NCBI RefSeq assembly: GCF_900476395.1
Contig: NZ_UIHB01000001.1
Location: 1,331,385-1,395,384, forward strand
Source: Xanthomonas euroxanthea
GTDB taxonomy: Bacteria > Pseudomonadota > Gammaproteobacteria > Xanthomonadales > Xanthomonadaceae
Reading direction: 5' to 3'
DNA length: 64,000 bases
The notes beneath the pieces were generated by a model. That model had not been told where the DNA came from, searched no databases, and saw nothing but the letters and a program-made list of their open reading frames with translations. Shown in pieces: positions 1-64,000 of the stretch. Numbering within the stretch: position 1 is the stretch's first letter; every line of letters starts with the position of its first letter. A program made the translations under genes and the position numbers.

Positions 1-710
1 TCGCCGCCAAGGCCGAAGGCCGCGACCCGCTGCACGCTGCCATGACCGCCATCAGCGGCAAATCCGATGCCGAACTCGACGCCCTGCCCACCGAACAATT
101 CACTTCCCTCGCCGCCACCGCCGCGCTGTTCCCGGATGAGACTGAGAACTCAGACCTCGGCGAGATTCCGAAGGGATGGCAGGTCAATAACGTGGGGCGA
201 CTACTGGAGCTGGCCTACGGAAAAGCCCTCAAGGCGATAGATCGCGTTGATGGTCCCATTCCTGTGTACGGCTCGGGTGGCGTGACTGGCTCTCACAGTC
301 AGGCCCTCGTAAGCCATGGATCGGTGATTGTGGGGCGTAAAGGAACCGTAGGGGCGCTCTATTGGGAAGACGGCCCGTTTTTTCCAATCGATACGACGTT
401 CTATGTGCGCCCAATCGCAGCGCCGATGACCTATTGCTTCTATCTCTTGCAGACACTAGGCCTAGACAAGATGAATACCGATGCGGCGGTGCCAGGGCTG
501 AATAGGGATAACGTGTACCGCCTTGAGCATGTACTACCAAGTTCGATAGCCTTGCGGGCGTTCGACTCCATCGTCAGCTTGTTGCGGTCTGCGATTCGGG
601 CTAACACGGATGCGTCGACATCGCTCAGCCAGTTGCGGGACGCGCTTCTTCCCAAGCTCCTTTCCGGCGAACTATATATCGAGAGCGCTGAGGCGGAGGT
701 CGCAGCGTGA
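1..710 (+). CDS. hsdS: Type I restriction-modification specificity subunit HsdS (3' part)
   Basis: The open frame runs in from the left edge (codons begin at base 3), so the start lies outside the window; 235 residues remain. The protein is the DNA-recognition subunit that directs the HsdM2S methylase and the HsdR translocase to the target sequence. The visible part holds a spacer ending in ATAALFPDE, then one complete target-recognition domain opening with GEIPKGWQV, with typical TRD features such as VYGSGGVTG, SVIVGRKGTVG and PIDTTFYVRP. It closes with the conserved coiled-coil and tail SQLRDALLPKLLSGEL. The first TRD and hsdM would lie to the left. The stop overlaps the GTG start of the next gene (GTGA), so the two are translationally coupled. 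Seen: motifs and frame. Inferred: an intact subunit upstream. Confidence 0.9.
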   Translation, partial: AAKAEGRDPLHAAMTAISGKSDAELDALPTEQFTSLAATAALFPDETENSDLGEIPKGWQVNNVGRLLELAYGKALKAIDRVDGPIPVYGSGGVTGSHSQALVSHGSVIVGRKGTVGALYWEDGPFFPIDTTFYVRPIAAPMTYCFYLLQTLGLDKMNTDAAVPGLNRDNVYRLEHVLPSSIALRAFDSIVSLLRSAIRANTDASTSLSQLRDALLPKLLSGELYIESAEAEVAA

Positions 711-1987
711 GCGAGGCCATCGAACCGCTGGTCACTCAAGAGCCCGTAGCAGTCAGCGACTACTTCTCGCAGATTCCGCTCTGGAGCGCGGATGGGAAGA
801 CCAAGTGCTTCGAGGTGATGTCCGACGAAGTGAGTGCGCGTATTCCAGTGACCCGTCTGGACAGCTGGCGCGATTTCACCCAACTGCTGGAAAGCGACTT
901 CTTCAATCGGCCCGGTGTCCAACTGGTGTTCCGCGGTCACCGGCGCTTCGATTGGGGCCTGATGCCAACGCTGGGCCGGGTCACCACCAACGGCATCGTC
1001 ACGGAGACGCTGGCCGACGGTCAGTTTGATCGCTTCAAGCGCGCAGTACGTGGCCGGCTCAACGACACGGCCTTGGTGGACGAGCCCGACGAGTTGTGGT
1101 CCGTAGGCCAGCACCATGGCCTGATGACGCCGTTGCTCGACTGGACCTACTCGCCTTACGTGGCCCTCTTTTTTGCGTTCCAAAAGGAAGACGATAGGGA
1201 CGAAAAGGACAACCCCTACCGCGCGGTGTATGTACTTAACAAGAGCTTTCTTGCCGACAACGAGGCTGAAACCGGCATTCGCGTGTTTGAGCCACGGAAG
1301 GACCACCACGGACGGCTGGTGAATCAGGCCGGTCTGTTTACCTTCTCGCCCTACGACGCGACCTTGGAAAATAAGCTGACCAATGTACTGGCCGATGAGG
1401 AAGGCTTCACCGACGAGGAGCTGCGTTCCGCCTCCGAAGAAGAACAGCCCGAGATCCTTGCGCGCTACATCTGCAAGATCTACATCAAAAACGAGGAGCG
1501 TGACGCCTGCGTGCGCCACTTGCGGCGTATGAACGTGCACCACGCCAGCCTGTTCCCGGACCTGATCGGCGCATCGGACTACTGCAACATCCTCACGGCC
1601 GAGGCCGAGCAGGTAGCCGAGATTGCGCGACAGGCTGCCAAGGCAGCGGATGCGCCGCAGCCAGCCGTCGAGCCTCAGGCGACAGGCTTGGAAGTGCCCG
1701 TCGTTGTCGATGGAGCGCTGCAAAGTATCGAGCAGGTCTTGCGTGCGCCGCTGGAAGCGCAGCACGTGGAGCCAGGCCGTATTCCGTTGATCGCCCAAGA
1801 GTTGGCCAAGGTCATTGCCCTCAATAAGGTTGTCGACTGGGACAAGCGAGAGGCTGTACAAGCGCATATGCGAACGTCCATCCGTGTGCTGTTACGCAAG
1901 TACGGCTATCCGCTCAACGCGCGTGAAGGGGTGCTGGATCAGGTGTTGGCGCTGGCCAAAGTGACTAATGCGGACGGCGGCGCATGA
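707..1987 (+). CDS. FRG-domain protein with an HsdR-like C-terminal module, inside the type I RM operon
   Basis: The 426-residue protein starts at a GTG overlapping the hsdS stop. Residues about 70-160 carry the FRG domain signature: VFRGHRRFDWGLMPTLGR, then QHHGLMTPLLDWTYSPYVAL. FRG domains are widespread in mobile and defence contexts, but their biochemistry is poorly known. The middle is acidic and helical. The last 65 residues or so (IAQELAKV, VVDWDKREAV, LLRKYGYP, VLDQVLALAK) align with the extreme C-terminus of HsdR encoded 3.4 kb downstream (IAIEITEK, TVDWQVRESV, LQKWKYPP, AVELVLRQAE). In HsdR this helical module is thought to dock onto the methylase core. The inference is an accessory effector that binds the same HsdM2S complex. 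The stop overlaps an ATG in another frame and lies inside the next small ORF. Confidence 0.85.
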   Translation: MSEAIEPLVTQEPVAVSDYFSQIPLWSADGKTKCFEVMSDEVSARIPVTRLDSWRDFTQLLESDFFNRPGVQLVFRGHRRFDWGLMPTLGRVTTNGIVTETLADGQFDRFKRAVRGRLNDTALVDEPDELWSVGQHHGLMTPLLDWTYSPYVALFFAFQKEDDRDEKDNPYRAVYVLNKSFLADNEAETGIRVFEPRKDHHGRLVNQAGLFTFSPYDATLENKLTNVLADEEGFTDEELRSASEEEQPEILARYICKIYIKNEERDACVRHLRRMNVHHASLFPDLIGASDYCNILTAEAEQVAEIARQAAKAADAPQPAVEPQATGLEVPVVVDGALQSIEQVLRAPLEAQHVEPGRIPLIAQELAKVIALNKVVDWDKREAVQAHMRTSIRVLLRKYGYPLNAREGVLDQVLALAKVTNADGGA

Positions 1988-2147
1988 CCACCACTCCCAC
2001 GCAAATGAGCGGTTCGGCTTGCCTGAGGGCAGCGGCAACACGGTGTCGCAAATCATCATTGCGACCATGGAGCAGGGGCTGGTGAAAAACGATCCCAACG
2101 CACCGGACTCGCGATGTTATGCGCGCTACATCCGGGCGTGGGCATAG
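1968..2147 (+). CDS. Small conserved-looking protein (59 aa) between the FRG gene and hsdR
   Basis: An ATG at 1968 lies 20 bases before the end of the FRG gene in another frame and opens a 59-codon ORF ending TAG at 2147. The predicted product begins MRTAAHDHHSHANERFGLPE, continues with SGNTVSQIIIATMEQGL and ends RYARYIRAWA-like (CYARYIRAWA). It has a balanced, protein-like composition rather than the arginine/alanine runs of shadow frames. There is no signal peptide or membrane segment. An alternative ORF from the ATGA at 1984 has low-quality composition and is rejected. Its position in a run of overlapping genes between hsdS and hsdR suggests an accessory part of the same restriction locus. 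I do not recognise a named family, and the function is unknown. Confidence 0.5.
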   Translation: MRTAAHDHHSHANERFGLPEGSGNTVSQIIIATMEQGLVKNDPNAPDSRCYARYIRAWA

Positions 2148-2171
2148 CCGCCATTTCATGGCAAACCAGAT

Positions 2172-2210
2172 TGGCCTCTCGTGGCCGAGCAAGTCATTTT
2201 TTTTTAAGTT
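2172..2210 (+). terminator. Possible weak terminator before hsdR
   Basis: A short GGCC/GGCC stem around 2172-2186 is followed after about 15 bases by a run of nine T residues near 2199-2207. It lies between the small ORF and hsdR. The stem is poor, so this may instead be an AT-rich promoter region for hsdR. Confidence 0.25.
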
Positions 2211-2274
2211 TTCTTATTTCATCGCAAGCCGGGTCGCTCGCTAGAGGGCCTTGGAGGCGCGCAGAGGTTCCAAC

Positions 2275-5200
2275 ATGCTGAATGAACAACAACTCGAAGA
2301 CCTCTGCCTAGGCTGGTTCCAGGAGTCCGGTTGGCAGTTCGCGCATGGTCCGGATATCGCGCCTGACAGCAATGTGCCCGAGCGCACAGACTACCGCCAA
2401 GTGGTGCTGCGCGGGAGGCTGCTCAGCGCGCTTGCCCGCATCAACCCGATGATCCCTCCCATGGCATTGGAGCAGGCTGCGGATGCGTTGACTGTCGTGA
2501 GCGAGCCGCAGCTGGTGTTGCGCAACCGCTACGTGCATGGCCTTCTTTTGAATGGCATGACGGTGGAGTTCGCACAGGGCGATGAGAAGAAGACCGACCT
2601 GGTGCGGTTCATCGACTTCGCGCAAGCCAGCAACAACGATTTTCTGGTGGTGAGCCAGTTCACCATTGCTGGCACCAAAAAGCCGCGCCGCCCCGATGTG
2701 GCTGCCTTCGTCAACGGTTTGCCGCTAGCCGTGGTGGAGCTGAAGAATCCCGCCAATGCGCAAACGGATGTGTGGGACGCCTTCAACCAGTTGCAGACCT
2801 ACAAGGACGAGATCGGCGACCTGTTCAACAGTAACGTCGCCCTGGTGGTAAGCGATGGCTGGACGGCCCGCGTGGGCTCGCTGACCGCAAACGCCGAGCG
2901 CATGCTGCCGTGGCGTACCATCGCCAACGAAGACGACCGGCCGCGCCTGCAGATGGAGCTGGAGACTGTGGTGCGGGGCTTTTTCAGGCCGGAACTGTTT
3001 CTGGACTACGTGCAGCACTTCGTGCTGTTTGAGCAGGATGGGGACAGCCTTACCAAGAAAATTGCGGGGTACCACCAGTTCCACGCGGTGCGCGAGGCGG
3101 TGCGCGTCACGGTTATTGCGGCTCAAGACGCTGGAGGAGGCATGCTGAAGGTGCATGAAGAACGTGCCAGCTATGGCAAAGAGGTCAGGCCGGGTTCGCG
3201 TAAGGCGGGCGTCGTTTGGCACACGCAAGGCTCGGGCAAGAGCATCACCATGGTGTGCTATGCCGGCAAGTTGCTGCAGCAGCCCGAGATGAAGAATCCG
3301 ACCCTGGTGGTGGTGACCGACCGCAACGACCTGGATGGCCAACTATTCGCCACCTTCAGTGCCGCCAGTGATCTGCTCAAGACCACTCCTGTGCAGGCTG
3401 GCGGCCGCGACGAGTTGCGCGAGATGCTGGCCACGCGCGAGGCGGGCGGCATCATCTTTACCACGGTGCAGAAGTTCGCCTTGCAGGAGGGGGAGCAGGC
3501 TCACCCGCTGCTTTCTGACCGCACCAACATCGTGGTGATCTCGGATGAAGCGCACCGCAGTCAGTACGGGATCAAGGCGCACCTGGATACCAAAACAGGC
3601 GAGTACGTGTATGGGTACGCCAAGCACCTGCGCGATTCGCTGAAGAATGCCACCTTCATCGGTTTCACCGGGACACCGATTGCGTTGGAGGATAAAAACA
3701 CCCGGGCGGTGTTTGGCGATTACGTCAGCATCTACGACATCCAAGACGCCGTGGACGATGGTGCGACGGTGCCTATCTTCTATGAGAGCCGCTTGGCCAA
3801 GCTGGACGTGAACCAGACAGAGATCGATGCGCTTAACGCGCAGGTTGATGAAGTCGTCGAGGACGAGGAGGACATTGCCAGCCGCGAAAGGACCAAGAGC
3901 GAATGGGCAACGCTGGAAAAGCTGGTGGGCGCCGAGCCGCGTTTGCAGCAGGTAGCTAAAGACTTGGTGCAGCATTTCGACGCGCGCATCAGCACCATTG
4001 ACGGCAAGGCCATGATCGTCTGTATGAGCCGCGAAATTTGCGTGCAGCTCTACAATGCCATCTGCGTGGGTGACGAAAACAACCCGCCCTTGCGCCCCGA
4101 CTGGCACAGTACCGATCCGGAACTGGGGGCCATTAAAATCGTGATGACCGGCTCAGCTGCCGACAAGGCGTCTTTGCAGCCGCATATCTACACCAACAAA
4201 GTGAAGAAGCGCCTGGAGAAGCGCTTCAAAGATCCGGCTGACACGCTGAAGCTGGTGATCGTACGCGATATGTGGCTGACGGGATTTGACGCGCCATGCT
4301 GCCATACCATGTATATCGACAAGCCCATGAAGGGGCACAACCTGATGCAGGCGATTGCCCGCGTCAACCGCGTGTTCAAGAACAAGCCCGGTGGACTGGT
4401 GGTGGATTACATCGGGATTGCCAATGAGCTGAAGTCCGCGCTCAAGACCTATACCGATGCCAAGGGCAAGGGCGACCCCACTCACAACACGACCGAAGCG
4501 CTGGCGGTGCTGCTCGAAAAGATGGACATCGTGCGCGGCATGATGCATGGGTTCGACTACAGCGCCTTTGAGACGCAAGCTGTGCAACTGCTGGTGCCGG
4601 CCGCCAACCATATCCTGGGGTTGAAGGACGGCAAGACCCGCTTCATCGACACGATGCTGGCCGTTGCCAAAGCATTTTCGCTGTGTGGAACGCTGGACGA
4701 GGCGGGTGCGCTGCGCAAGGAAATCGCTTTCTTCTCTGCCATCAAGGCAGCTATCGCGAAGTTCACCACTGTGGACAAGAAGCGCACCGATGCCGAAAAA
4801 AACAGTGCTCTCAAGCAGATTCTGGATAACGCCATCTTCTCGGACGGTGTGGCGGACGTGTTTGCGTTGGCGGGGCTGGATAAGCCGAACATCGGCCTGC
4901 TCTCAGACGAGTTCCTGGACGACGTACGCCGGATGGAGAGCCGCAATCTGGCTGTGGAGTTGCTGGAGAAGCTACTGCGCGATGAGATCAGGGCGCGGGC
5001 CAGCAACAACGTGGTGCAGGAGAAGAAGTACGGTGATCGCTTGCTTGAGGCTCTGCGTAAGTATCACAACCGCGCGATTGAAACCGCCCAAGTCATCGAA
5101 GAGTTGATCCAGATGGCCAAGGAGTTTCAGGCCGCCTTGGCACGAGACGCGTCACTTGGGCTGGCGCCAGATGAGATCGCCTTCTACGACGCGCTGGCCA

Positions 5201-5445
5201 ACAACGAAAGCGCGGTACGGGAGCTTGGCGATGAGGTGCTGAAGAAAATCGCCATCGAGATCACCGAGAAGCTGCGCGCCGCCACCACAGTGGATTGGCA
5301 GGTGCGCGAGAGCGTTCGTGCACGATTGCGCATTCTGGTGCGGCGATGCCTGCAGAAGTGGAAGTATCCTCCAGATAAGCAATTAGAAGCCGTAGAGCTT
5401 GTACTGCGTCAAGCCGAAAAGTTATCGGGTGCGTGGTCAAAGTAG
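2275..5445 (+). CDS. hsdR: Type I restriction endonuclease subunit HsdR
   Basis: The 1056-residue motor and nuclease subunit uses ATP to translocate unmodified DNA and then cuts it. I chose ATG 2275 because AGAGG at 2263-2267 is well spaced; an in-frame TTG at 2251 is possible. A PD-(D/E)XK nuclease comes first (RRPDVAAF, then VVELKNP with Glu155 and Lys157). The SF2 translocase follows: Walker A HTQGSGKSITM near residue 319, DEAH box VVISDEAHRSQYG near 424, motif III GFTGTPI near 465, and DMWLTGFDAP with QAIARVNRVF later. A helical C-terminal region ends in the VDWQVRESV module shared with the FRG protein. All key motifs look intact and the length is normal for the family. hsdS, the FRG gene and a small ORF lie immediately upstream. 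Confidence 0.95.
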   Translation: MLNEQQLEDLCLGWFQESGWQFAHGPDIAPDSNVPERTDYRQVVLRGRLLSALARINPMIPPMALEQAADALTVVSEPQLVLRNRYVHGLLLNGMTVEFAQGDEKKTDLVRFIDFAQASNNDFLVVSQFTIAGTKKPRRPDVAAFVNGLPLAVVELKNPANAQTDVWDAFNQLQTYKDEIGDLFNSNVALVVSDGWTARVGSLTANAERMLPWRTIANEDDRPRLQMELETVVRGFFRPELFLDYVQHFVLFEQDGDSLTKKIAGYHQFHAVREAVRVTVIAAQDAGGGMLKVHEERASYGKEVRPGSRKAGVVWHTQGSGKSITMVCYAGKLLQQPEMKNPTLVVVTDRNDLDGQLFATFSAASDLLKTTPVQAGGRDELREMLATREAGGIIFTTVQKFALQEGEQAHPLLSDRTNIVVISDEAHRSQYGIKAHLDTKTGEYVYGYAKHLRDSLKNATFIGFTGTPIALEDKNTRAVFGDYVSIYDIQDAVDDGATVPIFYESRLAKLDVNQTEIDALNAQVDEVVEDEEDIASRERTKSEWATLEKLVGAEPRLQQVAKDLVQHFDARISTIDGKAMIVCMSREICVQLYNAICVGDENNPPLRPDWHSTDPELGAIKIVMTGSAADKASLQPHIYTNKVKKRLEKRFKDPADTLKLVIVRDMWLTGFDAPCCHTMYIDKPMKGHNLMQAIARVNRVFKNKPGGLVVDYIGIANELKSALKTYTDAKGKGDPTHNTTEALAVLLEKMDIVRGMMHGFDYSAFETQAVQLLVPAANHILGLKDGKTRFIDTMLAVAKAFSLCGTLDEAGALRKEIAFFSAIKAAIAKFTTVDKKRTDAEKNSALKQILDNAIFSDGVADVFALAGLDKPNIGLLSDEFLDDVRRMESRNLAVELLEKLLRDEIRARASNNVVQEKKYGDRLLEALRKYHNRAIETAQVIEELIQMAKEFQAALARDASLGLAPDEIAFYDALANNESAVRELGDEVLKKIAIEITEKLRAATTVDWQVRESVRARLRILVRRCLQKWKYPPDKQLEAVELVLRQAEKLSGAWSK

Positions 5446-5536
5446 GGAAATGACCACGTAACCCTTTTGGTCAGCTGCAGGTTTGAACCGGCGGAGCAGT
5501 GGTTACAACGAGACTTCTTTCTTCGCGGTAGGCAAA

Positions 5537-5547
5537 GGGGGGGGGGG
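5537..5547. repeat. Homopolymeric G tract (11 G)
   Basis: Eleven consecutive G residues lie 92 bp after the hsdR stop and 150 bp before the next gene. Such tracts are prone to slipped-strand length change. No supported coding region spans it, although an uninterrupted frame runs through it into the gene at 5698. The rest of 5446-5697 holds no recognised feature. Confidence 0.7.
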
Positions 5548-5697
5548 ATTTCTAGCGCTAATCAGGTAGGTCGTGGGCTGTTGACTAGCGCCGCGTTAGG
5601 TAGCACGATTACTTTACGGAGCCTCGGAACTCCTCGTACAGCGGCTCGCCACCTCCGACAACGGTGGTTTCGCTCGATTGGTACCTGCGAGAATCAA

Positions 5698-6000
5698 ATG
5701 ACCGAGGCTCATCATCACTTAGATGCGAACGCTGGCTACTACCTGCCAGAACACGCGCAATACCGCCTGCAGCAACTGCGCGACCACATGCGCTTTCTGG
5801 CGCGTTTGGCGCAGTCGCGCACACCAGCGGAAGAGCAGGCGCGGCAGCCTGCCATCTGCATGGATGAGTTGGCGTTCTGCCTTGAACTGCTGGCCGAGCA
5901 AGTGACGCAGACAATGGCGCAGGTGCAGTGGCCCGCGCACCTTGGGCCCGATGATGCTGACAACGCTACCGACGCAGGGGAGGCTGCAAGAACCGATTAG
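5698..6000 (+). CDS. Hypothetical protein (100 aa), histidine-rich N-terminus
   Basis: The product starts MTEAHHHLDANAGYYLPEHA and consists largely of predicted helix (YRLQQLRDHMRFLARLAQ, ICMDELAFCLELLAEQV), ending in an acidic Asp/Ala-rich tail. The frame is open upstream to 5467, but that extension has a non-protein-like composition, so ATG 5698 is preferred. No signal peptide, membrane segment or catalytic motif is visible. The composition and strong codon bias suggest a real, soluble, probably Xanthomonas-restricted protein. It stands alone between the restriction locus and two minus-strand secreted proteins, and I cannot assign a function. From 6001 to the end of the next gene at 6219 nothing else is supported. 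Confidence 0.6.
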   Translation: MTEAHHHLDANAGYYLPEHAQYRLQQLRDHMRFLARLAQSRTPAEEQARQPAICMDELAFCLELLAEQVTQTMAQVQWPAHLGPDDADNATDAGEAARTD

Positions 6001-6218
6001 CGATGGACTTGCCGCGCACACGGAAACAGGCAATGGCCGATATGTATGCGCTGCGTTTGCCTTCGGCGTCAAGCGGAGCAGGTGGATGCGCTGGAACAGT
6101 TGCTGACCATCGCCGCCCATGGCGATGTGATCGCTGCCGGTAACGCTGATCGGCTGGAACCCTGTACCTCAGTGTCGGCCAGCTGTATCTGCAGTGCGCT
6201 GTTATCCGGGAAAGGCGA

Positions 6219-6617
6219 TCAGTATTCCGCCAGTGAGCCGGTATACCAGTAGGCTTTGCCTTTGATCGTGCGTTTGTCGAACTTGAGCGTGCCTCGCTTG
6301 CCCTTGATTTCAAGCGTGAACGACGGCGGCAAGTCGGTGCGTCCGGGGTTGGTGAAAACGATGCGCATGTGGTTGGCAGTTGGCTTGAAGTACCACTGCG
6401 TGCTTTCCGATGGAAGCCCGCGTGATGCAATGTCCGGCCAGGTCATGACCAGGCCGCCGATGCCATCAGGGTCGCCTCCGCTATAGACCAGAAAGCTGTA
6501 GCCAGCGGTATCTGTTTCAAACGACAGGACATCGCCGGTAGCGGCAGCGGACGTACTTGTCAGCAGGGCGATCAACAAGATCAGACTGGTCCATAGACTG
6601 CGCATGTGTGTTTTCAT
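6219..6617 (-). CDS. Small secreted protein, paralogue A of a tandem pair
   Basis: The 132-residue protein starts MKTHMRSLWTSLILLIALL with a signal peptide ending near TSAAA. The start at 6617 is supported by AGGGA just upstream; a longer frame reaches 6719 but would run into the neighbouring gene. The mature part is short, beta-rich and contains GGDPDGIGGLVMTWPD, LPPSFTLEIKGKRGTLKF and TIKGKAYWYTG. It aligns along its whole length with the product of the gene just upstream (6658-7071), with shared blocks GG..DGI.G...WP and LPPSFTLEI.G. The 40-bp gap and common strand suggest one operon produced by tandem duplication. It is probably periplasmic or secreted; the family and function are not recognised. 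Confidence 0.75.
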   Translation of the reverse strand: MKTHMRSLWTSLILLIALLTSTSAAATGDVLSFETDTAGYSFLVYSGGDPDGIGGLVMTWPDIASRGLPSESTQWYFKPTANHMRIVFTNPGRTDLPPSFTLEIKGKRGTLKFDKRTIKGKAYWYTGSLAEY

Positions 6618-6657
6618 CGTTCGTCCCTGCGATGGATGTCTATTGTTTGCCGAGTCG

Positions 6658-7071
6658 CTACGGGTAGGCATAAGGACCCACGATCCAGGACGCATTGCCT
6701 GGAATAACGCGCTTGCCAACGGTCAGGCGGCGACTTCTCCCCTGTATCTCCAAAGTAAAAGACGGCGGCAGTTTGGGGTCGCCTGGATAGGCGAATTTGG
6801 CGCCTGCGCGGGTGTGTTCCTTATCCATGTGGTACTTCACACCGGTGAAAGGCAGGTCCCCGTGCGCATAGCCGGGCCAGCGAATCATGGCGCCGGCAAT
6901 GCCGTCGTTTTCCTTGCTTCCACCACCGACATACAGTTCGACTTCGTAGGTGTTGTCAGCGCTTCGAAAGGTGACCACCGTACTTGTGGCCAGTGCAGGA
7001 GCGCTGGTAAACGCAAATACCAGGAGCAGCGTCAACAGCATAGCCACCTTGGGTGTGATTCGATTTCGCAT
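6658..7071 (-). CDS. Small secreted protein, paralogue B of a tandem pair
   Basis: The 137-residue protein starts MRNRITPKVAMLLTLLLVFA, a clear signal peptide probably cleaved after APALA. AAGGA precedes the ATG. The mature domain contains ELYVGGGSKENDGIAGAMIRW, LPFTGVKYHMDKEHT, LPPSFTLEIQGRSRRLTV and ends GNASWIVGPYAYP. It is the first gene of a two-gene unit with its paralogue at 6219-6617. Both share the same order of short beta-strand blocks but have diverged, so the duplication is not recent. There is no catalytic signature. A small binding or immunity-type extracytoplasmic protein is possible, but nothing in the sequence proves it. Confidence 0.75.
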   Translation of the reverse strand: MRNRITPKVAMLLTLLLVFAFTSAPALATSTVVTFRSADNTYEVELYVGGGSKENDGIAGAMIRWPGYAHGDLPFTGVKYHMDKEHTRAGAKFAYPGDPKLPPSFTLEIQGRSRRLTVGKRVIPGNASWIVGPYAYP

Positions 7072-7187
7072 GCGACATCCTTCCTTGGTATGAAGCTGGA
7101 TCTTATCTGATCGAAATACTGTAGCCGGCCCAGGCGCACAGCATCAGCTGTGCAATTGCCAATTACTACCCCGAATGAAGCGGTCGA

Positions 7188-7817
7188 TCACACCGGCGCC
7201 GACTTCAAAATCCCCGACAGACTCTCCCGCAGGATCAGCTGCAAATGCATGCGGTTGAGTTCCATGCCGCTGGTCATCACGCTGTGCAGGCCGCCGCACA
7301 TGGCGGCGACGGCGAAGACGCGGGCCTGGAATTCCTGTTCGCTGCTGGCCGGGTCGGCGTGGCCGCGCAGCAGGCGCTTGAGCAGGGCGCTGAGGTGTTC
7401 GATCAGCGATGCGCTCTGCCGGCGCATGAAGGCGGCCAGCACCGGGTCGCGCAGGGTGGCCAGGTGCAGTTCCAGGTCGATGCGGGTGCGCTTGATGTTG
7501 ATTTCCTGCAGCAGCCATTCCTCGAGCAGGCCGGCGATGAAATCCACCACGTGCACGTTGGCCGGGCGCTCCACCAGCCACATCTGGCGGATGGCGCGCA
7601 TGTAGTTGCGCTCCAGCAGTGCGCGCACCAGCGCGTCCTTGTCTTCGAAGCGTTGCAGCAGGCTGCCGCAGCTGACCCTGGCGCGCTCGGCGATCAGTTC
7701 GAAACTGGTGGCGCCCAGGCCGATGGCGTCGATGCATTGCTCGGTGGCGTCCAGCACCTCTTCCAGCAGCAGTTCTTCGCGCTCTTTTGCCGTGCGCAGC
7801 AACAGGACGTTGGACAT
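7188..7817 (-). CDS. TetR/AcrR-family transcriptional regulator
   Basis: From ATG 7817 the product is 209 residues (MSNVLLLRTAKEREELLLEE). The frame is open to an ATG at 7895, which would add a 26-residue polar extension; neither start has a strong ribosome site. The N-terminal three-helix DNA-binding domain reads ATEQCIDAIGLGATSFELIA, then ERARVSCGSLLQRFEDKDAL, the usual TetR helix-turn-helix with the F-x-x-K-x-x-L end. The C-terminal ligand-binding half is helical and contains EEWLLQEINIKRTRIDLELH. It is divergent from the phosphatase gene at 8005, about 190 bp away, so it may control itself and that neighbour. The effector is unknown. Confidence 0.85.
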   Translation of the reverse strand: MSNVLLLRTAKEREELLLEEVLDATEQCIDAIGLGATSFELIAERARVSCGSLLQRFEDKDALVRALLERNYMRAIRQMWLVERPANVHVVDFIAGLLEEWLLQEINIKRTRIDLELHLATLRDPVLAAFMRRQSASLIEHLSALLKRLLRGHADPASSEQEFQARVFAVAAMCGGLHSVMTSGMELNRMHLQLILRESLSGILKSAPV

Positions 7818-8004
7818 GGGCGGCGGGCTTGTGGGGGGCTGCAGTATAGCGGCGCGGCGTTCGTCGTCCGTTGCGTTCGCTTGTTGCTGTGCCATCAGTC
7901 ATGGATGCGCGTGCGTATTGAACGCCGGCCACGGATGCGCTGGTCGACCATGTTTTCACGGCGGCTGTGCGACATGTGAGGCCGACGTTGTGCAGGAGAA
8001 GCAT

Positions 8005-8778
8005 GTGAGTGAGAACAGTGCGGTAGCCGGTGTCTCGGCGCAGTGGCCGGCGCGGTTGTGGGTGGTGCGGCATGGGCAGAGCGCGGGCAACGTGGCGCGT
8101 GATCTGGCCGAGTCCAACGGCTCGGCCTTGATCGACCTGGAGCACCGCGATGCGGATGTGCCGTTGTCGGATCTTGGCGAGCGCCAGGCCGAGGCGCTGG
8201 GGGCGTGGATGGCCGGCTTGCCCGAGCAGGAGCGCCCGACGTTGATCCTGAGTTCCACCTACATACGTGCGCGCCAGACTGCCGCCGCGGTGGCGCGTGC
8301 GCTGGGGCAGCCGGCCGAGTCGGTCAGCGTGGACGAGCGTTTGCGCGAGAAGGAATTCGGCGTGCTCGACCGCTACACCACGGCCGGCATTCTTGCGACC
8401 TTCCCGGAGCTGGCCGAGCAGCGCAAGCTGGTGGGCAAGTTCTACTTTCGCCCGCCCGGTGGCGAGAGCTGGTGCGATGTGATCTTCCGCCTGCGTGGGG
8501 TGGTGGGCGATCTGCAGCGCAACCACGTGGGCGCGCGGGTGCTGATCGTGGGGCATCAGGTGATCGTCAACTGCTTCCGCTATCTGATCGAGCGGATGGA
8601 CGAGGCCACCATCCTGGGCATCGACCGCGAGGGCGATGTGCCCAATTGCGGCGTCACCGAGTATGCGGCTGCGGCCGATGGGCAATCGCTGGAGTTGCTG
8701 CGTACCAAGTTCGTGCCGCCGGAGCTGGCCGACGAGCCAGTGACCACCGAGTCCGACCGCCCGGCCGGGGCGCGCTGA
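8005..8778 (+). CDS. Histidine phosphatase family protein (phosphoglycerate-mutase-like)
   Basis: The 257-residue protein begins at GTG 8005, chosen because AGGAG at 7994-7998 is correctly placed. The catalytic RHG motif appears as LWVVRHGQSAGN near residue 20, followed by LSDLGERQAEALG and SSTYIRARQTA. The second catalytic histidine is in VLIVGHQVIVN. These residues define the branch-1 histidine phosphatases, which form a phosphohistidine intermediate on small phosphorylated metabolites or phosphoproteins. The substrate cannot be read from the sequence. The stop codon overlaps the ATG of the NAD(P)HX dehydratase gene by one base (TGATG), so the two are one translationally coupled unit and the phosphatase may act in nucleotide or cofactor clean-up. 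That role is inference. Confidence 0.85.
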   Translation: MSENSAVAGVSAQWPARLWVVRHGQSAGNVARDLAESNGSALIDLEHRDADVPLSDLGERQAEALGAWMAGLPEQERPTLILSSTYIRARQTAAAVARALGQPAESVSVDERLREKEFGVLDRYTTAGILATFPELAEQRKLVGKFYFRPPGGESWCDVIFRLRGVVGDLQRNHVGARVLIVGHQVIVNCFRYLIERMDEATILGIDREGDVPNCGVTEYAAAADGQSLELLRTKFVPPELADEPVTTESDRPAGAR

Positions 8779-9647
8779 TGGCCGCCCCGCGCATGCGCAT
8801 GCTCACCATGGCCGCCTTGCGGGCGATGCCATTGCCGGCCCCGGGTGGCGACAAGGAGCAGCGTGGGCGCGTGTTGATCGTGGGTGGCTCGATGCGTGTG
8901 CCGGGTGCGGCGCTGCTGGCCGGCGAGGCGGCGCTGCGCACCGGTGCCGGCAAGCTGCAGATCGCCACCGCCGCCAGTGTGGCGCCGGGCATGGCCTTGG
9001 CGGTGCCGGAGGCGCTGGTATTGGGGCTTGCGCAGAACGGCCAGGGCGAGATCGTGCGCGGGCACCGCGCGCTGGACGGGGCGATGGCAGCCTGCGATGC
9101 GGCAGTGATCGGGCCGGGCATGGCATCGTCGGCCACCACCACGGCGATGGTCAGGCGCGCTGCCGAGCAGGCGGTGTGCACCTTGGTGCTGGATGCCGGC
9201 GCGTTGTCGCGTGGTCTGCGGGCACCGATCGGGCGGCCGTTCGTGCTGACGCCGCATGCGGGCGAGATGGCGACCCTGGCCGGCGACGACAAGGCCGCGG
9301 TGGAAGCGGCGCCGGGGGAGTACGCGCTGAAGTTTGCGCAGAAGCTGCGCAGCGTGGTGATCGTCAAGGGTGCGGACAGTTTCATCGCCGGGCCCGACGG
9401 TGCGTTGTGGATGCATCGCGGGGGCGCATCCGGGTTGGGCACGTCCGGGTCTGGCGATGTCCTGGCGGGATTGATTGCGGGTTTTGCCGCGCGCGGCTGC
9501 GATGCATTGGGCGCTGCGCTATGGGGCGTGTTTGTGCATGCAGCGGCGGGCAGGCAGTTGGCCAGGCGGATCGGGCCGGTGGGGTTTTTGGCACGCGAGC
9601 TTGGGTTGGAAGTGCCTGGGATTCTGGATCGGTTGGCGCGCCGGTGA
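8778..9647 (+). CDS. nnrD: ADP/ATP-dependent NAD(P)H-hydrate dehydratase (NnrD/CARKD type)
   Basis: The 289-residue enzyme has the ribokinase-like fold that restores NAD(P)H from its damaged hydrate using ADP or ATP. Seen: RVLIVGGSMRVPGAALLAGE near the N-terminus, AVIGPGMASS, PFVLTPHAGEMA with the conserved TPHxGE block, VVIVKGADSFIAGPDG, and the anion-hole motif LGTSGSGDVLAGLIAG. It stands alone without the N-terminal epimerase domain that many bacterial NnrD proteins carry; the epimerase must be elsewhere. The ATG overlaps the preceding phosphatase stop. After the gene comes a palindromic repeat at 9683-9720 that may act as its transcriptional end. Confidence 0.88.
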   Translation: MAAPRMRMLTMAALRAMPLPAPGGDKEQRGRVLIVGGSMRVPGAALLAGEAALRTGAGKLQIATAASVAPGMALAVPEALVLGLAQNGQGEIVRGHRALDGAMAACDAAVIGPGMASSATTTAMVRRAAEQAVCTLVLDAGALSRGLRAPIGRPFVLTPHAGEMATLAGDDKAAVEAAPGEYALKFAQKLRSVVIVKGADSFIAGPDGALWMHRGGASGLGTSGSGDVLAGLIAGFAARGCDALGAALWGVFVHAAAGRQLARRIGPVGFLARELGLEVPGILDRLARR

Positions 9648-9682
9648 TCGACGCTCGTCGCGGTGATGCGGCGCGCAGACCA

Positions 9683-9720
9683 AGCCCCTCTCCAGCGGGA
9701 GAGGGGCTGGGGTGAGGGTA
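9683..9720 (-). repeat. REP-like palindromic repeat, copy 1 (inverted)
   Basis: An 11-bp perfect stem (9683-9693 with 9698-9708, four-base loop) is followed by GGGGTGAGGGTA. Read on the minus strand this begins TACCCTCACCCCAGCCCCTC and matches the start of the copies at 9809 and 11605. It lies after the NAD(P)HX dehydratase gene and may act as a terminator. Confidence 0.7.
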
Positions 9721-9808
9721 CGTTTGCTGAAGGCGTGGTGCTGTCTTTCCAGTTGGGGTTTAGGTTGTTGCCTTGATTGCCGGGGGCGGGTTGCACCCCT
9801 GGCAGATG

Positions 9809-9855
9809 TACCCTCATCCGGCCCTTCGGGCCACTTTCTCCCGAGGGGAGAAGGG
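9809..9855 (+). repeat. REP-like palindromic repeat, copy 2
   Basis: It begins TACCCTCATCCGG and holds two hairpins: GGCCC-TTC-GGGCC at 9820-9832 and TTCTCCC-GAG-GGGAGAA at 9836-9852. It faces copy 1 across 88 bp, the arrangement seen in paired REP elements. Apart from these repeats the stretch 9648-9956 shows no supported gene. Confidence 0.75.
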
Positions 9856-9956
9856 AGTGTCCGATGGTGGAAGGGTGCATGGTTGCGCTCGTTTGTTGCG
9901 CGATGTTGCGCCGCGTTGGTCGGTTAGGCTTGGTCACCAACCTGGGAGGGTGCACG

Positions 9957-11567
9957 GTGAAGCGAACGATTGCGTGGTCGATGGTGGGGGTTCTGGGGAT
10001 TTGGGGTGCTGCGACTGAAACGGTGTTGGCATCTGCATCTGCATCTGCAACAGCAGCAACAGCAACAGCAGCAATAGCAACAGCAGCAACAGCAGCAACG
10101 CCGATTCCGATGCCGGCATCGACGGCACCGTCTGCATCCACGCCCGCATCGACGGCGGTAGACGCTGCGGTTGCGGGTGCTGCTGCTCCGCCAGCAGGAC
10201 CCGCCGGCGCACTACGCGTCTACACCACCGCCCAGGGCGCAACGCAGCAGATGCGCGCCAGCACTGCCGAGGCGCCCAAGACCGGGCATGCGTTGACCGA
10301 GAAGGAGAACTCCATCTTCGTCAATCCGCAACGCCGCTTTCAGGAAGTGCTGGGCATTGGCGGGGCGATCACCGATGCCAGTGCCGAGACCTTTGCCAGG
10401 CTGCCCAAGCCTGCGCAGCGCGCCTTGCTCACTGCCTACTACGACCCGCAAAAAGGCATCGGCTATACGCTGGCGCGCACCACCATCCACAGCTCGGACT
10501 TCAGCAGCGGCAGCTACACCTACATCAAGGACGGCGATGCGGCGCTGAAGAGCTTTTCGGTCAGGCACGATGAGCGTTATCGCATTCCGATGCTGCGCCA
10601 GGCCATCGCGGCGGCCGGCGGCACATTGACGACATTTGCCAGCCCGTGGAGCGCGCCGGCCTTCATGAAAGACAGCAACAACATGCTCAAGGGCGGCAAG
10701 CTGCTGCCCGCGTATGCGCAGGCCTGGGCCACCTACTACACGCGCTTCATTGCGGCCTACGAAAAGGCCGGCATCCCGATCTGGGGCATCAGCCTGCAGA
10801 ACGAGCCGATGGCGGTACAGACCTGGGAGTCGATGGTGTTTTCCGCCGAGGAAGAGCGCGACTTTCTGAAAAATCATCTTGGTCCGACGATGGAGCAGGC
10901 GGGCTATGGCGACCGCAAGATCATCGTATGGGATCACAACCGCGACATGATGCTGCACCGCGCGCACGTGATCTTCGACGACCCGGACGCGGCGAAATAC
11001 GCGTGGGGCATGGGCTTCCACTGGTACGAGACCTGGGCCGGGTTCGCGCCGATGGTGGAGAACGTGGCGGCGGTGGCGCAGGCGTACCCGGACAAGCCGC
11101 TGTTGCTGACCGAAGCGGCGGTGGAAAAGTTCGACCCGGCAAAGCTGCAGCATTGGCCCAACGGCGAGCGCTATGGCACCGCCATCATCAACGACCTCAA
11201 TCATGGGGCGGTGGGCTGGACGGACTGGAACATCCTGCTCGACGAACATGGCGGGCCGAACCATGTGGGCAACTACTGCTTTGCGCCGGTGCATGCCGAT
11301 ACACGCACCGGCGAGGTGATCTACACGCCGAGCTATTGGTATATCGGCCACTTTTCCAAGTTCATCCGCCCCGGTGCGCGGCGGGTGAGTGCGGCCAGCA
11401 GCCGCAGCAATCTGGCAACGACGTCCTTTCTCAATACCGATGGCAGCCTGGCGACGGTGGTGATGAATGCCAGCGATGTGGCGATCCGTTACAACCTGTA
11501 CGTGGGCGCCGCGTCCAGTGAGTTGGAGATCCCGGCGCATGCGATCCAGACTGTGGTGATGCAGTAA
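9957..11567 (+). CDS. Glycoside hydrolase family 30 (glucosylceramidase-like), secreted
   Basis: The 536-residue protein starts at GTG 9957, supported by GGGAGGG at 9944-9950; an upstream open frame lacks protein character. A signal peptide (MKRTIAWSMVGVLGIWGAA) is followed by a low-complexity Ala/Thr/Ser linker to about residue 85, encoded by CAG/GCA-rich trinucleotide repeats. The GH30 domain starts near FQEVLGIGGAITDASAETFA. The acid/base Glu283 lies in SLQNEPMAVQTWESM and the nucleophile Glu386 in LLLTEAAVEKFD. A C-terminal beta domain follows (RPGARRVSAASS, TDGSLATVVMNASD). The family cleaves beta-glucosides, beta-xylosides or related bonds; the exact substrate is not visible. Palindromic repeats flank the gene on both sides. 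It would act in the periplasm or outside the cell. Confidence 0.9.
   Translation: MKRTIAWSMVGVLGIWGAATETVLASASASATAATATAAIATAATAATPIPMPASTAPSASTPASTAVDAAVAGAAAPPAGPAGALRVYTTAQGATQQMRASTAEAPKTGHALTEKENSIFVNPQRRFQEVLGIGGAITDASAETFARLPKPAQRALLTAYYDPQKGIGYTLARTTIHSSDFSSGSYTYIKDGDAALKSFSVRHDERYRIPMLRQAIAAAGGTLTTFASPWSAPAFMKDSNNMLKGGKLLPAYAQAWATYYTRFIAAYEKAGIPIWGISLQNEPMAVQTWESMVFSAEEERDFLKNHLGPTMEQAGYGDRKIIVWDHNRDMMLHRAHVIFDDPDAAKYAWGMGFHWYETWAGFAPMVENVAAVAQAYPDKPLLLTEAAVEKFDPAKLQHWPNGERYGTAIINDLNHGAVGWTDWNILLDEHGGPNHVGNYCFAPVHADTRTGEVIYTPSYWYIGHFSKFIRPGARRVSAASSRSNLATTSFLNTDGSLATVVMNASDVAIRYNLYVGAASSELEIPAHAIQTVVMQ
10026..10104 (+). repeat. Trinucleotide-rich low-complexity tract (GCA/CAG/ATC units)
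   Basis: Runs of GCATCT and then GCAACA/GCAGCA units encode an Ala-Ser then Ala-Thr linker just after the signal peptide of the GH30 enzyme. The units stay in frame, so slippage would change linker length without a frameshift. Confidence 0.75.
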
Positions 11568-11604
11568 GCGCGGACCGTGGGCTGGGTGTTGGTGGGAGAT
11601 TGCG

Positions 11605-11650
11605 TACCCTCATCCGCCCTTCGGGCACCTTCTCCCGGGGGGAGAAGGGG
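11605..11650 (+). repeat. REP-like palindromic repeat, copy 3
   Basis: It starts TACCCTCATCCG and holds GCCC-TTC-GGGC and CTTCTCCC/GGGAGAAG stems, matching copy 2 nearly base for base. It lies 37 bp after the GH30 stop, so the gene sits between repeat copies. Confidence 0.75.
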
Positions 11651-11785
11651 GAGCTTACGGGTGCTCGTAGCCAGCGTTGCGTCGCCGGTTTAACCATCGT
11701 GCGTGTACGTCCCGCCGATGCGTCACCCGTCGATACCGTTGCCGGTACCAAGAACGCCACCGAAGAGACGCCGTCAAAGAAACCC

Positions 11786-11860
11786 GCCGAAGAAACGCCC
11801 GCCGAAGAAACGCCCGCCGAAGAAACGCCCGCCGAAGAAACGCCCGCCGAAGAAACGCCC
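11786..11860 (+). repeat. Perfect 15-bp tandem repeat, 5 copies
   Basis: GCCGAAGAAACGCCC is repeated five times without change, with degenerate copies just upstream (11757-11785). The unit is a multiple of three, so all frames stay open and produce pentapeptide arrays, but no frame has a credible gene around it. It lies in the 365-bp gap 11568-11932, which otherwise holds REP copy 3 and the hairpin at 11861. Confidence 0.85.
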
Positions 11861-11888
11861 GCCGATCGCTGCGCACGCAGCGATCGGC
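11861..11888 (-). terminator. Strong hairpin after the SDR gene
   Basis: A perfect 12-bp inverted repeat (11861-11872 with 11877-11888, loop of four) lies 44 bp beyond the stop of the minus-strand SDR gene. On that strand it is followed by CGGGCGTTTC and not by a T run, so it is a likely but non-canonical terminator. Confidence 0.5.
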
Positions 11889-11932
11889 GGGGCCCTGGTG
11901 GCGCTGGGCTGGAAACGCGTTCTCTGGGCTGC

Positions 11933-12835
11933 TCAGGACAGCAACAAGCCGCCGGTGGCGCCGAACACTTCGCCGGTGACGTAGCTGGATTCCTGCGAGG
12001 CCAGGATCACGTACAGCGGCGCCATTTCCACCGGCTGGCCGGCACGCTTGAGCGGGGTTTCCGAGCCGAACTCGGGAATCTTTTCCGGCGGCTGGCCGCC
12101 GCTGGGCTGCAGCGGGGTCCACACCGGGCCAGGTGCGACCGCGTTGACGCGGATGCCCTTGTCGGCGACCTGCTGGGCCAGGCCCTTGGTGAAGTTGACG
12201 ATGGCCGCCTTGGTGGAGGCATAGTCCAGCAGCGTCGGTGAGGGCTGGTAGGACTGGATCGATCCGGTGTTGATGATGGATGCGCCCGGCGGCAGGTGCG
12301 GGATGGCCGCCTTGCATAGCCAGAACATCGCGTACACGTTGGTCTTGTAGGTGGCGTCGAACTGCTCGGTGGTGATGTCGGCGATGTCCTTCATCGCGGT
12401 CTGCTTGCCGGCGATGTTGACCAGCAGGTCCAGCCCGCCGAGTTCCTTGACCGCGCGTGCGACCAATTCATTGCAGAAGGCTTCGTCCTTCAGGTCGCCC
12501 GGGATGCTGATGGCTTTGCGGCCTTCGGCCTGGATCAACTTCACCACTTCCGCCGCATCCTGCTCTTCTTCCGGCAGGTAATTCAGCACGATGTCGGCGC
12601 CTTCGCGTGCGTAGGCAATCGCGGTGGCGCGGCCGATGCCGGAGTCGGCGCCGGTGATCAGCGCCTTGCGGCCCTTCAGGCGGCCGAAGCCCTGGTAGCT
12701 CTGCTCGCCATGGTCGGCCTTGGGCTGCAATGCATGGATGGTGCCTGGCGCTTCCTGGGTCTGCTCAGGGAACTTGGGCTGCGGAAACTGGGTGAGCGGG
12801 TTCTGCATTTCGTACTGGTTCTTGGTGCTGGACAT
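11933..12835 (-). CDS. SDR-family oxidoreductase (YghA-like, N-terminally extended)
   Basis: The 300-residue protein starts [25 protein letters not shown] precedes the ATG. The first 50 residues form the Pro/Gln-rich extension typical of the YghA/glucose-1-dehydrogenase-like group of classical short-chain dehydrogenases. The Rossmann motif is [12 protein letters not shown], followed by NIAGKQ, the active-site Ser in [11 protein letters not shown] and the Tyr-x-x-x-Lys pair in [12 protein letters not shown](P)-dependent reduction of an aldehyde or ketone is expected; the family is often stress-induced, and the substrate is unknown. It is transcribed alone, with a strong hairpin downstream. The unit is unrelated in operon terms to the neighbouring glycosidases. 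Confidence 0.9.
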
Positions 12836-13018
12836 GCACTGGCTCCTGCATTGGGGGACGACAAGGCCGCAGCGTGCTGCGGCCGATGCGGAGCAGTCTG
12901 GAAACCATGGCGATGCGTGCGGGTGAACGAATGTTGTGCATGATGTGAACGCGTCACACAGCTAGCGTGCGGGCGATGCCGTAGCGCCGTGCACGCACGG
13001 CAGACCGGGAGGACAGCA

Positions 13019-13726
13019 ATGCAGTGTGTAGGGATCGATGGCGCCGGCAGCGGCTGGCTGGCGGTGTGGCACGCCGGCGATGGATTGCAGTTTGCCGGCT
13101 ACCCCACGGTGGCCGCGGTGGCGAGCGCATTGGGGGACGTCGCTGTGCTGGGCGTGGACATTCCGATCGGCTTGAGCGAGCACGCACCCCGCGTTGCGGA
13201 TGCGCAGGCGCGGCGCTTTGTCGGTGGGCGCCGCGCGTGCAGCATCTTTGCCGCGCCACTGCGGGGCATGTTGCATGCGCGTACGCAGGCGGAAGCCTCT
13301 GCGCTGCATCGGGTGCTGGACCACGACGGCCAGCGTGGCTTTGGCGTGCAGTCGTTTGCGCTGCTGTCGAAGATTCGTGACTGGGACGATGCCTTGCGCG
13401 CCGATCCGCCGTGGGCGGAGCGCGTGTTCGAGGTGCACCCGGAAGTTTCCTTCGCCGTGCTCGCCGGTGGGCAGGGCCTGGCGGCGGGCAAGAAGAGCCG
13501 TGCGGGCCATCAGCAGCGCGCCGCCTTGCTGGGCCAGTGCTACGGCGCCAGGCAGGTGGCTGCGTTACTGGAGCGTGTGCCGCGTGCGCTGGCCAAGCCG
13601 GACGATGTGCTCGATGCCCTGGTGGCCTGCTGGAGTGCGCAGCGCATTGCCGCGGGCACCGCCGGCAGCCTGCCGGCGGTGGTGGAGCGCGATGCCTGCG
13701 GGCTGCGCATGGGCATCCACTACTGA
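13019..13726 (+). CDS. DUF429 domain protein
   Basis: The 235-residue protein starts at ATG 13019 with GGGAGG at 13007-13012; a frame from 12989 is less well supported. The conserved features of DUF429 are present: MQCVGIDGAGSGWLAVW at the start, LGVDIPIGLSE, RRACSIFAAPLRG, QSFALLSKIRDWD, FEVHPEVSFAVLAG and KPDDVLDALVACWSA. The N-terminal VGIDGA and the acidic residues in VDIPIG resemble the actin/RNase-H-like fold, so a nuclease or phosphotransfer role has been suggested for such proteins, but no activity is established. It ends one base before the convergent GH92 gene, leaving no room for a separate terminator. Confidence 0.85.
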   Translation: MQCVGIDGAGSGWLAVWHAGDGLQFAGYPTVAAVASALGDVAVLGVDIPIGLSEHAPRVADAQARRFVGGRRACSIFAAPLRGMLHARTQAEASALHRVLDHDGQRGFGVQSFALLSKIRDWDDALRADPPWAERVFEVHPEVSFAVLAGGQGLAAGKKSRAGHQQRAALLGQCYGARQVAALLERVPRALAKPDDVLDALVACWSAQRIAAGTAGSLPAVVERDACGLRMGIHY

Positions 13727-13727
13727 C

Positions 13728-16082
13728 TCAGCGCGTCTGCGTCGACATCGAATACGGCCGCTGCGCCGGATCGGTGGCCCATTGCGTATTCGGCGTGGCC
13801 TGCATGCGGAAGCGCAACTCGCCGCCGGCCTGGATTTCCTCGTGGGTGAGGTAGGCGCGATTGAATGCCTGGCCGTTGAGGGTGGCGCTCCCGATGTAGC
13901 TGCGCGCCTTGCTCAGGCCATCGGCGATCACGCTGAAGCGCTTGCCATTGGGCAGCTTGAGCGTGGCGCGCGGCAGGAACGGGCGGCCGATGATGTACTG
14001 GTTGCTGCCCGGTGCCACCGGATAGAAGCCCAGCGTGGTGAACACGTACCAGGCCGACATCTGGCCGAGGTCGTCGTTGCCGGCCAGGCCTTCGGGGCCG
14101 GCGTGGTACTGGGTGTCCATGATCTGGGTCAGCCGCGCCTGGCTGCGCCAGGGCTGGCCGGCGTAGGCGTACAGATAGGCGACATGGTGGCTGGGTTCGT
14201 TGCCGTGCGCGTACCAGCCGATCAGGCCGGTGATGTCTTCCATGTGCTCGAATACCTTGGGGTCGACCTTGGCATCGAACACCGCATCCAGGCGCGCGAG
14301 CAGTTGGTCGTCGCCGCCATGTGCGGCTGCAAGTCCTGCGACGTCCTGCGGCACATACCAGGAGTATTGCCAGGCATTGCCTTCGGTGTAGTCGCTGCCG
14401 TAGCCGCTGGCCGAGGGGTCGAACGGCATGCGGAAGTCGCCGGCACGGGTGCGCGCGCGCATGTAGCCGGTGGCCGGGTCGAAGGCGTGCTTCCAGTTGC
14501 CGGCGCGCTTGCTGAATTCGGCGGCGATGGCGGGCTTGCCGAGTTTGTCGGCCATGCGCGCGATGGTCCAGTCGTCGAAGGCGTATTCCAGTGTCTTGGA
14601 GGCGGCTTCGCCTTCTTCGTCGATGGGCACATAGCCCAGTTCGCGGTACTGCGCGATGCCGTCGTAGGGGCCGTAGTTAGCGCTGGCGACCATGGCGTCC
14701 AAGGCTTCGTTGGCATCGAAGCCGCCGATGCCCTTCATGTAGGCGTCGGCGATCACCGGCACGGCGTGGTAGCCGATCATGCACCAGGTTTCCAGGCCGT
14801 GGAACGCCCAGACCGGCAGGATGCCGTAGGCGCTCTCACGGCGCGAGGCGAGCAGGGAATTGACCATGTCGCTGCTGCGTTGCGGCGGCTGCACCAGGGT
14901 CAGCAGCGGATGCAGGGCGCGGTAGGTATCCCACAACGAGAACGTGGAGTAGTTGGTCCAGCCACGCGCCTGATGCACGGCATTGTCCGGCCCGCGGTAC
15001 TGGCCGTCGCTGTCCATGAACAGGGTGGGGCCGAGCAGGGTGTGGTACAGCGCGGTGTAGAGCTGGGTGCGTTGTTGCGGCGTGCCTTGCGCGTCGATCG
15101 CCGACAGTGCCTGCGTCCACTGCGCGCGTGCCTCGGCGCGCACGCGGTCGAAATCGAAACCGGGCACCTCGGCATCCAGATTGGCGATGGCGCCGGCTTC
15201 GCTCACTGGCGAGAGCGCGACCTTGACCACCAGCGGCGTGCCATCGTTGGCAACATCGAACACGCCGACCAGTTGCCGGCCTTCGATCTGTGCGCGCTGG
15301 GCGGGATTTTTCTCGCCCGGCGGCGGAAAGCCCTTGTACGGGATGTCCTGCTCGGTGTTGTGCAACTGCGTGGCGGTGAGCGGGCGCGAAAAGCGCATGG
15401 CGAAGTACAACTGGCGGCCGGGCGCCCAGCCACGGGTTTCACGAAAGCCGGTGACGGTGCCGTCGCCGCGCACGCGCAGCCGCGACCACTGCACCTTGCC
15501 GGGGTAGTCGTACAGGCTGGTGCGCAGGTCCACCAGCACATGCGCTGGTACGCCCTTGGGGAACTGATAGCGATGCACACCCACGCGCGCACTGGCGGTG
15601 AGTTCGGCGCGGATGTTGCGGTCCTTCAAGGTCACCGCGTAGTAGCCGGGCTGCGCCTGCTCGCTGGCGTGGTCGAACTGCGCGGTATAGCCGCTGCCCG
15701 GTGTGGCGGCATCGCCGCGTTCGAGCTTGACCTGGCCGGTTTGCGGCATCAGCAGGACGTCGCCCAGGTCCGAATGCCCGGAGCCGGAAAAGTGCGTGTG
15801 CGAGAAGCCGACAATCGTGCTGTCGCCATGCCGGTAACCGGCGGCCCAGCCATAGGCCTCCTTGCGCGGCTTGATCTGCGTGTCCGGACTCAGCTGCACC
15901 ATGCCGAACGGCACCGTGGCGCCGGGATAGGTGTGGCCTTCGCCACCGGTGCCGATGAACGGATCCACCGCGCTGAAACCCGCGTCGTCCGCGCGTGGCG
16001 CCGCGTTGCCGGCGAAGCTGACGCAGGCGGCAAGCAACGCCAGCCAACGCAGCGGAGAGAAGGCGATTGAGCGATGCTGCAT
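13728..16082 (-). CDS. Glycoside hydrolase family 92 alpha-1,2-mannosidase, secreted
   Basis: The 784-residue protein starts MQHRSIAFSPLRWLALLAA, a signal peptide with a likely cut near AGNAA. The frame is open further upstream, but only this start gives a secretory N-terminus. The GH92 N-terminal beta domain begins VDPFIGTGGEGHTYPGA, with GFSHTHFSGSGHSDLGD. The catalytic alpha/alpha barrel contains SLWDTYRALHPLL, the calcium/substrate loop YTEGNAWQYSWYVPQD and the signature GNEPSHHVAYLYAY, and ends with GNDDLGQMSAWYVF. The family removes mannose from N-glycans or other mannans by a calcium-dependent inverting mechanism. Length and motifs are complete. For a plant-associated bacterium, host glycoprotein N-glycans are a plausible target. 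The gene is convergent with the DUF429 gene and divergent from the AlkB-like gene, 290 bp away. Confidence 0.92.
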   Translation of the reverse strand: MQHRSIAFSPLRWLALLAACVSFAGNAAPRADDAGFSAVDPFIGTGGEGHTYPGATVPFGMVQLSPDTQIKPRKEAYGWAAGYRHGDSTIVGFSHTHFSGSGHSDLGDVLLMPQTGQVKLERGDAATPGSGYTAQFDHASEQAQPGYYAVTLKDRNIRAELTASARVGVHRYQFPKGVPAHVLVDLRTSLYDYPGKVQWSRLRVRGDGTVTGFRETRGWAPGRQLYFAMRFSRPLTATQLHNTEQDIPYKGFPPPGEKNPAQRAQIEGRQLVGVFDVANDGTPLVVKVALSPVSEAGAIANLDAEVPGFDFDRVRAEARAQWTQALSAIDAQGTPQQRTQLYTALYHTLLGPTLFMDSDGQYRGPDNAVHQARGWTNYSTFSLWDTYRALHPLLTLVQPPQRSSDMVNSLLASRRESAYGILPVWAFHGLETWCMIGYHAVPVIADAYMKGIGGFDANEALDAMVASANYGPYDGIAQYRELGYVPIDEEGEAASKTLEYAFDDWTIARMADKLGKPAIAAEFSKRAGNWKHAFDPATGYMRARTRAGDFRMPFDPSASGYGSDYTEGNAWQYSWYVPQDVAGLAAAHGGDDQLLARLDAVFDAKVDPKVFEHMEDITGLIGWYAHGNEPSHHVAYLYAYAGQPWRSQARLTQIMDTQYHAGPEGLAGNDDLGQMSAWYVFTTLGFYPVAPGSNQYIIGRPFLPRATLKLPNGKRFSVIADGLSKARSYIGSATLNGQAFNRAYLTHEEIQAGGELRFRMQATPNTQWATDPAQRPYSMSTQTR

Positions 16083-16372
16083 GCGAACGGTTCCAGGCGG
16101 ATGCAGCGCCGGACCGTAGCACAGCTGTCGGGCCTGATCGCATGGCATCCATGGCTGCATCGTTGAGCTCGCTAACCCGTGCGCGGGCCGCGGTGGGCGC
16201 TGGACGCGTGTGGTCGCCAGCCTTGCGCGCCGGAGGCTGCGGGTGCGCCGGTCGGTTGCCCTGATGCACGCAGCAAGGCCTTGCAGCAGATGCGAGACAG
16301 CGTGCACCTGCACTGCTCCGGTCGCAGGCAAGCGCAACGCCCGGCTGCTGAAATCGCGCAAACCGCCCGCAT

Positions 16373-17020
16373 ATGATCCCGATGGATCTGTTCGATGCTC
16401 CCACCGCGCCGGTGCAGCTGCTGCACGATGCGCAAGGCGGCGTGCGCTATTGGCCGCAGCTGCTGGCGCCTGCCGTGGCGCAGCAGTGCTTTGCCGCGCT
16501 GCGCCAGGCGACCGACTGGCGCAGCCAGCGCCGCGAGATGTATGACCGTGTGGTGGAGGTGCCGCGCCTGCTGGCCTCGTATCGGCTGGATGCACCGCTG
16601 CCGCCCGGGCTGCCGCTGCAGGCGCTGCTCGCTGCGGTGCAGGCCGTGTTGCCTGCCCCGTACAACGCCGTGGGCCTGAATCTGTATCGCGACGGCCGCG
16701 ACAGCGTGGCCATGCATCACGACAAGCTGCAGACACTGCAGGCGCCGTATCCGATTGCATTGGTGTCGCTGGGCGCCACGCGGCGGATGCAGCTGCGCGC
16801 AAAGCACGGCAACACGCGTGCGATCGCTGTGGAACTGGCGCCGGGAAGCCTGCTGGCGATGAGCCATGCCTCGCAACTGAGCCACGAGCACGGCATTGCC
16901 AAGACCGCACGTGCGGTGGGTGAGCGCATCAGCGTGGTGTTTCGCGTGCGTCCGGCCGAGCGCATGGCCGCCGGCCAGCACGGGCCGCACTGGGAGCAGG
17001 TGCAACCGGAGCGTGGCTGA
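16373..17020 (+). CDS. AlkB-like 2-oxoglutarate/Fe(II) dioxygenase
   Basis: The 215-residue protein belongs to the AlkB family, which removes alkyl groups from damaged bases. The iron ligands are visible: His115 and Asp117 in AMHHDKL and the distal histidine in SHEHG near residue 174, followed by the 2-oxoglutarate arginine in ERISVVFRVR. The nucleotide-lid region reads RREMYDRVVEVPRLLASYRL and NAVGLNLYRDG. The size and motif spacing are closer to ALKBH2/3-type and plant-pathogen homologues than to E. coli AlkB. ATG 16373 (MIPMDLFD) is used; an ATG three codons later is also possible. The gene stands alone. No SOS or Ada box was recognised upstream. Confidence 0.88.
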   Translation: MIPMDLFDAPTAPVQLLHDAQGGVRYWPQLLAPAVAQQCFAALRQATDWRSQRREMYDRVVEVPRLLASYRLDAPLPPGLPLQALLAAVQAVLPAPYNAVGLNLYRDGRDSVAMHHDKLQTLQAPYPIALVSLGATRRMQLRAKHGNTRAIAVELAPGSLLAMSHASQLSHEHGIAKTARAVGERISVVFRVRPAERMAAGQHGPHWEQVQPERG

Positions 17021-17050
17021 GGAGGCGTGGTGCACGTCTGTCGGCGTGCT

Positions 17051-17086
17051 GCGGAGCAAGCGGAGTAAGCGGAGTAAGCGGAGTAA
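17051..17086 (+). repeat. 9-bp tandem repeat, 4 copies
   Basis: GCGGAGCAA is followed by three copies of GCGGAGTAA and then by degenerate CAG/CAA-rich units to about 17120. It begins 30 bp after the AlkB-like stop. The gap 17021-17425 (405 bp) holds only this low-complexity DNA; no gene or clear promoter was seen. Confidence 0.8.
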
Positions 17087-17425
17087 CCCGAGCAACAGCA
17101 GCAACAGGAGCAATCGGAGCGTTCGAGCGCTGCGTACCGGCAGCGGCTCCAGGGCCGTGTTCGCTTGGCGGCCAGCGCAGCGGCTGCGTCAGTTACGTTC
17201 TGCGCGCACGGTTGCGGCCGATCACGCCGATCGCCGCCGGTGAGCGTGCGATGCGCTGACACCTGCGTGATGCGTTGTGCCTGCGCGAACACCGCACTGG
17301 CGTACCCACCCGTGCTGCGCGCGCATGCGCGCTCTGTCGCGCCCGGCATGGCCCATTCGGGTGATTGCCATCGCCCTCACGGCTGGCCATGCTTGCATGT
17401 ACTCCCCCCTCAGCGTCGCCCCTCC

Positions 17426-19120
17426 ATGTCCCTGGCCGATACCCGCCACCATCAGATGTTTCCCGAGCTGGACTCGGGCCAATTGGCGATCACGCGGCGT
17501 TTTGCCAGCGGGCCGGCGCAGCGTTTCGCTGCCGGCGAGATCGTCTTCGACGTGGGCGATGCGCACGCGCCGGTGTGGGTGGTGCTGGAAGGCGCCATCG
17601 AAGTGGTCCGGCGCGACGGGCTGGGCAACGAAAAGCCGGTCACCTCGCACACGCCCGGGCAGTTCACCGGTGAGGTGAGTCAACTCGCCGGGCGCGCATC
17701 GCTGGCCGGTGGACGTGCCGGGCCGCAGGGCTGCCTGGCGCTGCCGTTCGACACCGCGCATCTGCGCGCGCTGATGATCAGCTCGGCCGAAGTGGGCGAG
17801 GTGGTGATGCGTGCGTTGATCCTGCGCCGGGTCGGCCTGATCGAAGGCGATGCCTCCGGCTCGGTGCTGATCGGCGAGCCGGACGATCCGCACCTGACCC
17901 GGTTGCAGGGCTTTCTGACCCGCAACGGTTACCCGAACACGGTGATCGATGCCTCCGACGAGGAAGGCCGCGCGTTGGTGCAGCGCTTCGGCATCCAGGA
18001 GCAGGAGTTGCCGGTGATGGTGTGCCCCAGCGGGCGGGTGCTGCGCCAGCCCAGCGATGCCGAAGCAGCGCATTGCCTGGGCATGACCCCGGATATCGAC
18101 CCGGACAAGCGCTACGACGTGGCGATTGTCGGTGCCGGCCCGGCTGGCCTGGCGACGGCGGTGTACGCCGCGTCCGAAGGCCTGTCGGTGCTGGTGCTGG
18201 ACCAGCGCGCCATCGGCGGGCAGGCCGGCGCCTCGGCACGGATCGAGAACTACCTGGGCTTTCCGACCGGCATTTCCGGCCAGGCGCTGGCCGGGCGCGC
18301 CTACAACCAGGCGTTGAAATTCGGCGCCGAGCTGGCGATTCCGATCGAGGCCGGCACACTGGAATGCGGGCGCGACGACGGCGCGCTGAAGCTGGATCTG
18401 GCCGACGGCAAGCAGCTGCTGGCCAGCACCGTGGTGATCGCCTCGGGGGCGCGTTACCGGCGTCCGGAGATCGACGGGCTGGAGCGTTTCGAAGGCCATG
18501 GCGTGTCGTACTGGGCCTCGCCGGTGGAAGCGCGGCTGTGCGAGGGCGGGGTGGTGGCGCTGGTGGGCGGCGGCAATTCCGCCGGCCAGGCGGTGGCGTT
18601 CCTGGCGCCGCGGGTGAAGGAACTGCACCTGATCATTCGCGGCGAAGGGCTGGAATCGTCGATGTCGCAATATCTGATCGACCGCATCGCCGTGCTGCCG
18701 AACGTGCAGCTGCATGCCGGCACCGAGGTGTCCGCGCTGGAGGGCGATCCGGAGCGCGGCCTGCAGGCGGCGGTGTTGCGCACGCGCGCCGATGGACAGA
18801 CCACGCGGGTGGAGTTGCGGCATCTGTTCCTGTTCGTCGGCGCCGACCCCAACACCGGTTGGCTGCAGCAATGCGTCGAGATGGACAAGCGCGGTTTCGT
18901 CGTCACCGGCAACGCGCGTGGGGATGGCGTGCCGGCCTGCCTGCCGCTGGAAACCAACCGCCCCGGCGTGTTCGCCATCGGCGATGTGCGGGCCGGCTCG
19001 GTCAAGCGGGTGGCCGCGGCGGTGGGCGAGGGCGCGGCGGTGGTTGCGCAGATCCATCAATACCTGGCACATCAGGCCAACCCGGTGCCGGCTTCCGAGC
19101 TGGCCAGCGCTGGGGAATAG
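17426..19120 (+). CDS. cNMP-binding domain / thioredoxin-like / thioredoxin-reductase-like FAD oxidoreductase fusion
   Basis: The 564-residue protein starts MSLADTRHHQMFPELDSGQL at 17426; the frame continues upstream but without protein character. Residues about 20-130 form a cyclic-nucleotide-binding-like beta-roll (FAAGEIVFDVGD, VLEGAIEVVRRDG, PGQFTGEVSQLAGR). Residues about 150-225 resemble a glutaredoxin/thioredoxin fold (FLTRNGYPNTVIDASDEEG, ELPVMVCPSGRVL) with no CxxC. From residue 230 comes a TrxR-type flavoprotein: YDVAIVGAGPAGLATA, GGQAGASARIENYLGFP, VALVGGGNSAGQAVAFL and TNRPGVFAIGDVRAGSVKR. The redox CxxC expected after GHGVSY is replaced by WASP. It is therefore an FAD/NAD(P)H module that cannot be a classical thioredoxin reductase. 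A sensor-coupled oxidoreductase is inferred. Confidence 0.88.
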   Translation: MSLADTRHHQMFPELDSGQLAITRRFASGPAQRFAAGEIVFDVGDAHAPVWVVLEGAIEVVRRDGLGNEKPVTSHTPGQFTGEVSQLAGRASLAGGRAGPQGCLALPFDTAHLRALMISSAEVGEVVMRALILRRVGLIEGDASGSVLIGEPDDPHLTRLQGFLTRNGYPNTVIDASDEEGRALVQRFGIQEQELPVMVCPSGRVLRQPSDAEAAHCLGMTPDIDPDKRYDVAIVGAGPAGLATAVYAASEGLSVLVLDQRAIGGQAGASARIENYLGFPTGISGQALAGRAYNQALKFGAELAIPIEAGTLECGRDDGALKLDLADGKQLLASTVVIASGARYRRPEIDGLERFEGHGVSYWASPVEARLCEGGVVALVGGGNSAGQAVAFLAPRVKELHLIIRGEGLESSMSQYLIDRIAVLPNVQLHAGTEVSALEGDPERGLQAAVLRTRADGQTTRVELRHLFLFVGADPNTGWLQQCVEMDKRGFVVTGNARGDGVPACLPLETNRPGVFAIGDVRAGSVKRVAAAVGEGAAVVAQIHQYLAHQANPVPASELASAGE

Positions 19121-19156
19121 GGAATCGGGAATCGGGATTGGGGAATCGGGAATCGG
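19112..19156 (+). repeat. GGGAATCG-type tandem repeat over a stop codon
   Basis: About six units of GGGAAT(C/A)G/GGGATTG begin exactly at the end of the preceding gene, and the gene's TAG stop is formed inside the first unit. A change in unit number or sequence could extend the reading frame. Confidence 0.75.
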
Positions 19157-19327
19157 AAGAGCGAGTGCTTGTGGCGGCTCGATTCCTCCATTCCCAGGCC
19201 ATCAGGCTGTTACCACTCGGTATGCGCGATCTGAGGTCGCTGGCCCGACACATCGTCACACCGCGTGCGCCGGCAGCTGCCGGGGCCGTAGCGGAGCTAC
19301 ACGCTGGCGTGGTGGCGCGCCTGATGC

Positions 19328-20074
19328 CTATTCCGGCCAATGCACCTGCGGCAGTTCGCCGATCTGCGGGCGGGCGAACAGGTAGCCTTGCTGCAGGTGG
19401 ATGCCCATGTCGCGCAGGGCGCGGCATTCGTCCGGGTGTTCGATGCCTTCGGCGATGACGGCGATCCCGAGTTCTTCGCACATGCGGGTGGTGTGGCGGA
19501 CGATGGCCTGGCGGCTGCGGTCGGCGTCGATGCCGCGCACCAGGGCGATGTCCAGCTTGAGCAGGTCCGGCTGGAAGTCGGCCAGCAGGCCGAGGCCGGA
19601 ATAGCCGGCGCCGAAGTCGTCGATGGCGGTCTTCAGGCCGCGTGCCTGATACGTGCGCATGATGTCGAGCAGATGCGCCGGTTCGGCCAGGTGTTCCTGT
19701 TCGCTGACCTCGAAGATGATGGCGTCCAGCGGCCAGCCGTACTGCGCGGTGGCCGAGAGCGTGGCGCGCAGGCAGTGTTCGGGGTTGTAAACCGCATTGG
19801 GCATGAAGTTGATCGACAGCAAGGCCGGCAGCGGGATCTGCGCGGCGCATTCGATCGCCTTGATGCGGCACGCCTGGTCGAAGGCGTAGCGGTTGCGCTC
19901 ATCCACGGCGGCCAGGATGCTGCCGGCCGATTCGCCATTGACCCCGCGCACCAGCGCTTCGCCGGCGTAGATGCTGCGGGTGGACACGTCCACGATCGGC
20001 TGGAACGCCATGGTGATGGCGGTGGGAAAGTCCTGGCCGTCGCGGCAGGCGTTGCAAACGGGAAGCGTGGGCAT
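19328..20074 (-). CDS. EAL-domain cyclic-di-GMP phosphodiesterase
   Basis: The 248-residue protein consists almost wholly of an EAL domain, so it acts in the cytoplasm without an obvious sensor. A short N-terminal segment with two cysteines (VCNACRDG) comes before it. The catalytic signature is at residues 39-41 (GEALVRG). Other metal and substrate positions are present: SINFMPN, FEVSEQEHL, IDDFGAGYSGLG, LLKLDIALVRG, VIAEGIEHP and QGYLFARPQ. These indicate an active phosphodiesterase, although the glutamate block reads FEVSEQE where many active enzymes have a Glu-Thr/Asn pattern. The CxxC-like start could bind a metal or sense redox state; that is speculation. The gene is divergent from the HD hydrolase 148 bp away. 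Confidence 0.9.
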   Translation of the reverse strand: MPTLPVCNACRDGQDFPTAITMAFQPIVDVSTRSIYAGEALVRGVNGESAGSILAAVDERNRYAFDQACRIKAIECAAQIPLPALLSINFMPNAVYNPEHCLRATLSATAQYGWPLDAIIFEVSEQEHLAEPAHLLDIMRTYQARGLKTAIDDFGAGYSGLGLLADFQPDLLKLDIALVRGIDADRSRQAIVRHTTRMCEELGIAVIAEGIEHPDECRALRDMGIHLQQGYLFARPQIGELPQVHWPE

Positions 20075-20222
20075 GGCTGGGCAATCGTGCGGCGTGGGGT
20101 GAGCCTAGCGGTATCGGCCGCAACGCCGCGTCATTGAGTCTGCACATGCACCCTCGCGCCATCCTCACCCGGCGCGTCACCGCGCTCGGCGATAATGCCT
20201 CCTCGCTCGCATCGGACGCCCC

Positions 20223-20861
20223 ATGACCGCTCTCACCGAACGTTACGCCCTGGCCGTGGATTACGCGCGCATCGCCCATGCCGGGCAGGTCCGCAAGGGC
20301 ACGCAGATTCCGTATCTGAGCCACTTGCTGGGGGTGTCCACGCTGGTGCTGGAATGCGGCGGCGACGAAGAACAGGCCATTGCCGGGCTGCTGCACGATG
20401 TGGTGGAAGATTGCGGCGGCGGCCATGAGGCCTCGATCCGCGCGCAGTTCGGCGATGCGGTGGCCGACATCGTGATGGCATGTACCGATGCCACCGCCGA
20501 AGACAAGGCCGAGGTGGACAACACCGACAGCGCGCGCAAACGCGACTGGCGCGAGCGCAAGCTGGCCTACCTGGAGCACCTGCGCAACACGCCCGAGCGC
20601 GCCTTGCTGGTGTCCGGCTGCGACAAGCTCTATAACGCGCGCACCATCGTGCAGGACCTGGAAAACCCGGACGTGGGCCAGGACATCTTCAACGTCTTCA
20701 CCGCAGGGCGCGCCGGCACGTTGTGGTACTACGGCGAGCTTGAGGAGATCTTCCGCACACGTGGCGCGGCGACTGCACGGCTGTTCAGTGGCGTGGTGGC
20801 GCGCATGCAGGCGCTGGCGGAGACCGGCGAGCAGCCGGTGCCGGCGCATGCGCTGGGGTGA
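20223..20861 (+). CDS. HD-domain phosphohydrolase, SpoT/small-alarmone-hydrolase-like
   Basis: The 212-residue protein begins MTALTERYALAVDYARIAHA. It shows the HD-domain arrangement of the RelA/SpoT hydrolase family: AHAGQVRKGTQIPYLSHLLG, then GLLHDVVEDCGGGHE with the His-Asp pair and following Glu-Asp, and later VSGCDKLYNARTIVQDL with the conserved Asp/Asn. There is no synthetase domain. Such free-standing HD proteins hydrolyse (p)ppGpp or related nucleotides with a metal cofactor, so a small alarmone hydrolase is a reasonable proposal; another nucleotide substrate is possible. It stands opposite a c-di-GMP phosphodiesterase gene, placing two putative second-messenger hydrolases side by side. 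Confidence 0.8.
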   Translation: MTALTERYALAVDYARIAHAGQVRKGTQIPYLSHLLGVSTLVLECGGDEEQAIAGLLHDVVEDCGGGHEASIRAQFGDAVADIVMACTDATAEDKAEVDNTDSARKRDWRERKLAYLEHLRNTPERALLVSGCDKLYNARTIVQDLENPDVGQDIFNVFTAGRAGTLWYYGELEEIFRTRGAATARLFSGVVARMQALAETGEQPVPAHALG

Positions 20862-20900
20862 TTGCGTTGTAGAGCGGCTGGTTTGTGAGTTGGCTGCAGG

Positions 20901-21006
20901 GCCCTCGCCCGCCCACCCTCGCAGGACACGCCGCAAGTACGTCCATGTAGGCTCTTACGCGGCATCCATGCCGCGTAAGGTCCCGCGACGGTGGGCGGAC
21001 AAGGGC
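20901..21006 (+). repeat. 106-bp nested palindromic (MITE-like) element, left copy
   Basis: The element starts GCCCTCGCCCGCCCACC and ends GGTGGGCGGACAAGGGC, giving imperfect terminal inverted repeats of about 27 bp. Its centre is a perfect 12-bp palindrome arm pair, CTTACGCGGCAT and ATGCCGCGTAAG, separated by two bases. No ORF is inside. The matching copy is at 24039-24144 in opposite orientation. The remaining part of 20862-21300 has no supported gene. Confidence 0.9.
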
Positions 21007-21300
21007 CAGTTGAGTTGGCCGGCGCGCATGGTTTTCAACAAAGCAGCCGGCAACTGTCTTGTGCGGTGTCCTTGCCGATTGCGGGACCGTGTGGTGGCAT
21101 GGATGCCGCCATCTAGCCCCCACGAACGGGTTTACGGCATAGCCAGCGAGCGGTGAGGGCACCGCGCCTTCGACCGATGCATTCCAGGGCGAGCAGCAAG
21201 TTGCTTGAGTGGAGCGCCGCAGGACTCGCCGTCAACACTGACACCGGCTGTATGCGGCACGCGGTAGGCTGGCGCATTGTCGAATGTCGGTGTGTCACTC

Positions 21301-23847
21301 ATGTCCAGCGCAGCGTCGTCTTCCTCCGGCCTGGTGCGCGTGCGCGGTGCGCGCGAGCACAACCTCAAGAACGTGGACGTGGACATCCCGCGTGATGCGC
21401 TAGTGGTGTTCACCGGGGTGTCCGGCTCGGGCAAGTCGTCGCTGGCGTTCGGTACCGTGTTTGCCGAAGCGCAGCGGCGTTACCTGGATTCGATCTCGCC
21501 GTATGCGCGACGCCTGATCGACCAGGTCGGCGTGCCGGAAGTGGATTCCATCGAAGGCCTGCCGCCGGCGGTGGCCTTGCAGCAGGCGCGCGGCGCGCCG
21601 AGTGCGCGCTCGTCGGTGGGCAGCGTCACCACCATCTCCAACTCCCTGCGCATGCTGTATTCGCGTGCGGGCAGCTACCCGCCGGGGCAGGACATCATCT
21701 ACGCCGACGGCTTTTCGCCCAATACCCCGGCCGGTGCCTGCCCCACCTGCCATGGCCTGGGGCGCATCTACGATGCGACCGAGGCGACCATGGTGCTGGA
21801 TCCCACGCTGAGCATCCGCGATCGCGCGGTTGCCGCCTGGCCCGGTGCCTGGCATGGCCAGAACCAGCGCGACATCCTCACCACGCTGGGCCACGACGTC
21901 GATCTGCCGTGGCACAAGCTGCCGAAGAAGACCCGCGACTGGATCCTCTACACCGACGAGCAACCGGTGGTGCCGGTGTACGCCGGCTACAGCCTGGACG
22001 AAGCCAGGCGCGCGCTGCGCCGCAAGGAAGAGCCCAGCTACATGGGCACCTTCACCAGTGCGCGGCGCTATGTGCTGCACACCTTTGCCACCACGCAGAG
22101 CGCGCAGATGAAAAAGCGCGTGGCGCAGTACCTGATCAGCACGCAGTGCCCGCAGTGCGACGGCAAGCGGCTGCGGCGCGAGGCGCTGTCGGTGACCTTC
22201 GCCGGCCTGGATATCGGCGAGCTGTCGCGGCGGCCGCTGGACGAGGTGGCCGATCTGCTGCGCCCGGCTGCGGAAGGTGCCGGTGGCAAGCGCAACGACA
22301 GGCGCAAGCAGGCCGACACGCATCCCGAGCAGGCGATTGCCGCGCAACGCATCGCCGCCGACCTGCGCGCGCGGATCGAGGTGGTGCAGGCGCTGGGCCT
22401 GGGTTATCTCAGCCTGGAGCGCAGCACGCCGACGCTGTCGCCGGGCGAGCTGCAACGGCTGCGGCTGGCCACGCAGATCCGTTCGCAGTTGTTCGGCGTG
22501 GTGTATGTGATGGACGAGCCATCGGCGGGCCTGCATCCGGCCGATGCGCAGGCCTTGCTGGGCGCGCTGGATCAGCTCAAGGCCGCCGGCAATTCGGTAT
22601 TCGTGGTCGAACACGAGGTGGATGTGATCCGCCACGCCGACTGGATCGTCGACGTTGGCCCGGCTGCCGGCGTGCACGGCGGGCAGGTGCTGTACAGCGG
22701 CCCGCCCGCGGGACTGGAGCAGGTGGAGGCCTCGTCCACGCGGCGTTACCTGTTCGGCACCCCGCCGCAGGTGCACAGCCATGCGCGGGCGGCCACCGGT
22801 TGGCTGCAGCTGCGCGGCATCACCCGCAACAATGTGCGCGAACTGGATGTGGACCTGCCGCTGGGTGTGTTCACCACCGTGACCGGTGTGTCCGGCTCGG
22901 GCAAGTCGTCGCTGGTGAGCCAGGCATTGGTGGAATTGCTGGCCGCCCATCTCGGACAAACCCAGGCGGAGGAAGACGAAGCGCTGGACCCGCTGGAGCG
23001 CGGCACGCAGGTGCCGCTGGGTGGTGCGATCGTCGGCGGACTCGACCAGGTGCGCCGCCTGGTGCGGGTGGACCAGAAACCGATCGGCCGCACGCCACGC
23101 TCCAATCTGGCCACCTACACCGGCCTGTTCGATCCGGTGCGCAAGTTGTTCGCCGCCACACCGGCCGCGCGCCGCCGCCGTTACGACCCGGGGCAATTTT
23201 CGTTCAACGTCGCCAAGGGCCGCTGCGCCACCTGCGAGGGCGAGGGCTCGGTGCATGTGGAATTGCTGTTCATGCCCAGCGTGTACGCGCCATGCCCCAG
23301 CTGCCACGGCGCGCGCTACAACGCCAAGACCCTGGAGATCGCGCTGCGGGGTCACAACATCGCGCAGGTGTTGGCGATGACCGTGGACCAGGCCGCCAGC
23401 TTCTTTGCCGACGACGCTAGCGTGCTGCGCCCGTTGCAGGTGTTGCGCGAAGTGGGGCTGGGCTATCTGCGGCTCGGCCAGCCGGCCACCGAGCTGTCCG
23501 GCGGCGAGGCGCAGCGCATCAAGCTGGCCACCGAGCTGCAACGCGCGCAGCGGCGCGACACCGTGTACGTGCTGGACGAGCCGACCACCGGCCTGCATCC
23601 GGCCGATGTGGATACCTTGATGCGTCAGCTGCAAGGCCTGGTGGAAGCCGGCAATACGGTCATCGTGGTCGAACACGACATGCGCGTGGCCGCCAGCAGC
23701 GATTGGGTGCTGGACATGGGGCCGGGCGCGGGCGGTGCGGGTGGCGCCGTCGTGGTGGCCGGTGCGCCGGAGGCTGTCGCGCGGCAGCGTGGCAGCCGCA
23801 CCGCGCCGTTCCTGGCAGAGGTGTTGCGCGGAAATACGATCGGCTAA
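21301..23847 (+). CDS. UvrA-like excinuclease ATPase, class II (UvrA2-type)
   Basis: The 848-residue protein starts [20 protein letters not shown] at ATG 21301; TTG 21277 and GTG 21292 are in-frame alternatives and no start has a clear ribosome site. Two ABC ATPase halves are seen: Walker [17 protein letters not shown] near residue 40 and [15 protein letters not shown] near 530. The second signature is the normal [12 protein letters not shown], the first is the altered [12 protein letters not shown]. Zinc-finger cysteines are in [27 protein letters not shown] and CPSCHGARY. It is about 100 residues shorter than canonical UvrA, consistent with class II proteins that lack the UvrB-binding region. 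A role in damage or drug-adduct tolerance is likely. It lies between two inverted copies of a palindromic element. Confidence 0.88.
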
Positions 23848-24038
23848 CAAAGCTTTCGAAGGTTGTAGCGATGGCGTCAGCATGTTGGCTAGACGTGCCT
23901 TCGATGACGAGTGAATCGATGTCGGCATGGCAGCGAGTTGCTCGCGTCGAAGAACGCCGATCAGATCGCACTGCGTCTCATCACATCGCAGGGCACGGCA
24001 TCACTGCTCCTGACCATGCACACCAACCATCCCGACGG

Positions 24039-24144
24039 GTCCTTGCCCACCCACCGTCGCGGGACCTTACGCGGCATGGATGCCGCGTAAGAGCCTACAA
24101 GGACGTACTTGCGGCGTGTCCTGCGATGGTGGGCGGGCAAGGAC
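24039..24144 (-). repeat. 106-bp nested palindromic (MITE-like) element, right copy
   Basis: On the minus strand this copy is almost identical to 20901-21006, including the central 12-bp arms and the ACGCCGCAAGTACGTCC segment. The two copies therefore form a large inverted repeat around the UvrA2-like gene, 3.2 kb from outer edge to outer edge. The rest of 23848-24359 (512 bp) shows no supported gene. Confidence 0.9.
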
Positions 24145-24359
24145 CCCGCAGCAAACCCGCAGATCGTCCGCTGTAAACCCGGGCACACGCACCGTCCAAT
24201 CTCTCAAGACCCAGTCCCCCTCTCAAGGCGACCGAGAGCATGAGCGTCAGCGCAATGGGGATGTGTTCCCGAGCCAACCTGGGCACGATGCCCTCTGCGT
24301 GAGCGAGACACGCCCCGTATCCATCCCCTGAGCTGAGCCATTTCGATTGCCGCTGGCGC

Positions 24360-26642
24360 TCAGCCCATCAATTCAAAACTCGCAGACACGCCCTCAGCCT
24401 CTGCAGATGGCGCCACCCAGAGATCGAATACGCCAGGCTCTACCGTCGGCTGCAATGCCTGGCCGATAAACAGCAGGTCCTCACGGCGCAGCACGAACTC
24501 CACCGCGACGCTGCCGCCCGCCGGCACCGCCAGCTTGCGGAAGTCCTTCAGCTCGCGCACCGGGCGGGTGACGCTGGCGCTGCGGTCGCGGATGTAGAGC
24601 TGCGCCACTTCCTCGGCATCGCGGGTGCCGCGGTTGTGGATGCGCGCGCTGATGCGCAGGCTGCCGGTCGCCGCCAGCCGTGCATCGCTCAGGCGCAGCT
24701 CGCCGTATTCGATGCGGCCATAGGTCAGCCCATGCCCGAACGGAAACAACGCGGCATTGGGCGCGGTGCGGTAGCGGGTCTTGAACGGCTGCAAGGCATC
24801 CGGGCGCGGGTCGGCACGGCCGCTGGGCTTGTGCGCATAGCTGTAGGGCAGCTGCCCGGATGCATGCGGAAAACTCACCGGCAAGCGCCCGGACGGACCG
24901 TGCTCGCCGAACAAAATATCCGCCAGCGCGGTGCCCGATGCCGAGCCCAGGAACCAGCTGACCAGGATCGCCGGTGCCTTGAGTACCGGGCCATCGATCA
25001 CCAGCGCACGGCCGTTGCTGAGCACCACCACCACCGGCGTGCCGGTGGCCGCCACCGCCGCCAGCAGCGCTTGCTGCCCGGAGGGAATGACGATCTCGCT
25101 GCGCGACTGCGCTTCGCCGGAGTAGCGCATCGGCTCGCCGATCGCCAGCACTGCCATATCCGCGGACGCCGCTGCGGTGACGGCCGCCTGCACGCCGCCG
25201 GGCAGGCCATGTTCGAAGTCGCAGCCTTGCACCACCTGCAGGCTGCCCGGGTCGCGCAGCCGCGCGCGCAGTGCGGTGGCAAGGTCGTTGCCGCTGTCGT
25301 CGCCGCCGAACAGGCTCCAGGGGCCTGCGCTGTCGGTCCAGTTGCGCGCCATCGGCCCGATCAGCGCGATGCGTTGCCCGTGTGTCTTGAGCGGCAGCAG
25401 CTCGCCATCGTTCTTGAGCAGCACGATGGATTTGCGTGCCGCCTCGCGTGCCAGCGCCAGTGTTTCGGGGCGCCGCTGCCGCGCCTGTGCGCGTGCCGGC
25501 ACGATGCGCAGGAACGGATCGTCGAACAATCCAAGCGCGGCCTTGAACTGCAGCACGCGGCGTACCGATGCATCCAGTTGCGCCATGGTCACCTCGCCGG
25601 CGGCCACCAGCGCCGGCAGATGCTGCAGGTACAGCCCGCTCTGCATGCTGATGTCCACACCGGCCAGGAACGCCAGCCTGGTCGCCTCGCGCGCATCGCT
25701 GGCAAACCCGTGCCCGATCAATTCCAGATCGCCGGTGTAGTCGGACACCACCAGGCCGCGGTAGTCCCACTCGCCGCGCAATACCTCGCCCAGCAACCAG
25801 CGATTGGCGGTGGCAGGGATGCCGGCGATCTCGTTGAAGGCCACCATCGTGGTCACTGCGCCGGCATCGAATGCAGCCTGGAACGGTGGGAAATAGACCT
25901 CGCGCAGGCTGCGCTCGGAGATGTCGACGGTGTTGTAGTCCAGCCCCGCCTCAGCGGCGCCATAGGCCGCGAAATGCTTGGGACAGGCCGCAAGTGCATC
26001 GGCATGATCCAGGCCCTCGCCCTGGAAGCCGCGCACGCGCGCCTGCGCAAACCGCTGGCCAAGCAGCACGTCCTCGCCGCTGCCTTCCACGCCGCGCCCC
26101 CAGCGCGCATCGCGCGCGATGTCCACCATCGGCGCGAAGGTCCAGTCGATGCCGACCGCACTGGCCTCCAGTGCGGCCGCACGCGCGGTGCGTTGCGCCA
26201 GCGCCGGCTCGAAGCTGGCGGCCTCGGCCAGCGGCACCGGAAACACCGTGGTGAACCCGTGGATCACATCGGCGGCAAACAGCAGCGGAATCTGCAGGCG
26301 GCTCTGCAGCGCGGCCTGTTGCAGTTGCTGATGCCACAGCACATTGGAGCCATTGAAGATGCCGCCGACCCGCCCGGCACGCGCGGCAGCAAGCTGGCCC
26401 TCGGCCGTGGGCACGGTATTGATTGGATTGGCCGCCGCCGCCGCATCGGTCTGCTGCGCCGAACCGGACAGCGTCAGCTGGCCGGCCTTTTCCTCCACGC
26501 TCATGCGCGCGATCAGCGCATCGATAAAGGCCGGCGCCGCGGCCGCACGCCGCGGCAACGCAAACCCTACCGGCAGCTGTGCCGACAACGCTGCCGACGC
26601 GGCACCCAGCAGCAACCCGCGACGTGTGATTCCAGTCCCCAT
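24360..26642 (-). CDS. Glycoside hydrolase family 3 beta-glucosidase, Tat-exported
   Basis: From ATG 26642 the protein is 760 residues and starts MGTGITRRGLLLGAASAALS, a twin-arginine signal with RR at 7-8. Longer starts at 26651 and 26711 would bury this signal. The GH3 N-terminal barrel has MSVEEKAGQLTL, FAADVIHGFTTVFP, GRGVEGSGEDVLLG and AACPKHFAAYG. The nucleophile Asp301 lies in GLVVSDYTGDLE. The C-terminal sandwich domain has AARKSIVLLKNDGELLPL, and a fibronectin-like domain ends the protein (RNRGTRDAEEVAQLYI-like). Beta-glucoside or related oligosaccharide hydrolysis in the periplasm is expected. Export by Tat implies folding before transport. The gene is transcribed alone and divergent from the DUF421 gene. 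Confidence 0.92.
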   Translation of the reverse strand: MGTGITRRGLLLGAASAALSAQLPVGFALPRRAAAAPAFIDALIARMSVEEKAGQLTLSGSAQQTDAAAAANPINTVPTAEGQLAAARAGRVGGIFNGSNVLWHQQLQQAALQSRLQIPLLFAADVIHGFTTVFPVPLAEAASFEPALAQRTARAAALEASAVGIDWTFAPMVDIARDARWGRGVEGSGEDVLLGQRFAQARVRGFQGEGLDHADALAACPKHFAAYGAAEAGLDYNTVDISERSLREVYFPPFQAAFDAGAVTTMVAFNEIAGIPATANRWLLGEVLRGEWDYRGLVVSDYTGDLELIGHGFASDAREATRLAFLAGVDISMQSGLYLQHLPALVAAGEVTMAQLDASVRRVLQFKAALGLFDDPFLRIVPARAQARQRRPETLALAREAARKSIVLLKNDGELLPLKTHGQRIALIGPMARNWTDSAGPWSLFGGDDSGNDLATALRARLRDPGSLQVVQGCDFEHGLPGGVQAAVTAAASADMAVLAIGEPMRYSGEAQSRSEIVIPSGQQALLAAVAATGTPVVVVLSNGRALVIDGPVLKAPAILVSWFLGSASGTALADILFGEHGPSGRLPVSFPHASGQLPYSYAHKPSGRADPRPDALQPFKTRYRTAPNAALFPFGHGLTYGRIEYGELRLSDARLAATGSLRISARIHNRGTRDAEEVAQLYIRDRSASVTRPVRELKDFRKLAVPAGGSVAVEFVLRREDLLFIGQALQPTVEPGVFDLWVAPSAEAEGVSASFELMG

Positions 26643-26815
26643 GCCCGCCATCCCCGTGTGTCCAGGCCAGACGCTAACGGATCGCCAGCGAAAAGCCGTG
26701 ATGCGCTGCACGATGGGTGCCGGGCGGGCTGACTCGGCAACGATGGCGACAGCACGGCGCCTTCACCGTTTCCGCACTAGCGTGCGCCATCGATCAACGG
26801 CGGTCAGGACACACG

Positions 26816-27322
26816 ATGCTGGACGTGGAAACACGCGTGCGCTTTTACGAAATGATGCACCTGGACATGCCGTGGTGGGAGTTCGTGCTGCGTGCGGTAG
26901 CGGTCTATACCGTGGTCCTGCTGTTGACGCGCATGACCGGCAAGCGCGCGCTGGGCCAATCCACGCCGTTCGACGTGCTGCTCATCGTGCTGCTGGGAAC
27001 CGCGGTGCAGAACTCGCTGATCGGCGAAGACGTCTCGTTGCTGGGCGGCATGATCCTGGCGGCCACCTTGCTGGTGTTGAACTGGCTGGTGGGCATGGCG
27101 ACCGCGCGCAGCCGGCGGATCGATACCTGGGTGCAGGGCACCCCGGCGCTGCTGGCGCGGGGCGGGCAGATCTACTGGAAGGAACTGGTCCGCCACAACG
27201 TCAGCTACGCCGATTTCGAGGTGGCAAAACGCAAGGCCGATTGCCGCGACGATGCCGATATCGACATGGCGATCCTGGAGACCTCCGGGGAGATCAGCAT
27301 CCTGAAAAAAAGCCGGGGCTGA
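26816..27322 (+). CDS. DUF421 inner-membrane protein (YcaP/YetF-like)
   Basis: The 168-residue protein starts MLDVETRVRFYEMMHLDMPW; AGGA at 26806-26809 supports ATG 26816. Three membrane segments are seen: FVLRAVAVYTVVLLLTRM, FDVLLIVLLGTAVQNSLI and GGMILAATLLVLNWLVGM. Between them lies the family motif GKRALGQSTPFD. A cytoplasmic domain follows with GTPALLARGGQIYWKEL and NVSYADFEVAKR, and the tail ends EISILKKSRG. DUF421 proteins are widespread and their function is not settled; related Bacillus proteins are linked to spore and membrane stress. Nothing in the neighbourhood defines a partner. Confidence 0.88.
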   Translation: MLDVETRVRFYEMMHLDMPWWEFVLRAVAVYTVVLLLTRMTGKRALGQSTPFDVLLIVLLGTAVQNSLIGEDVSLLGGMILAATLLVLNWLVGMATARSRRIDTWVQGTPALLARGGQIYWKELVRHNVSYADFEVAKRKADCRDDADIDMAILETSGEISILKKSRG

Positions 27323-27407
27323 AGGCAGGCAAGCGTGCATGCCGGCCGTGCCGCTGTATCGCCGTGGCAGCGCGCCTGGCGCAGGCGCGTCACCGTGGCA
27401 AGGCGCC

Positions 27408-28586
27408 TCAGCGGGCCTTGCAGAACAACGACAGGTCCACTGATTCGGCCATGCGCTGGTATCCGGCGTCGTTGGGATGCAGGAAATCGCGGGTCAGCGC
27501 GGCGGGTAGCCACTCCGGCCTGGTCGGGTCGCGCAACGCGGCGTCGAAGTCGATCACCGCATCGAATGCCTGCCCGTCGCGGATGAACCCGTTGAGCGTC
27601 TGGCGCGTGGCCGCCGCCACCGGCTCGTAGCGATCCGAGTTGCCGAACGGGGTCAGCGTGGCGCCGATCACGGCGATGCCGTGTTGCTGCAGCCGGGTCA
27701 CGATCTGGCGATAGCCCAGCACCATGTCGGCGGCAGTGCGGCCGGCAATCGCATCCGGCGGGCCGCTGTGGCGGATGTCGTTGATGCCCTCGAACAGGAT
27801 CACCTGGTCCACGCCGGGCAGTGCCAGCACGTCGCGATCCAGCCGCGCCAGCGCGCTGGGGCTGCGGCCATCGTCGAGCAGCTTGTTGCCGCTGATGCCG
27901 GCGTTGAGCACCACCACGCTGCCGGGGCAACGCTGCTCCAGCCGCCTGGCCAGCAGGGCCGGCCAGTCGCCATTGGCGCCGCGCGTGGCGGTGGCGCCTT
28001 CGGTGATCGAATCGCCCAGCGCCACCACCACGGTCTGGCGGGGATGCGGCGGTTGCACGTAGAGGGCGGAGATGACGTTCTGGCGATACGCCAATGCCTT
28101 GCTGTCCGGTACCTCGGCCTGGCCCTTGACCACTCGCAGCGCGGTGCGGCGTACCGCCGGGCGCGCCGGCGTGGGGAAATACAGGCTCACCGCCACCTCG
28201 GCCAATGCCGGTGCGCGCAGCGGCACCGGGTCGCTGAGCAATACGCCGCCGGGCGGCACGGTGATGCTGGCGCGTCCGTCGAAGCGCAGCGGGTGCGTGT
28301 CCCCGGCGCCGCCGAGCAGGCGCGCCGTGCCCGCACCGATCGTCAGCGGGGTGGTGCCCAGCTCGTTGCTGATGCGCACGCGCAGGGCCACCGCCGCACT
28401 GCCCAGGCGGATGTCCTGGCGCACCGTTTCATCGGCAAATTGCAGCGGCGTGTCGGCGCCACCGTCGAGCCGGTCCGGCGTCGCCGAGGCGATCCAGGCC
28501 GGCACCCAGCGGGGTGCGGGGTGCGCAGTGGCCGGGCCTGCCAGCACGACACTCAATGTCGCAGTCATCATCCATCGCCAGACCAT
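27408..28586 (-). CDS. SGNH/GDSL esterase, secreted; last gene of the alginate operon
   Basis: The 392-residue protein begins MVWRWMMTATLSVVLAGPAT, a signal peptide cut near ATAHP; AAGGAG precedes the ATG. A beta-rich N-terminal domain of about 180 residues is followed by the SGNH domain. Ser193 lies in VVALGDSITEG (block I), Gly in NAGISGNKLL (II), Asn in FEGINDIRHSG (III) and the Asp/His pair in DFLHPNDAGY (V). These are the four catalytic blocks of carbohydrate esterases and lipases of this fold. It follows the SDR gene by 20 bp in an operon of alginate-degrading genes. The inference is removal of O-acetyl groups from the polymer or oligomers, which would matter for acetylated bacterial alginate and not for algal alginate. 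Confidence 0.88.
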   Translation of the reverse strand: MVWRWMMTATLSVVLAGPATAHPAPRWVPAWIASATPDRLDGGADTPLQFADETVRQDIRLGSAAVALRVRISNELGTTPLTIGAGTARLLGGAGDTHPLRFDGRASITVPPGGVLLSDPVPLRAPALAEVAVSLYFPTPARPAVRRTALRVVKGQAEVPDSKALAYRQNVISALYVQPPHPRQTVVVALGDSITEGATATRGANGDWPALLARRLEQRCPGSVVVLNAGISGNKLLDDGRSPSALARLDRDVLALPGVDQVILFEGINDIRHSGPPDAIAGRTAADMVLGYRQIVTRLQQHGIAVIGATLTPFGNSDRYEPVAAATRQTLNGFIRDGQAFDAVIDFDAALRDPTRPEWLPAALTRDFLHPNDAGYQRMAESVDLSLFCKAR

Positions 28587-28606
28587 GCGCAGAACTCCTT
28601 TTTCGA

Positions 28607-29359
28607 TCAGGAAAAGAACACGCCGCCGTTGACGTCCAGGTTGGCGCCGTTGATGAAGCTGGCCGCATCCGAGGCCAGGTACAACGCCGCATCGGCAGCT
28701 TCCTCCGGGCGGCCCTCGCGCCGCAGCGGGGTGGCATTGGCGACGAAGGCGCGTACTTCCGGCTTGGTGAAGTCGTCATGGAAGCGGGTGGCGATCATGC
28801 CGCAGCACAGTGCGTTGACGCGGATGCCGCGCGGGCCCAGTTCCTTGGCCATTGCGCGCGAGAAGGTCATCACCGCCGCCTTGGCGGTGGCATAGATGGC
28901 CGCGCCCGGCCCGCCGCCATCGCGCCCGGCAAGCGAGGCGAAATTGACGATCGCGCCGCCTTCGCGCATATGCGGCGCCACCGCCTGGGTGGTCAGGTAG
29001 ACCGATTTGAGGTTGAGGTCCATCACCTGATGGAAGAAGGCCTCGTCGATATCGGCCAGCGGCTTGCGCGCCAGCATGCCGCCGGCCACGTTGATCAGCA
29101 CATCGATGTGCTGGCCGAAGGCGGTGCGCGTGGCGGTCAGCAGGCCGGCCACGGCGGTGGCATCGGTGACGTCGGCGCGGTGCAGGATGCCCTGGCCGCC
29201 GGCGGCCTGCAGCTGTGCCAGCGTGTCGCGCGCGCTGGCGTCGTCGTTGGCGTAGTTGATGCAGACCTTGGCGCCGGCAGCGGCCAGCTTGAGCGAGATG
29301 GCGCGGCCGATATCGCGGCCGCCGCCGGTGACGATGGCGACCTTGTCGTGGAAATGCAT
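28607..29359 (-). CDS. SDR oxidoreductase, probable DEH (4-deoxy-5-hexoseulose uronate) reductase
   Basis: The 250-residue classical short-chain dehydrogenase starts MHFHDKVAIVTGGGRDIGRA at 29359, with AGGA upstream; a longer open frame reaches 29458 but lacks a ribosome site. Visible motifs are the TGGGRDIGRA cofactor loop, NVAGGM, Ser in NFASLAGRDG, the catalytic YATAK, and RGIRVNALCCGMI. Known alginate degraders use an enzyme of this fold to reduce the unsaturated monomer DEH to 2-keto-3-deoxygluconate with NAD(P)H. Its place between a uronate-type transporter and an esterase, downstream of two alginate lyases, supports that reaction. The cofactor preference cannot be told. Later steps (KDG kinase, aldolase) are not in this window. 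Confidence 0.85.
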   Translation of the reverse strand: MHFHDKVAIVTGGGRDIGRAISLKLAAAGAKVCINYANDDASARDTLAQLQAAGGQGILHRADVTDATAVAGLLTATRTAFGQHIDVLINVAGGMLARKPLADIDEAFFHQVMDLNLKSVYLTTQAVAPHMREGGAIVNFASLAGRDGGGPGAAIYATAKAAVMTFSRAMAKELGPRGIRVNALCCGMIATRFHDDFTKPEVRAFVANATPLRREGRPEEAADAALYLASDAASFINGANLDVNGGVFFS

Positions 29360-29409
29360 GCGGGTATGTCCTGTTGGTGTGGGGAAAGCGGAGTAGGCGG
29401 CGGGCACGG

Positions 29410-30720
29410 TCAGGTGCCCGGTGCGTCGAGTCGGTGGATGCGGCCGGTGACCAGCCACAGCGCGGCCAGCGAGGCCGGCACCAGCGCGGCGACCAGGATG
29501 AACATCGGTGCGTACGAGGTCGCGGTCATCACCGGGACCAGCCAGGTGGTGATCAGGGTGCCGGCCACCGCGGCCATGCCGCCGATGCCGGCCAGCGAGC
29601 CGACCGATTTACCGGCGAACAGGTCGCCGGGCAGGGTCTGGATATTGCCGATGGCGATCTGGAAGCCGAACAGCACGGCGGCAATCGTCAGCACCGCCAT
29701 GCGCGGGTCGGCCGCCTGCACGGCGCCCAGCAGCGCCGGCGCCATGATGGCCCCGCCCAGGGTGATGGTCCATTTGCGCGCGCGGTCCACGCTCCAGCCG
29801 GCCGCGATCAGGCGCCCGGACAGCCAGCCGCCGCACAGGCTGCCCAGCATCGCACCGACGAATGGCACCCAGGCGAACGCACCGATCTGCTTGATGTCGA
29901 AGTGGAAGGTCTCGGCCAGGTAGATCGGCAGCCACGACACGAACAGCCACCAGATCGGATCCAGGAAGAACCGCGCCAGCACGATGCCCCAGCTTTGCCG
30001 GTGCGACATCAGCTGGCGCAGCGTGGGCAGGTAGGCCGGCGGCGGCGCGCTGCCGGCCTCGGGTGCATCCAGGATCAACGCCCGCTCGGCCGCGTTGACC
30101 CAGGGATGCCGGTCCGGCCCGGCGCGGTAGATCACCAGCCACGGCAGCAACCACAGCATGCCCAGCACGCCGACCAGCACGAAGGTGCCCTTCCAGCCGA
30201 ACGACAGGAACAGCAGCGCGATCAGCGGCGCCGAGACGATCGCGCCGATGGAGGCGCCGGCATTGAAGATGCCCTGCGCCAGCGCACGCTCGCGGGCGGG
30301 AAACCATTCCGCATTGGCCTTGACCGCGCCCGGCCAGGCGCCGGCTTCGCTGATGCCCAGCAGTGCGCGCACCACCGAGAACGCCATGATGGAGTGGGTG
30401 ATGGCATGCAGCGCAATGGAGAGCGACCACACCGCGATGGACAAGGCAAAGCCGAGCCGGGTGCCGATGATGTCGAACAGCCGTCCGAACACGAACTGCC
30501 CGGCGGCATAGAACAGCATGAAGATGGTGACCAGCAGCGCGTAGTCTTCCTTGGTGGCGCCGATGTCGCGCGAGATCGCCGGCCACATCACCGCCAGCGC
30601 GTTGCGGTCGATGTAGTTGATCACCGTGGCCACCGCGATCAGCGCCACGATCAGCCAGCGCACCGCCGAGCGTTTGCCCGCCGGGCGCGTGGGTGTGGTG
30701 GAGGTGGAGTGGGTGCTCAT
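29410..30720 (-). CDS. MFS transporter, ACS family (uronate/DEH uptake)
   Basis: The 436-residue inner-membrane protein has about 12 hydrophobic segments. It begins with a polar 18-residue tail and then RWLIVALIAVATVINYIDRN, whose NYIDR is the hallmark of the anion:cation symporter family that includes hexuronate carriers. Further motifs are GRLFDIIGTRLGF, the AEWFPARERALAQGIFN loop and FFLDPIWWLFVSWLPIYL. The ATG overlaps the stop of the PL17 lyase gene by four bases. Proton-driven uptake of the unsaturated uronate monomer, or of short oligomers, from periplasm to cytoplasm is inferred from context. Confidence 0.9.
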   Translation of the reverse strand: MSTHSTSTTPTRPAGKRSAVRWLIVALIAVATVINYIDRNALAVMWPAISRDIGATKEDYALLVTIFMLFYAAGQFVFGRLFDIIGTRLGFALSIAVWSLSIALHAITHSIMAFSVVRALLGISEAGAWPGAVKANAEWFPARERALAQGIFNAGASIGAIVSAPLIALLFLSFGWKGTFVLVGVLGMLWLLPWLVIYRAGPDRHPWVNAAERALILDAPEAGSAPPPAYLPTLRQLMSHRQSWGIVLARFFLDPIWWLFVSWLPIYLAETFHFDIKQIGAFAWVPFVGAMLGSLCGGWLSGRLIAAGWSVDRARKWTITLGGAIMAPALLGAVQAADPRMAVLTIAAVLFGFQIAIGNIQTLPGDLFAGKSVGSLAGIGGMAAVAGTLITTWLVPVMTATSYAPMFILVAALVPASLAALWLVTGRIHRLDAPGT

Positions 30721-32960
30721 TTTTCACCTGCAGCGCGATCGAAGCGCGCGTAACCGCCGCGCCAGCGGTAGTGCTGGCCGGCGGCCTGCACCTGGTGGGC
30801 GCGTTGTGCATCGGCGTCGTCGGCCACTGCCAGCGCGATGCGCTGGCCGCCGACCAGGGTGAGCACGATCACCTCGGCATCGTCGCCGCGCACGTGCTCG
30901 ATGGCGCGGATGCGGCTGTCGGCGCCATGCACGTATTCGGCGGTGCCGTTGTATTCGCCATGCGGTTCCAGCACGCCGAAGAAGCTGACGTTCGCCTGCC
31001 CATCGACACGCTGGATCAGCGCCGGTTCGCGGCGCAGGTTGAAGTCCGGATCGTTGGCGCCGCTTTCCACCAGCAGCGCACGCGCAGGCGCGCTGCTGCC
31101 GAAGCGGTAGCTGTAGAAGCGGCCGGCGAGCAGCCAGCTCAGGCTGCGCGTGTCGGTGCTCGCATCGCTGGAGGCATCCACCCACAGATGCTGATAGCCG
31201 TTGGCCTTGCCCAGCACCGGGCGTTGCGTCAGTGCGCGCTCTGCGGTGAAGCCGACCTGCATGATCTGCCCGTTGAAGTGCAGCGGCAGGTCGTAGCGTG
31301 CCGGCGCGCTGCCGCTGACGCGCAGCAGGTCGACCACCACCGGCAGGCGCAGCTGTGGGTGCGACAGCAGCGCCTGGGTGCGGGTGAAGCTGACCCCGTC
31401 GTAGGCCTGCTGCATGCGCGCCGAGGCGATCTGGGTGTCGGCACTGCTGGCGAACAGCAGCTGCGTCGGCGCATGCTGCTCGCCCACTTTCCAGTCGCCG
31501 TTGAAGTGGCTGGTCTCGTTCACCACCAGCGTGTTGTGCGCGATGGTCTGCTTGGCCCAGCTGCTGTTTTCCGGCAGATAGATGCCGCCGGCCTTGGCTT
31601 CCACGTTCAGGAAACGCGCCGCGCCGTAGTCGGTGACCACGCGCTGGCCGTTGTCGTAGAACAGCCAGTTCAACTTGTCGAAGTGGCCGTGGCCCATGCC
31701 TTGCGAGGTGTTCTTCATCACCAGCGTCTGGCCGTCGTCGCCGCCGCTGCGCAGGATCGCCAGCGCGCCCTGGTCGCCCTGTGCGCCATCGCGCAGCAAC
31801 ACGCTGCCGAAGGCGAACGGTTGGGCGTGGTCCTGCGCGAGCGCGCTGGCCACGGCCAGGCCTTCGGGGGTGAGCAGCACGCGGCGCTGGCGTTGTGCGA
31901 TGGACAGCAGTTGCGCATCGTGGGTCTGCGCGTAGGCGATGCCGATGCCGGCCACCAGTTCCTCGGTGTCCAGGCCCTTGTCGAGGATGGCATCGTTGAT
32001 CGGGAAGAAATAGCCGCCGTAGCTGCTCTGCACCAGGCTGTTTACGGCCTTCAGCAGCACGCCGTCGCGGCGCTGGAAGATGCGTTGCTGCGGCTGGTTG
32101 CGCGCGATCGCGTTGGCGAACAGCACGAACGGCGCCAGGGCATAGCGTTGGTAATACGGGCCTTCGGCGTAGTAGCCGTCCGGCGAGAACAACTGGTCCA
32201 CCTGCGCCAGGAAGCCGGCCTTGCCATCGCGCCTGCTGCCGCGCAGCGCCTTGTCCACCAGCGCCTGGTCGCGCAGCACATAGCCGGTCATGCCGACGGC
32301 GGCCACCGCCCAGGTGGCGTGGTTGTGGATCTTGTCGAAGTTGTCTGCGCTTTCGTCGCACAAAAAGTGCGCCATGCGCGCGAACACGTCGCGGTCGATG
32401 GTGGCGCGGTCCTGCGCGCTGAGCGTGTCGCGGATGGCGTCGTAGCCCTGGCTTGCGTAGACCAGCCACACCGAGTCGTTCAAGGACTGCCAGAACAGCC
32501 GTCCCGGCACCTGGCCGCGCCCGGCGGGGTGTGCGCCCAGCGTGGGATACAGGCGCGCGTAGGCCAGCAACACGTCGCGCGCATAGTCGGCATAGGCGCG
32601 GTCGCCGGTGAGCCGGTACAGCGCGCCGGCTGCCTGGATTGCCTGGTAGTTGCGTTTGTGCTGTTCGTGGCTGGCGCCGCCGCCGGGGTCCCTGGGCACC
32701 GGCACGTCCACACCGGCCCGCATCGCTGCGCGCACGCTGGCTTGTGCGCGTGCCTGTTCGCGGGCGAATACCGGCAGCCTGGCGCCATCGCTGGCCATGG
32801 CGCGCCATTGCTGGGCGGTGACCAGCACCGGGGCGGCATCGGTGGCGCGCGGTTGCGGCTGCGCTGCTTGTTCGGCCGCCGGTGACGGCGCGGCGCTGCA
32901 GGGCAGGGCGCTGCCGGCGCCGACCAGGACCAGCAGCAACAGGCGGGTGGAACGGGTCAT
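30717..32960 (-). CDS. Polysaccharide lyase family 17 oligoalginate lyase, exported
   Basis: The 747-residue protein starts MTRSTRLLLLVLVGAGSALP, a signal peptide that may be of the lipoprotein type (LPCSA). The N-terminal alpha/alpha toroid of alginate lyases contains DNFDKIHNHATWAVA (Asn-His near residue 213) and DGYYAEGPYYQRYAL (Tyr near 266). The heparinase II/III-like beta domain has NTSQGMGHGHFDKLNW (metal-site His near 424) and DYGAARFLNVEAK. These are the catalytic and zinc positions known in PL17 exolyases, which release the DEH monomer from alginate oligomers. The ATG overlaps the PL6 stop. The product probably acts in the periplasm. Confidence 0.93.
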   Translation of the reverse strand: MTRSTRLLLLVLVGAGSALPCSAAPSPAAEQAAQPQPRATDAAPVLVTAQQWRAMASDGARLPVFAREQARAQASVRAAMRAGVDVPVPRDPGGGASHEQHKRNYQAIQAAGALYRLTGDRAYADYARDVLLAYARLYPTLGAHPAGRGQVPGRLFWQSLNDSVWLVYASQGYDAIRDTLSAQDRATIDRDVFARMAHFLCDESADNFDKIHNHATWAVAAVGMTGYVLRDQALVDKALRGSRRDGKAGFLAQVDQLFSPDGYYAEGPYYQRYALAPFVLFANAIARNQPQQRIFQRRDGVLLKAVNSLVQSSYGGYFFPINDAILDKGLDTEELVAGIGIAYAQTHDAQLLSIAQRQRRVLLTPEGLAVASALAQDHAQPFAFGSVLLRDGAQGDQGALAILRSGGDDGQTLVMKNTSQGMGHGHFDKLNWLFYDNGQRVVTDYGAARFLNVEAKAGGIYLPENSSWAKQTIAHNTLVVNETSHFNGDWKVGEQHAPTQLLFASSADTQIASARMQQAYDGVSFTRTQALLSHPQLRLPVVVDLLRVSGSAPARYDLPLHFNGQIMQVGFTAERALTQRPVLGKANGYQHLWVDASSDASTDTRSLSWLLAGRFYSYRFGSSAPARALLVESGANDPDFNLRREPALIQRVDGQANVSFFGVLEPHGEYNGTAEYVHGADSRIRAIEHVRGDDAEVIVLTLVGGQRIALAVADDADAQRAHQVQAAGQHYRWRGGYARFDRAAGEK

Positions 32961-35149
32961 AGCAGGGGCTCCGCTGCGTCGGCATGCAACGCCGGGGTGC
33001 GGACGAACCGGTTGCCGCTGGCGATCAGGTGGGGCGTGCCGGTGGTGGGTTGCGCCAGGATCGCGGCGCTGTCGACGAAGCGGTTGTTGCGCAGCGCGAC
33101 ACGCTGCACGCCGTGCAGGCGCAGCGACGCATCCGCAGCGCGGCCGACCTGCGTGAAGTGCGAGTCGCTCAGCTGCAGCACCGGGCCGAAGGTGCTTTCA
33201 TCGCGGCCGCCGCGATACAGGTCCAGCACCGGCCCGGCGACACGGTGAAACTGCGACTGCCGCACCGTCACCTGTTCGACGTTGTAGGTGCCACGGTCGT
33301 CGGTCTCGGCGCGTGCGGACAGCACCCGGCCGGAGACGTCTTCGACCAGCAATCTGTCCAGCAGGATGTGGTCGGCCAGGCTGCCCTTGCCGAGCGCGAT
33401 CACATCGAAGCCGGGCTGTGCGTCCAGATGATGCAGGTGGGTGTCGCGCAGCGTGAGCTGGTACTGCGCCACGGCGGTGCCGGGGCTGGTGCGGATCACT
33501 GCGTTGCCCGGCTGTGCGGGCGCGGCGCGGCCATCGATCTCGAGCCGGGCCAGGCTGAGTGTGCCGCCGGGCGCGATCTGGAACAGCGCCGGCTGCGAAA
33601 AGCGGATCCGCGCACGCCCGTGTTGCGGGCCTTCCAGCGTCAGTGGCCGGTCCACGTCGAGGATGTCATCGACCTGGTAGCGCCCTGCATCCAGCTGCAG
33701 GCGATCGCCGGGGGCGGCGTGCGCCACGGCGTCGGTCAGGCTGGTCGGGCCCGGCCGCACGCGCGTACGGCGGCCGCTGTCGGTCACCGCCTGCGGCGCC
33801 TGCTTGGGATACCAGCTCACGCCCACCTGGTCGCGTGCGATGTAGCTCAGCGCCGGGTCGGCGCCGACGCCGGTGGCGTTGTCGGCGACCAGCAAGCCGG
33901 TGCTGGCGCGGGTCATCGTCACCTGGCGGCTGTTGACACCGCCGGGCAGGCGGGTGGATGCCAGCGGGCTTTGCAGGTTGCCGGCAAACGCAATGCCGGA
34001 CAGATCGCCCAGCACGCGCACCGGGTCGGTGGCGGCCACGATCAGGTTGCCGGCAAAGCGGCTGTTGATCGGCGCGGCGGTGCGCTCGGCATCCATGCCG
34101 GCACCGAAGAACAGCTGGTTGACGCTGACGAAGGTATTGCGCTCGATGCGCGCCTGGTCCACCTGCACGTAGCGGTTGGCGGGCGAATTGGGCACCCCGT
34201 ACATGATGCTCAGCGCCGACGAATAGCCATCCCCGGCCAGGTTTTCCAGGTAGTTGTGGCGCACGGTCTGCTTGCGGTTGATCACGCGGATGCCACCGGT
34301 GTTGGCCTTGCCATCGCCGAAGAACACGTTGCGCTCGACCAGGTTGCCATCGCCATGCCGCAGCACCAGCGCGCCGCGCGATTGCTTGAACACATTGCCG
34401 CGGTAGGTGTTGCCGCCGGACTTGTTGGAGACCACCTCCACCTCGCCGTCGCAGCCTTCGAACCAGTTGTTGTCCACCACCGAGTTGGAGGCGCTGTCGG
34501 CGTCGCTGCTGGTGCCGATGCGCAGCGTCTCGCCGCCATTGGCGCCCAGGTTGGGGCGTGGCCCGAACCAGTTGTGGTCGATGCGATGGCGATTGTCCAG
34601 GCCCTGGGTGGCGTCGCGCACCACCACCAGGGTGGGGCCGGCATTGGTCTTGCCGACCAGCTGGTTGTGGTCGAAGCGGTTGTCGCTGTCGTACAGCGCC
34701 ACCCAGTTGTCCGAATCGTTGCGGGTGGGCTTGCTGAAGCCGTCCACCACCACCCGGGTGATGCGGCTGTGGCGCGCGCGTTCCTTGCTGGAGATGCGGT
34801 ACGACAGCACCGCATCGCCCGGGCCGTGGCCGTCGCGGAACACCAGGTCCGACACCACCAGGTAGGTGCCGGCCATGCGCAGGTCGGAGGTGCCACTGAT
34901 GATCACCTTGCCGGGCGTCTGCGCGGTGAGGGTGATCGGCTGCTCGGCGGTGCCTTGCCCGCGCAGCACGATGGCGAAATCCCGCCACTGCCCATCGGCC
35001 AGCACGATGCGATCGCCGGCACGCAGCGCGGCCGCTGCCACGGCGTATTCGCTCTGGTCGTGCACCAGGTACGAGGTGGCTTGGGCCGAGCCGATCCAGG
35101 CGGGCGCGCACAGCAGCAACAGGCAGGCAAGGGAAACGGGGGATCGCAT
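32957..35149 (-). CDS. Polysaccharide lyase family 6 alginate (mannuronate) lyase, two-domain, exported
   Basis: The 730-residue protein starts MRSPVSLACLLLLCAPAWIG at 35149, supported by CAGGAG; a frame to 35215 exists but lacks a signal peptide. The N-terminal parallel beta-helix shows the chondroitinase-B/PL6 fold: FRDGHGPGD, DNWVALYDSDN, HRIDHNWFGPRPNLGANGGE and the active site VVSNKSGGNTYRGN with Lys243 and LRHGDGNLVERNVF with Arg264. The 21-residue spacing equals that of the Lys/Arg pair in known PL6 enzymes. The second half, from about residue 480, forms another beta-helix (GDRLQLDAGRYQVDD), as in the two-domain alginate lyases. It is the first gene of the five-gene operon and probably an outer-acting endo- or exolyase. 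Confidence 0.93.
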   Translation of the reverse strand: MRSPVSLACLLLLCAPAWIGSAQATSYLVHDQSEYAVAAAALRAGDRIVLADGQWRDFAIVLRGQGTAEQPITLTAQTPGKVIISGTSDLRMAGTYLVVSDLVFRDGHGPGDAVLSYRISSKERARHSRITRVVVDGFSKPTRNDSDNWVALYDSDNRFDHNQLVGKTNAGPTLVVVRDATQGLDNRHRIDHNWFGPRPNLGANGGETLRIGTSSDADSASNSVVDNNWFEGCDGEVEVVSNKSGGNTYRGNVFKQSRGALVLRHGDGNLVERNVFFGDGKANTGGIRVINRKQTVRHNYLENLAGDGYSSALSIMYGVPNSPANRYVQVDQARIERNTFVSVNQLFFGAGMDAERTAAPINSRFAGNLIVAATDPVRVLGDLSGIAFAGNLQSPLASTRLPGGVNSRQVTMTRASTGLLVADNATGVGADPALSYIARDQVGVSWYPKQAPQAVTDSGRRTRVRPGPTSLTDAVAHAAPGDRLQLDAGRYQVDDILDVDRPLTLEGPQHGRARIRFSQPALFQIAPGGTLSLARLEIDGRAAPAQPGNAVIRTSPGTAVAQYQLTLRDTHLHHLDAQPGFDVIALGKGSLADHILLDRLLVEDVSGRVLSARAETDDRGTYNVEQVTVRQSQFHRVAGPVLDLYRGGRDESTFGPVLQLSDSHFTQVGRAADASLRLHGVQRVALRNNRFVDSAAILAQPTTGTPHLIASGNRFVRTPALHADAAEPLL

Positions 35150-35411
35150 CGGGATGCTCCTGGACGCTGGCGCGTCGGTGATGGCCGAGGGTAACAGTGC
35201 AGGCTGGATCGTCAACCAAAAGAGTAGTCCAGTTGGTCGCTATTGAAGCTCGGGAAACGCCGGATGTCATGCTGCGTACGCACAAAAATGGCCTTGAAAT
35301 TGGCCTAGATAGGTGGCTCTCTCGGTAAATCAAAGAAATGATTGACTTGCCGTGTATCCCCGTGGAATCTCCATCGCGCTCGGTTTCGAGCATCCTTTGG
35401 GAGGAGGAATT
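35150..35411. promoter_or_regulatory. Divergent regulatory region of the alginate locus, with a candidate operator
   Basis: These 262 bp lie between the divergent PL6 operon and the TonB-receptor gene and should hold both promoters. An inverted repeat ACCAA-N13-TTGGT spans 35215-35237, and the motif TAGTCCAGTT at 35225 recurs as TAGTCCAATT at 35428 just inside the receptor gene. Either could bind the GntR-type regulator encoded at 38381. TTGACT at 35342 could be a -35 element, but its -10 is poor. These are weak signals. Confidence 0.3.
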
Positions 35412-38297
35412 GTGCGATACACAGAATTAGTCCAATTACGTATACCAGTTAGTCGGACCGTCTTGGCGCAGGCACTGCTGGGCGCTGTTGCGCTGGCCGG
35501 CACACACGTGGCCATGGCCCAGCAGACCGATGCTGCCCAGTCGCCGCCGCAGCAGGCGCCCACCACGCTGGACCAGGTCAAGGTCACCGGCATCCGCAGT
35601 TCGATCCAGTCGTCCATCGACAGCAAGCGCGAGCAGACGGTGGTGGCCGACGTGCTGTCGGCCGAGGACATCGGCGATCTGCCGGCGCTGTCGATCGGCG
35701 AGGCGATCGAGACCATCACCGGAGCGGCCACGCACCGCGAAAAGGGCGGCGCGTCGGAGATTTCCATCCGTGGCCTGGGGCCGTTCCTGGGCTCGGCCAC
35801 CTTCAACGGGCGCGAGGCCAGCAACGGCAGCGGCGACCGTTCGGTGAACTTCAACCAGTTCCCCTCCGAACTCATCAACACCGTGGCGATCTACAAGACC
35901 CAGCGCGCCGATTTCGTCGAAGGCGGCATCGCCGGCACGGTCAACATGCAGACCGTGCGGCCGCTGGAATTCGGCAAGCGCCGCGTGCAGCTGGACGGGC
36001 GGGCGACCTATGCCGACGGCGACAGCAAGCTGCGCGACGCCGACGGCGTGGGCTGGCGCGGCACCGTCAGCTACCTGGACCAATTCGACCTGCGCGGGGC
36101 CGGCAAGCTCGGGGTCTCGCTCGGCCTGCAGCGGCTGGAAGGCACCAACCCGGAAGAGGTGATGAGCAGCAGCTCCACCTGGACGGCCTGCAACGCCAAC
36201 GAGGTGGTGGGCGCCAGCCGCAACTGCACCGCCGTGACCCCGGCGCAGGTGCAGGCGGGCACGCCGTACTACCTGGCGCCCGGCAGTCGCGTGTACCGCC
36301 AGATCAGCGAACACGATCAACGCGATGCCGCCTTCGCGGCGCTGCAATGGCGGCCGTTCGACGGCCTGGACGTGGCCCTGGATTACCAGGACTCGCAGCG
36401 CACCGTCACCGAAGACCGCGCCGAGCTCAATTTCTCCGAGACCTTGCGCAACCTCAACAACCGCCAGGTGGGCGACAACGGCGCCTTGCTAGGCCATACC
36501 GGCAGCAGCACGGTCGAATCCTCCACCGACTACAAGGTGCGCGACGAGCAGTACCGCGGTGGCGGGCTGCGCGTGGAATGGCGCCCGAACGCGGCCTGGA
36601 TGCTGTCCACCGACCTGTCGTATTCGCGCACCGAGCGCAGCGAGATCGACCGCATGATGCGGCTGCGCTCCAATGCCACCGACATCAACGGCAACCGCGT
36701 GCCCGGGATCAACGGGCAGCGCGTGGACTACACCTATACCTATGCCGGCGATGTGCCGGGGATCGTGGTCGATCCTGCGTTCGACCTGAACAACCCGGAC
36801 AATTTCAGCGCGGCCGCGCGTGCGCGCCGCGACGAGTTGCGCCGCGAGCACACCATCCGGGCCTGGCGCTTCGATGGCGCCTTCACCCCGGAAAGCGGGC
36901 TGCTTACCTCCATCAAGGGTGGCGTGCGCCTGTCCGAGGCGACCTACCGCGACCTGGACGACCGCGTCGAGCGCAACGTCACCGATGCGGCCACGATCCG
37001 CGCCGCCAACCTGGCCTGCCGGCAACCGTTCCCGCAGGAGGATTTCCTCTCCGGCGCCAGCGGCAACACCATCCAGCAATGGGCCACCTTCGACAGCCGC
37101 TGTCTGTTCGGCGCCATTACCGGCGTGGACGACACCGGCCGCAATGCCGACCCGCGCGGCACCGCCGACGCCGACGTGGAAGAAAAGACCCGCGCGTTGT
37201 ACGTGATGGGCGAATTTGCCAGCACGCTGTTCGGGTTGCCGCTGGATGGCAACCTGGGCGTGCGCTGGGTGCGCACCGATGTGAGCTCGGTGGGATTGCG
37301 CGGCGAGCTGGACGTCATCGACAACCCCGACGGCACCATCCAGCTGGTGGAAACCGGACGCTTCGCCGCGCAGACGGTGCGCGCGTCCAACCGCGTGTTC
37401 CTGCCCAGCTTCAACGCCAACATCGGCCTGACCGACCAGACCCAGCTGCGCTTCGGGCTGTACCGGGCCATGGCCCGCCCGGATCTGGTGGCGCTGTCTG
37501 CCGGGCGCACCTTCATCCTGGAACCGGGGACCGAATTCACGACCGTCGGCGAGGCGATCGGCAGCATCACCGCCACCGGCAACCCGCGCACGCGGCCGCT
37601 GCTGTCGTCCAATGCAGACGTGTCGCTGGAGTGGTACCCCAATGCCGATTCCCTGCTCAGCGCCGCGGTCTACTACAAGCAGTTCACCGGGGGCGCGGTG
37701 CCCACGGTGGTGGACGAACGCTTCGTCATCGACGGCACGTCGGTGGTGGTGCCGGTGGTGCAGGACGTCACCACCCGGCAGAAAAGCGATCTCACCGGGC
37801 TGGAGCTGACCGGCACCCACCGCTTCTCCTACCTGCCGGCGCCATTCGACGGCCTGGGCGTCAAGCTGAGCTACAACTACGCCGATTCCAACTACAAGAC
37901 CCAGGATCTGCGCCTGGGCGACCAGGTCGATCCGGCGACCGGGCTGGTGAGCGGCGGCATCGTCGCGCCGGCCAACATCTTCGGCCTGTCGCGGCACGTG
38001 TTCTCCGGCCAGCTGTATTACGCCATCGGCGCGGTCGACCTGCAGGCCATCTACAAGTACCGCTCGGAGTATTTCCAGAAGTTCGTCGGTGCCCCGGCGC
38101 AGAACCGCTACGTGCGCGACAGTGGCACCCTGGACCTGCGTGCCAGCTACCGTTTCAATGCGCAGCTGTCGGTGTCGCTGGAGGCGTCCAACCTGACCAA
38201 CGAGCCACGGATCTCCGACATGCCGGTGCCCGGCAGCTTCCGTGAGTACAACACCTACGGGCGACGCTATTATTTGGGGGTGCGCTACCGGTTCTAG
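35412..38297 (+). CDS. TonB-dependent outer-membrane receptor of the alginate locus
   Basis: The 961-residue protein starts at GTG 35412, preceded by GGGAGGAGG; an earlier in-frame GTG at 35352 is less likely. The signal peptide (RTVLAQALLGAVALAGTHVA) ends near AMAQQ. The plug domain has TLDQVKVTGIRSSIQSSID, VVADVLSAEDIGDLPALSIG and EISIRGLGPFLGSATFNGRE. The barrel follows and ends RYYLGVRYRF, with the terminal aromatic needed for membrane assembly. The sequence matches the TBDR type linked to carbohydrate-utilisation loci in xanthomonads. Divergence from the lyase operon and the downstream GntR gene make import of alginate oligomers the best-supported role. The energising TonB-ExbBD is not in the window. 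Confidence 0.93.
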   Translation: MRYTELVQLRIPVSRTVLAQALLGAVALAGTHVAMAQQTDAAQSPPQQAPTTLDQVKVTGIRSSIQSSIDSKREQTVVADVLSAEDIGDLPALSIGEAIETITGAATHREKGGASEISIRGLGPFLGSATFNGREASNGSGDRSVNFNQFPSELINTVAIYKTQRADFVEGGIAGTVNMQTVRPLEFGKRRVQLDGRATYADGDSKLRDADGVGWRGTVSYLDQFDLRGAGKLGVSLGLQRLEGTNPEEVMSSSSTWTACNANEVVGASRNCTAVTPAQVQAGTPYYLAPGSRVYRQISEHDQRDAAFAALQWRPFDGLDVALDYQDSQRTVTEDRAELNFSETLRNLNNRQVGDNGALLGHTGSSTVESSTDYKVRDEQYRGGGLRVEWRPNAAWMLSTDLSYSRTERSEIDRMMRLRSNATDINGNRVPGINGQRVDYTYTYAGDVPGIVVDPAFDLNNPDNFSAAARARRDELRREHTIRAWRFDGAFTPESGLLTSIKGGVRLSEATYRDLDDRVERNVTDAATIRAANLACRQPFPQEDFLSGASGNTIQQWATFDSRCLFGAITGVDDTGRNADPRGTADADVEEKTRALYVMGEFASTLFGLPLDGNLGVRWVRTDVSSVGLRGELDVIDNPDGTIQLVETGRFAAQTVRASNRVFLPSFNANIGLTDQTQLRFGLYRAMARPDLVALSAGRTFILEPGTEFTTVGEAIGSITATGNPRTRPLLSSNADVSLEWYPNADSLLSAAVYYKQFTGGAVPTVVDERFVIDGTSVVVPVVQDVTTRQKSDLTGLELTGTHRFSYLPAPFDGLGVKLSYNYADSNYKTQDLRLGDQVDPATGLVSGGIVAPANIFGLSRHVFSGQLYYAIGAVDLQAIYKYRSEYFQKFVGAPAQNRYVRDSGTLDLRASYRFNAQLSVSLEASNLTNEPRISDMPVPGSFREYNTYGRRYYLGVRYRF

Positions 38298-38380
38298 CGT
38301 CGCCACCGGCGCGGTTTCCGCCGCGCCACCTGTCCGGCACCCGCGTGCCGGGCCGATCACCTTGAGGGTTTGAGTCGCCG

Positions 38381-39124
38381 ATGTCCGAAAACCGCCTGTA
38401 CCACTCCGTTGCCGCCAAGATCCGCGCGCTGATCGACACGGGCGAATTCCCGGTCGGCTCGCGCCTGCCGGGCGAACGCGAGTTGGCCGAGCGCTTCGGC
38501 GTCAGCCGCGTGACCGTGCGCGAGGCCGAGATCGCCCTGGAGGCGCAGGGCCGCATCGTGATCAAGATCGGCTCGGGCGTGTACGTCAAGCCACGCCTGG
38601 CCTCGGACGAAGGCGCCTTGCCGGATGTCAGCGCGTTCGAGCTGACCGCCGCGCGCGCGGTGATCGAGGCGGAAGCGGCCGCGTTGGCGGCCAGCCACAT
38701 CACCGATGCGGAACTGGATGAATTGAATGGCATGATCCAGGCGCTGTCGGCGCCTGGGCTCAGCGATGCGGCCGCCGCCGACTACGACCGCGCCTTCCAT
38801 CTGGCGATCGCGCGGATCAGCGGCAACCCGGTGGTGGCGCACTGCGTGCAGCTGATCTGGCGCATGCGCAACGAGTTGCCGCGCGTGCGCGAGGTGTACG
38901 CGCGGGTCTGCCACGACGACGGCGCCACCCGTGTGGACGAGCACACCGCCATCCTGCAGGCCCTGCAGCAACGCGACCCGATGGCGGCACGCACGGCCAT
39001 GCGCAACCACTTCCAGCGCTTGTTCGAATCCATGCTGGAAGCGACCGAGAACGATGCCCTGGCGGAGATCCGCCGCCGCACCCAGCAGGACCGCGCGCAT
39101 TTTCTGGCGGCCACGCGCACCTGA
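38381..39124 (+). CDS. GntR-family regulator, FadR/FCD type
   Basis: The 247-residue protein starts MSENRLYHSVAAKIRALIDT. A winged helix occupies residues 8-70 (GSRLPGERELAERFGVSRVT, VREAEIALEAQGRI, GSGVYVKPR). The C-terminal all-helical FCD ligand domain has ARAVIEAEAAALAASHITD, DYDRAFHLAIARISGNPV and HTAILQALQQRDP; its Asp/His residues typically bind a metal and a carboxylate ligand. This regulator type often responds to uronates. It is 83 bp downstream of the receptor gene on the same strand and is the natural candidate to control the alginate locus. The operator is not established. Confidence 0.9.
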   Translation: MSENRLYHSVAAKIRALIDTGEFPVGSRLPGERELAERFGVSRVTVREAEIALEAQGRIVIKIGSGVYVKPRLASDEGALPDVSAFELTAARAVIEAEAAALAASHITDAELDELNGMIQALSAPGLSDAAAADYDRAFHLAIARISGNPVVAHCVQLIWRMRNELPRVREVYARVCHDDGATRVDEHTAILQALQQRDPMAARTAMRNHFQRLFESMLEATENDALAEIRRRTQQDRAHFLAATRT

Positions 39125-39330
39125 GTGCATCGCATGGTCGGTTGGGCGCAATGCGTCGACCGCCAGCGGCACTTTTGTGCCGCCGACACTGGATTCTGCG
39201 AAAGACCCATCCTCCAATCAGCTGGACGCGCCGTCTGTCCTGTTCGGCACCACCGACGCGCGGCTGACCGGGTTGTTGCGCCTGCGGTTGCCGCAGACGC
39301 TGCAGCGATGACACGCTGCCGGCGCGTCCG

Positions 39331-39358
39331 CCCTCAGGCAGATGGCTCTACCTGAGGG
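39331..39358. terminator. Hairpin between convergent genes
   Basis: CCCTCAGG at 39331-39338 pairs with CCTGAGGG at 39351-39358 across a 12-base loop. It is between the convergent GntR and molybdoenzyme genes and could end both transcripts; no T tract follows. Confidence 0.35.
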
Positions 39359-39386
39359 GCGCGCGCGGGCACCTGCAGTGCAGGCC

Positions 39387-41684
39387 TCAGTCCGCCATCA
39401 CCTTGTCCGGCGTCATCGGGGTACTGCGGATGCGCTTGCCGGTGGCATGGAAGATCGCATTGCAGATCGCCGCCGAGACGCCGACCAGGCCGATCTCGCC
39501 CACGCCCTTGGCACCGAGGCTGCTGACGATGCGGTCGTCCTCGTCGGCGAAGATCACATCGATGTCGTGGATGTCGGCATTGGCCGAGACGTGATACATC
39601 GCAAAATCGTGATTCATGAAACGGCCGAAGCGGTGATCGGACTGGGTGTGTTCGTGCAGCGCCTGGCCGATGCCCCAGACCACGCCGCCGACGATCTGGC
39701 TGCGCGCGGTGATCGGGTTGAGGATGCGCCCGGCCGCCACGGCGCTGACCACGCGGGTGACCCGCACCGTGCCGAGCTCCTCGTCCACCCGTACTTCCAC
39801 GAACACCGCGCCATGGGTGGCACGGGTGTAGTTGCGTTGCTTGAGCACATTGGGCAGCAGCAGGAACTTGTCTTCGATCTGTTCCAGCTGGGAAGCACGC
39901 AATACCTCGGTCAGGGCGATGGTGGTGCCGGCGTCGGCGCGCAACGCCAGCGTGCCATCGGCAAAGACCACCTCGTCCAGCTTGGCCTTGGTGAAGCGCG
40001 AATTCGGTAACGCCTGCGCCAGCCGCAGCAGCCGCGCGCGCAATTTGCCGCACACGCCATCCACCGCCGAGCCCACCGTGGTCACGTGCGAGGAGCCGCC
40101 TTCGATCGGTGCCACCGGCAGCGTCGAATCGCCCAGCTGGAAGGTGACCTGTTCCAGCGGAAGGCCCAGTGCTTCGGCCGCGATCATCGCCATCACCGTA
40201 TAGGTGCCGGTACCGATATCGCTGGCTGCGCTGCTCACCACCAGCCGGCCATCGGCGTGCAGCACCGCGTGCGCGCGCGCAAACATCTGCATCGCATCCC
40301 ATTGCCCGGTGGCCATGCCCCAGCCCACCCATTCGTTGCCTTCCTTGCGTGCGCGCGGCTGCAACGGGCGCTGCGCCCAGCCGAAGCGCTCGGCGCCTTG
40401 CTGGTAGCACGCGCGCAGTGCCTTGGTGGAGTAGGGCTTGTCGTCGGCCGGGTTGACCTCGGCGTAGTTCTTCAGGCGCAGCGCCAGCGGATCCATGCCC
40501 AATTCATAGGACAGCTCGTCCATTGCCACTTCCAGCGCATGCACGCCGTGTGCGGCGCCGGGGGCGCGCATGTCCATCGGGCTGAACTGGTCCAGGCTCA
40601 CCAGGTTGTAGCCCAGATGCACGTTGTCGCAGGCATACAGCTGCCCGCTCCAGTTGACCACCACCTCGACGTAATCCTCGATCCGCGAGGTCTCGGCGAT
40701 GGCCTCGTGCCAGATCGCCTGCAGGCGGCCATCGCGGTCGGCACCGAGCTTGAGCCGCTGCAGCGTCTCCGGGCGATGGCCGAAGGTGAACATCTGTTGC
40801 CGCGTCAGTACCACGCGTACCGAGCGGTCCAGCAGGATCGAGGCCATCACCGCCAGCGGCAACTGGTACTGCGGGCGCAACCCGGAGCCGAAGGCGCCGC
40901 CCACGTACGGATTGCGCACGGTGACCTTGCGCTTGCTCAGGCCGAACACATGCGAGACATACCAGCGGCTGTTCTGCGAGCCCTGGGTCTTGTCGTAGAT
41001 GGTGAAGTGGCCATCGGCGTCGCGGATCACCGTGGAGGCGAACAGCTCCATCGGATTGTGGTGCTCCACGCCGCTGTAATAGTCGGCCTGCACCTGGACG
41101 GCGGCATTGGCGAAGGCGCTGTCCGGCTCGCCCTTGTCCTTGGGGGGCGGCGAGAAACCGGCCTTCATGGCCTTGGGCTTGTGCGCACGGTCCAGGTTGG
41201 TCATCAGGTTGGTGTCGTGCGGGTCCTGCAGCAGTTCCACTTCCACCAGATGCGCTGCATGGCGCGCCGCTTCGAAGGTGTCGGCCACCACCAGCGCGAT
41301 CGGCTGGCCGCTGTACAGGATTTTGTTGTCGTACAAGGGGCGGAACGGCGAACCGGCCGGTGCGGTCATGTCCTTGTAGAACACGTCCATGCCGCGCATA
41401 TGCGGGCGGTTTTCATGGGTGACGATCTCCAGCACGCCGGGTACCGCACGCGCGGCGTCGAGATGGAAGGCGACGATCTCGCCCTTGGCGATGCTGCTGT
41501 TGACCACCACGCCATAGGCCAGGTCGGGCACCGGCCATTCTGCGGCATAGCGCGCCTGGCCGGTGACCTTGGCGCGCCCGTCGATGCGGGTGACGCCGGT
41601 GCCGGTGGGGCGATAGCCGGTGCCGTTGTCGGCAACCGGCGGGCTCAGGTCGTTGTCGGGTGCATCGGTGCTGCGTGCGTTCAT
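39387..41684 (-). CDS. paoC: Molybdopterin-binding large subunit of aldehyde oxidoreductase (PaoC-like)
   Basis: The 765-residue catalytic subunit belongs to the xanthine oxidase family. It binds the molybdenum-cytosine-dinucleotide cofactor and oxidises aldehydes. Seen: GTGVTRIDGRAKVTGQARYA at the N-terminus, YSGQPIALVVADT, NPYVGGAFGSGL, MRAPGAAHGVHALEVAMDEL and EGGSSHVTTVGSAVDG. The catalytic Glu730 is in GAKGVGEIGLVGVS near the end. The ATG overlaps the stop of the FAD-subunit gene. The order large, FAD and FeS subunit from right to left with overlapping genes matches Pao-type enzymes. The natural aldehyde is unknown; detoxification of aromatic aldehydes is known for the E. coli relative. 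Confidence 0.9.
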   Translation of the reverse strand: MNARSTDAPDNDLSPPVADNGTGYRPTGTGVTRIDGRAKVTGQARYAAEWPVPDLAYGVVVNSSIAKGEIVAFHLDAARAVPGVLEIVTHENRPHMRGMDVFYKDMTAPAGSPFRPLYDNKILYSGQPIALVVADTFEAARHAAHLVEVELLQDPHDTNLMTNLDRAHKPKAMKAGFSPPPKDKGEPDSAFANAAVQVQADYYSGVEHHNPMELFASTVIRDADGHFTIYDKTQGSQNSRWYVSHVFGLSKRKVTVRNPYVGGAFGSGLRPQYQLPLAVMASILLDRSVRVVLTRQQMFTFGHRPETLQRLKLGADRDGRLQAIWHEAIAETSRIEDYVEVVVNWSGQLYACDNVHLGYNLVSLDQFSPMDMRAPGAAHGVHALEVAMDELSYELGMDPLALRLKNYAEVNPADDKPYSTKALRACYQQGAERFGWAQRPLQPRARKEGNEWVGWGMATGQWDAMQMFARAHAVLHADGRLVVSSAASDIGTGTYTVMAMIAAEALGLPLEQVTFQLGDSTLPVAPIEGGSSHVTTVGSAVDGVCGKLRARLLRLAQALPNSRFTKAKLDEVVFADGTLALRADAGTTIALTEVLRASQLEQIEDKFLLLPNVLKQRNYTRATHGAVFVEVRVDEELGTVRVTRVVSAVAAGRILNPITARSQIVGGVVWGIGQALHEHTQSDHRFGRFMNHDFAMYHVSANADIHDIDVIFADEDDRIVSSLGAKGVGEIGLVGVSAAICNAIFHATGKRIRSTPMTPDKVMAD

Positions 41685-42745
41685 GGCGCTTCCTCCAGCG
41701 CGCTGGTTCGCCCGCGGTTGTCGATGGTGCCCTCGCGGGCGACGTCCAGCGCACGCACGATCACGCGGCGTGCCAGCGGCAGCTTGAAGGCGTTCTTGCC
41801 TTGCGGTTGCGCACCCTGCAGCAGGGCATCGGCCAGGATGCCGAAGCTCTCGGCCGTGGCCGGTTTGCCCACCAGCTGCGCTTCGGCGTCGGCATTGCGC
41901 CAGGGCTTGTGCGCCACGCCGCCCAGGGCAACGCGCACCTCGCGGATGCTGCCGTCCTCGGCCAGGTCCAGCGCGGCGGCTACCGACACCAGCGCGAATG
42001 CGTACGACAGCCGCTCGCGGATTTTCAGGTAGGCGCTATGCGCGACGAAGCGCTGCGCATCGGGCAGGTCGATATGCACGATCAGCTCGTTCGGAGCCAG
42101 CGTGCTGTCCAGCTCCGGGTGCTCGCCGGGCAGGCGGTGGAACTGCGCGAATGGGATGTCGCGCTCGCCATTGGGGCCTTGCACGTGCACCACCGCGTCC
42201 AGCGCAGCCAGCGCGACGCACATGTCCGACGGGTGCGTGGCAATGCACTGCGCGCTGGCGCCGAGGATGGCGTTGTAGGTGGTGAGCCCGCCGATGGCCG
42301 AGCAGCCGGTACCGGGCTCGCGCTTGTTGCATGGGGTGGCGTGGTCGTAGAAATACAGGCAGCGCGTGCGCTGCAGCAGGTTGCCGCCATTGCTGGCCAT
42401 GTTGCGGATCTGCGGCGAGGCGCCGGCCAGGATCGCCGCGCTCAGCAAGGGGTAACGCGTTTCCACGTCCGGGTGGTAAGCGGTGTCGGCGTTGCGCGCG
42501 AGCGCGCCCAGGCGCAGGCCGCCATCGGGTTGGCTGGTGATGCTAGCCAGCGGCAGACGATTGATGTCGACCAGGCTACCCGGCCGCATCAGCTGCAGCT
42601 TCATCAGGTCGGTGAGATTGGTGCCACCGGCGATCAGGCGCACCGGGGCTTCGGCGGGCACCGGGTGCGGGTCGCTGCCACGCACCGACAACGCGGTGAG
42701 GGCCGCATCGACGGAGTCCGCGCGCGTGTAGGTGAGCGGAATCAT
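41681..42745 (-). CDS. paoB: FAD-binding subunit of aldehyde oxidoreductase (PaoB-like)
   Basis: The 354-residue protein starts MIPLTYTRADSVDAALTALS at 42745, overlapping the FeS-subunit stop by four bases. The FAD motif is APVRLIAGGTNLTDLMKLQL, followed by LGALARNADTAYHP and NMASNGGNLLQRTRCLYFYD. A cysteine-rich insert (RCLYFYDHATPCNK, REPGTGCSAIGG) matches the region that binds an additional [4Fe-4S] cluster in E. coli PaoB and is absent from ordinary xanthine dehydrogenase FAD subunits. This distinguishes the enzyme as Pao-type. It passes electrons from the [2Fe-2S] subunit to an external acceptor. Confidence 0.9.
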   Translation of the reverse strand: MIPLTYTRADSVDAALTALSVRGSDPHPVPAEAPVRLIAGGTNLTDLMKLQLMRPGSLVDINRLPLASITSQPDGGLRLGALARNADTAYHPDVETRYPLLSAAILAGASPQIRNMASNGGNLLQRTRCLYFYDHATPCNKREPGTGCSAIGGLTTYNAILGASAQCIATHPSDMCVALAALDAVVHVQGPNGERDIPFAQFHRLPGEHPELDSTLAPNELIVHIDLPDAQRFVAHSAYLKIRERLSYAFALVSVAAALDLAEDGSIREVRVALGGVAHKPWRNADAEAQLVGKPATAESFGILADALLQGAQPQGKNAFKLPLARRVIVRALDVAREGTIDNRGRTSALEEAP

Positions 42746-43320
42746 GCCGGCACCGTCCCTGGGGTCCATGGCGTGGCGGCGCTGTCGCTGCTGTCGCTGG
42801 GCTTGCCCATGACCTGCATCACCGCATCGGTGATCTGCGGGTAGGCACCGCAGCGGCACAGGTTGCCGCTCATCAGCTCGCGCACCTGGTCGCGGTCGTG
42901 TGCCTTGCCTTCCTTGATCAGGCCCACCGCCGAACACAACTGCCCGGGCGTGCAATAGCCGCACTGGAAGGCGTCGTTGTCGATGAAGGCGCGCTGCAGC
43001 GGATGCAGCTGGTCACCCTCGGCCAGGCCTTCGACGGTGGTGATCTCGGCGCCGTCCTGCATGACGGCAAGCGTCAGGCAGCTGTTGATGCGGCGCCCAT
43101 CGACCAGCACCGTGCAGGCACCGCACTGGCCGTGGTCGCAGCCTTTCTTGGTGCCGGTGAGGTCGAGCCGGTCGCGCAACAGGTCGAGCAGGCTGACCCA
43201 GGCTTCGAGCTGCAATTGGTAAGGCTGACCATTGATGCGCAGGTTGACCGGGTAGGTCGGCGCGGCAGTGGTGGCGGTGGCCGGCGCCGTGTCACGGGCT
43301 GCGGCGGGAGTGGCATTCAT
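42742..43320 (-). CDS. paoA: [2Fe-2S] subunit of aldehyde oxidoreductase (PaoA-like), no Tat signal
   Basis: The 192-residue protein holds two [2Fe-2S] clusters. The plant-ferredoxin-type one is in KKGCDHGQCGACTVLVDG (Cys61, 66, 69) with INSC. The second is in FQCGYCTPGQLCSA and SGNLCRCGAYP. An Ala/Thr-rich N-terminal stretch of about 22 residues precedes the fold and contains no twin-arginine motif or hydrophobic core. E. coli PaoA has a Tat signal that brings the trimer to the periplasm, so this version is probably cytoplasmic. It is the first gene of a three-gene overlapping operon and is divergent from the DUF763 gene, with 274 bp between them. Confidence 0.9.
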   Translation of the reverse strand: MNATPAAARDTAPATATTAAPTYPVNLRINGQPYQLQLEAWVSLLDLLRDRLDLTGTKKGCDHGQCGACTVLVDGRRINSCLTLAVMQDGAEITTVEGLAEGDQLHPLQRAFIDNDAFQCGYCTPGQLCSAVGLIKEGKAHDRDQVRELMSGNLCRCGAYPQITDAVMQVMGKPSDSSDSAATPWTPGTVPA

Positions 43321-43594
43321 GCGAGCCCCGTGGCGATGGCTGAGAGGGCCTTCACCTTGACCACGCGACGGTCAACGCAGGGTGTAGGCAATGCGGTGAT
43401 GATGTTCACATCGGTACGTGGGTGATGCCCGGACATGCGCGGCACTGCGCGATGGCAATGGGCCGAGCTCGCCGCGCCGGCGCCAGCGGCCAGCTGGAAC
43501 TGAACTCGTCAGTTGCGCGTTATTGCGGTCCACGCCAATCGCACGGCGTGCGACGGCGGTCTCGGTATCCTGTGCAGATGACGACGAGGTTGCA

Positions 43595-44926
43595 ATGAGC
43601 CGGCGCGGCGGCAGTGCCGATCTTCCGCTGCATGGCGGGCGCGTACCGCGCTGGTTGGGTGAGCGGATGACGCGCCTGGGCACGGTGATGTGCGAGGCGA
43701 TCGTGCACACCTATGGGCGCGATGAATTGTTGCGGCGGCTTGCGCATCCGTTCTGGTTCCAGTCCTTTGGCGCGGTGATGGGGATGGACTGGCATTCCTC
43801 CGGCATCACCACCAGCGTGATGGGCGCACTCAAGCGCGGGCTCACGCCGTTGTCCGGCGAACTCGGCATCCATGTCTGCGGTGGGCGCGGGCGGCATTCG
43901 CGCGCAACGCCGGCCGAATTGCTTGCGGTAGGCGATGGGGTCGGGCTGGATGGCGCTGCGCTGGCGCAGGCCAGTCGCCTGGTGGCCAAGGTGGACAGCG
44001 CCGCGGTGCAGGATGGCTTCGACCTGTATCTGCACAGTTTCATCGTCAGCGACGACGGGCGCTGGGTGGTGGTGCAGCAGGGCATGAACGGGCAACGCAA
44101 GCAGGCGCGCCGCTATCACTGGTTGTCGGAAGGGCTGAGCAGTTTTGTGGATGCGCCGCATGCGGCCATCGACGGGCCGCAGCAGGGCAATATCGTCAAC
44201 CTGGCCGACCATCGTGCCGCTGCCGCGCGTGCGGCGCAGGTGGCGTTGTTGCAGACGCTGCCGCCGGATCGCCTTGCCCGTGAGTGGCAACGCATCGACG
44301 CCGCGCAGGCACCGGTTGCGCCTGCTGTGGCGCAGGTGCCGGTCACCGGTGACCTGTTTGCAGGCCAGGGCTGGGACCCCGCGCAGCAACCGCATCTGAG
44401 CATGCCCGGCCATCACGACGTGCGCAGCGAAAACGTGATCACCCGCCGGCTGCACGCCAGCCTGGCGGCTGCGGCCGAGTGCGGCCCCGCCGATTTCACC
44501 GCGCTGTTGCAGGTGCCGGGCGTGGGCGCGCGCACCGTGCGTTCGCTGGCGATGGTGGCCGAGGTGTTGCATGGCACCCCGTGTCGTTTCAGCGACCCGG
44601 CGCGCTTTTCGCTTGCCCACGGCGGCAAGGACAGGCATCCGTTCCCGGTGCCCACGCGCGTGTTGGATCACACCATCGGCGTGCTCAAGCAGGCGATGCA
44701 GCAGGCCCGGCTCGGCAACGAGGAGCGGCTGCAGGCCATTGCGCGGCTGGATGCGCAGGCACGTCGGCTGGAGGCCGGCGCACGCGGTCCGTCGGTGGAG
44801 GCGTATATCGCGCAGGAACGCGTGGATGCGCACCGCTATGGCGGGCGCAGCGTGTTCGGTTGGGAGCAGCCGGTCGAGGCTCATCAACCGCGTGAGTCGC
44901 AGGCGCAGCGCAAGGCAGGCCAATGA
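43595..44926 (+). CDS. DUF763 domain protein
   Basis: The 443-residue protein starts MSRRGGSADLPLHGGRVPRW at ATG 43595, with GAGG five bases upstream; the frame is open to 43418 without protein character. Conserved blocks of DUF763 are seen: LPLHGGRVPRWLGERMTRLG, LAHPFWFQSFGAVMGMDWHS, LTPLSGELGIHVCGGRGRHS and DGFDLYLHSFIVSDDGRWV. The C-terminal half holds a helix-hairpin-helix-like DNA-binding motif (LLQVPGVGARTVRSLAMVAE). The family occurs in archaea and scattered bacteria, often near repair or nuclease genes; its function is unproved. The last four bases overlap the start of the GIY-YIG-like gene, suggesting the two products work together. Confidence 0.87.
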   Translation: MSRRGGSADLPLHGGRVPRWLGERMTRLGTVMCEAIVHTYGRDELLRRLAHPFWFQSFGAVMGMDWHSSGITTSVMGALKRGLTPLSGELGIHVCGGRGRHSRATPAELLAVGDGVGLDGAALAQASRLVAKVDSAAVQDGFDLYLHSFIVSDDGRWVVVQQGMNGQRKQARRYHWLSEGLSSFVDAPHAAIDGPQQGNIVNLADHRAAAARAAQVALLQTLPPDRLAREWQRIDAAQAPVAPAVAQVPVTGDLFAGQGWDPAQQPHLSMPGHHDVRSENVITRRLHASLAAAAECGPADFTALLQVPGVGARTVRSLAMVAEVLHGTPCRFSDPARFSLAHGGKDRHPFPVPTRVLDHTIGVLKQAMQQARLGNEERLQAIARLDAQARRLEAGARGPSVEAYIAQERVDAHRYGGRSVFGWEQPVEAHQPRESQAQRKAGQ

Positions 44927-45513
44927 GCGCGCAACTGCGCCGTGGCAAGGTGGCCATCGACGGCCGCTGCTTCACCTATGTGTTCCCGTGCCAGTGGGAA
45001 GACCATTGCAAGATCGGCTTTTCGCGCGACCCGCTGGGCCGCATCAGCAGCTTGCATCCGCGCTGGTTTGCGTTCTTCGACCTGGAGCGCGGCGTGCTGG
45101 TGGAAGCTGAGCGCGAACGCGATGCGCGGGATCTGGAACTGCAACTGCGCCGGCCCCTAGGTGAGCACAACGCACCGGCGCCATTGGCGATTCGCAGTGC
45201 GGCGGGAGGGCACACCGAATGGTTTCGTGGTGTGGGGCAGGCGCTCGAGGTGGCAGTGGCGCAGCTGGAGCAGCAGGGATATCGCGTGTTCGCACTCCAG
45301 GCCTGGCTGCAGGCGGCAATGGCCCAGCGGATCGATCGCCTGTACGACTGGTCGCTGCTGCAGTTGAGCCAGGATGAACTCGACGGCGTCACCGGGCCCA
45401 CCGCAGCGCAACAGATGCTGCGCGATGTGCTGGATGGCTACCGCGCACTGGAGCTGCCACTGCAGGCGCATCTGCCCGATGTGATCTGGGACTGGTACTG
45501 CCGCAGCCGATAG
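44923..45513 (+). CDS. GIY-YIG/T5orf172-like protein coupled to DUF763
   Basis: The 196-residue protein overlaps the preceding gene at ATGA. Its first 90 residues resemble the T5orf172/Mug113 branch of GIY-YIG nucleases: FTYVFPCQWEDHCKIGFSRD, PLGRISSLHPRWF, and RDARDLELQLRRPLGEH, with the Lys-Ile-Gly strand, following Arg and Glu at expected places. The normal GIY and YIG strands are degenerate, so activity is uncertain. The C-terminal half is helical (AQRIDRLYDWSLLQLSQDEL, DVIWDWYCRSR). I infer a DNA-processing partner for the DUF763 protein, based only on fold resemblance and tight coupling. Confidence 0.7.
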   Translation: MSAQLRRGKVAIDGRCFTYVFPCQWEDHCKIGFSRDPLGRISSLHPRWFAFFDLERGVLVEAERERDARDLELQLRRPLGEHNAPAPLAIRSAAGGHTEWFRGVGQALEVAVAQLEQQGYRVFALQAWLQAAMAQRIDRLYDWSLLQLSQDELDGVTGPTAAQQMLRDVLDGYRALELPLQAHLPDVIWDWYCRSR

Positions 45514-45582
45514 CCAAGTGCATTGCCGCTGCCTTGACGTGTGCGGCGACAGCATCGGCGCAACCGATGAGGAGACGCGCGC

Positions 45583-45924
45583 ATGCAGTACGCAACGCTG
45601 GAATTGAGCAACGCCTTCAAGGTGCTGTTTTCGCTGCGCCAGGTGCAGGCGGCGGAAATGGTGATGGCACCGGGCGATCGCGAGGGTGGCCCGGACAATC
45701 GCCATCGCGGCGCCGACCAATGGCTGTTCGTGGTGGACGGCGCGGGCGAGGCCATCGTGGATGGCCACACGCAGGCATTGCAGGCCGGCAGCCTGATCGC
45801 GATCGAGCGTGGCCAGGCGCACGAGATTCGCAATACCGGTGACACGCCGCTGAAGACGGTCAACTTCTATCACCCGCCAGCCTACGATGCGCAGGGCGAA
45901 CCATTGCCGGCAGGCGAAGGCTGA
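45583..45924 (+). CDS. Cupin-domain protein
   Basis: The 113-residue protein starts MQYATLELSNAFKVLFSLRQ, with GAGGAG upstream. It is one small beta-barrel: motif 1 HRGADQWLFVVDGAGEAIV and motif 2 GSLIAIERGQAHEIRNTGD, with the metal-ligand histidines partly conserved. C-terminal residues include VNFYHPPAYDAQGEPLP. Proteins of this kind bind small molecules or act as simple dioxygenases or isomerases; the substrate is not indicated. It is 69 bp after the GIY-YIG-like gene and may be co-transcribed with it, but there is no functional link. Confidence 0.85.
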   Translation: MQYATLELSNAFKVLFSLRQVQAAEMVMAPGDREGGPDNRHRGADQWLFVVDGAGEAIVDGHTQALQAGSLIAIERGQAHEIRNTGDTPLKTVNFYHPPAYDAQGEPLPAGEG

Positions 45925-45955
45925 CAAGCCACGCGATGGATGCGGGCTGGCAGCG

Positions 45956-46000
45956 TGCTGTTCAACGGCATGCTGTTCAACGGCGTGTTGTTCAACCGCA
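45956..46000 (+). repeat. 15-bp tandem repeat, 3 copies
   Basis: TGCTGTTCAACGGCA is present three times with one to three changes, starting 32 bp after the cupin stop. It is intergenic. Confidence 0.8.
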
Positions 46001-46073
46001 AGTGTGTTGTCGACCATGCGTTGACGTGGCGGTTGCTTACATCGGCATGTCACAACGCACCGGGAGCATCCCC

Positions 46074-46727
46074 ATGCCAGAAGCCAAGACGCGGCGCGCG
46101 GCCGCCCAGGACAAGCGCGAGGGCAAGTCGGCCAGTACCCAGGCCGGCGAATACGTCAAAGAAGAAATCGACCACGTGCGCGAAGGCAAGCATGGTGCCA
46201 AGAGCACCAGGCAGGCAATTGCGATTGGCCTGTCCAAGGCGCGCCGCGATGGCGTGGATGCCAAGCCGTCCAAGAGCGCCTCCAGGAGCACCAGGAAAAA
46301 GGCGGCGCAGGACAGTGAGGCGGCCAAGAAGACCACCGCCAAGACCGCAAACAAGACCACCCGCAAAGCGACCAAGCAGACGGCGAAAAAGGCCACCAAG
46401 AAGGCCACCAAGAAGGCCACCAAGAAGGCCACCAAGAAGACGACGAAACAGGCGGCCAAAAAAGCCACCAAGAAGACCTCGCCAACGCGGTCGGCAGGCG
46501 CCAAGAAAGCCTTGAAGACGGCCAGCAAGAAGACCACCGCCAAGCAGGTTGCCGGCACCCAGGCGCTGTCGCGCCAGGCCAGGAGTACAGCGGCCAAACG
46601 CAGTTCCAGCAGCCGCTCGGCAGCGGCCAAGAAAGCTGCCAAGACCAAGGGGCCTGGCGTGCGCAAGGCTGCCGCCAGGAAAGCGGCGGCGACGCGGAAG
46701 CGGCCGGCGAGCACGCGCGAGAGCTGA
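46074..46727 (+). CDS. Histone H1-like, DUF6496-type lysine/alanine-rich protein
   Basis: The 217-residue basic protein starts MPEAKTRRAAAQDKREGKSA at ATG 46074 with GGGAG upstream; ATG 46047 is also in frame. Residues 1-62 form a compact conserved segment (STQAGEYVKEEIDHVREGKH, GAKSTRQAIAIGLSKARRDG) seen in small stress-linked proteins. The remainder is a lysine/threonine/alanine tail made of KKAT-type repeats, much like eukaryotic H1 tails; the central part is encoded by perfect 12-bp GCCACCAAGAAG units at about 46391-46438. Non-specific DNA or RNA binding and nucleoid compaction are likely. The tail length is expected to vary between strains. Confidence 0.87.
   Translation: MPEAKTRRAAAQDKREGKSASTQAGEYVKEEIDHVREGKHGAKSTRQAIAIGLSKARRDGVDAKPSKSASRSTRKKAAQDSEAAKKTTAKTANKTTRKATKQTAKKATKKATKKATKKATKKTTKQAAKKATKKTSPTRSAGAKKALKTASKKTTAKQVAGTQALSRQARSTAAKRSSSSRSAAAKKAAKTKGPGVRKAAARKAAATRKRPASTRES
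46391..46438 (+). repeat. 12-bp coding tandem repeat in the histone-like gene
   Basis: GCCACCAAGAAG is repeated four times in register and encodes Ala-Thr-Lys-Lys. Changes in copy number keep the frame. Confidence 0.85.
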
Positions 46728-46800
46728 TCGATGCTGCTGCCGTCTCGGGCACCCGACGAGAGGGCGGGCGCCTGGTCACACGCGATGTCCCAGCGCCCCG

Positions 46801-46845
46801 AGGTTCTTCAGAGCAAGGTTCTTGAGAGCAAGGTTCTTGAGAGTG
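46801..46845 (+). repeat. 15-bp tandem repeat, 3 copies
   Basis: AGGTTCTTGAGAGCA-type units are repeated three times. The array lies in the 543-bp stretch 46728-47270, which has no intact gene; the remainder holds a degraded doc toxin and the lexA2 operator. Confidence 0.8.
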
Positions 46846-46899
46846 AGCCTGCGCCGTGATCTCGGCGGTAGTCCGCCGCAGGTGGGTGGACCCGCTCCT

Positions 46900-47150
46900 G
46901 CTGCCGGGGGTGCAGGGGCGGCCGCAAGCAATCGGCAAAGGCAGGTGCTTCAATCACGCCGTCGGCCAGCCCAATGTAGCTGCCGTAGAGCTCCGGATCG
47001 TCGGCTGACAGCGCAGCGCCATTGAGCACGATGACGGTTTTGCCGGCGACCGCAGCCGTGCGCTTGTTGCCATCCCAGACGGATGCGTGCGCGATAAACC
47101 AGGCGCAAGCGCAGCGGCCCGCGCGGCCAGATTCGGCGGTGGATCGGATC
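46900..47150 (-). pseudogene. Remnant of a Doc/Fic-type toxin gene
   Basis: One minus-strand frame contains CACAWFIAHASVWDGNKRTA, then VIVLNGAALSADDPELYGSY and DGVIEAPAFADCLR. This matches the core and C-terminal third of Doc (death on curing) proteins, whose signature is H-P-F-x-D-G-N-K-R. Here the histidine segment reads HASVWDGNKR, with Pro and Phe lost and one residue too many. No intact N-terminus or antitoxin (Phd) gene is next to it, and the frame runs on into unrelated sequence. It is best read as a dead type II toxin gene next to the mutagenesis cassette. Confidence 0.6.
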
Positions 47151-47226
47151 CGGCCGGGCGCAGGCCGGTCCTGGCTGAAGCGGCTCAGCAACCTGCACGG
47201 GCCAATCTCGCCTGCTGCGACCGATA

Positions 47227-47244
47227 GGTGTACAAATGTACACC
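47227..47244. promoter_or_regulatory. LexA2 operator (SOS box)
   Basis: GGTGTACA-AA-TGTACACC is a perfect 8-bp inverted repeat with a two-base centre, 26 bp before the lexA2 start. It fits the TGTAC-type palindrome associated with the second LexA of xanthomonads, and not the E. coli CTGT-N8-ACAG box. It should give autoregulation and SOS control of the entire cassette. Confidence 0.85.
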
Positions 47245-47270
47245 TTGCCCCGTCCGGCCGCTGCACTCCC

Positions 47271-47876
47271 ATGGAACCTCTCTCTCCAAAACGTCTGGCC
47301 GTGCTGGCTTTCCTGCAGGAGCAGGCCCACGCAGGGGTGTCGCCCAGCCTGGCCGAGATTGCGCAGGCATTCGGGTTCGCCTCGCGCAATGCCGCGCAAA
47401 AGCACGTGCAGGCGCTGGCCGAGGCCGGCTTGATCGAGCTGCTGCCCAATCAGAAGCGGGGCATCCGCATGCCGGGCGGCGCCGCGCGCGATGCGTTGCT
47501 GGCCTTGCCGGTGCTGGGGCGGGTGGCGGCCGGCGTGCCGATCGGGGCGGATATCGGCCTGGACCGGCAGCTGTGGCTGGACCGTGCGCTGTTCTCGTTG
47601 CGCCCGGACTATCTGCTGCAGGTGCAAGGCGATTCGATGATCGACGACGGCATCCTGGACGGCGATCTGGTCGGCGTGCATCGCAGCAGCGAGGCGCGCG
47701 ATGGGCAGATCGTGGTGGCGCGGGTGGATGGCGAAATCACCATCAAGCGGCTGGAGCGTGGTGCCGAACGCATCCGCCTGCTGCCGCGCAACCGCGCGCA
47801 TGCGCCGATCGTGGTGGCCGCCGATGCCGACTTCGCGATCGAAGGGCTGTACTGCGGTCTGATCCGGCAGGGTTGA
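47271..47876 (+). CDS. lexA2: LexA2 repressor of the mutagenesis cassette
   Basis: The 201-residue protein starts MEPLSPKRLAVLAFLQEQAH at ATG 47271. The N-terminal winged helix reads SPSLAEIAQAFGFASRNAAQ and KHVQALAEAGLIELLP. The self-cleavage site is Ala87-Gly88 (VAAGVPIG). The catalytic dyad is Ser122 (QGDSMIDDG) and Lys159 (ITIKRLE). All elements for RecA*-stimulated autoproteolysis are intact. Xanthomonads typically have two LexA proteins, with LexA2 heading the imuA-imuB-dnaE2 operon, as found here. A palindromic operator sits just upstream. The stop is one base before the imuA ATG. Confidence 0.92.
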   Translation: MEPLSPKRLAVLAFLQEQAHAGVSPSLAEIAQAFGFASRNAAQKHVQALAEAGLIELLPNQKRGIRMPGGAARDALLALPVLGRVAAGVPIGADIGLDRQLWLDRALFSLRPDYLLQVQGDSMIDDGILDGDLVGVHRSSEARDGQIVVARVDGEITIKRLERGAERIRLLPRNRAHAPIVVAADADFAIEGLYCGLIRQG

Positions 47877-47877
47877 G

Positions 47878-48531
47878 ATGAGCCAGGAGCCCGCGCGCAT
47901 CAGGCAGGACGGCAACGCGGCAGTCGCCCTGCCGCTGGACGCCTTGCTGGCCGCACGCACGGTATGGCGCGCAGGTCACGGCACCGCCATCGCCCATGGC
48001 GGCGAATCCACCGGGCATGCGGCACTGGACGCATTGCTGCCCGATGGCGGCTGGCCGCGGCGGGCACTGACCGAGTTGCTGCTGCCCGCGCACGGCGTGG
48101 GCGAGATCGCGCTGCTGTTGCCCACGCTGGCGCGCATGACCGGCGCCAGCAGCCGGGTGGTGCTGGTGGCGCCGCCGTTCATTCCCTATGCGCCGGCCTG
48201 GCAGGCGGGCGGGGTGGTGCTGGACCATCTGGAAGTGGTGCAGGCCGAGCCGCGCGATGCCTTGTGGGCGTTCGAACAATGCCTGCGCAGCGGCGCCTGC
48301 GCGGCGGTACTGGGCTGGCCGCAGACCGGCGATGCGCGCGCATTGCGGCGGCTGCAAGTCGCCGCCGACAGCGGCAACTGTTGCGCGTTCGCGCTGCGCG
48401 ATCGCAAGCATGCGGTCAATGCATCGCCGGCTGCGCTGCGGCTGGAATTTCTGCCTGAGCGCGATGCCTGGCAGGTGCGCAAGTGCCGCGGCGGGCAGGT
48501 CCCGTCGCAGCCGTTGCGGCTGGCGCATTGA
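47878..48531 (+). CDS. imuA: ImuA, RecA-like component of the translesion mutasome
   Basis: The 217-residue protein starts MSQEPARIRQDGNAAVALPL, one base after the lexA2 stop. It resembles a shortened RecA/SulA-like fold: GHAALDALLPDGGWPRRALT, ELLLPAHGVGEIALLLPTLA, VVLVAPPFIPYAPAW, and ALWAFEQCLRSGACAAVLGW. The Walker-like loop is degenerate (AHGVGEI), so ATP hydrolysis is doubtful. ImuA works with ImuB and DnaE2 to copy damaged DNA with mutations. The stop is 9 bp from imuB. Confidence 0.88.
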   Translation: MSQEPARIRQDGNAAVALPLDALLAARTVWRAGHGTAIAHGGESTGHAALDALLPDGGWPRRALTELLLPAHGVGEIALLLPTLARMTGASSRVVLVAPPFIPYAPAWQAGGVVLDHLEVVQAEPRDALWAFEQCLRSGACAAVLGWPQTGDARALRRLQVAADSGNCCAFALRDRKHAVNASPAALRLEFLPERDAWQVRKCRGGQVPSQPLRLAH

Positions 48532-48540
48532 GGCGCGCGC

Positions 48541-49959
48541 ATGTTGTGGGCCTGCATCTTGCTGCCGCAGCTGGCGCTGGACGCCGTCCTTCGGCGCCTG
48601 GAAGAGCCTGACGCACCGCTGGTGCTGGTGGAAGGGCCGGCGCAGTTGCGCAGCCTGCATTCGGTCAATCCAGCGGCGTCCGCCGCCGGCCTGAAAGCCG
48701 GCATGCGGCTGTCGGCGGCGCATGCGCTGATGGCCACTGTGCGCACCATCGACTACGAGGCGCAGGCCGAGGCGCGCACCCAGCGGTTTCTTGCGGCATG
48801 GGCGTACCGGCACAGTTCGCTGGTGAGCCAGCAATGGTCGCGCGCCATCGTGCTGGAGGCCGGCGCCAGTTTTCAATTGTTCGGGCCGTGGCCGCGTTTC
48901 GAGCGTCGGCTGCGCGATGAACTGCAGGCCTTGGGCTTCCAGCACCGGCTTGCCCTGGCACCGACACCGCGTGCCGCGCGTGTGCTGGCCGGTTTGCGCG
49001 ATGGCATGGTGGTGACGCAGTTGCCGGCCTTGCACGCCACGCTGGACCAGGTGCCGGTACGCCGCGCCGCGTTGCCGGGCGATGCCGGTGAGCGCCTGCA
49101 GCACATGGGCGTGCGCACGCTGGCGGCGGTGCGCGCGTTGCCGCGCGATGGGTTGCGCCGGCGGTTCGGTGCGAGCCTGCTCGAGCATCTGGACCGCCTC
49201 TACGGCCAGGTCGACGACCCCCTGGAGTGCTACGCACCACCGGATCACTTCGACCAGCGGGTGGAACTCGGCTACGAGGTGGAAATGCATCCGGCGCTGT
49301 TGTTCCCGCTACGGCGCCTGATCGGCGATCTGTGCACCTACCTGTCCATCCGCGATGGCGGCGTGCAACGGTTCCTGCTGCGGCTGGAACACGAAGAAGG
49401 CGCCACCGATGTCGAGATCGGCCTGCTCACCCCGGAACGGGCGCCGACGCTGTTGTTCGAGCTTGCGCGCAACCGGCTGGAGCGGGTGGAGATCCCGCGG
49501 CCGGTGGTGGCGATGCGCCTGCTGGCGCGGCAGCTGCCGCCGTTCGTGCCGGCCATGCGCGATCTGTTCGATCAGCGTGCGCAGCAATCGGTGGAGTGGC
49601 CGCAACTGCGCGAGCGCCTGCGTGCGCGGCTCGGCGACGAGGCGGTGTATCGCGTACTGCCGGCCGACGACCCGCGCCCGGAACGCGCCTGGCGGCGCGC
49701 CATTGGCGATGCGGTGCGCGAAACCGGTGCGCCGCCACGTCCGCCGCGCCCGACCTGGCTGCTGCCGCAACCGGTGCCCCTGCACGAGACCCAGCTGCGC
49801 ATCGTCTCCGGGCCGGAGCGGCTGGAAAGCGGCTGGTGGGACGACGACGAGGCGCGTCGCGATTACTACGTGGTGGAAACCGCACGCGGGCGGCAGGCCT
49901 GGGTGTTTGCCGCACCAGGCCGTGTCGATGGCTGGATGCTGCACGGGTGGTTTGCATGA
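48541..49959 (+). CDS. imuB: ImuB, inactive Y-family polymerase-like protein
   Basis: The 472-residue protein starts MLWACILLPQLALDAVLRRL. It has the Y-family palm/finger arrangement (NPAASAAGLKAGMRLSAAHA, RFERRLRDELQALGF, RVLAGLRDGMVVTQLP) and a helix-hairpin-helix region (LQHMGVRTLAAVRALPRDGL), but the acidic metal residues of active Y-family polymerases are absent, as in known ImuB. The C-terminus (QAWVFAAPGRVDGWMLHGWF) is the part expected to contact partners. ImuB links DnaE2 to the beta clamp. The stop overlaps the ATG of a small ORF. Confidence 0.92.
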   Translation: MLWACILLPQLALDAVLRRLEEPDAPLVLVEGPAQLRSLHSVNPAASAAGLKAGMRLSAAHALMATVRTIDYEAQAEARTQRFLAAWAYRHSSLVSQQWSRAIVLEAGASFQLFGPWPRFERRLRDELQALGFQHRLALAPTPRAARVLAGLRDGMVVTQLPALHATLDQVPVRRAALPGDAGERLQHMGVRTLAAVRALPRDGLRRRFGASLLEHLDRLYGQVDDPLECYAPPDHFDQRVELGYEVEMHPALLFPLRRLIGDLCTYLSIRDGGVQRFLLRLEHEEGATDVEIGLLTPERAPTLLFELARNRLERVEIPRPVVAMRLLARQLPPFVPAMRDLFDQRAQQSVEWPQLRERLRARLGDEAVYRVLPADDPRPERAWRRAIGDAVRETGAPPRPPRPTWLLPQPVPLHETQLRIVSGPERLESGWWDDDEARRDYYVVETARGRQAWVFAAPGRVDGWMLHGWFA

Positions 49960-50129
49960 TCCGCCCCATCCCGTTGCAGCACCGGCGCACTGCCTGCCGG
50001 GCCGGTCGCCGCAGCGGTGGCGCAGGCGCCCGATGCCGCGCAGCGAAGCGGCAACGGCAACGCATCGACCTGCAGCGCACTGGAAAACCCGTGCACTGGC
50101 AGCGCGAGGCTGACGGCGTGCGCGCATGA
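49956..50129 (+). CDS. Small basic ORF (57 aa) bridging imuB and dnaE2
   Basis: An ATG at 49956 overlaps the imuB stop (ATGA) and the frame ends with a TGA at 50127-50129 that overlaps the dnaE2 ATG at 50126 (ATGA). The product of 57 residues starts [20 protein letters not shown] and ends [17 protein letters not shown]; it is strongly basic with many Arg and no recognised domain. The exact four-base overlap on both sides argues that it is translated, at least as a coupling leader for dnaE2. The arginine-rich composition is also what a GC-rich shadow frame would give, so a functional product is not proven. Confidence 0.45.
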
Positions 50130-53100
50130 GCTGGGATGACGCCGTCGATGGCGTGGACCGCGATACGCCCGGTGGGCGCATGCCGCGCGGCTGGACGGTC
50201 GCCGCGCGCTTGCGCGCGGCAAACGACGATATCGCCCATGCCATGGTTGCCGATGGGCTGCCCGCGTATGCCGAGCTGCATTGCCTGTCGGATTTTTCGT
50301 TCCTGCGTGGCGCCTCCAGCGCGGAGCAGTTGTTCGCGCGCGCGCAACACTGCGGCTACAGCGCCCTGGCGATCACCGACGAGTGTTCGCTGGCCGGCAT
50401 CGTGCGCGGCCTGGAAGCCTCGCGCGCCACCGGCGTGCGCCTGATCGTCGGCAGCGAGTTCACCCTGGTCGATGGCACCCGCTTCGTCCTGCTGGTGGAA
50501 AACGCGCACGGCTATCCGCAGCTGTGCGCGCTGATCACCACCGCGCGGCGTGCGGCAAGCAAGGGCGCCTATCGGCTGGGGCGTGCCGAGGTGGAGGCAC
50601 AGTTTCGCGGCGTGGAGCCCGGCGTGTTCGCAGTGTGGTTGCCCGGTGCGCAGCCGCAGGCCGGGCAGGGCACCTGGTTGCAGCAGGTGTTCGGCGCGCG
50701 TGCATTCCTGGCGGTGGAGCTGCATCGCGAACAGGACGATGCGGCGCGCTTGCTTGCCCTGCAGGTGCTGGCGCAACAACTGGGCATGAGCGCACTGGCC
50801 AGCGGCGATGTGCACATGGCGCAGCGGCGCGAGCGCATCGTGCAGGACACCTTGACCGCCATCCGCCACGGCTTGCCGTTGGCCGAGTGCGGCGCGCATC
50901 TGTTCCGCAACGGCGAGCGCCATCTGCGCACGCGGCGGGCCTTGGGCAACATCTACCCGGATGCGCTGCTGCAGGCCGCCGTGGACCTGGCGCAGCGCTG
51001 CAGCTTCGATATTTCCAGGCTTGAATACACCTATCCGCGCGAACTGGTGCCGGAAGGACATACGCCGGCGAGTTATCTGCGACAGCTCACCGAAGAGGGG
51101 ATGCGTGAGCGGTGGCCGGCTGGAACGCCGGCAAAGGTACGCGCCGTCATCGAGAAGGAACTGGCGCTGATCGCGCACAAGAAGTATGAGGCGTTCTTTC
51201 TCACCGTGCAGGACGTGGTGCAGTTCGCACGGTCGAAGAAGATTCTCTGCCAGGGCCGTGGCTCATCGGCCAACTCGGCGGTGTGTTATGCATTGGGCAT
51301 CACGGCGGTCAACCCGGATGAAACGCGTCTGTTGATGGCGCGTTTTCTCTCCGAACAACGCAACGAACCACCGGACATCGACGTCGATTTCGAGCACGAA
51401 CGCCGCGAGGAGGTGCTGCAGTACGTCTACAACAAATACGGGCGTGAACGCGCGGCGTTGGCCGCCACCGTGATCTGCTATCGCGGCAAGAGCGCCGTGC
51501 GCGATGTGGCCAAGGCCTTCGGCCTGCCGCCGGACCAGATCGCGCTGCTGGCCAATTGCTACGGCTGGGGCAATGGCGAAACGCCCATGGAACAGCGCAT
51601 CGAAGAGGCCGGGTTCGACCTGGCCAACCCGCTGATCAACAAGGTCCTCGTCGTGACCGAACACCTGCGCGATCACCCGCGCCATCTGTCGCAGCATGTG
51701 GGCGGATTCGTCATCTCCGATGAACCCTTGTCGCTGCTGGTGCCGGTGGAAAACGCGGCCATGGCCGACCGCACCATCATCCAGTGGGACAAGGACGATC
51801 TGGAAACGATGAAGCTGCTCAAGGTCGATTGCCTGGCGCTGGGCATGCTGACCTGCATCCGCAAGACGCTGGAGCTGGTGCGCGGGCATCGTGGGCGCGA
51901 TTACAGCATCGCCACGCTGCCGGGCGAGGATGCGCCGACCTACAGGATGATCCAGCGCGCCGATACCGTGGGCGTATTCCAGATCGAATCGCGCGCGCAG
52001 ATGGCGATGCTGCCGCGGCTCAAGCCTGCGGTGTTCTACGACCTGGTGATCGAAGTGGCGATCGTGCGCCCCGGCCCGATCCAGGGCGATATGGTGCATC
52101 CGTATCTGCGCAGGCGGCAGGGCCGCGAGGAGGTGAACTATCCCTCGCCGGAGGTGGAGGACATCCTCAAGCCGACGCTCGGTGTGCCGCTGTTCCAGGA
52201 ACAGGTGATGGAACTGCTGATGCACGCTGCCGATTACACCGAGAGCGAAGCGGACAATCTACGTCGCTCGATGGCGGCCTGGCGGCGCGGCGGCGATATG
52301 GAACAGCACCGTACGCGGGTGCGTGAGCGCATGCAGGGCAAAGGCTACGCCTCCACCTTCATCGACCAGATCTTCGAGCAGATCAAGGGCTTCGGTTCCT
52401 ACGGCTTCCCGCAAAGCCACGCCGCCTCGTTCGCCAAGCTTGTCTACGCCAGTTGCTGGCTCAAGCGCCACGAGCCGGCGGCCTTCGCCTGCGGGCTGCT
52501 CAATGCGCAGCCGATGGGTTTCTACTCGGCCAGCCAGATCGTGCAGGACGCGCGCCGCGGCAGTGCCGAGCGCGCGCGCGTGGAGGTGTTGCCGGTGGAC
52601 GTGCTGCACAGCGATTGGGACAACACGCTGGTCGGTGGCCGGCCCTGGCGCAGCGACCAAGACCCTGGCGAACAACCGGCGATCCGGCTGGGCATGCGCC
52701 AGGTCGCCGGGTTATCGGAGGTGGTAGCCAATCGCATTGTCGCCACGCGCGCGCAGCGGGCCTTCGCCGATATCGGCGATCTGTGTCTGCGCGCCGCGCT
52801 CGACGAAAAGGCACGCCTGGCATTGGCCGAAGCCGGCGCCCTGCAGGGCATGGTCGGCAATCGCAATGCCGCGCGCTGGGCGATGGCCGGCGTGGAAGCA
52901 CGCCGGCCGCTGCTGCCGGGCAGCCCGCAGGAACGCGTGGTGGAGTTTGAAGCACCGCGCGCAGGCGAGGAGATCCTGGCCGATTACCGTTCGGTCGGCC
53001 TGAGTCTGCGCCAGCATCCGATGGCGCTGCTGCGCCCGCAGATGCGGCAACGGCGCATCCTCGGCCTGCGCGAATTGCAGGGCCGCCGCCACGGCAGCGG

Positions 53101-53377
53101 CGTGCATGTCGCCGGCCTGGTCACCCAGCGCCAGCGCCCGGCCACTGCCAAGGGCACCATCTTCGTCACCCTGGAAGACGAGCACGGCATGATCAACGTC
53201 ATCGTCTGGTCGCACCTGGCGCTGCGCCGCCGCCGCGCACTGCTGGAATCGCGCCTGCTGGCCGTGCGTGGCCGCTGGGAACGCGTGGACGGCGTGGAGC
53301 ACCTGATCGCCGGCGACCTGCACGACCTCAGCGACCTGCTCGGCGACATGCAGCTGCCCTCGCGCGATTTTCATTGA
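50126..53377 (+). CDS. dnaE2: Error-prone DNA polymerase DnaE2 (ImuC)
   Basis: The 1083-residue polymerase III alpha-type enzyme starts [20 protein letters not shown]. The PHP domain begins [20 protein letters not shown]. The polymerase active site is [20 protein letters not shown] (Asp residues near 417-421), preceded by [18 protein letters not shown]. Later come [18 protein letters not shown], the tandem HhH region and an OB fold ([20 protein letters not shown]). It lacks the C-terminal part that binds the tau subunit in replicative DnaE, as usual for this group. Together with ImuA and ImuB it makes SOS-induced mutations. Induction through LexA2 is expected from the upstream operator. After the stop, 53378-53648 contains no supported gene. 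Confidence 0.95.
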
Positions 53378-53648
53378 GCCAGTGTGGCTGGCGCGCCTGC
53401 TGCGGCGAACGGCCGCGCCAACGCTGCCAGCGTCGGTGCAGCAGCCGACGCATCGTCACCGGTAGAAGATCCCCGATATGACGATGCAGCCGCTGGCACG
53501 CGTTGATGCACGCCTGCCGCCCTGGTGGACACACCTTCAGGCATTCCAGTCGCCACATCACGCACACTGTCACGCCGCGGCGCAGCTGGACGGAACCCTG
53601 CGTAGGCGCTAGCGTGGTGCGGATTTTTTGCCACAGGGGAACTGCCCA

Positions 53649-55619
53649 ATGAGCCATGACGCGCAACCGCGCCAGCTCACCTTCCGCGCCGTCGTGCTGG
53701 CCATCGTGCTGGCGGTGGTGCTTTCGGCCGCCAACGCCTATCTGGGCCTGTTTGCCGGCCTGACCATCGCCACCGCCATTCCGGCCGCGGTCGTCTCGAT
53801 GGGCGTGCTGCGCCTGCTCGGCGGCGGCACCATTCTGGAAAACAACATCGTCCAGACCGGTGCCTCGGCCGGTTCGTCGATCGCGGCCGGGGTGATCTTC
53901 ACCATTCCCGCGCTGGTGATCATGGGCTATTGGCCGGACTTCAAGTACTGGTGGGTGCTCGGTATCGCCGGCATGGGCGGGTTGCTCGGGGTGCTGTTCT
54001 CGGTGCCGCTGCGGCGCTCGATGATCGTCGAAGACCCGCTGCCGTTCCCCGAAGGCAAGGCCGCGGCCGAGGTGCTCAAGGCCGGCGAGAATCCCGGCCC
54101 GGGCCTGAAGATCCTGGCCATGTCCGGCGCCATCGGTGCGCTGGTCAAGCTGGGTGCGGCCAGCGGCCTGCGGGTGATCCCGGACACCTGGGCGCAGGCC
54201 ACCTACCTGGGCAGCAGCCGCCTGGTCGGCTATCTGGGTACCAACCTGTCGCCGGCGCTGCTGGGCGTGGGCTACATCGTCGGGCTGAATGTCGGCATCG
54301 TGGTGCTGTCCGGGTCGATCCTGTCCTGGCATATCGCCATTCCGCTGTACCAGCAGTTCTTCATGGGCAGCGACCCGGCACTGGCGCAGAGCCTGGTCGG
54401 CGCGCCGGCGGCCGATACGGCATTCGGCATCTGGGGCGCGAAGATCCGTTACCTCGGTGTCGGCGCGATGCTGATCGGCGGCGTGTGGACGCTGTTCTCG
54501 CTGCGTAAATCGCTGTTGTCCGGGGTCAAGAGCGGCTTCGCCGCCGCGCGCAAGAGCGGTGGCGGTGTGGTTGCCGAGACCGAACGCGACCTGCCGATGA
54601 AGTGGATGCTGGTGGCGCTGGTGCTGTGCACCCTGCCGCTGCTGGGCCTGTACCAGGCAATCGTGCAGCAGTGGCACGTGTCGATCCCGATGACCATCAT
54701 CATGATCGTGGCCGGCTTCCTGTTCGTGTCGGTGTCCGGCTATCTGGCCGGCTTGATCGGTTCGTCCAACAACCCGGTCTCGGGTATCACCATCTCCACC
54801 ATCCTGTTCGCCTCGGCAGTGCTGGTGCTGCTGCTGGGCAAGGATGGCCTGGTGCCGGTCGGCATCGGCGCCGCGCCTCTGGGTGCGGTGGCGGCGATCA
54901 TGATCGGCGCGGTGGTGTGCTGCGCGGCAGCGGTGGGCGGCGACAACCTGCAGGATCTCAAGGCCGGTTATCTGGTCGGCGCCACGCCGTGGAAGCAGCA
55001 ATTGATGCTGGGCATCGGCGCGTTTTCCTGCGCGCTGATCATGGCACCGGTGCTGAACCTGCTTGCGCAGGCCTACGGCATCGGCCCGGCTACCCCGCAG
55101 CATCCAAATTCGCTCGCTGCGCCGCAGGCCACGCTGATGGCCTCGGTCGCCAAGGGCCTGTTCGGTGGGCAGTTGCCGTGGTCGATGATTGCCATCGGTG
55201 CCGGCGTGGGCGCGGCGATCATCGCGCTGGACGAATGGCTGAAGAAGACCGGCAAGCGCTTCCGCGTGCCGGTGCTGGCGGCGGCGATCGGTATCTACCT
55301 GCCGCTGGAGCTGATGGTGCCGATCTTCATTGGCGGCCTGATCGCGCATCTGGTGGAACGCTTCCACAAGATCCGCGCCGACGACGAGGAAGGCCGCGAC
55401 CGCGTGCACCGCCCGGGCGTGCTGTTCGCCGCCGGCCTGATCACCGGCGAGGCGTTGATGGGGATCGCCATCGCGGTGCCGATCGTGCTGTCCAGCCGTG
55501 CCGATGTGCTGGCGTTGCCGGCCAGCCTGCAGCTCAACCAATGGTTCGGCCTGGCGATCCTCGCCCTGGTCGGCTGGCTGCTGTACCGCGTTGGCAAGCG
55601 CGGCGAACAGACCGCCTGA
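53649..55619 (+). CDS. OPT-family oligopeptide transporter
   Basis: The 656-residue inner-membrane protein starts MSHDAQPRQLTFRAVVLAIV at ATG 53649, with AGGGGA upstream. About 15 hydrophobic segments are seen. Family blocks include LSAANAYLGLFAGLTIATAI, PEGKAAAEVLKAGE, GSSRLVGYLGTNLSPALLGV, SSNNPVSGITISTILFAS and CAAAVGGDNLQDLKAGYLVG. OPT proteins import small peptides or metal-chelate compounds with protons. Substrate cannot be assigned. The gene stands alone and has a clear terminator 45 bp downstream. Confidence 0.92.
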   Translation: MSHDAQPRQLTFRAVVLAIVLAVVLSAANAYLGLFAGLTIATAIPAAVVSMGVLRLLGGGTILENNIVQTGASAGSSIAAGVIFTIPALVIMGYWPDFKYWWVLGIAGMGGLLGVLFSVPLRRSMIVEDPLPFPEGKAAAEVLKAGENPGPGLKILAMSGAIGALVKLGAASGLRVIPDTWAQATYLGSSRLVGYLGTNLSPALLGVGYIVGLNVGIVVLSGSILSWHIAIPLYQQFFMGSDPALAQSLVGAPAADTAFGIWGAKIRYLGVGAMLIGGVWTLFSLRKSLLSGVKSGFAAARKSGGGVVAETERDLPMKWMLVALVLCTLPLLGLYQAIVQQWHVSIPMTIIMIVAGFLFVSVSGYLAGLIGSSNNPVSGITISTILFASAVLVLLLGKDGLVPVGIGAAPLGAVAAIMIGAVVCCAAAVGGDNLQDLKAGYLVGATPWKQQLMLGIGAFSCALIMAPVLNLLAQAYGIGPATPQHPNSLAAPQATLMASVAKGLFGGQLPWSMIAIGAGVGAAIIALDEWLKKTGKRFRVPVLAAAIGIYLPLELMVPIFIGGLIAHLVERFHKIRADDEEGRDRVHRPGVLFAAGLITGEALMGIAIAVPIVLSSRADVLALPASLQLNQWFGLAILALVGWLLYRVGKRGEQTA

Positions 55620-55662
55620 GGGTGACGCTTCACTAAGGCATGCGCCTGCGCGCTGCCTCTGG

Positions 55663-55697
55663 ACGGACACGCATCGCTGGATGCGTGTCCGTTTTTT
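55663..55697 (+). terminator. Rho-independent terminator of the OPT gene
   Basis: Stem ACGGACACGCATC paired with GATGCGTGTCCGT (loop GCTG, 55676-55679), followed by a T6 run at 55692-55697. This is the clearest intrinsic terminator in the window. The rest of the 812-bp gap 55620-56431 shows no ORF with protein character and no RNA gene that I recognise. Confidence 0.9.
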
Positions 55698-56431
55698 GTT
55701 GGGGCATTGACCGGATTGCCGCGGTTCTGATTGCCTCGCAAGAGGCGCGGTTCGAATGCGGCCCTGCTGCCGAGCGCGCAAGTGCAGCAGCATGCCGGCA
55801 CGGTACGGTGCACCGAATCGGCGCTGCGACCGCACAGCGGCATATTCAATTCAAACATCCCTGCAAGCTCGTGCATTGCTGCCGTGAGCAGATCTGCCGT
55901 GTCGATGCAGGACAACGACATCGGCGCGCCCGGCTGACCTGCTGATCGGTCGACACGCGCGCAGCTGCAATCCGGCGACGCCTTACGCGCCTGCGCTCAG
56001 GCAACGCACGCCCAACGCCCAGGCCATCGCGTCTGCACCACCGCAGCGCCTTTGCGCCGGCTTTACGCCCTGCGCAGGCCGCGTGCATAGCGACTTTATG
56101 CCGCTGCTCCGTATCGTGCCGTCTCCCGCACCGATGGGTGCACCACGGCGACCGCATGCCTCGATCGATCCCGATGACGCGCCACCGCGCACGTCCTCGC
56201 ACCACGTAACCCCATCCACGATGGGCGTGGAAAAGCGACTCGCATCACGCTGTGCGACATCCGCACACTGTTGAGGCCGCTTTTGTCACCGACGGCGTCT
56301 TCAGGCCCGCCGACGCCTATAAGATCGATTGGCAACACGCCGCCATCAGGCGGCCATGCAGTCGTTCGACATCCACGCGCATTCCCCCTCCCCAACGCTG
56401 ACCGTTCACGCGAGCTGTCCAGCGTCTTGCC

Positions 56432-57292
56432 ATGGAAACCACTGCAATGCTGACTGCCATCTCCCACCGCTCCACCCGCGCACGACGCGTCCCCTTGTTG
56501 AGCCTCGCCCTGGCCGGCGTGCTGTGCAGCCTCGCGCTGCAGGCACAGGCACAAGAGGCCACCGAAGCGGCGCTGTGTACCGATCGCCCGACCAAGGCCA
56601 ATTCCACCTGTACCGTGCCAACCGGCGCCTGGCAGCTGGAGACCGATATCGGCAGCTACACCCGCGACAGCCAGCCCGCCACCCGCGTCGAAACGGCGTA
56701 CTTCACCAATCCCACGCTCAAATACGGCGTCAGCGACCGCATCGATCTGCAGCTGAACTGGGCACCGCAGCTGCAGGTCAAGACCACCGACCGCGCCACC
56801 GGCGCGCGCAGCAGCCTGAGCGGCGGCGGCGATATCTTCCTGCGCATGAAGGCGCGTTTCTACGAAAGCGATACCGCCAGCGTGGCGTTGCTGCCGTTCG
56901 TCAAGGCACCGACCGCGCGCACCGGCCTGGGCAACGACGAGTGGGAAGGCGGCGTCGCCTTGCCGATCAATTTCGTCCTGCCCAACAGTTTCTCGCTGAC
57001 CTTCGGGCCCGAGGTGGATTGGTTGGCCGACAGCGATGGCAGCGGCAAGCATGTCGCCATCGTCAACGCGATCAACCTGGCGCATCCGCTCACCGCAAAG
57101 TTGTCGATGGCGGTGGAAGTGTGGTCGTCGATCAACCGCGACCCGGCGCAGACCATCGAGCAGTATTCGGCCGACATCGCCGCTGCGTATCTGCTCAATC
57201 CGCTGTTGCAGCTGGATGTGGGCGCCAACTTCGGCCTCAACGACCGCACCCCGGACGCGCAGGTGTATGTGGGCATGTCGCACCGCTTCTGA
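56432..57292 (+). CDS. MetA-pathway/transporter-like outer-membrane protein
   Basis: The 286-residue protein starts METTAMLTAISHRSTRARRV; an ATG five codons later (56447) is also possible. The signal peptide (VPLLSLALAGVLCSLALQAQ) ends near AQAQE. The mature protein is made of alternating strands, such as GAWQLETDIGSYTRDSQ, YGVSDRIDLQLNWAP, VALPINFVLPNSFSLTFGPE and LLQLDVGANFGLNDRTP, ending VYVGMSHRF with the terminal aromatic of an outer-membrane barrel. It matches the broad family named after the MetA pathway of phenol degradation, for which no single function is known. Two cysteines (LCTDRPTKANSTC) may form a disulphide in the N-terminal loop. Confidence 0.85.
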   Translation: METTAMLTAISHRSTRARRVPLLSLALAGVLCSLALQAQAQEATEAALCTDRPTKANSTCTVPTGAWQLETDIGSYTRDSQPATRVETAYFTNPTLKYGVSDRIDLQLNWAPQLQVKTTDRATGARSSLSGGGDIFLRMKARFYESDTASVALLPFVKAPTARTGLGNDEWEGGVALPINFVLPNSFSLTFGPEVDWLADSDGSGKHVAIVNAINLAHPLTAKLSMAVEVWSSINRDPAQTIEQYSADIAAAYLLNPLLQLDVGANFGLNDRTPDAQVYVGMSHRF

Positions 57293-57593
57293 GGCGCGCA
57301 GCGCGCGCTGCGCACACAAAAGCCGCTGCGGTCCGCGCCTGTGCGGACTGCAGTGTTCCGCAGGCAACCGCTTCAGATATGTAATAAATGCCCGGTGCGG
57401 TGCGACACTATGTCGTCAGTCTGCCGGGCATGCCGGTGCCGGTCCCACCAGCGGTACGTGGGCCGGGGAGGGGAGTGACGGAAAGTGGGCAGTGATGCTG
57501 CCTCTACTGGCCGCCGTGCGGGCACCTTGCAGCATCCAGATCGGAATGCCGGGCGCAGTGCAGGGCGGAATCTCCTGATCGAGGTGTTGCAAC
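57293..57593. other. Gene-free stretch before the glucose dehydrogenase gene
   Basis: The 301 bp have an imperfect GC-rich inverted repeat at about 57330-57356 that may end the upstream transcript, and GAGG at 57581-57584 serving the next gene. No other feature is supported. Confidence 0.4.
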
Positions 57594-60020
57594 GTGGAAA
57601 CGAAATCGAAGTTGCCGGTCCCGGGCCGGGCATTGCTGCTGGTGCTGGGCATGCTGATCGCGCTGGTGGGGCTGGTCTTTCTGCTGGGTGGCGCAAGGTT
57701 GGCCAGCCTGGGCGGCAGCTGGTACTTCCTGCTGATGGGCCTGGCGACCGCCGTGGCCGGCGTGCTGATCGTGCTGCGTCGGCCGGCCGGTGCGCTGGTG
57801 TACGGCGCCGCCTTCGTGCTGACGCTGGTCTGGGCGCTCTGGGAGGCGGGGCTGGAGTTCTGGCCGCTGGTCTCGCGGCTGATGCTGCCTGCGGCGTTCG
57901 CCGTGCTGGTGGCGCTGGCCTGGCCGGCGCTGCGGCGTAGCCGGACCTTGCCGGCCGGGCGTACTGCCTATGGTGTGGCAACGGTACTGGCGCTGGCGGT
58001 CCTGGCCGGTATCGGCGGCATGTTCGTGCCGCATCCGCCGGTGGCAGGCGAGCACGGGCCCGGCATGACGGCGGTGCAGCCGGCAAGCGCGCAACGGAAC
58101 TGGTCCGCCTACGGCAATACCGATGGCGGCAGCCGCTTTGCTGCGCTGGACCAGATCAACCGCAGTAATGTCGGCCAGCTGGAGGTCGCCTGGAGCTACC
58201 ACACCGGCGAGATCGCCAACAGCGACGGCAACGGTGCCGAAGACCAGTTGACCCCGCTGCAGGTGGGCGAGACCGTGTTCCTGTGCACGCCGCACAACAA
58301 TCTGATTGCGCTCGACGCCAGCACCGGCAAGCAGCTGTGGCGGCGCGAGATCAATGCGACCTCGTCGGTGTGGCAGCGCTGCCGTGGCCTGGGCTACTTC
58401 GATGCCGATGCGGCGTTGCCGGCGCCGAGCGTGGCCAATCCCTCGCCGATCACCGCAGTGGCGGTGGCGCAGGATGCCAACTGCCGTCGCCGCCTGTTCA
58501 CCAACACCATCGATGGTCGCCTGATCGCGGTGGATGCGGACACCGGTGCGTTCTGCCAGGGCTTCGGCAGCAACGGCCAGATCGATCTCAAGGCCGGCCT
58601 GGGCGCTGCGCCGGATCCGTTCTACCAACTGACCTCGCCGCCACTGGTGGCCGGCACCACCGTGGTGGTGGGCGGACGCGTGGCCGACAACGTGCAGACC
58701 GACATGCCTGGTGGCGTGGTGCGCGGTTTCGATGTGGTCACCGGCGCGCAGCGCTGGGCCTTCGACCCGGGCAATCCGCATGATCGCCAGGCGCCGGCCG
58801 CCGGCAGCAGCTATGTGCGCAGCACGCCGAACGTGTGGGCACCGATGTCCTACGACGCGGCGATGAACACCGTGTTCCTGCCGCTGGGCGGGCCATCGAC
58901 CGATCTGTACGGCGCCGAGCGCACCGCGCTCGATCACCGTTACGGCGCCTCGGTGCTGGCGCTGGATGCCACCACCGGTGCGGAGAAGTGGGTCTACCAG
59001 ACCGTGCACAACGATCTGTGGGACTTCGACCTGCCGATGCAGCCCAGCCTGATCGACTTCCCCAACCAGGACGGCAGCCACACCCCGGCCGTGGTCATCG
59101 GCACCAAGGCCGGGCAGATCTACGTGCTCGATCGCGCCACCGGCAAGCCGCTGACCGAGGTCAGGGAAGTGCCGGTGAAAGGCTCGGATATTGCGCACGA
59201 GCAGTACGCGCCGACCCAGCCGCTGTCGGTCGGCATGCCGCAGATCGGCACCCGGCACCTGACCGAATCGGACATGTGGGGGGCCACCGCGATCGACCAG
59301 ATGCTGTGCCGCATCGCGTTCAAGCAGATGCGGTATGAAGGCCTGTACACCGCGCCGGGCACCGATGTGTCGCTGAGCTTTCCCGGCTCGCTGGGCGGCA
59401 TGAACTGGGGTGGCCTGTCGACCGACCCGGTGCATGACGTCATCTTCGCCAACGACATGCGCCTGGGTTTGTGGGTGCAGATGATTCCTGCCGACACCCG
59501 CAAGGCCGAGGCGTCCGGTGGTGGCGAGGCAGTCAATACCGGCATGGGCGCCGTGCCGCTGAAGGGCACGCCGTATGCGGTCAACAAGAACCGCTTCCTG
59601 TCGGCGCTGGGCATTCCATGCCAGGCGCCGCCGTACGGCACGCTCAGCGCCATCGACCTCAAGACGCGCAGCATCGCCTGGCAGGTGCCGGTGGGGACGG
59701 TGCAGGACACCGGCCCGTTCGGCATCAAGATGCATCTGCCGATCCCGATCGGCATGCCGACGCTGGGTGGCACGCTGTCCACGCAGGGCGGGCTCGTGTT
59801 CATCGCCGGCACCCAGGACTACTACCTGCGCGCGTTCGACAGCGGCACCGGCAAGGAGCTCTGGAAGGGCCGCCTGCCGGTCGGCAGTCAGGGCGGGCCG
59901 ATGACCTACGTCTCGCACAAGACCGGCAAACAGTACGTGGTGATCAGTGCCGGCGGTGCGCGGCAGTCGCCCGATCGTGGCGATAACGTCATCGCCTACA
60001 CCTTGCCCGACGCGCACTGA
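57594..60020 (+). CDS. gcd: Membrane-bound PQQ-dependent glucose dehydrogenase
   Basis: The 808-residue protein starts at GTG 57594 (METKSKLPVPGRALLLVLGM), with GAGG upstream. Five N-terminal membrane segments lie within residues 11-145. The periplasmic eight-bladed propeller begins WSAYGNTDGGSRFAALDQIN and has the tryptophan-docking repeats typical of PQQ enzymes (ALDASTGKQLWRREINAT, ATTGAEKWVYQTVHND). The catalytic Asp474 is in TVHNDLWDFDLP. It oxidises glucose and other aldoses to lactones in the periplasm and passes electrons to ubiquinone. PQQ synthesis genes are not in the window. The OprB porin gene 235 bp downstream would bring the sugar to it. Confidence 0.95.
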   Translation: METKSKLPVPGRALLLVLGMLIALVGLVFLLGGARLASLGGSWYFLLMGLATAVAGVLIVLRRPAGALVYGAAFVLTLVWALWEAGLEFWPLVSRLMLPAAFAVLVALAWPALRRSRTLPAGRTAYGVATVLALAVLAGIGGMFVPHPPVAGEHGPGMTAVQPASAQRNWSAYGNTDGGSRFAALDQINRSNVGQLEVAWSYHTGEIANSDGNGAEDQLTPLQVGETVFLCTPHNNLIALDASTGKQLWRREINATSSVWQRCRGLGYFDADAALPAPSVANPSPITAVAVAQDANCRRRLFTNTIDGRLIAVDADTGAFCQGFGSNGQIDLKAGLGAAPDPFYQLTSPPLVAGTTVVVGGRVADNVQTDMPGGVVRGFDVVTGAQRWAFDPGNPHDRQAPAAGSSYVRSTPNVWAPMSYDAAMNTVFLPLGGPSTDLYGAERTALDHRYGASVLALDATTGAEKWVYQTVHNDLWDFDLPMQPSLIDFPNQDGSHTPAVVIGTKAGQIYVLDRATGKPLTEVREVPVKGSDIAHEQYAPTQPLSVGMPQIGTRHLTESDMWGATAIDQMLCRIAFKQMRYEGLYTAPGTDVSLSFPGSLGGMNWGGLSTDPVHDVIFANDMRLGLWVQMIPADTRKAEASGGGEAVNTGMGAVPLKGTPYAVNKNRFLSALGIPCQAPPYGTLSAIDLKTRSIAWQVPVGTVQDTGPFGIKMHLPIPIGMPTLGGTLSTQGGLVFIAGTQDYYLRAFDSGTGKELWKGRLPVGSQGGPMTYVSHKTGKQYVVISAGGARQSPDRGDNVIAYTLPDAH

Positions 60021-60254
60021 CCCACCGCCCACGCAGGACCACGCCGGCATCTGCCTCGCGTGGTCCTGGAGCGGCCAACACACCGCGCGCGCCTGACGGC
60101 TGCGCACCGGCGTGTCAGCCGCGCTTGGCGCAACCCGACGGCCGGATGCCTGGCGCATCCGGCCAGCGGTCCCGTTACCGCAGCGGCGCCTGGGCATCAC
60201 CGCCCTGCATCGCCACCGCCGGCGGTGCACGCTGCCCCGACTCAGAGAACCACG

Positions 60255-61541
60255 ATGCATCGTCTGACTTTTTTCCCGCGCCGCAGTGCGCTGGGCTACG
60301 TCTTGCTGCTGGCACTGCCGGCCACCGCAGTCGCCGCGGGCGACACCACGCTGACCGGCGACTGGGGCGGGCGCCGGTCCGCCTGGGCCGAGCACGGAGT
60401 GAGCGTTCGCGGCGACTACGTGTCCGAGACGTTCGGCGTGGTGGACGGCGGCTACGAAAAAAACAGTGCGCGCTATGCGCAGCAACTGCGGGTGGGCGTG
60501 GATTTGGACATGGCCAAACTCGCCGGCTGGGACGGTGGCAGCCTGCATGTCACCATCAACGACCGCCGCGGCCGCAGCACTTCCGCCGACCTGGTCGGCA
60601 ATCGCTTCCCCATCCAGGAAGTGTACGGCGGCCAGTACACCCGCCTGAGCGAGTTCAGCTACGACCGCAGCTTCAACCAGGGCGGCACGTATCTGAAACT
60701 GGGCTTCTATGCGATGGGCAACCAGTTCGCCTCGCACACGCTGCTGGTGAACTTCGTCAATGCCGCGTTCTGCGCGCATCCGCTGGCGTTTTCGGCCAAC
60801 AGTGGCTGGTACAACTACCCGGCCGCGCGCTGGGGCATCGAAGGGGCGCAGCAGCTGACCCCGCAGCTCAACCTGCATGCCGGCTGGTTCCAGGTCAATC
60901 CGAATCTGGGCTTCGGCGCCCGTGACACCTACGCGTTCAAGCCGTTCGCCAGCGGCACCACCGGTGCGATCTTCCCGCTCGAATTCACCTGGAAGCCGGC
61001 CGCCTCGCGCTATCCGGGCGTGTACAAGTTCGGTGGCTATTACGACTCCTCGACGGTCGCCAGGCGTGGGCTGGATACCAGCCGCAGCACCGGACGCGAC
61101 GGCGCCTATCTCCTGGTCGAACAGAAGCTGCTCACTCCCGGAGCGGACGCCAGCATCGGCCTGACCGGATTCGCCCAGTTCATGGCCAGCGACCACGACA
61201 GTGCGCTGATGACACGCTGGTATTCGGTCGGTGGGGTGTACCAGGGCATTGGCGCACGCACGCAGGACCGCATCGCCCTGGGTTATGTGGCCGGCCGGAT
61301 CAATCATCGGCTGCTCGATGCACGCCGCGCCGAGTCGATCGATGCCGGCGTGCCGGCCGATTCGCCACTGGTCGGCCTGAGCGCTGCCGAAGAGCTCTAC
61401 GAGCTCGCCTATAGCGCGCAGCTCACGCCGTGGCTGATGCTGCGCCCGGACGTGCAATACATCGTCAACCCCGGAACCTACGCCTATACCCGCACGCACA
61501 ACGCACTGGTGGTTGGGCTGCAGGCCAAGCTCACGTTCTGA
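60255..61541 (+). CDS. oprB: Carbohydrate-selective porin OprB
   Basis: The 428-residue protein starts MHRLTFFPRRSALGYVLLLA at ATG 60255, with a signal peptide ending near TAVAAG; the open frame upstream has no secretory character. Mature blocks of the OprB family are LTGDWGGRRSAWAEHGVSVR, ARYAQQLRVGVDLDMAKLAG, AARWGIEGAQQLTPQLNLHA and RPDVQYIVNPGTYAYTRTHN, ending VGLQAKLTF with a terminal Phe. It forms a passive pore for glucose and related sugars. Its place after gcd suggests a sugar oxidation unit. The two genes do not overlap, so they may have separate promoters. Confidence 0.92.
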   Translation: MHRLTFFPRRSALGYVLLLALPATAVAAGDTTLTGDWGGRRSAWAEHGVSVRGDYVSETFGVVDGGYEKNSARYAQQLRVGVDLDMAKLAGWDGGSLHVTINDRRGRSTSADLVGNRFPIQEVYGGQYTRLSEFSYDRSFNQGGTYLKLGFYAMGNQFASHTLLVNFVNAAFCAHPLAFSANSGWYNYPAARWGIEGAQQLTPQLNLHAGWFQVNPNLGFGARDTYAFKPFASGTTGAIFPLEFTWKPAASRYPGVYKFGGYYDSSTVARRGLDTSRSTGRDGAYLLVEQKLLTPGADASIGLTGFAQFMASDHDSALMTRWYSVGGVYQGIGARTQDRIALGYVAGRINHRLLDARRAESIDAGVPADSPLVGLSAAEELYELAYSAQLTPWLMLRPDVQYIVNPGTYAYTRTHNALVVGLQAKLTF

Positions 61542-61717
61542 GCGCCACCTGCGCTGCAGCGTAGGGCGCCGTTGCCAGACCTCCAATGCGCACGGCGCGC
61601 ATCGGGCCGCTACCGGGCGCAGCAACGTGCGGCACCTGCGCGCGCATGACCTCCTACCTTTGCGCGTGCGCTGCAGCAACGCCTACCATCGACGTTTTGC
61701 CGTTGCGGGAACTCTCG

Positions 61718-63838
61718 ATGAAGCTGCGTCACGCCGTATTGCCCCTGTGTTTGCTGGCTACCTTGCCAAGTCTTGCCGCCGCGCGCGGATTCGATGTGCG
61801 CGACATGGTCGCGCTGGACCGGGTGTCGTCGCCCACGCTCAGCCCCGACGGCAGCGTGCTGGTGTTTGCCAAGCGGCAGGCCAAGAGCAGCAACGGCAAG
61901 CCGTCCACCGGCCTGTGGACGCGCAACCTGCGTACCCGCGATGCAGCGCCGCCCAGGCGGCTCACGCCCGACGGCTGGAACGTCAACAGTCCGGCGCTGT
62001 CGCCGGACGGCAAAACGGTGTATTTCCTCAGCAGTAAATCCGGCACGCAGCAGTTGTACGCACAGCCGATGACTGGCGGCACGCCGCAGCAAGTGACCGC
62101 GTTCGCAGTGGATGTGGACAGCTACAAGCTCTCGCCCGATGGCAAGCGCATCGCCTTCAGTGCCGGCGTGTTCCAGGACTGCGGCTCGGACCTGGCGTGC
62201 ACCAAGACCAAACTCGCCAGCGTCAAGAACGCCAAGGCCAGCGGCGTGGTCTACGACCAGTTGTTCGTGCGGCACTGGGATACCTGGAACGACGGCCGCC
62301 GCAATACGCTGTTCGTCGCCGAGCTGCCGGCTGCCGGCGCCAAGGCCGTGGTCGGCGCCTCGGCGATCAGCGCCACGCTGGCCGGCGATGCGCCGTCCAA
62401 GCCGTTCGGCGGCAACGACGACTACACCTGGTCGCCCGATGGTGCCAGCGTGGTGGCCAGCGTGCGCATCCCGCAGCCACATGGCCAGGAAGCGGGCAAG
62501 AACGCCAAGGCCGCCGGCAAGCCCACCGGCAACGACGAGCCGTGGCAGACCAACTTCGACCTGTACCGGCTGGATGCGTCCGGCAAGGCGGCGCCGGTCA
62601 ACCTGACCGCAGCCAACCCGGCCTGGGATGCCGGCCCGGTGTTCAGCAGCGACGGCAGGACGCTGTACTACCGCGCGATGAAGCGCCCCGGTTTCGAAGC
62701 CGACCGCTTCGGCCTGATGGCGATGGACGTGGCCAGCGGCAAGACGCGCGAGATCGCGCCCAAGTGGGACCGCTCGGCCGGTGAGATCGTGTTGAGCGAT
62801 GACGGCGCAAGCATCTACACCAGCGCCGACGACCTCGGCGAGCATCCGTTGTTCAAGATCGACATCGCCACCGGCACCCCGACCAAACTGGTCGGCCAGG
62901 GCGTTGTGCATGCACCGACGCTGGCCGGCACCACGCTGGCGTTTACCCGCAACTCGCTCAAGAGCGGCGACCAGGTCTTTGTCAGCGACGTGCAGGGCCA
63001 GGGCCTGCGTGCGATCACCCAGAGCGCCGGCGAGCTGCTGCCGGACGTGCAGTTCGGCGACTATGAGCAGTTCCAGTTCAAGGGCTGGAACAACGACACC
63101 GTGCACGGCTACGTGGTCAAGCCGTACAACTACCAGGAAGGCAAGACCTACCCGGTGGCCTTCCTGATCCACGGCGGGCCGCAGGGCAGCTTCGGCAACG
63201 GCTGGAGCAACCGTTGGAATCCCCAGACCTATGCCGGGCAGGGCTACGCGGTGGTGATGATCGACTTCCACGGCTCCACCGGCTACGGCCAGGAATTCAC
63301 CGACGCGATCAGCCAGCATTGGGGCGACCGCCCGCTGGAAGACCTGCAGAAGGGCTGGGCCGCCGCGCAGAAGCAATACGGCTTCCTCAACGGCGACAAG
63401 GCCTGCGCGCTGGGCGCCAGCTATGGCGGCTACATGGTCTACTGGATGGCAGGCAACTGGAACCAGCCGTGGAAGTGCCTGGTCGACCACGACGGCGTGT
63501 TCGACAACCGCACCATGGGCTATGCCACCGAGGAACTGTGGTTCAGCGAATGGGAAAACGGCGGTACGCCGTGGCAGAACCCGGCCGGCTACGAGAAGTT
63601 CAACCCGGTGCTGCACGTGGACAAGTGGAAGGTGCCGATGCTGGTCATCCACGGCCAGCAGGATTTCCGCATCCCGGTCGAGCAGGGCCTGGCCGCGTTC
63701 ACCGCGCTGCAGCGCAAGGGCATCGACTCCAAGTTCCTGTACTTCCCGGACGAGAACCACTGGGTGCTCAAGCCGGACAACAGCGTGCTGTGGCACGACA
63801 CCGTCAACAGCTGGCTGAAGCAGCATATCGGCCAGTGA
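61718..63838 (+). CDS. S9-family prolyl oligopeptidase-type dipeptidyl peptidase, secreted
   Basis: The 706-residue protein starts MKLRHAVLPLCLLATLPSLA at ATG 61718, with a signal peptide cut near LAAA; the frame upstream lacks coding character. Residues 25-430 form a beta-propeller with TolB-like repeats (SPDGSVLVFAKRQ, ALSPDGKTVYFLSS, KLSPDGKRIAFSAG). The alpha/beta-hydrolase follows, with Ser568 in LGASYGGYMVYW, Asp649 in IHGQQDFRIP and His681 in DENHWVLKP. The oxyanion strand FLIHGGPQGSFG is present. This matches S9C acylaminoacyl/dipeptidyl peptidases, which cleave dipeptides from the N-terminus of short peptides in the periplasm. Confidence 0.92.
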   Translation: MKLRHAVLPLCLLATLPSLAAARGFDVRDMVALDRVSSPTLSPDGSVLVFAKRQAKSSNGKPSTGLWTRNLRTRDAAPPRRLTPDGWNVNSPALSPDGKTVYFLSSKSGTQQLYAQPMTGGTPQQVTAFAVDVDSYKLSPDGKRIAFSAGVFQDCGSDLACTKTKLASVKNAKASGVVYDQLFVRHWDTWNDGRRNTLFVAELPAAGAKAVVGASAISATLAGDAPSKPFGGNDDYTWSPDGASVVASVRIPQPHGQEAGKNAKAAGKPTGNDEPWQTNFDLYRLDASGKAAPVNLTAANPAWDAGPVFSSDGRTLYYRAMKRPGFEADRFGLMAMDVASGKTREIAPKWDRSAGEIVLSDDGASIYTSADDLGEHPLFKIDIATGTPTKLVGQGVVHAPTLAGTTLAFTRNSLKSGDQVFVSDVQGQGLRAITQSAGELLPDVQFGDYEQFQFKGWNNDTVHGYVVKPYNYQEGKTYPVAFLIHGGPQGSFGNGWSNRWNPQTYAGQGYAVVMIDFHGSTGYGQEFTDAISQHWGDRPLEDLQKGWAAAQKQYGFLNGDKACALGASYGGYMVYWMAGNWNQPWKCLVDHDGVFDNRTMGYATEELWFSEWENGGTPWQNPAGYEKFNPVLHVDKWKVPMLVIHGQQDFRIPVEQGLAAFTALQRKGIDSKFLYFPDENHWVLKPDNSVLWHDTVNSWLKQHIGQ

Positions 63839-63845
63839 GGGGGCG

Positions 63846-63876
63846 ACCGGCACGCCGCCTGGAGCGGCGTGCCGGT
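63846..63876. terminator. Strong hairpin after the S9 peptidase gene
   Basis: A perfect 13-bp stem (63846-63858 with 63864-63876, loop of five) starts 7 bp after the stop. It has no T tract but could end transcription in both directions, since a minus-strand gene probably follows. Confidence 0.6.
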
Positions 63877-63936
63877 TGGTGGGCTGATGCAGCGTGACGG
63901 CCCGGCCTTCAGTGTTTCGACAGGCGCCGGGCTTGG

Positions 63937-64000
63937 TCAGTGTCGCTGCTGATCGCGCCTGGCCAACTGGCCTTCCACGATCTGCAGGATCTCCGCCACC
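63937..64000 (-). CDS. C-terminal tail of a minus-strand gene cut by the window edge
   Basis: Reading leftward from the window edge gives VAEILQIVEGQLARRDQQRH and a TGA at 63937-63939. The amphipathic helix and normal codon bias look like the end of a real protein, convergent with the S9 peptidase gene. Only 20 codons are visible, so the product cannot be named. Confidence 0.35.
   Translation of the reverse strand, partial: VAEILQIVEGQLARRDQQRH

Follow-up and report, generated by a model that had tools for sequence, protein, structure and literature searches.

Why would a protein with an FRG domain, encoded inside a restriction-modification operon, end in the same stretch of helices as the restriction subunit encoded next to it? 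This question is raised by the beginning of the window, i.e., the 64,000-nucleotide stretch of Xanthomonas euroxanthea DNA that we analysed. The locus found there is a type I restriction-modification locus with the gene order hsdM-hsdS-FRG-hsdR, in which an FRG effector is embedded (Table 1). Its hsdS gene starts upstream of the window (full gene, L002:10358-11710, 450 aa), and the hsdR start is probably the ATG at 2275 rather than the listed position 2251, because homologues point there. From the reading frames we infer that FRG is translationally coupled to hsdS; the 4-base overlap between the two genes is seen in 9 of the 19 loci with comparable FRG genes described below (FRG starts picked mechanically).

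Table 1. Features of the FRG-containing type I locus (window coordinates).
Feature	Position	Strand	Evidence
hsdS, 3' portion, specificity subunit	1..710	+	Pfam Methylase_S; PADLOC Specificity_I
GTGA, overlap of hsdS stop and FRG start, 4 bases	707..710	+	Sequence
FRG protein, 426 aa, GTG start, PADLOC candidate PDC-S15	707..1987	+	ORF; Pfam; PDLC04934
FRG domain, residues 72-165	920..1201	+	PF08867, E 5.1e-24; ART superfamily according to the available text of PMC9503650
Linker of FRG protein, fast-evolving, residues 298-352	1598..1762	+	Identity over 11 pairs
HsdR-like C-terminal tail of FRG protein, residues 355-419, three predicted helices	1769..1963	+	PF11867; hhalign; AlphaFold2
FRG-hsdR gap, no gene called	1988..2250	.	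ORF reading of window
hsdR, T1RH/HindI-type	2251..5445	+	HSDR_N, SWI2_SNF2 and T1RH-like_C matches; TIGR00348
HsdR tail, residues 994-1055, homologous to FRG tail	5230..5415	+	hhalign; predicted helices

Homology of the FRG and HsdR C-termini

The original prediction had aligned the end of the FRG protein with the extreme end of HsdR, and this alignment holds in database and pairwise searches. The Pfam family T1RH-like_C (PF11867) matches the FRG tail with an E-value of 2.9e-14 (53.6 bits, cut-off 26.8), and a BLASTP comparison of the FRG protein with its own HsdR yields 23 identities over 60 positions (E 4e-6). The tail covers only profile positions 261-325 of 329, the rest of T1RH-like_C being unmatched in the FRG protein. 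Together with the FRG domain (85.4 bits against a Pfam cut-off of 25), this match makes up the entire Pfam content of the protein; the HSDR_N nuclease and SF2 motor domains are absent from it in Pfam searches at E-values up to 10. The FRG protein thus shares its last 65 residues with an HsdR of the T1RH/HindI type and differs from it in having neither a nuclease nor a motor domain.

The profile-profile comparison with HsdR C-termini that had been proposed as a check gave the same answer. An alignment of FRG tails (12 of the 16 FRG proteins then in hand, leaving out L081, L083, L085 and L088) matched 16 HsdR sequences in hhalign with a probability of 98.0 and an E-value of 2.2e-13, placing FRG residues of about 356-417 on the HsdR segment given in Table 1. 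Whole FRG proteins (an alignment of 16, of which hhalign took 15) still matched HsdR (probability 97, E 1.1e-10), and the FRG tails gave no match to HsdM in the control comparison (probability 0.4). We also built a tail profile from 13 HsdR proteins of these same loci, without any FRG row. All 19 FRG tails scored against it (10.5-46.1 bits), while 1560 of 1900 shuffled sequences scored at all, with a maximum of 6.7 bits. Among FRG proteins from other loci, 9 of 35 rows (30 distinct proteins) scored, at 0.0 bits at most; this control left out 21 of the 51 FRG matches of the phylum survey, two of which (G614 and G326) were read separately. Two distant relatives fall on either side of the PF11867 cut-off of 26.8 bits, L180 above it (29.9) and L106 below it (19.7). 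The segment is short and helical, features from which a chance or low-complexity resemblance might arise; the above-cut-off Pfam match, the profile-profile E-value and the shuffle and no-tail controls rule this out, and we regard its probability as negligible. Sequence comparison therefore confirms that the FRG protein and the adjacent HsdR are homologous over about 65 residues, which form the end of the FRG protein and the very C-terminus of HsdR.

The same three helices are predicted in both tails, in HsdR at residues 986-1011, 1020-1036 and 1045-1063. In the AlphaFold2 model of the FRG protein (mean pLDDT 50.9, with most of the FRG domain below 50), block means reach 78-87 over most of residues 341-420, with 62 in residues 371-380. 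None of the solved structures matches the tail by sequence, a model of the HsdR C-terminus found no meaningful match in the PDB, and alignments of EcoR124I with the window HsdR stop short of the tail.

Distribution and conservation of the tail

A survey of FRG genes for the same tail had also been suggested. It recovered 19 tail-bearing FRG genes, each of them behind hsdS in a type I locus; hsdM-hsdS-FRG sets occur, for example, in Kosakonia arachidis (L087) and Marinobacter (L082). The FRG proteins of three type I loci with another HsdR family (L099-L101) show no tail. An hsdM gene is present in 17 of the 19 loci (the contigs of L074 and L080 begin shortly upstream of hsdS), and the FRG gene lies between hsdS and hsdR in 18 of them as well as in the window (the contig of L083 ends before any hsdR). 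Fifteen of the 19 loci were retrieved by similarity to the whole window FRG protein, one search peptide lying within the tail, so that the presence of the tail in all of them is not independent evidence. Two genomes of the same genus gave no PDLC04934 match; both have different sets of defence genes at this position of the chromosome.

In 12 of the 19 loci one or more further genes separate FRG from hsdR. None of these genes matched the tail; four of them gave Pfam matches to Abi_2, RhuM-Fic and TIR and, in one case, no match above the cut-off. A PrrC/RloC-like AAA_13 protein occupying the same slot in the T1RH locus L193 likewise showed no tail match. Since neither this protein nor the FRG proteins of L099-L101 carry it, the embedded position does not require the tail, and we rejected the rule that embedded genes carry it, several showing none. 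An FRG protein encoded next to, and outside of, a T1RH locus (L155) also showed no tail.

We then asked which other proteins carry the tail. Among 398 genomes of the phylum, with 51 FRG matches in 45 genomes, only two carriers other than HsdR were recognised, both of them FRG proteins in the hsdS-hsdR slot, setting aside a weak match of 24 positions (E 0.0054) in a 529-aa frame of G633. Frames longer than 1000 aa were assigned to HsdR on their length. Below this size there were 16 tail matches besides the two FRG proteins, that of G633 among them; the other 15 were retrieved, of which 14 were read as HsdR ends, broken frames or remnants, and one (L151) gave no match on re-scanning. In a class-wide survey for short tail frames outside full-length HsdR, 11 regions were read from among the partial matches, and L067 is the sole one counted as a different protein: a single, broken example in which the tail stands at the N-terminus of an McrB-like ATPase fragment directly behind hsdR. 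The others we read as HsdR pieces, contig ends or remnants; L064 is a 76-aa near-copy of the local HsdR end, and the frames of L063, L066 and L071 are tentatively taken as remnants. An AAA ATPase of Proteus mirabilis (H52), joined to the tail in a tblastn search, turned out to be an hsdR gene followed by a separate, tail-less gene.

This distribution bears on the idea that the tail has nothing to do with assembly and came over with HsdR as a regulatory tag, for example a signal for proteolysis or a helical hairpin that binds nucleic acid. In favour of a tag, the module is a short one at the end of the protein, and type IA and IB HsdR proteins are degraded by ClpXP (PMC12707154, available text). 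However, a general tag would not need the company of matching-family hsd genes, beside which alone the tail was recognised outside HsdR; we consider the tag quite improbable.

The tail is also retained over considerable divergence. In 11 pairs drawn from 17 FRG proteins, identity amounts to 71-85% in the globular part, 23-63% in the linker and 37-69% in the tail, which is more conserved than the preceding linker in all 11 pairs by identity and in 10 of 11 by dN. With dS saturated in many pairs, dN/dS is comparable for tail and linker in three of the 11; it is higher for the tail in two of these three, yet reaches 0.37 at most. An L and an R are invariant in 16 sequences, and D, W, R, Y and P are nearly so. 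FRG tails retain a core of DW, A, LR and YP (L088 has a tail without the DW motif), while the PPD and QAE ends of HsdR are not kept. In the window proteins the DW, LR and YP positions are D377/W378, L396/R397 and Y401/P402 of FRG, facing D1015/W1016, L1034 and Y1039/P1040 of HsdR. Distances between FRG proteins track those of HsdM (rho 0.62) and HsdR (rho 0.63; p 0.002 each, Mantel test) over 14 of the 19 loci, leaving out L074, L077, L080, L083 and L086 with missing or broken hsdM or hsdR genes. What the comparisons support is a C-terminal module common to FRG and HsdR that lies behind hsdS in every one of the 19 loci, is more alike between homologues than the linker and belongs to a protein diverging in step with the hsd set.

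In a tree of 18 of the 19 FRG tails (that of L083 is identical to that of L082), computed from a short alignment with many weak nodes, the HsdR tails cluster together (UFBoot 61; 96 with the divergent FRG tail of L180 included). The remaining FRG tails lie outside of it, with the L067 tail weakly placed among them (53). The tree lends no support to a recent exchange of tail sequence between hsdR and FRG by gene conversion. One might still regard FRG as an independent defence gene travelling with the hsd operon, its tail being a functionless remnant of an hsdR fusion; the tail-less genes of the same loci, another embedded gene without a tail and the higher tail dN/dS in the two pairs fit such a history. 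A remnant would, however, hardly stay alike where the adjacent linker does not, nor keep its invariant and near-invariant positions, and we hold this explanation to be more improbable still than the regulatory tag.

A possible tethered effector

The protein class is already catalogued as the PADLOC phage-defence candidate PDC-S15. The window protein matches its model PDLC04934 over almost the whole length, including the tail (E 6.7e-177, FRG residues 16-419 against model positions 6-410 of 416). The available text of PMC12482510 describes this candidate as still uncharacterised and does not mention an HsdR tail for it. In the open-access library searched, we found nothing that links FRG and HsdR, and no paper containing both words. 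The FRG domain has been assigned to the ADP-ribosyltransferase (ART) superfamily, with a possible NADase activity (PMC9503650, in the text available); because of this assignment, a non-nuclease output of the restriction system is plausible. The FRG protein is a probable cell-shutdown protein.

The closest parallel is PrrC of EcoprrI, a type IC system whose gene order hsdM-hsdS-prrC-hsdR places this anticodon nuclease, kept silent by the restriction-modification complex, in the slot of FRG. PrrC co-precipitates with restriction-modification proteins, and an anti-PrrC antiserum precipitates HsdR (PMC3014915, available portions). The role proposed here for FRG is alike, that of a latent non-DNase effector bound to a type I complex. 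The effectors themselves differ: PrrC combines an ABC-ATPase with a nuclease, whereas the window protein is an FRG protein without ABC-ATPase/anticodon nuclease sequence (AAA_13) in Pfam searches, and it carries the HsdR-type tail that the AAA_13 protein of L193 lacks by our search. In the VPI-2 type I locus of Vibrio cholerae, the defence genes tgvAB are likewise embedded in a type I operon; TgvAB is a modification-dependent type IV restriction system, for which the accessible text of PMC11411939 mentions no shared tail.

The shared tail suggests, from sequence comparison, that FRG and HsdR plug into the same DNA-recognising complex. The best explanation, which we advance tentatively as a serious possibility, is a PrrC-like arrangement in which the tail holds the FRG protein, a putative ART-superfamily member, on the methylase core and the effector is activated when restriction fails. 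The FRG tail would bind the site on the HsdM2S core used by HsdR's own tail and would therefore tether FRG to the recognition complex, where it might stay latent next to HsdR or take the place of HsdR. Once the complex is disturbed, by an antirestriction factor of a phage or because restriction is blocked, FRG would use up NAD+ or modify a target in the host. In the literature text available, EcoR124I HsdR is only 'thought to be' or 'proposed' to touch the methylase with its helical end.

Alternatively, the tail could be a self-association or R-R element whose partner is HsdR, or another FRG tail, and not the methylase core; FRG would then sense HsdR directly. The occurrence of one module on both proteins of a locus and the precipitation of HsdR by PrrC antiserum are compatible with such pairing. 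R subunits are, however, said to contact the M2S core through the M subunits (PMC3874165, in the part available), and our data hold no sign of tail self-association; we rate this alternative as unlikely.

Implications for type I restriction systems

Coupling of embedded effectors to type I enzymes has been studied mainly for PrrC, and the literature text available does not define the contact surface. A 65-residue module common to HsdR and a second effector, within one HsdR family, pinpoints residues and makes the coupling directly testable. Such a module would also account for the inheritance of a probable ART effector with one type I family, and the tail might help in searching for other effectors. 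A broader and rather doubtful reading is that the recognition cores of type I systems act as platforms for interchangeable plug-in effectors, on which a protein given the HsdR tail can occupy an HsdR berth on HsdM2S. FRG-loaded complexes would then respond to the unmodified DNA that they recognise, or to HsdR being lost through phage inhibitors, directly with NAD+ or ADP-ribosylation chemistry. Were this platform reading true, the McrB-like fragment of L067 with its N-terminal tail would be a second plug-in.

Shared terminal module of the FRG protein and HsdR

The 5′ edge of the window falls within hsdS; in the chromosome region around it (L002), an Mrr-family gene, hsdM, hsdS, the FRG gene and hsdR follow one another on a single strand. 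The FRG protein is already modeled by PADLOC as the candidate PDC-S15 (model PDLC04934). Its tail matches the Pfam family for the C-terminal region of HindI-type (T1RH) HsdR proteins with a bit score twice the curated Pfam cut-off. Only a 263-base gap, perhaps containing a gene remnant, separates the FRG gene from hsdR.

Features of the window (residue numbers refer to the FRG protein)
Feature	Position	Description
Overlap of hsdS stop and FRG start	707-710	4 bases, GTGA; FRG start codon GTG
FRG protein	707-1987	426 residues; FRG domain, then linker, then tail
FRG domain (PF08867)	residues 72-165	Pfam E 5.1e-24
Tail	residues 355-419	last part of T1RH-like_C (PF11867), Pfam E 2.9e-14
hsdR	2251-5445	product has nuclease and motor domains and an almost complete T1RH-like_C region
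Repeat	11700-11860	one frame encodes a run of PAEET-like units

The original prediction that the FRG protein and HsdR share a C-terminal module was borne out by three kinds of sequence comparison. BLASTP aligned the FRG protein with the neighboring HsdR (E 4e-6), and the profile-profile comparison proposed as a check, run with 12 FRG tails against 16 HsdR proteins, matched residues 994-1055 of the 1064 residues of HsdR (probability 98%, E 2.2e-13). The same place was found with an alignment of whole FRG proteins (E 1.1e-10); an HsdM profile used as a control against the FRG tails reached a probability of 0.4%. A profile built solely from 13 HsdR tails scored all 19 FRG tails of our locus set at 10.5-46.1 bits, the weakest being that of locus L088, from which the DW motif is gone. 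Against this profile, 1900 shuffled tails reached at most 6.7 bits, and FRG proteins from other places (35 rows, 30 distinct) at most 0.0 bits, with 26 of the 35 unscored.

AlphaFold2 modeling of the FRG protein (16 sequences; mean pLDDT 50.9) left the FRG domain without a fold and predicted tail helices at residues 358-372, 378-398 and 403-425, with block means of pLDDT 78-87 over most of residues 341-420 and 62 at 371-380. A separate model of HsdR residues 735-1064 (mean pLDDT 76) has helices at 986-1011, 1020-1036 and 1045-1063. Allowing for the alignment offset of 638 residues, the two sets are the same three predicted helices. No solved structure matched the tail by sequence, and a fold search gave no useful match.

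Tail-bearing FRG genes in type I loci

For a survey of FRG genes in type I loci, we collected 15 relatives (48-76% identity; 14 on genome contigs, one on a viral contig) and three further loci (L105 from genome G587; L106 from a Rhizobium johnstonii plasmid, 31.6% identity; L180 from genome G685), giving 19 loci with the window counted in. The presence of the tail in the first 15 is partly built in, because the whole protein was the query and one search peptide lay within the tail. In all 19 loci the tail-bearing FRG gene follows hsdS, with a 4-base overlap in nine and gaps ranging from -29 to 138 (starts chosen mechanically). An upstream hsdM is present in 17, the other two contigs beginning too late to show it, and a downstream hsdR in 18, the remaining contig ending first; the hsdR of L077 runs off its contig before reaching the tail, and that of L086 is split over two frames. 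At least one additional gene lies between the FRG gene and hsdR in 12 of the 19 loci. Three of four such genes scanned exceeded Pfam cut-offs (Abi_2, RhuM plus Fic, and TIR). Within L074-L088 this interval resembles a variable second cargo slot, holding Abi_2, RhuM-Fic, TIR and, judged by eye, possible nucleotidyltransferase/antitoxin pairs. No frame in these loci other than those assigned FRG or HsdR matched the tail.

Among 398 genomes of the phylum there were 51 FRG matches in 45 genomes, and with the FRG-tail alignment as query, 58 genomes had tail matches. Frames longer than 1000 amino acids were counted as HsdR. Of the 18 matches in shorter frames, 14 were interpreted as ends or remnants of HsdR, the FRG proteins of the window and of G587, both encoded between hsdS and hsdR, account for two, one gave no match on re-scanning, and the last is a weak match (genome G633, E 0.0054). 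In the order (200 genomes), PDLC04934 matched nearly end-to-end in two genomes, G685 and that of the window, each time in a type I locus of this kind. FRG proteins of type I loci of another family (L099-L101) are without the tail, as is that of L155, whose gene adjoins a T1RH locus but lies outside it.

A Pfam search of 274 genomes of the class yielded, among 11 regions fetched, one further carrier: a 220-residue frame adjoining the 3′ side of hsdR (L067:915-1577), with the tail at its N-terminus (residues 19-88, Pfam E 3.8e-7). The rest of the frame is similar to annotated AAA-family ATPases, for two of which an adjacent mcrC was observed, and resembles the start of an McrB-like AAA ATPase, a name based on this mcrC neighborhood; we take this part to be what is called EVE. 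The gene appears broken downstream. In this analysis, the tail occurred only together with matching-family hsd genes. A lone 76-amino-acid frame 5′ of hsdM in another locus (L064:7035-7265) is nearly identical to the HsdR tail of that locus, and may be a remnant or a small regulator.

Conservation and history

In 11 pairs of FRG proteins, identity was 71-85% for the globular part, 37-69% for the tail and 23-63% for the linker; the tail was more alike than the linker in all 11 by identity and in 10 by dN. dN/dS was comparable in three pairs only, the tail exceeding the linker in two (highest tail value 0.37). Besides HsdR, a second protein of the locus has this terminal module, which is better conserved there than the adjoining linker; we interpret the tail as a unit that is maintained at the end of a free tether.

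Recent exchange of tails within a locus was considered as a source of the likeness. In the tail tree, HsdR tails form one group (UFBoot 61, or 96 with the L180 FRG tail included) and the other FRG tails fall outside it, at weakly supported nodes, a grouping that speaks against such exchange. Across 14 of the 19 loci, FRG distances were correlated with HsdM distances (rho 0.62) and with HsdR distances (rho 0.63; p 0.002 for both), though less closely than HsdR distances were with HsdM distances (0.87). Two same-genus genomes share the L002 flanks. In one (L205) this site is occupied by a type I system belonging to a different family, with the adjacent Mrr-family gene kept at 94% identity; the other (L206) has a gene set without hsd matches, presumably type III-like. 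PDLC04934 had no match in either genome. The site looks like a defense hot spot, and the FRG gene seems to be gained and lost together with its hsd set.

Precedents and a possible mechanism

Genes embedded in type I loci are already known, among them those for the anticodon nuclease PrrC and for TgvAB (excerpt of PMC11411939). PrrC is the closest working model, its gene occupying the same slot as the FRG gene (hsdM-hsdS-prrC-hsdR; excerpt of PMC3014915); it co-precipitates with the restriction-modification proteins, remains silent within the complex and is switched on by the phage peptide Stp (excerpts of PMC3014915 and PMC2610378). The slot and the tail are linked by no simple rule, because in genome G006 a PrrC/RloC-like AAA_13 protein without a tail match is encoded exactly between hsdS and a T1RH-type hsdR (L193:5242-7566). 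L194 has a like arrangement with another HsdR family, and on Proteus mirabilis pR997 a BstXI-family restriction gene is annotated in the slot (L152:5830-6984), with an AAA ATPase gene and mcrC 3′ of hsdR.

The tail probably docks on the methylase core, as originally predicted, and would thereby tether the FRG protein to it, beside HsdR or in its place. Text excerpted from PMC9503650 places FRG in the ADP-ribosyltransferase (ART) superfamily, with possible NADase action, and the protein studied here might likewise be such an enzyme. With the slot, co-precipitation, silence and Stp activation of PrrC as precedent, we therefore favor a latent, tethered ART effector. The full model, in which the FRG protein would guard the restriction complex, is put forward tentatively, as slightly less likely than not.

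PDC-S15 is still described as uncharacterized in the sole paper found with that name (excerpt of PMC12482510). The words FRG and HsdR occurred together in no paper of the open-access literature searched, and the shared tail may have been noticed earlier. For this FRG protein, the shared tail is an unusually concrete and testable handle.
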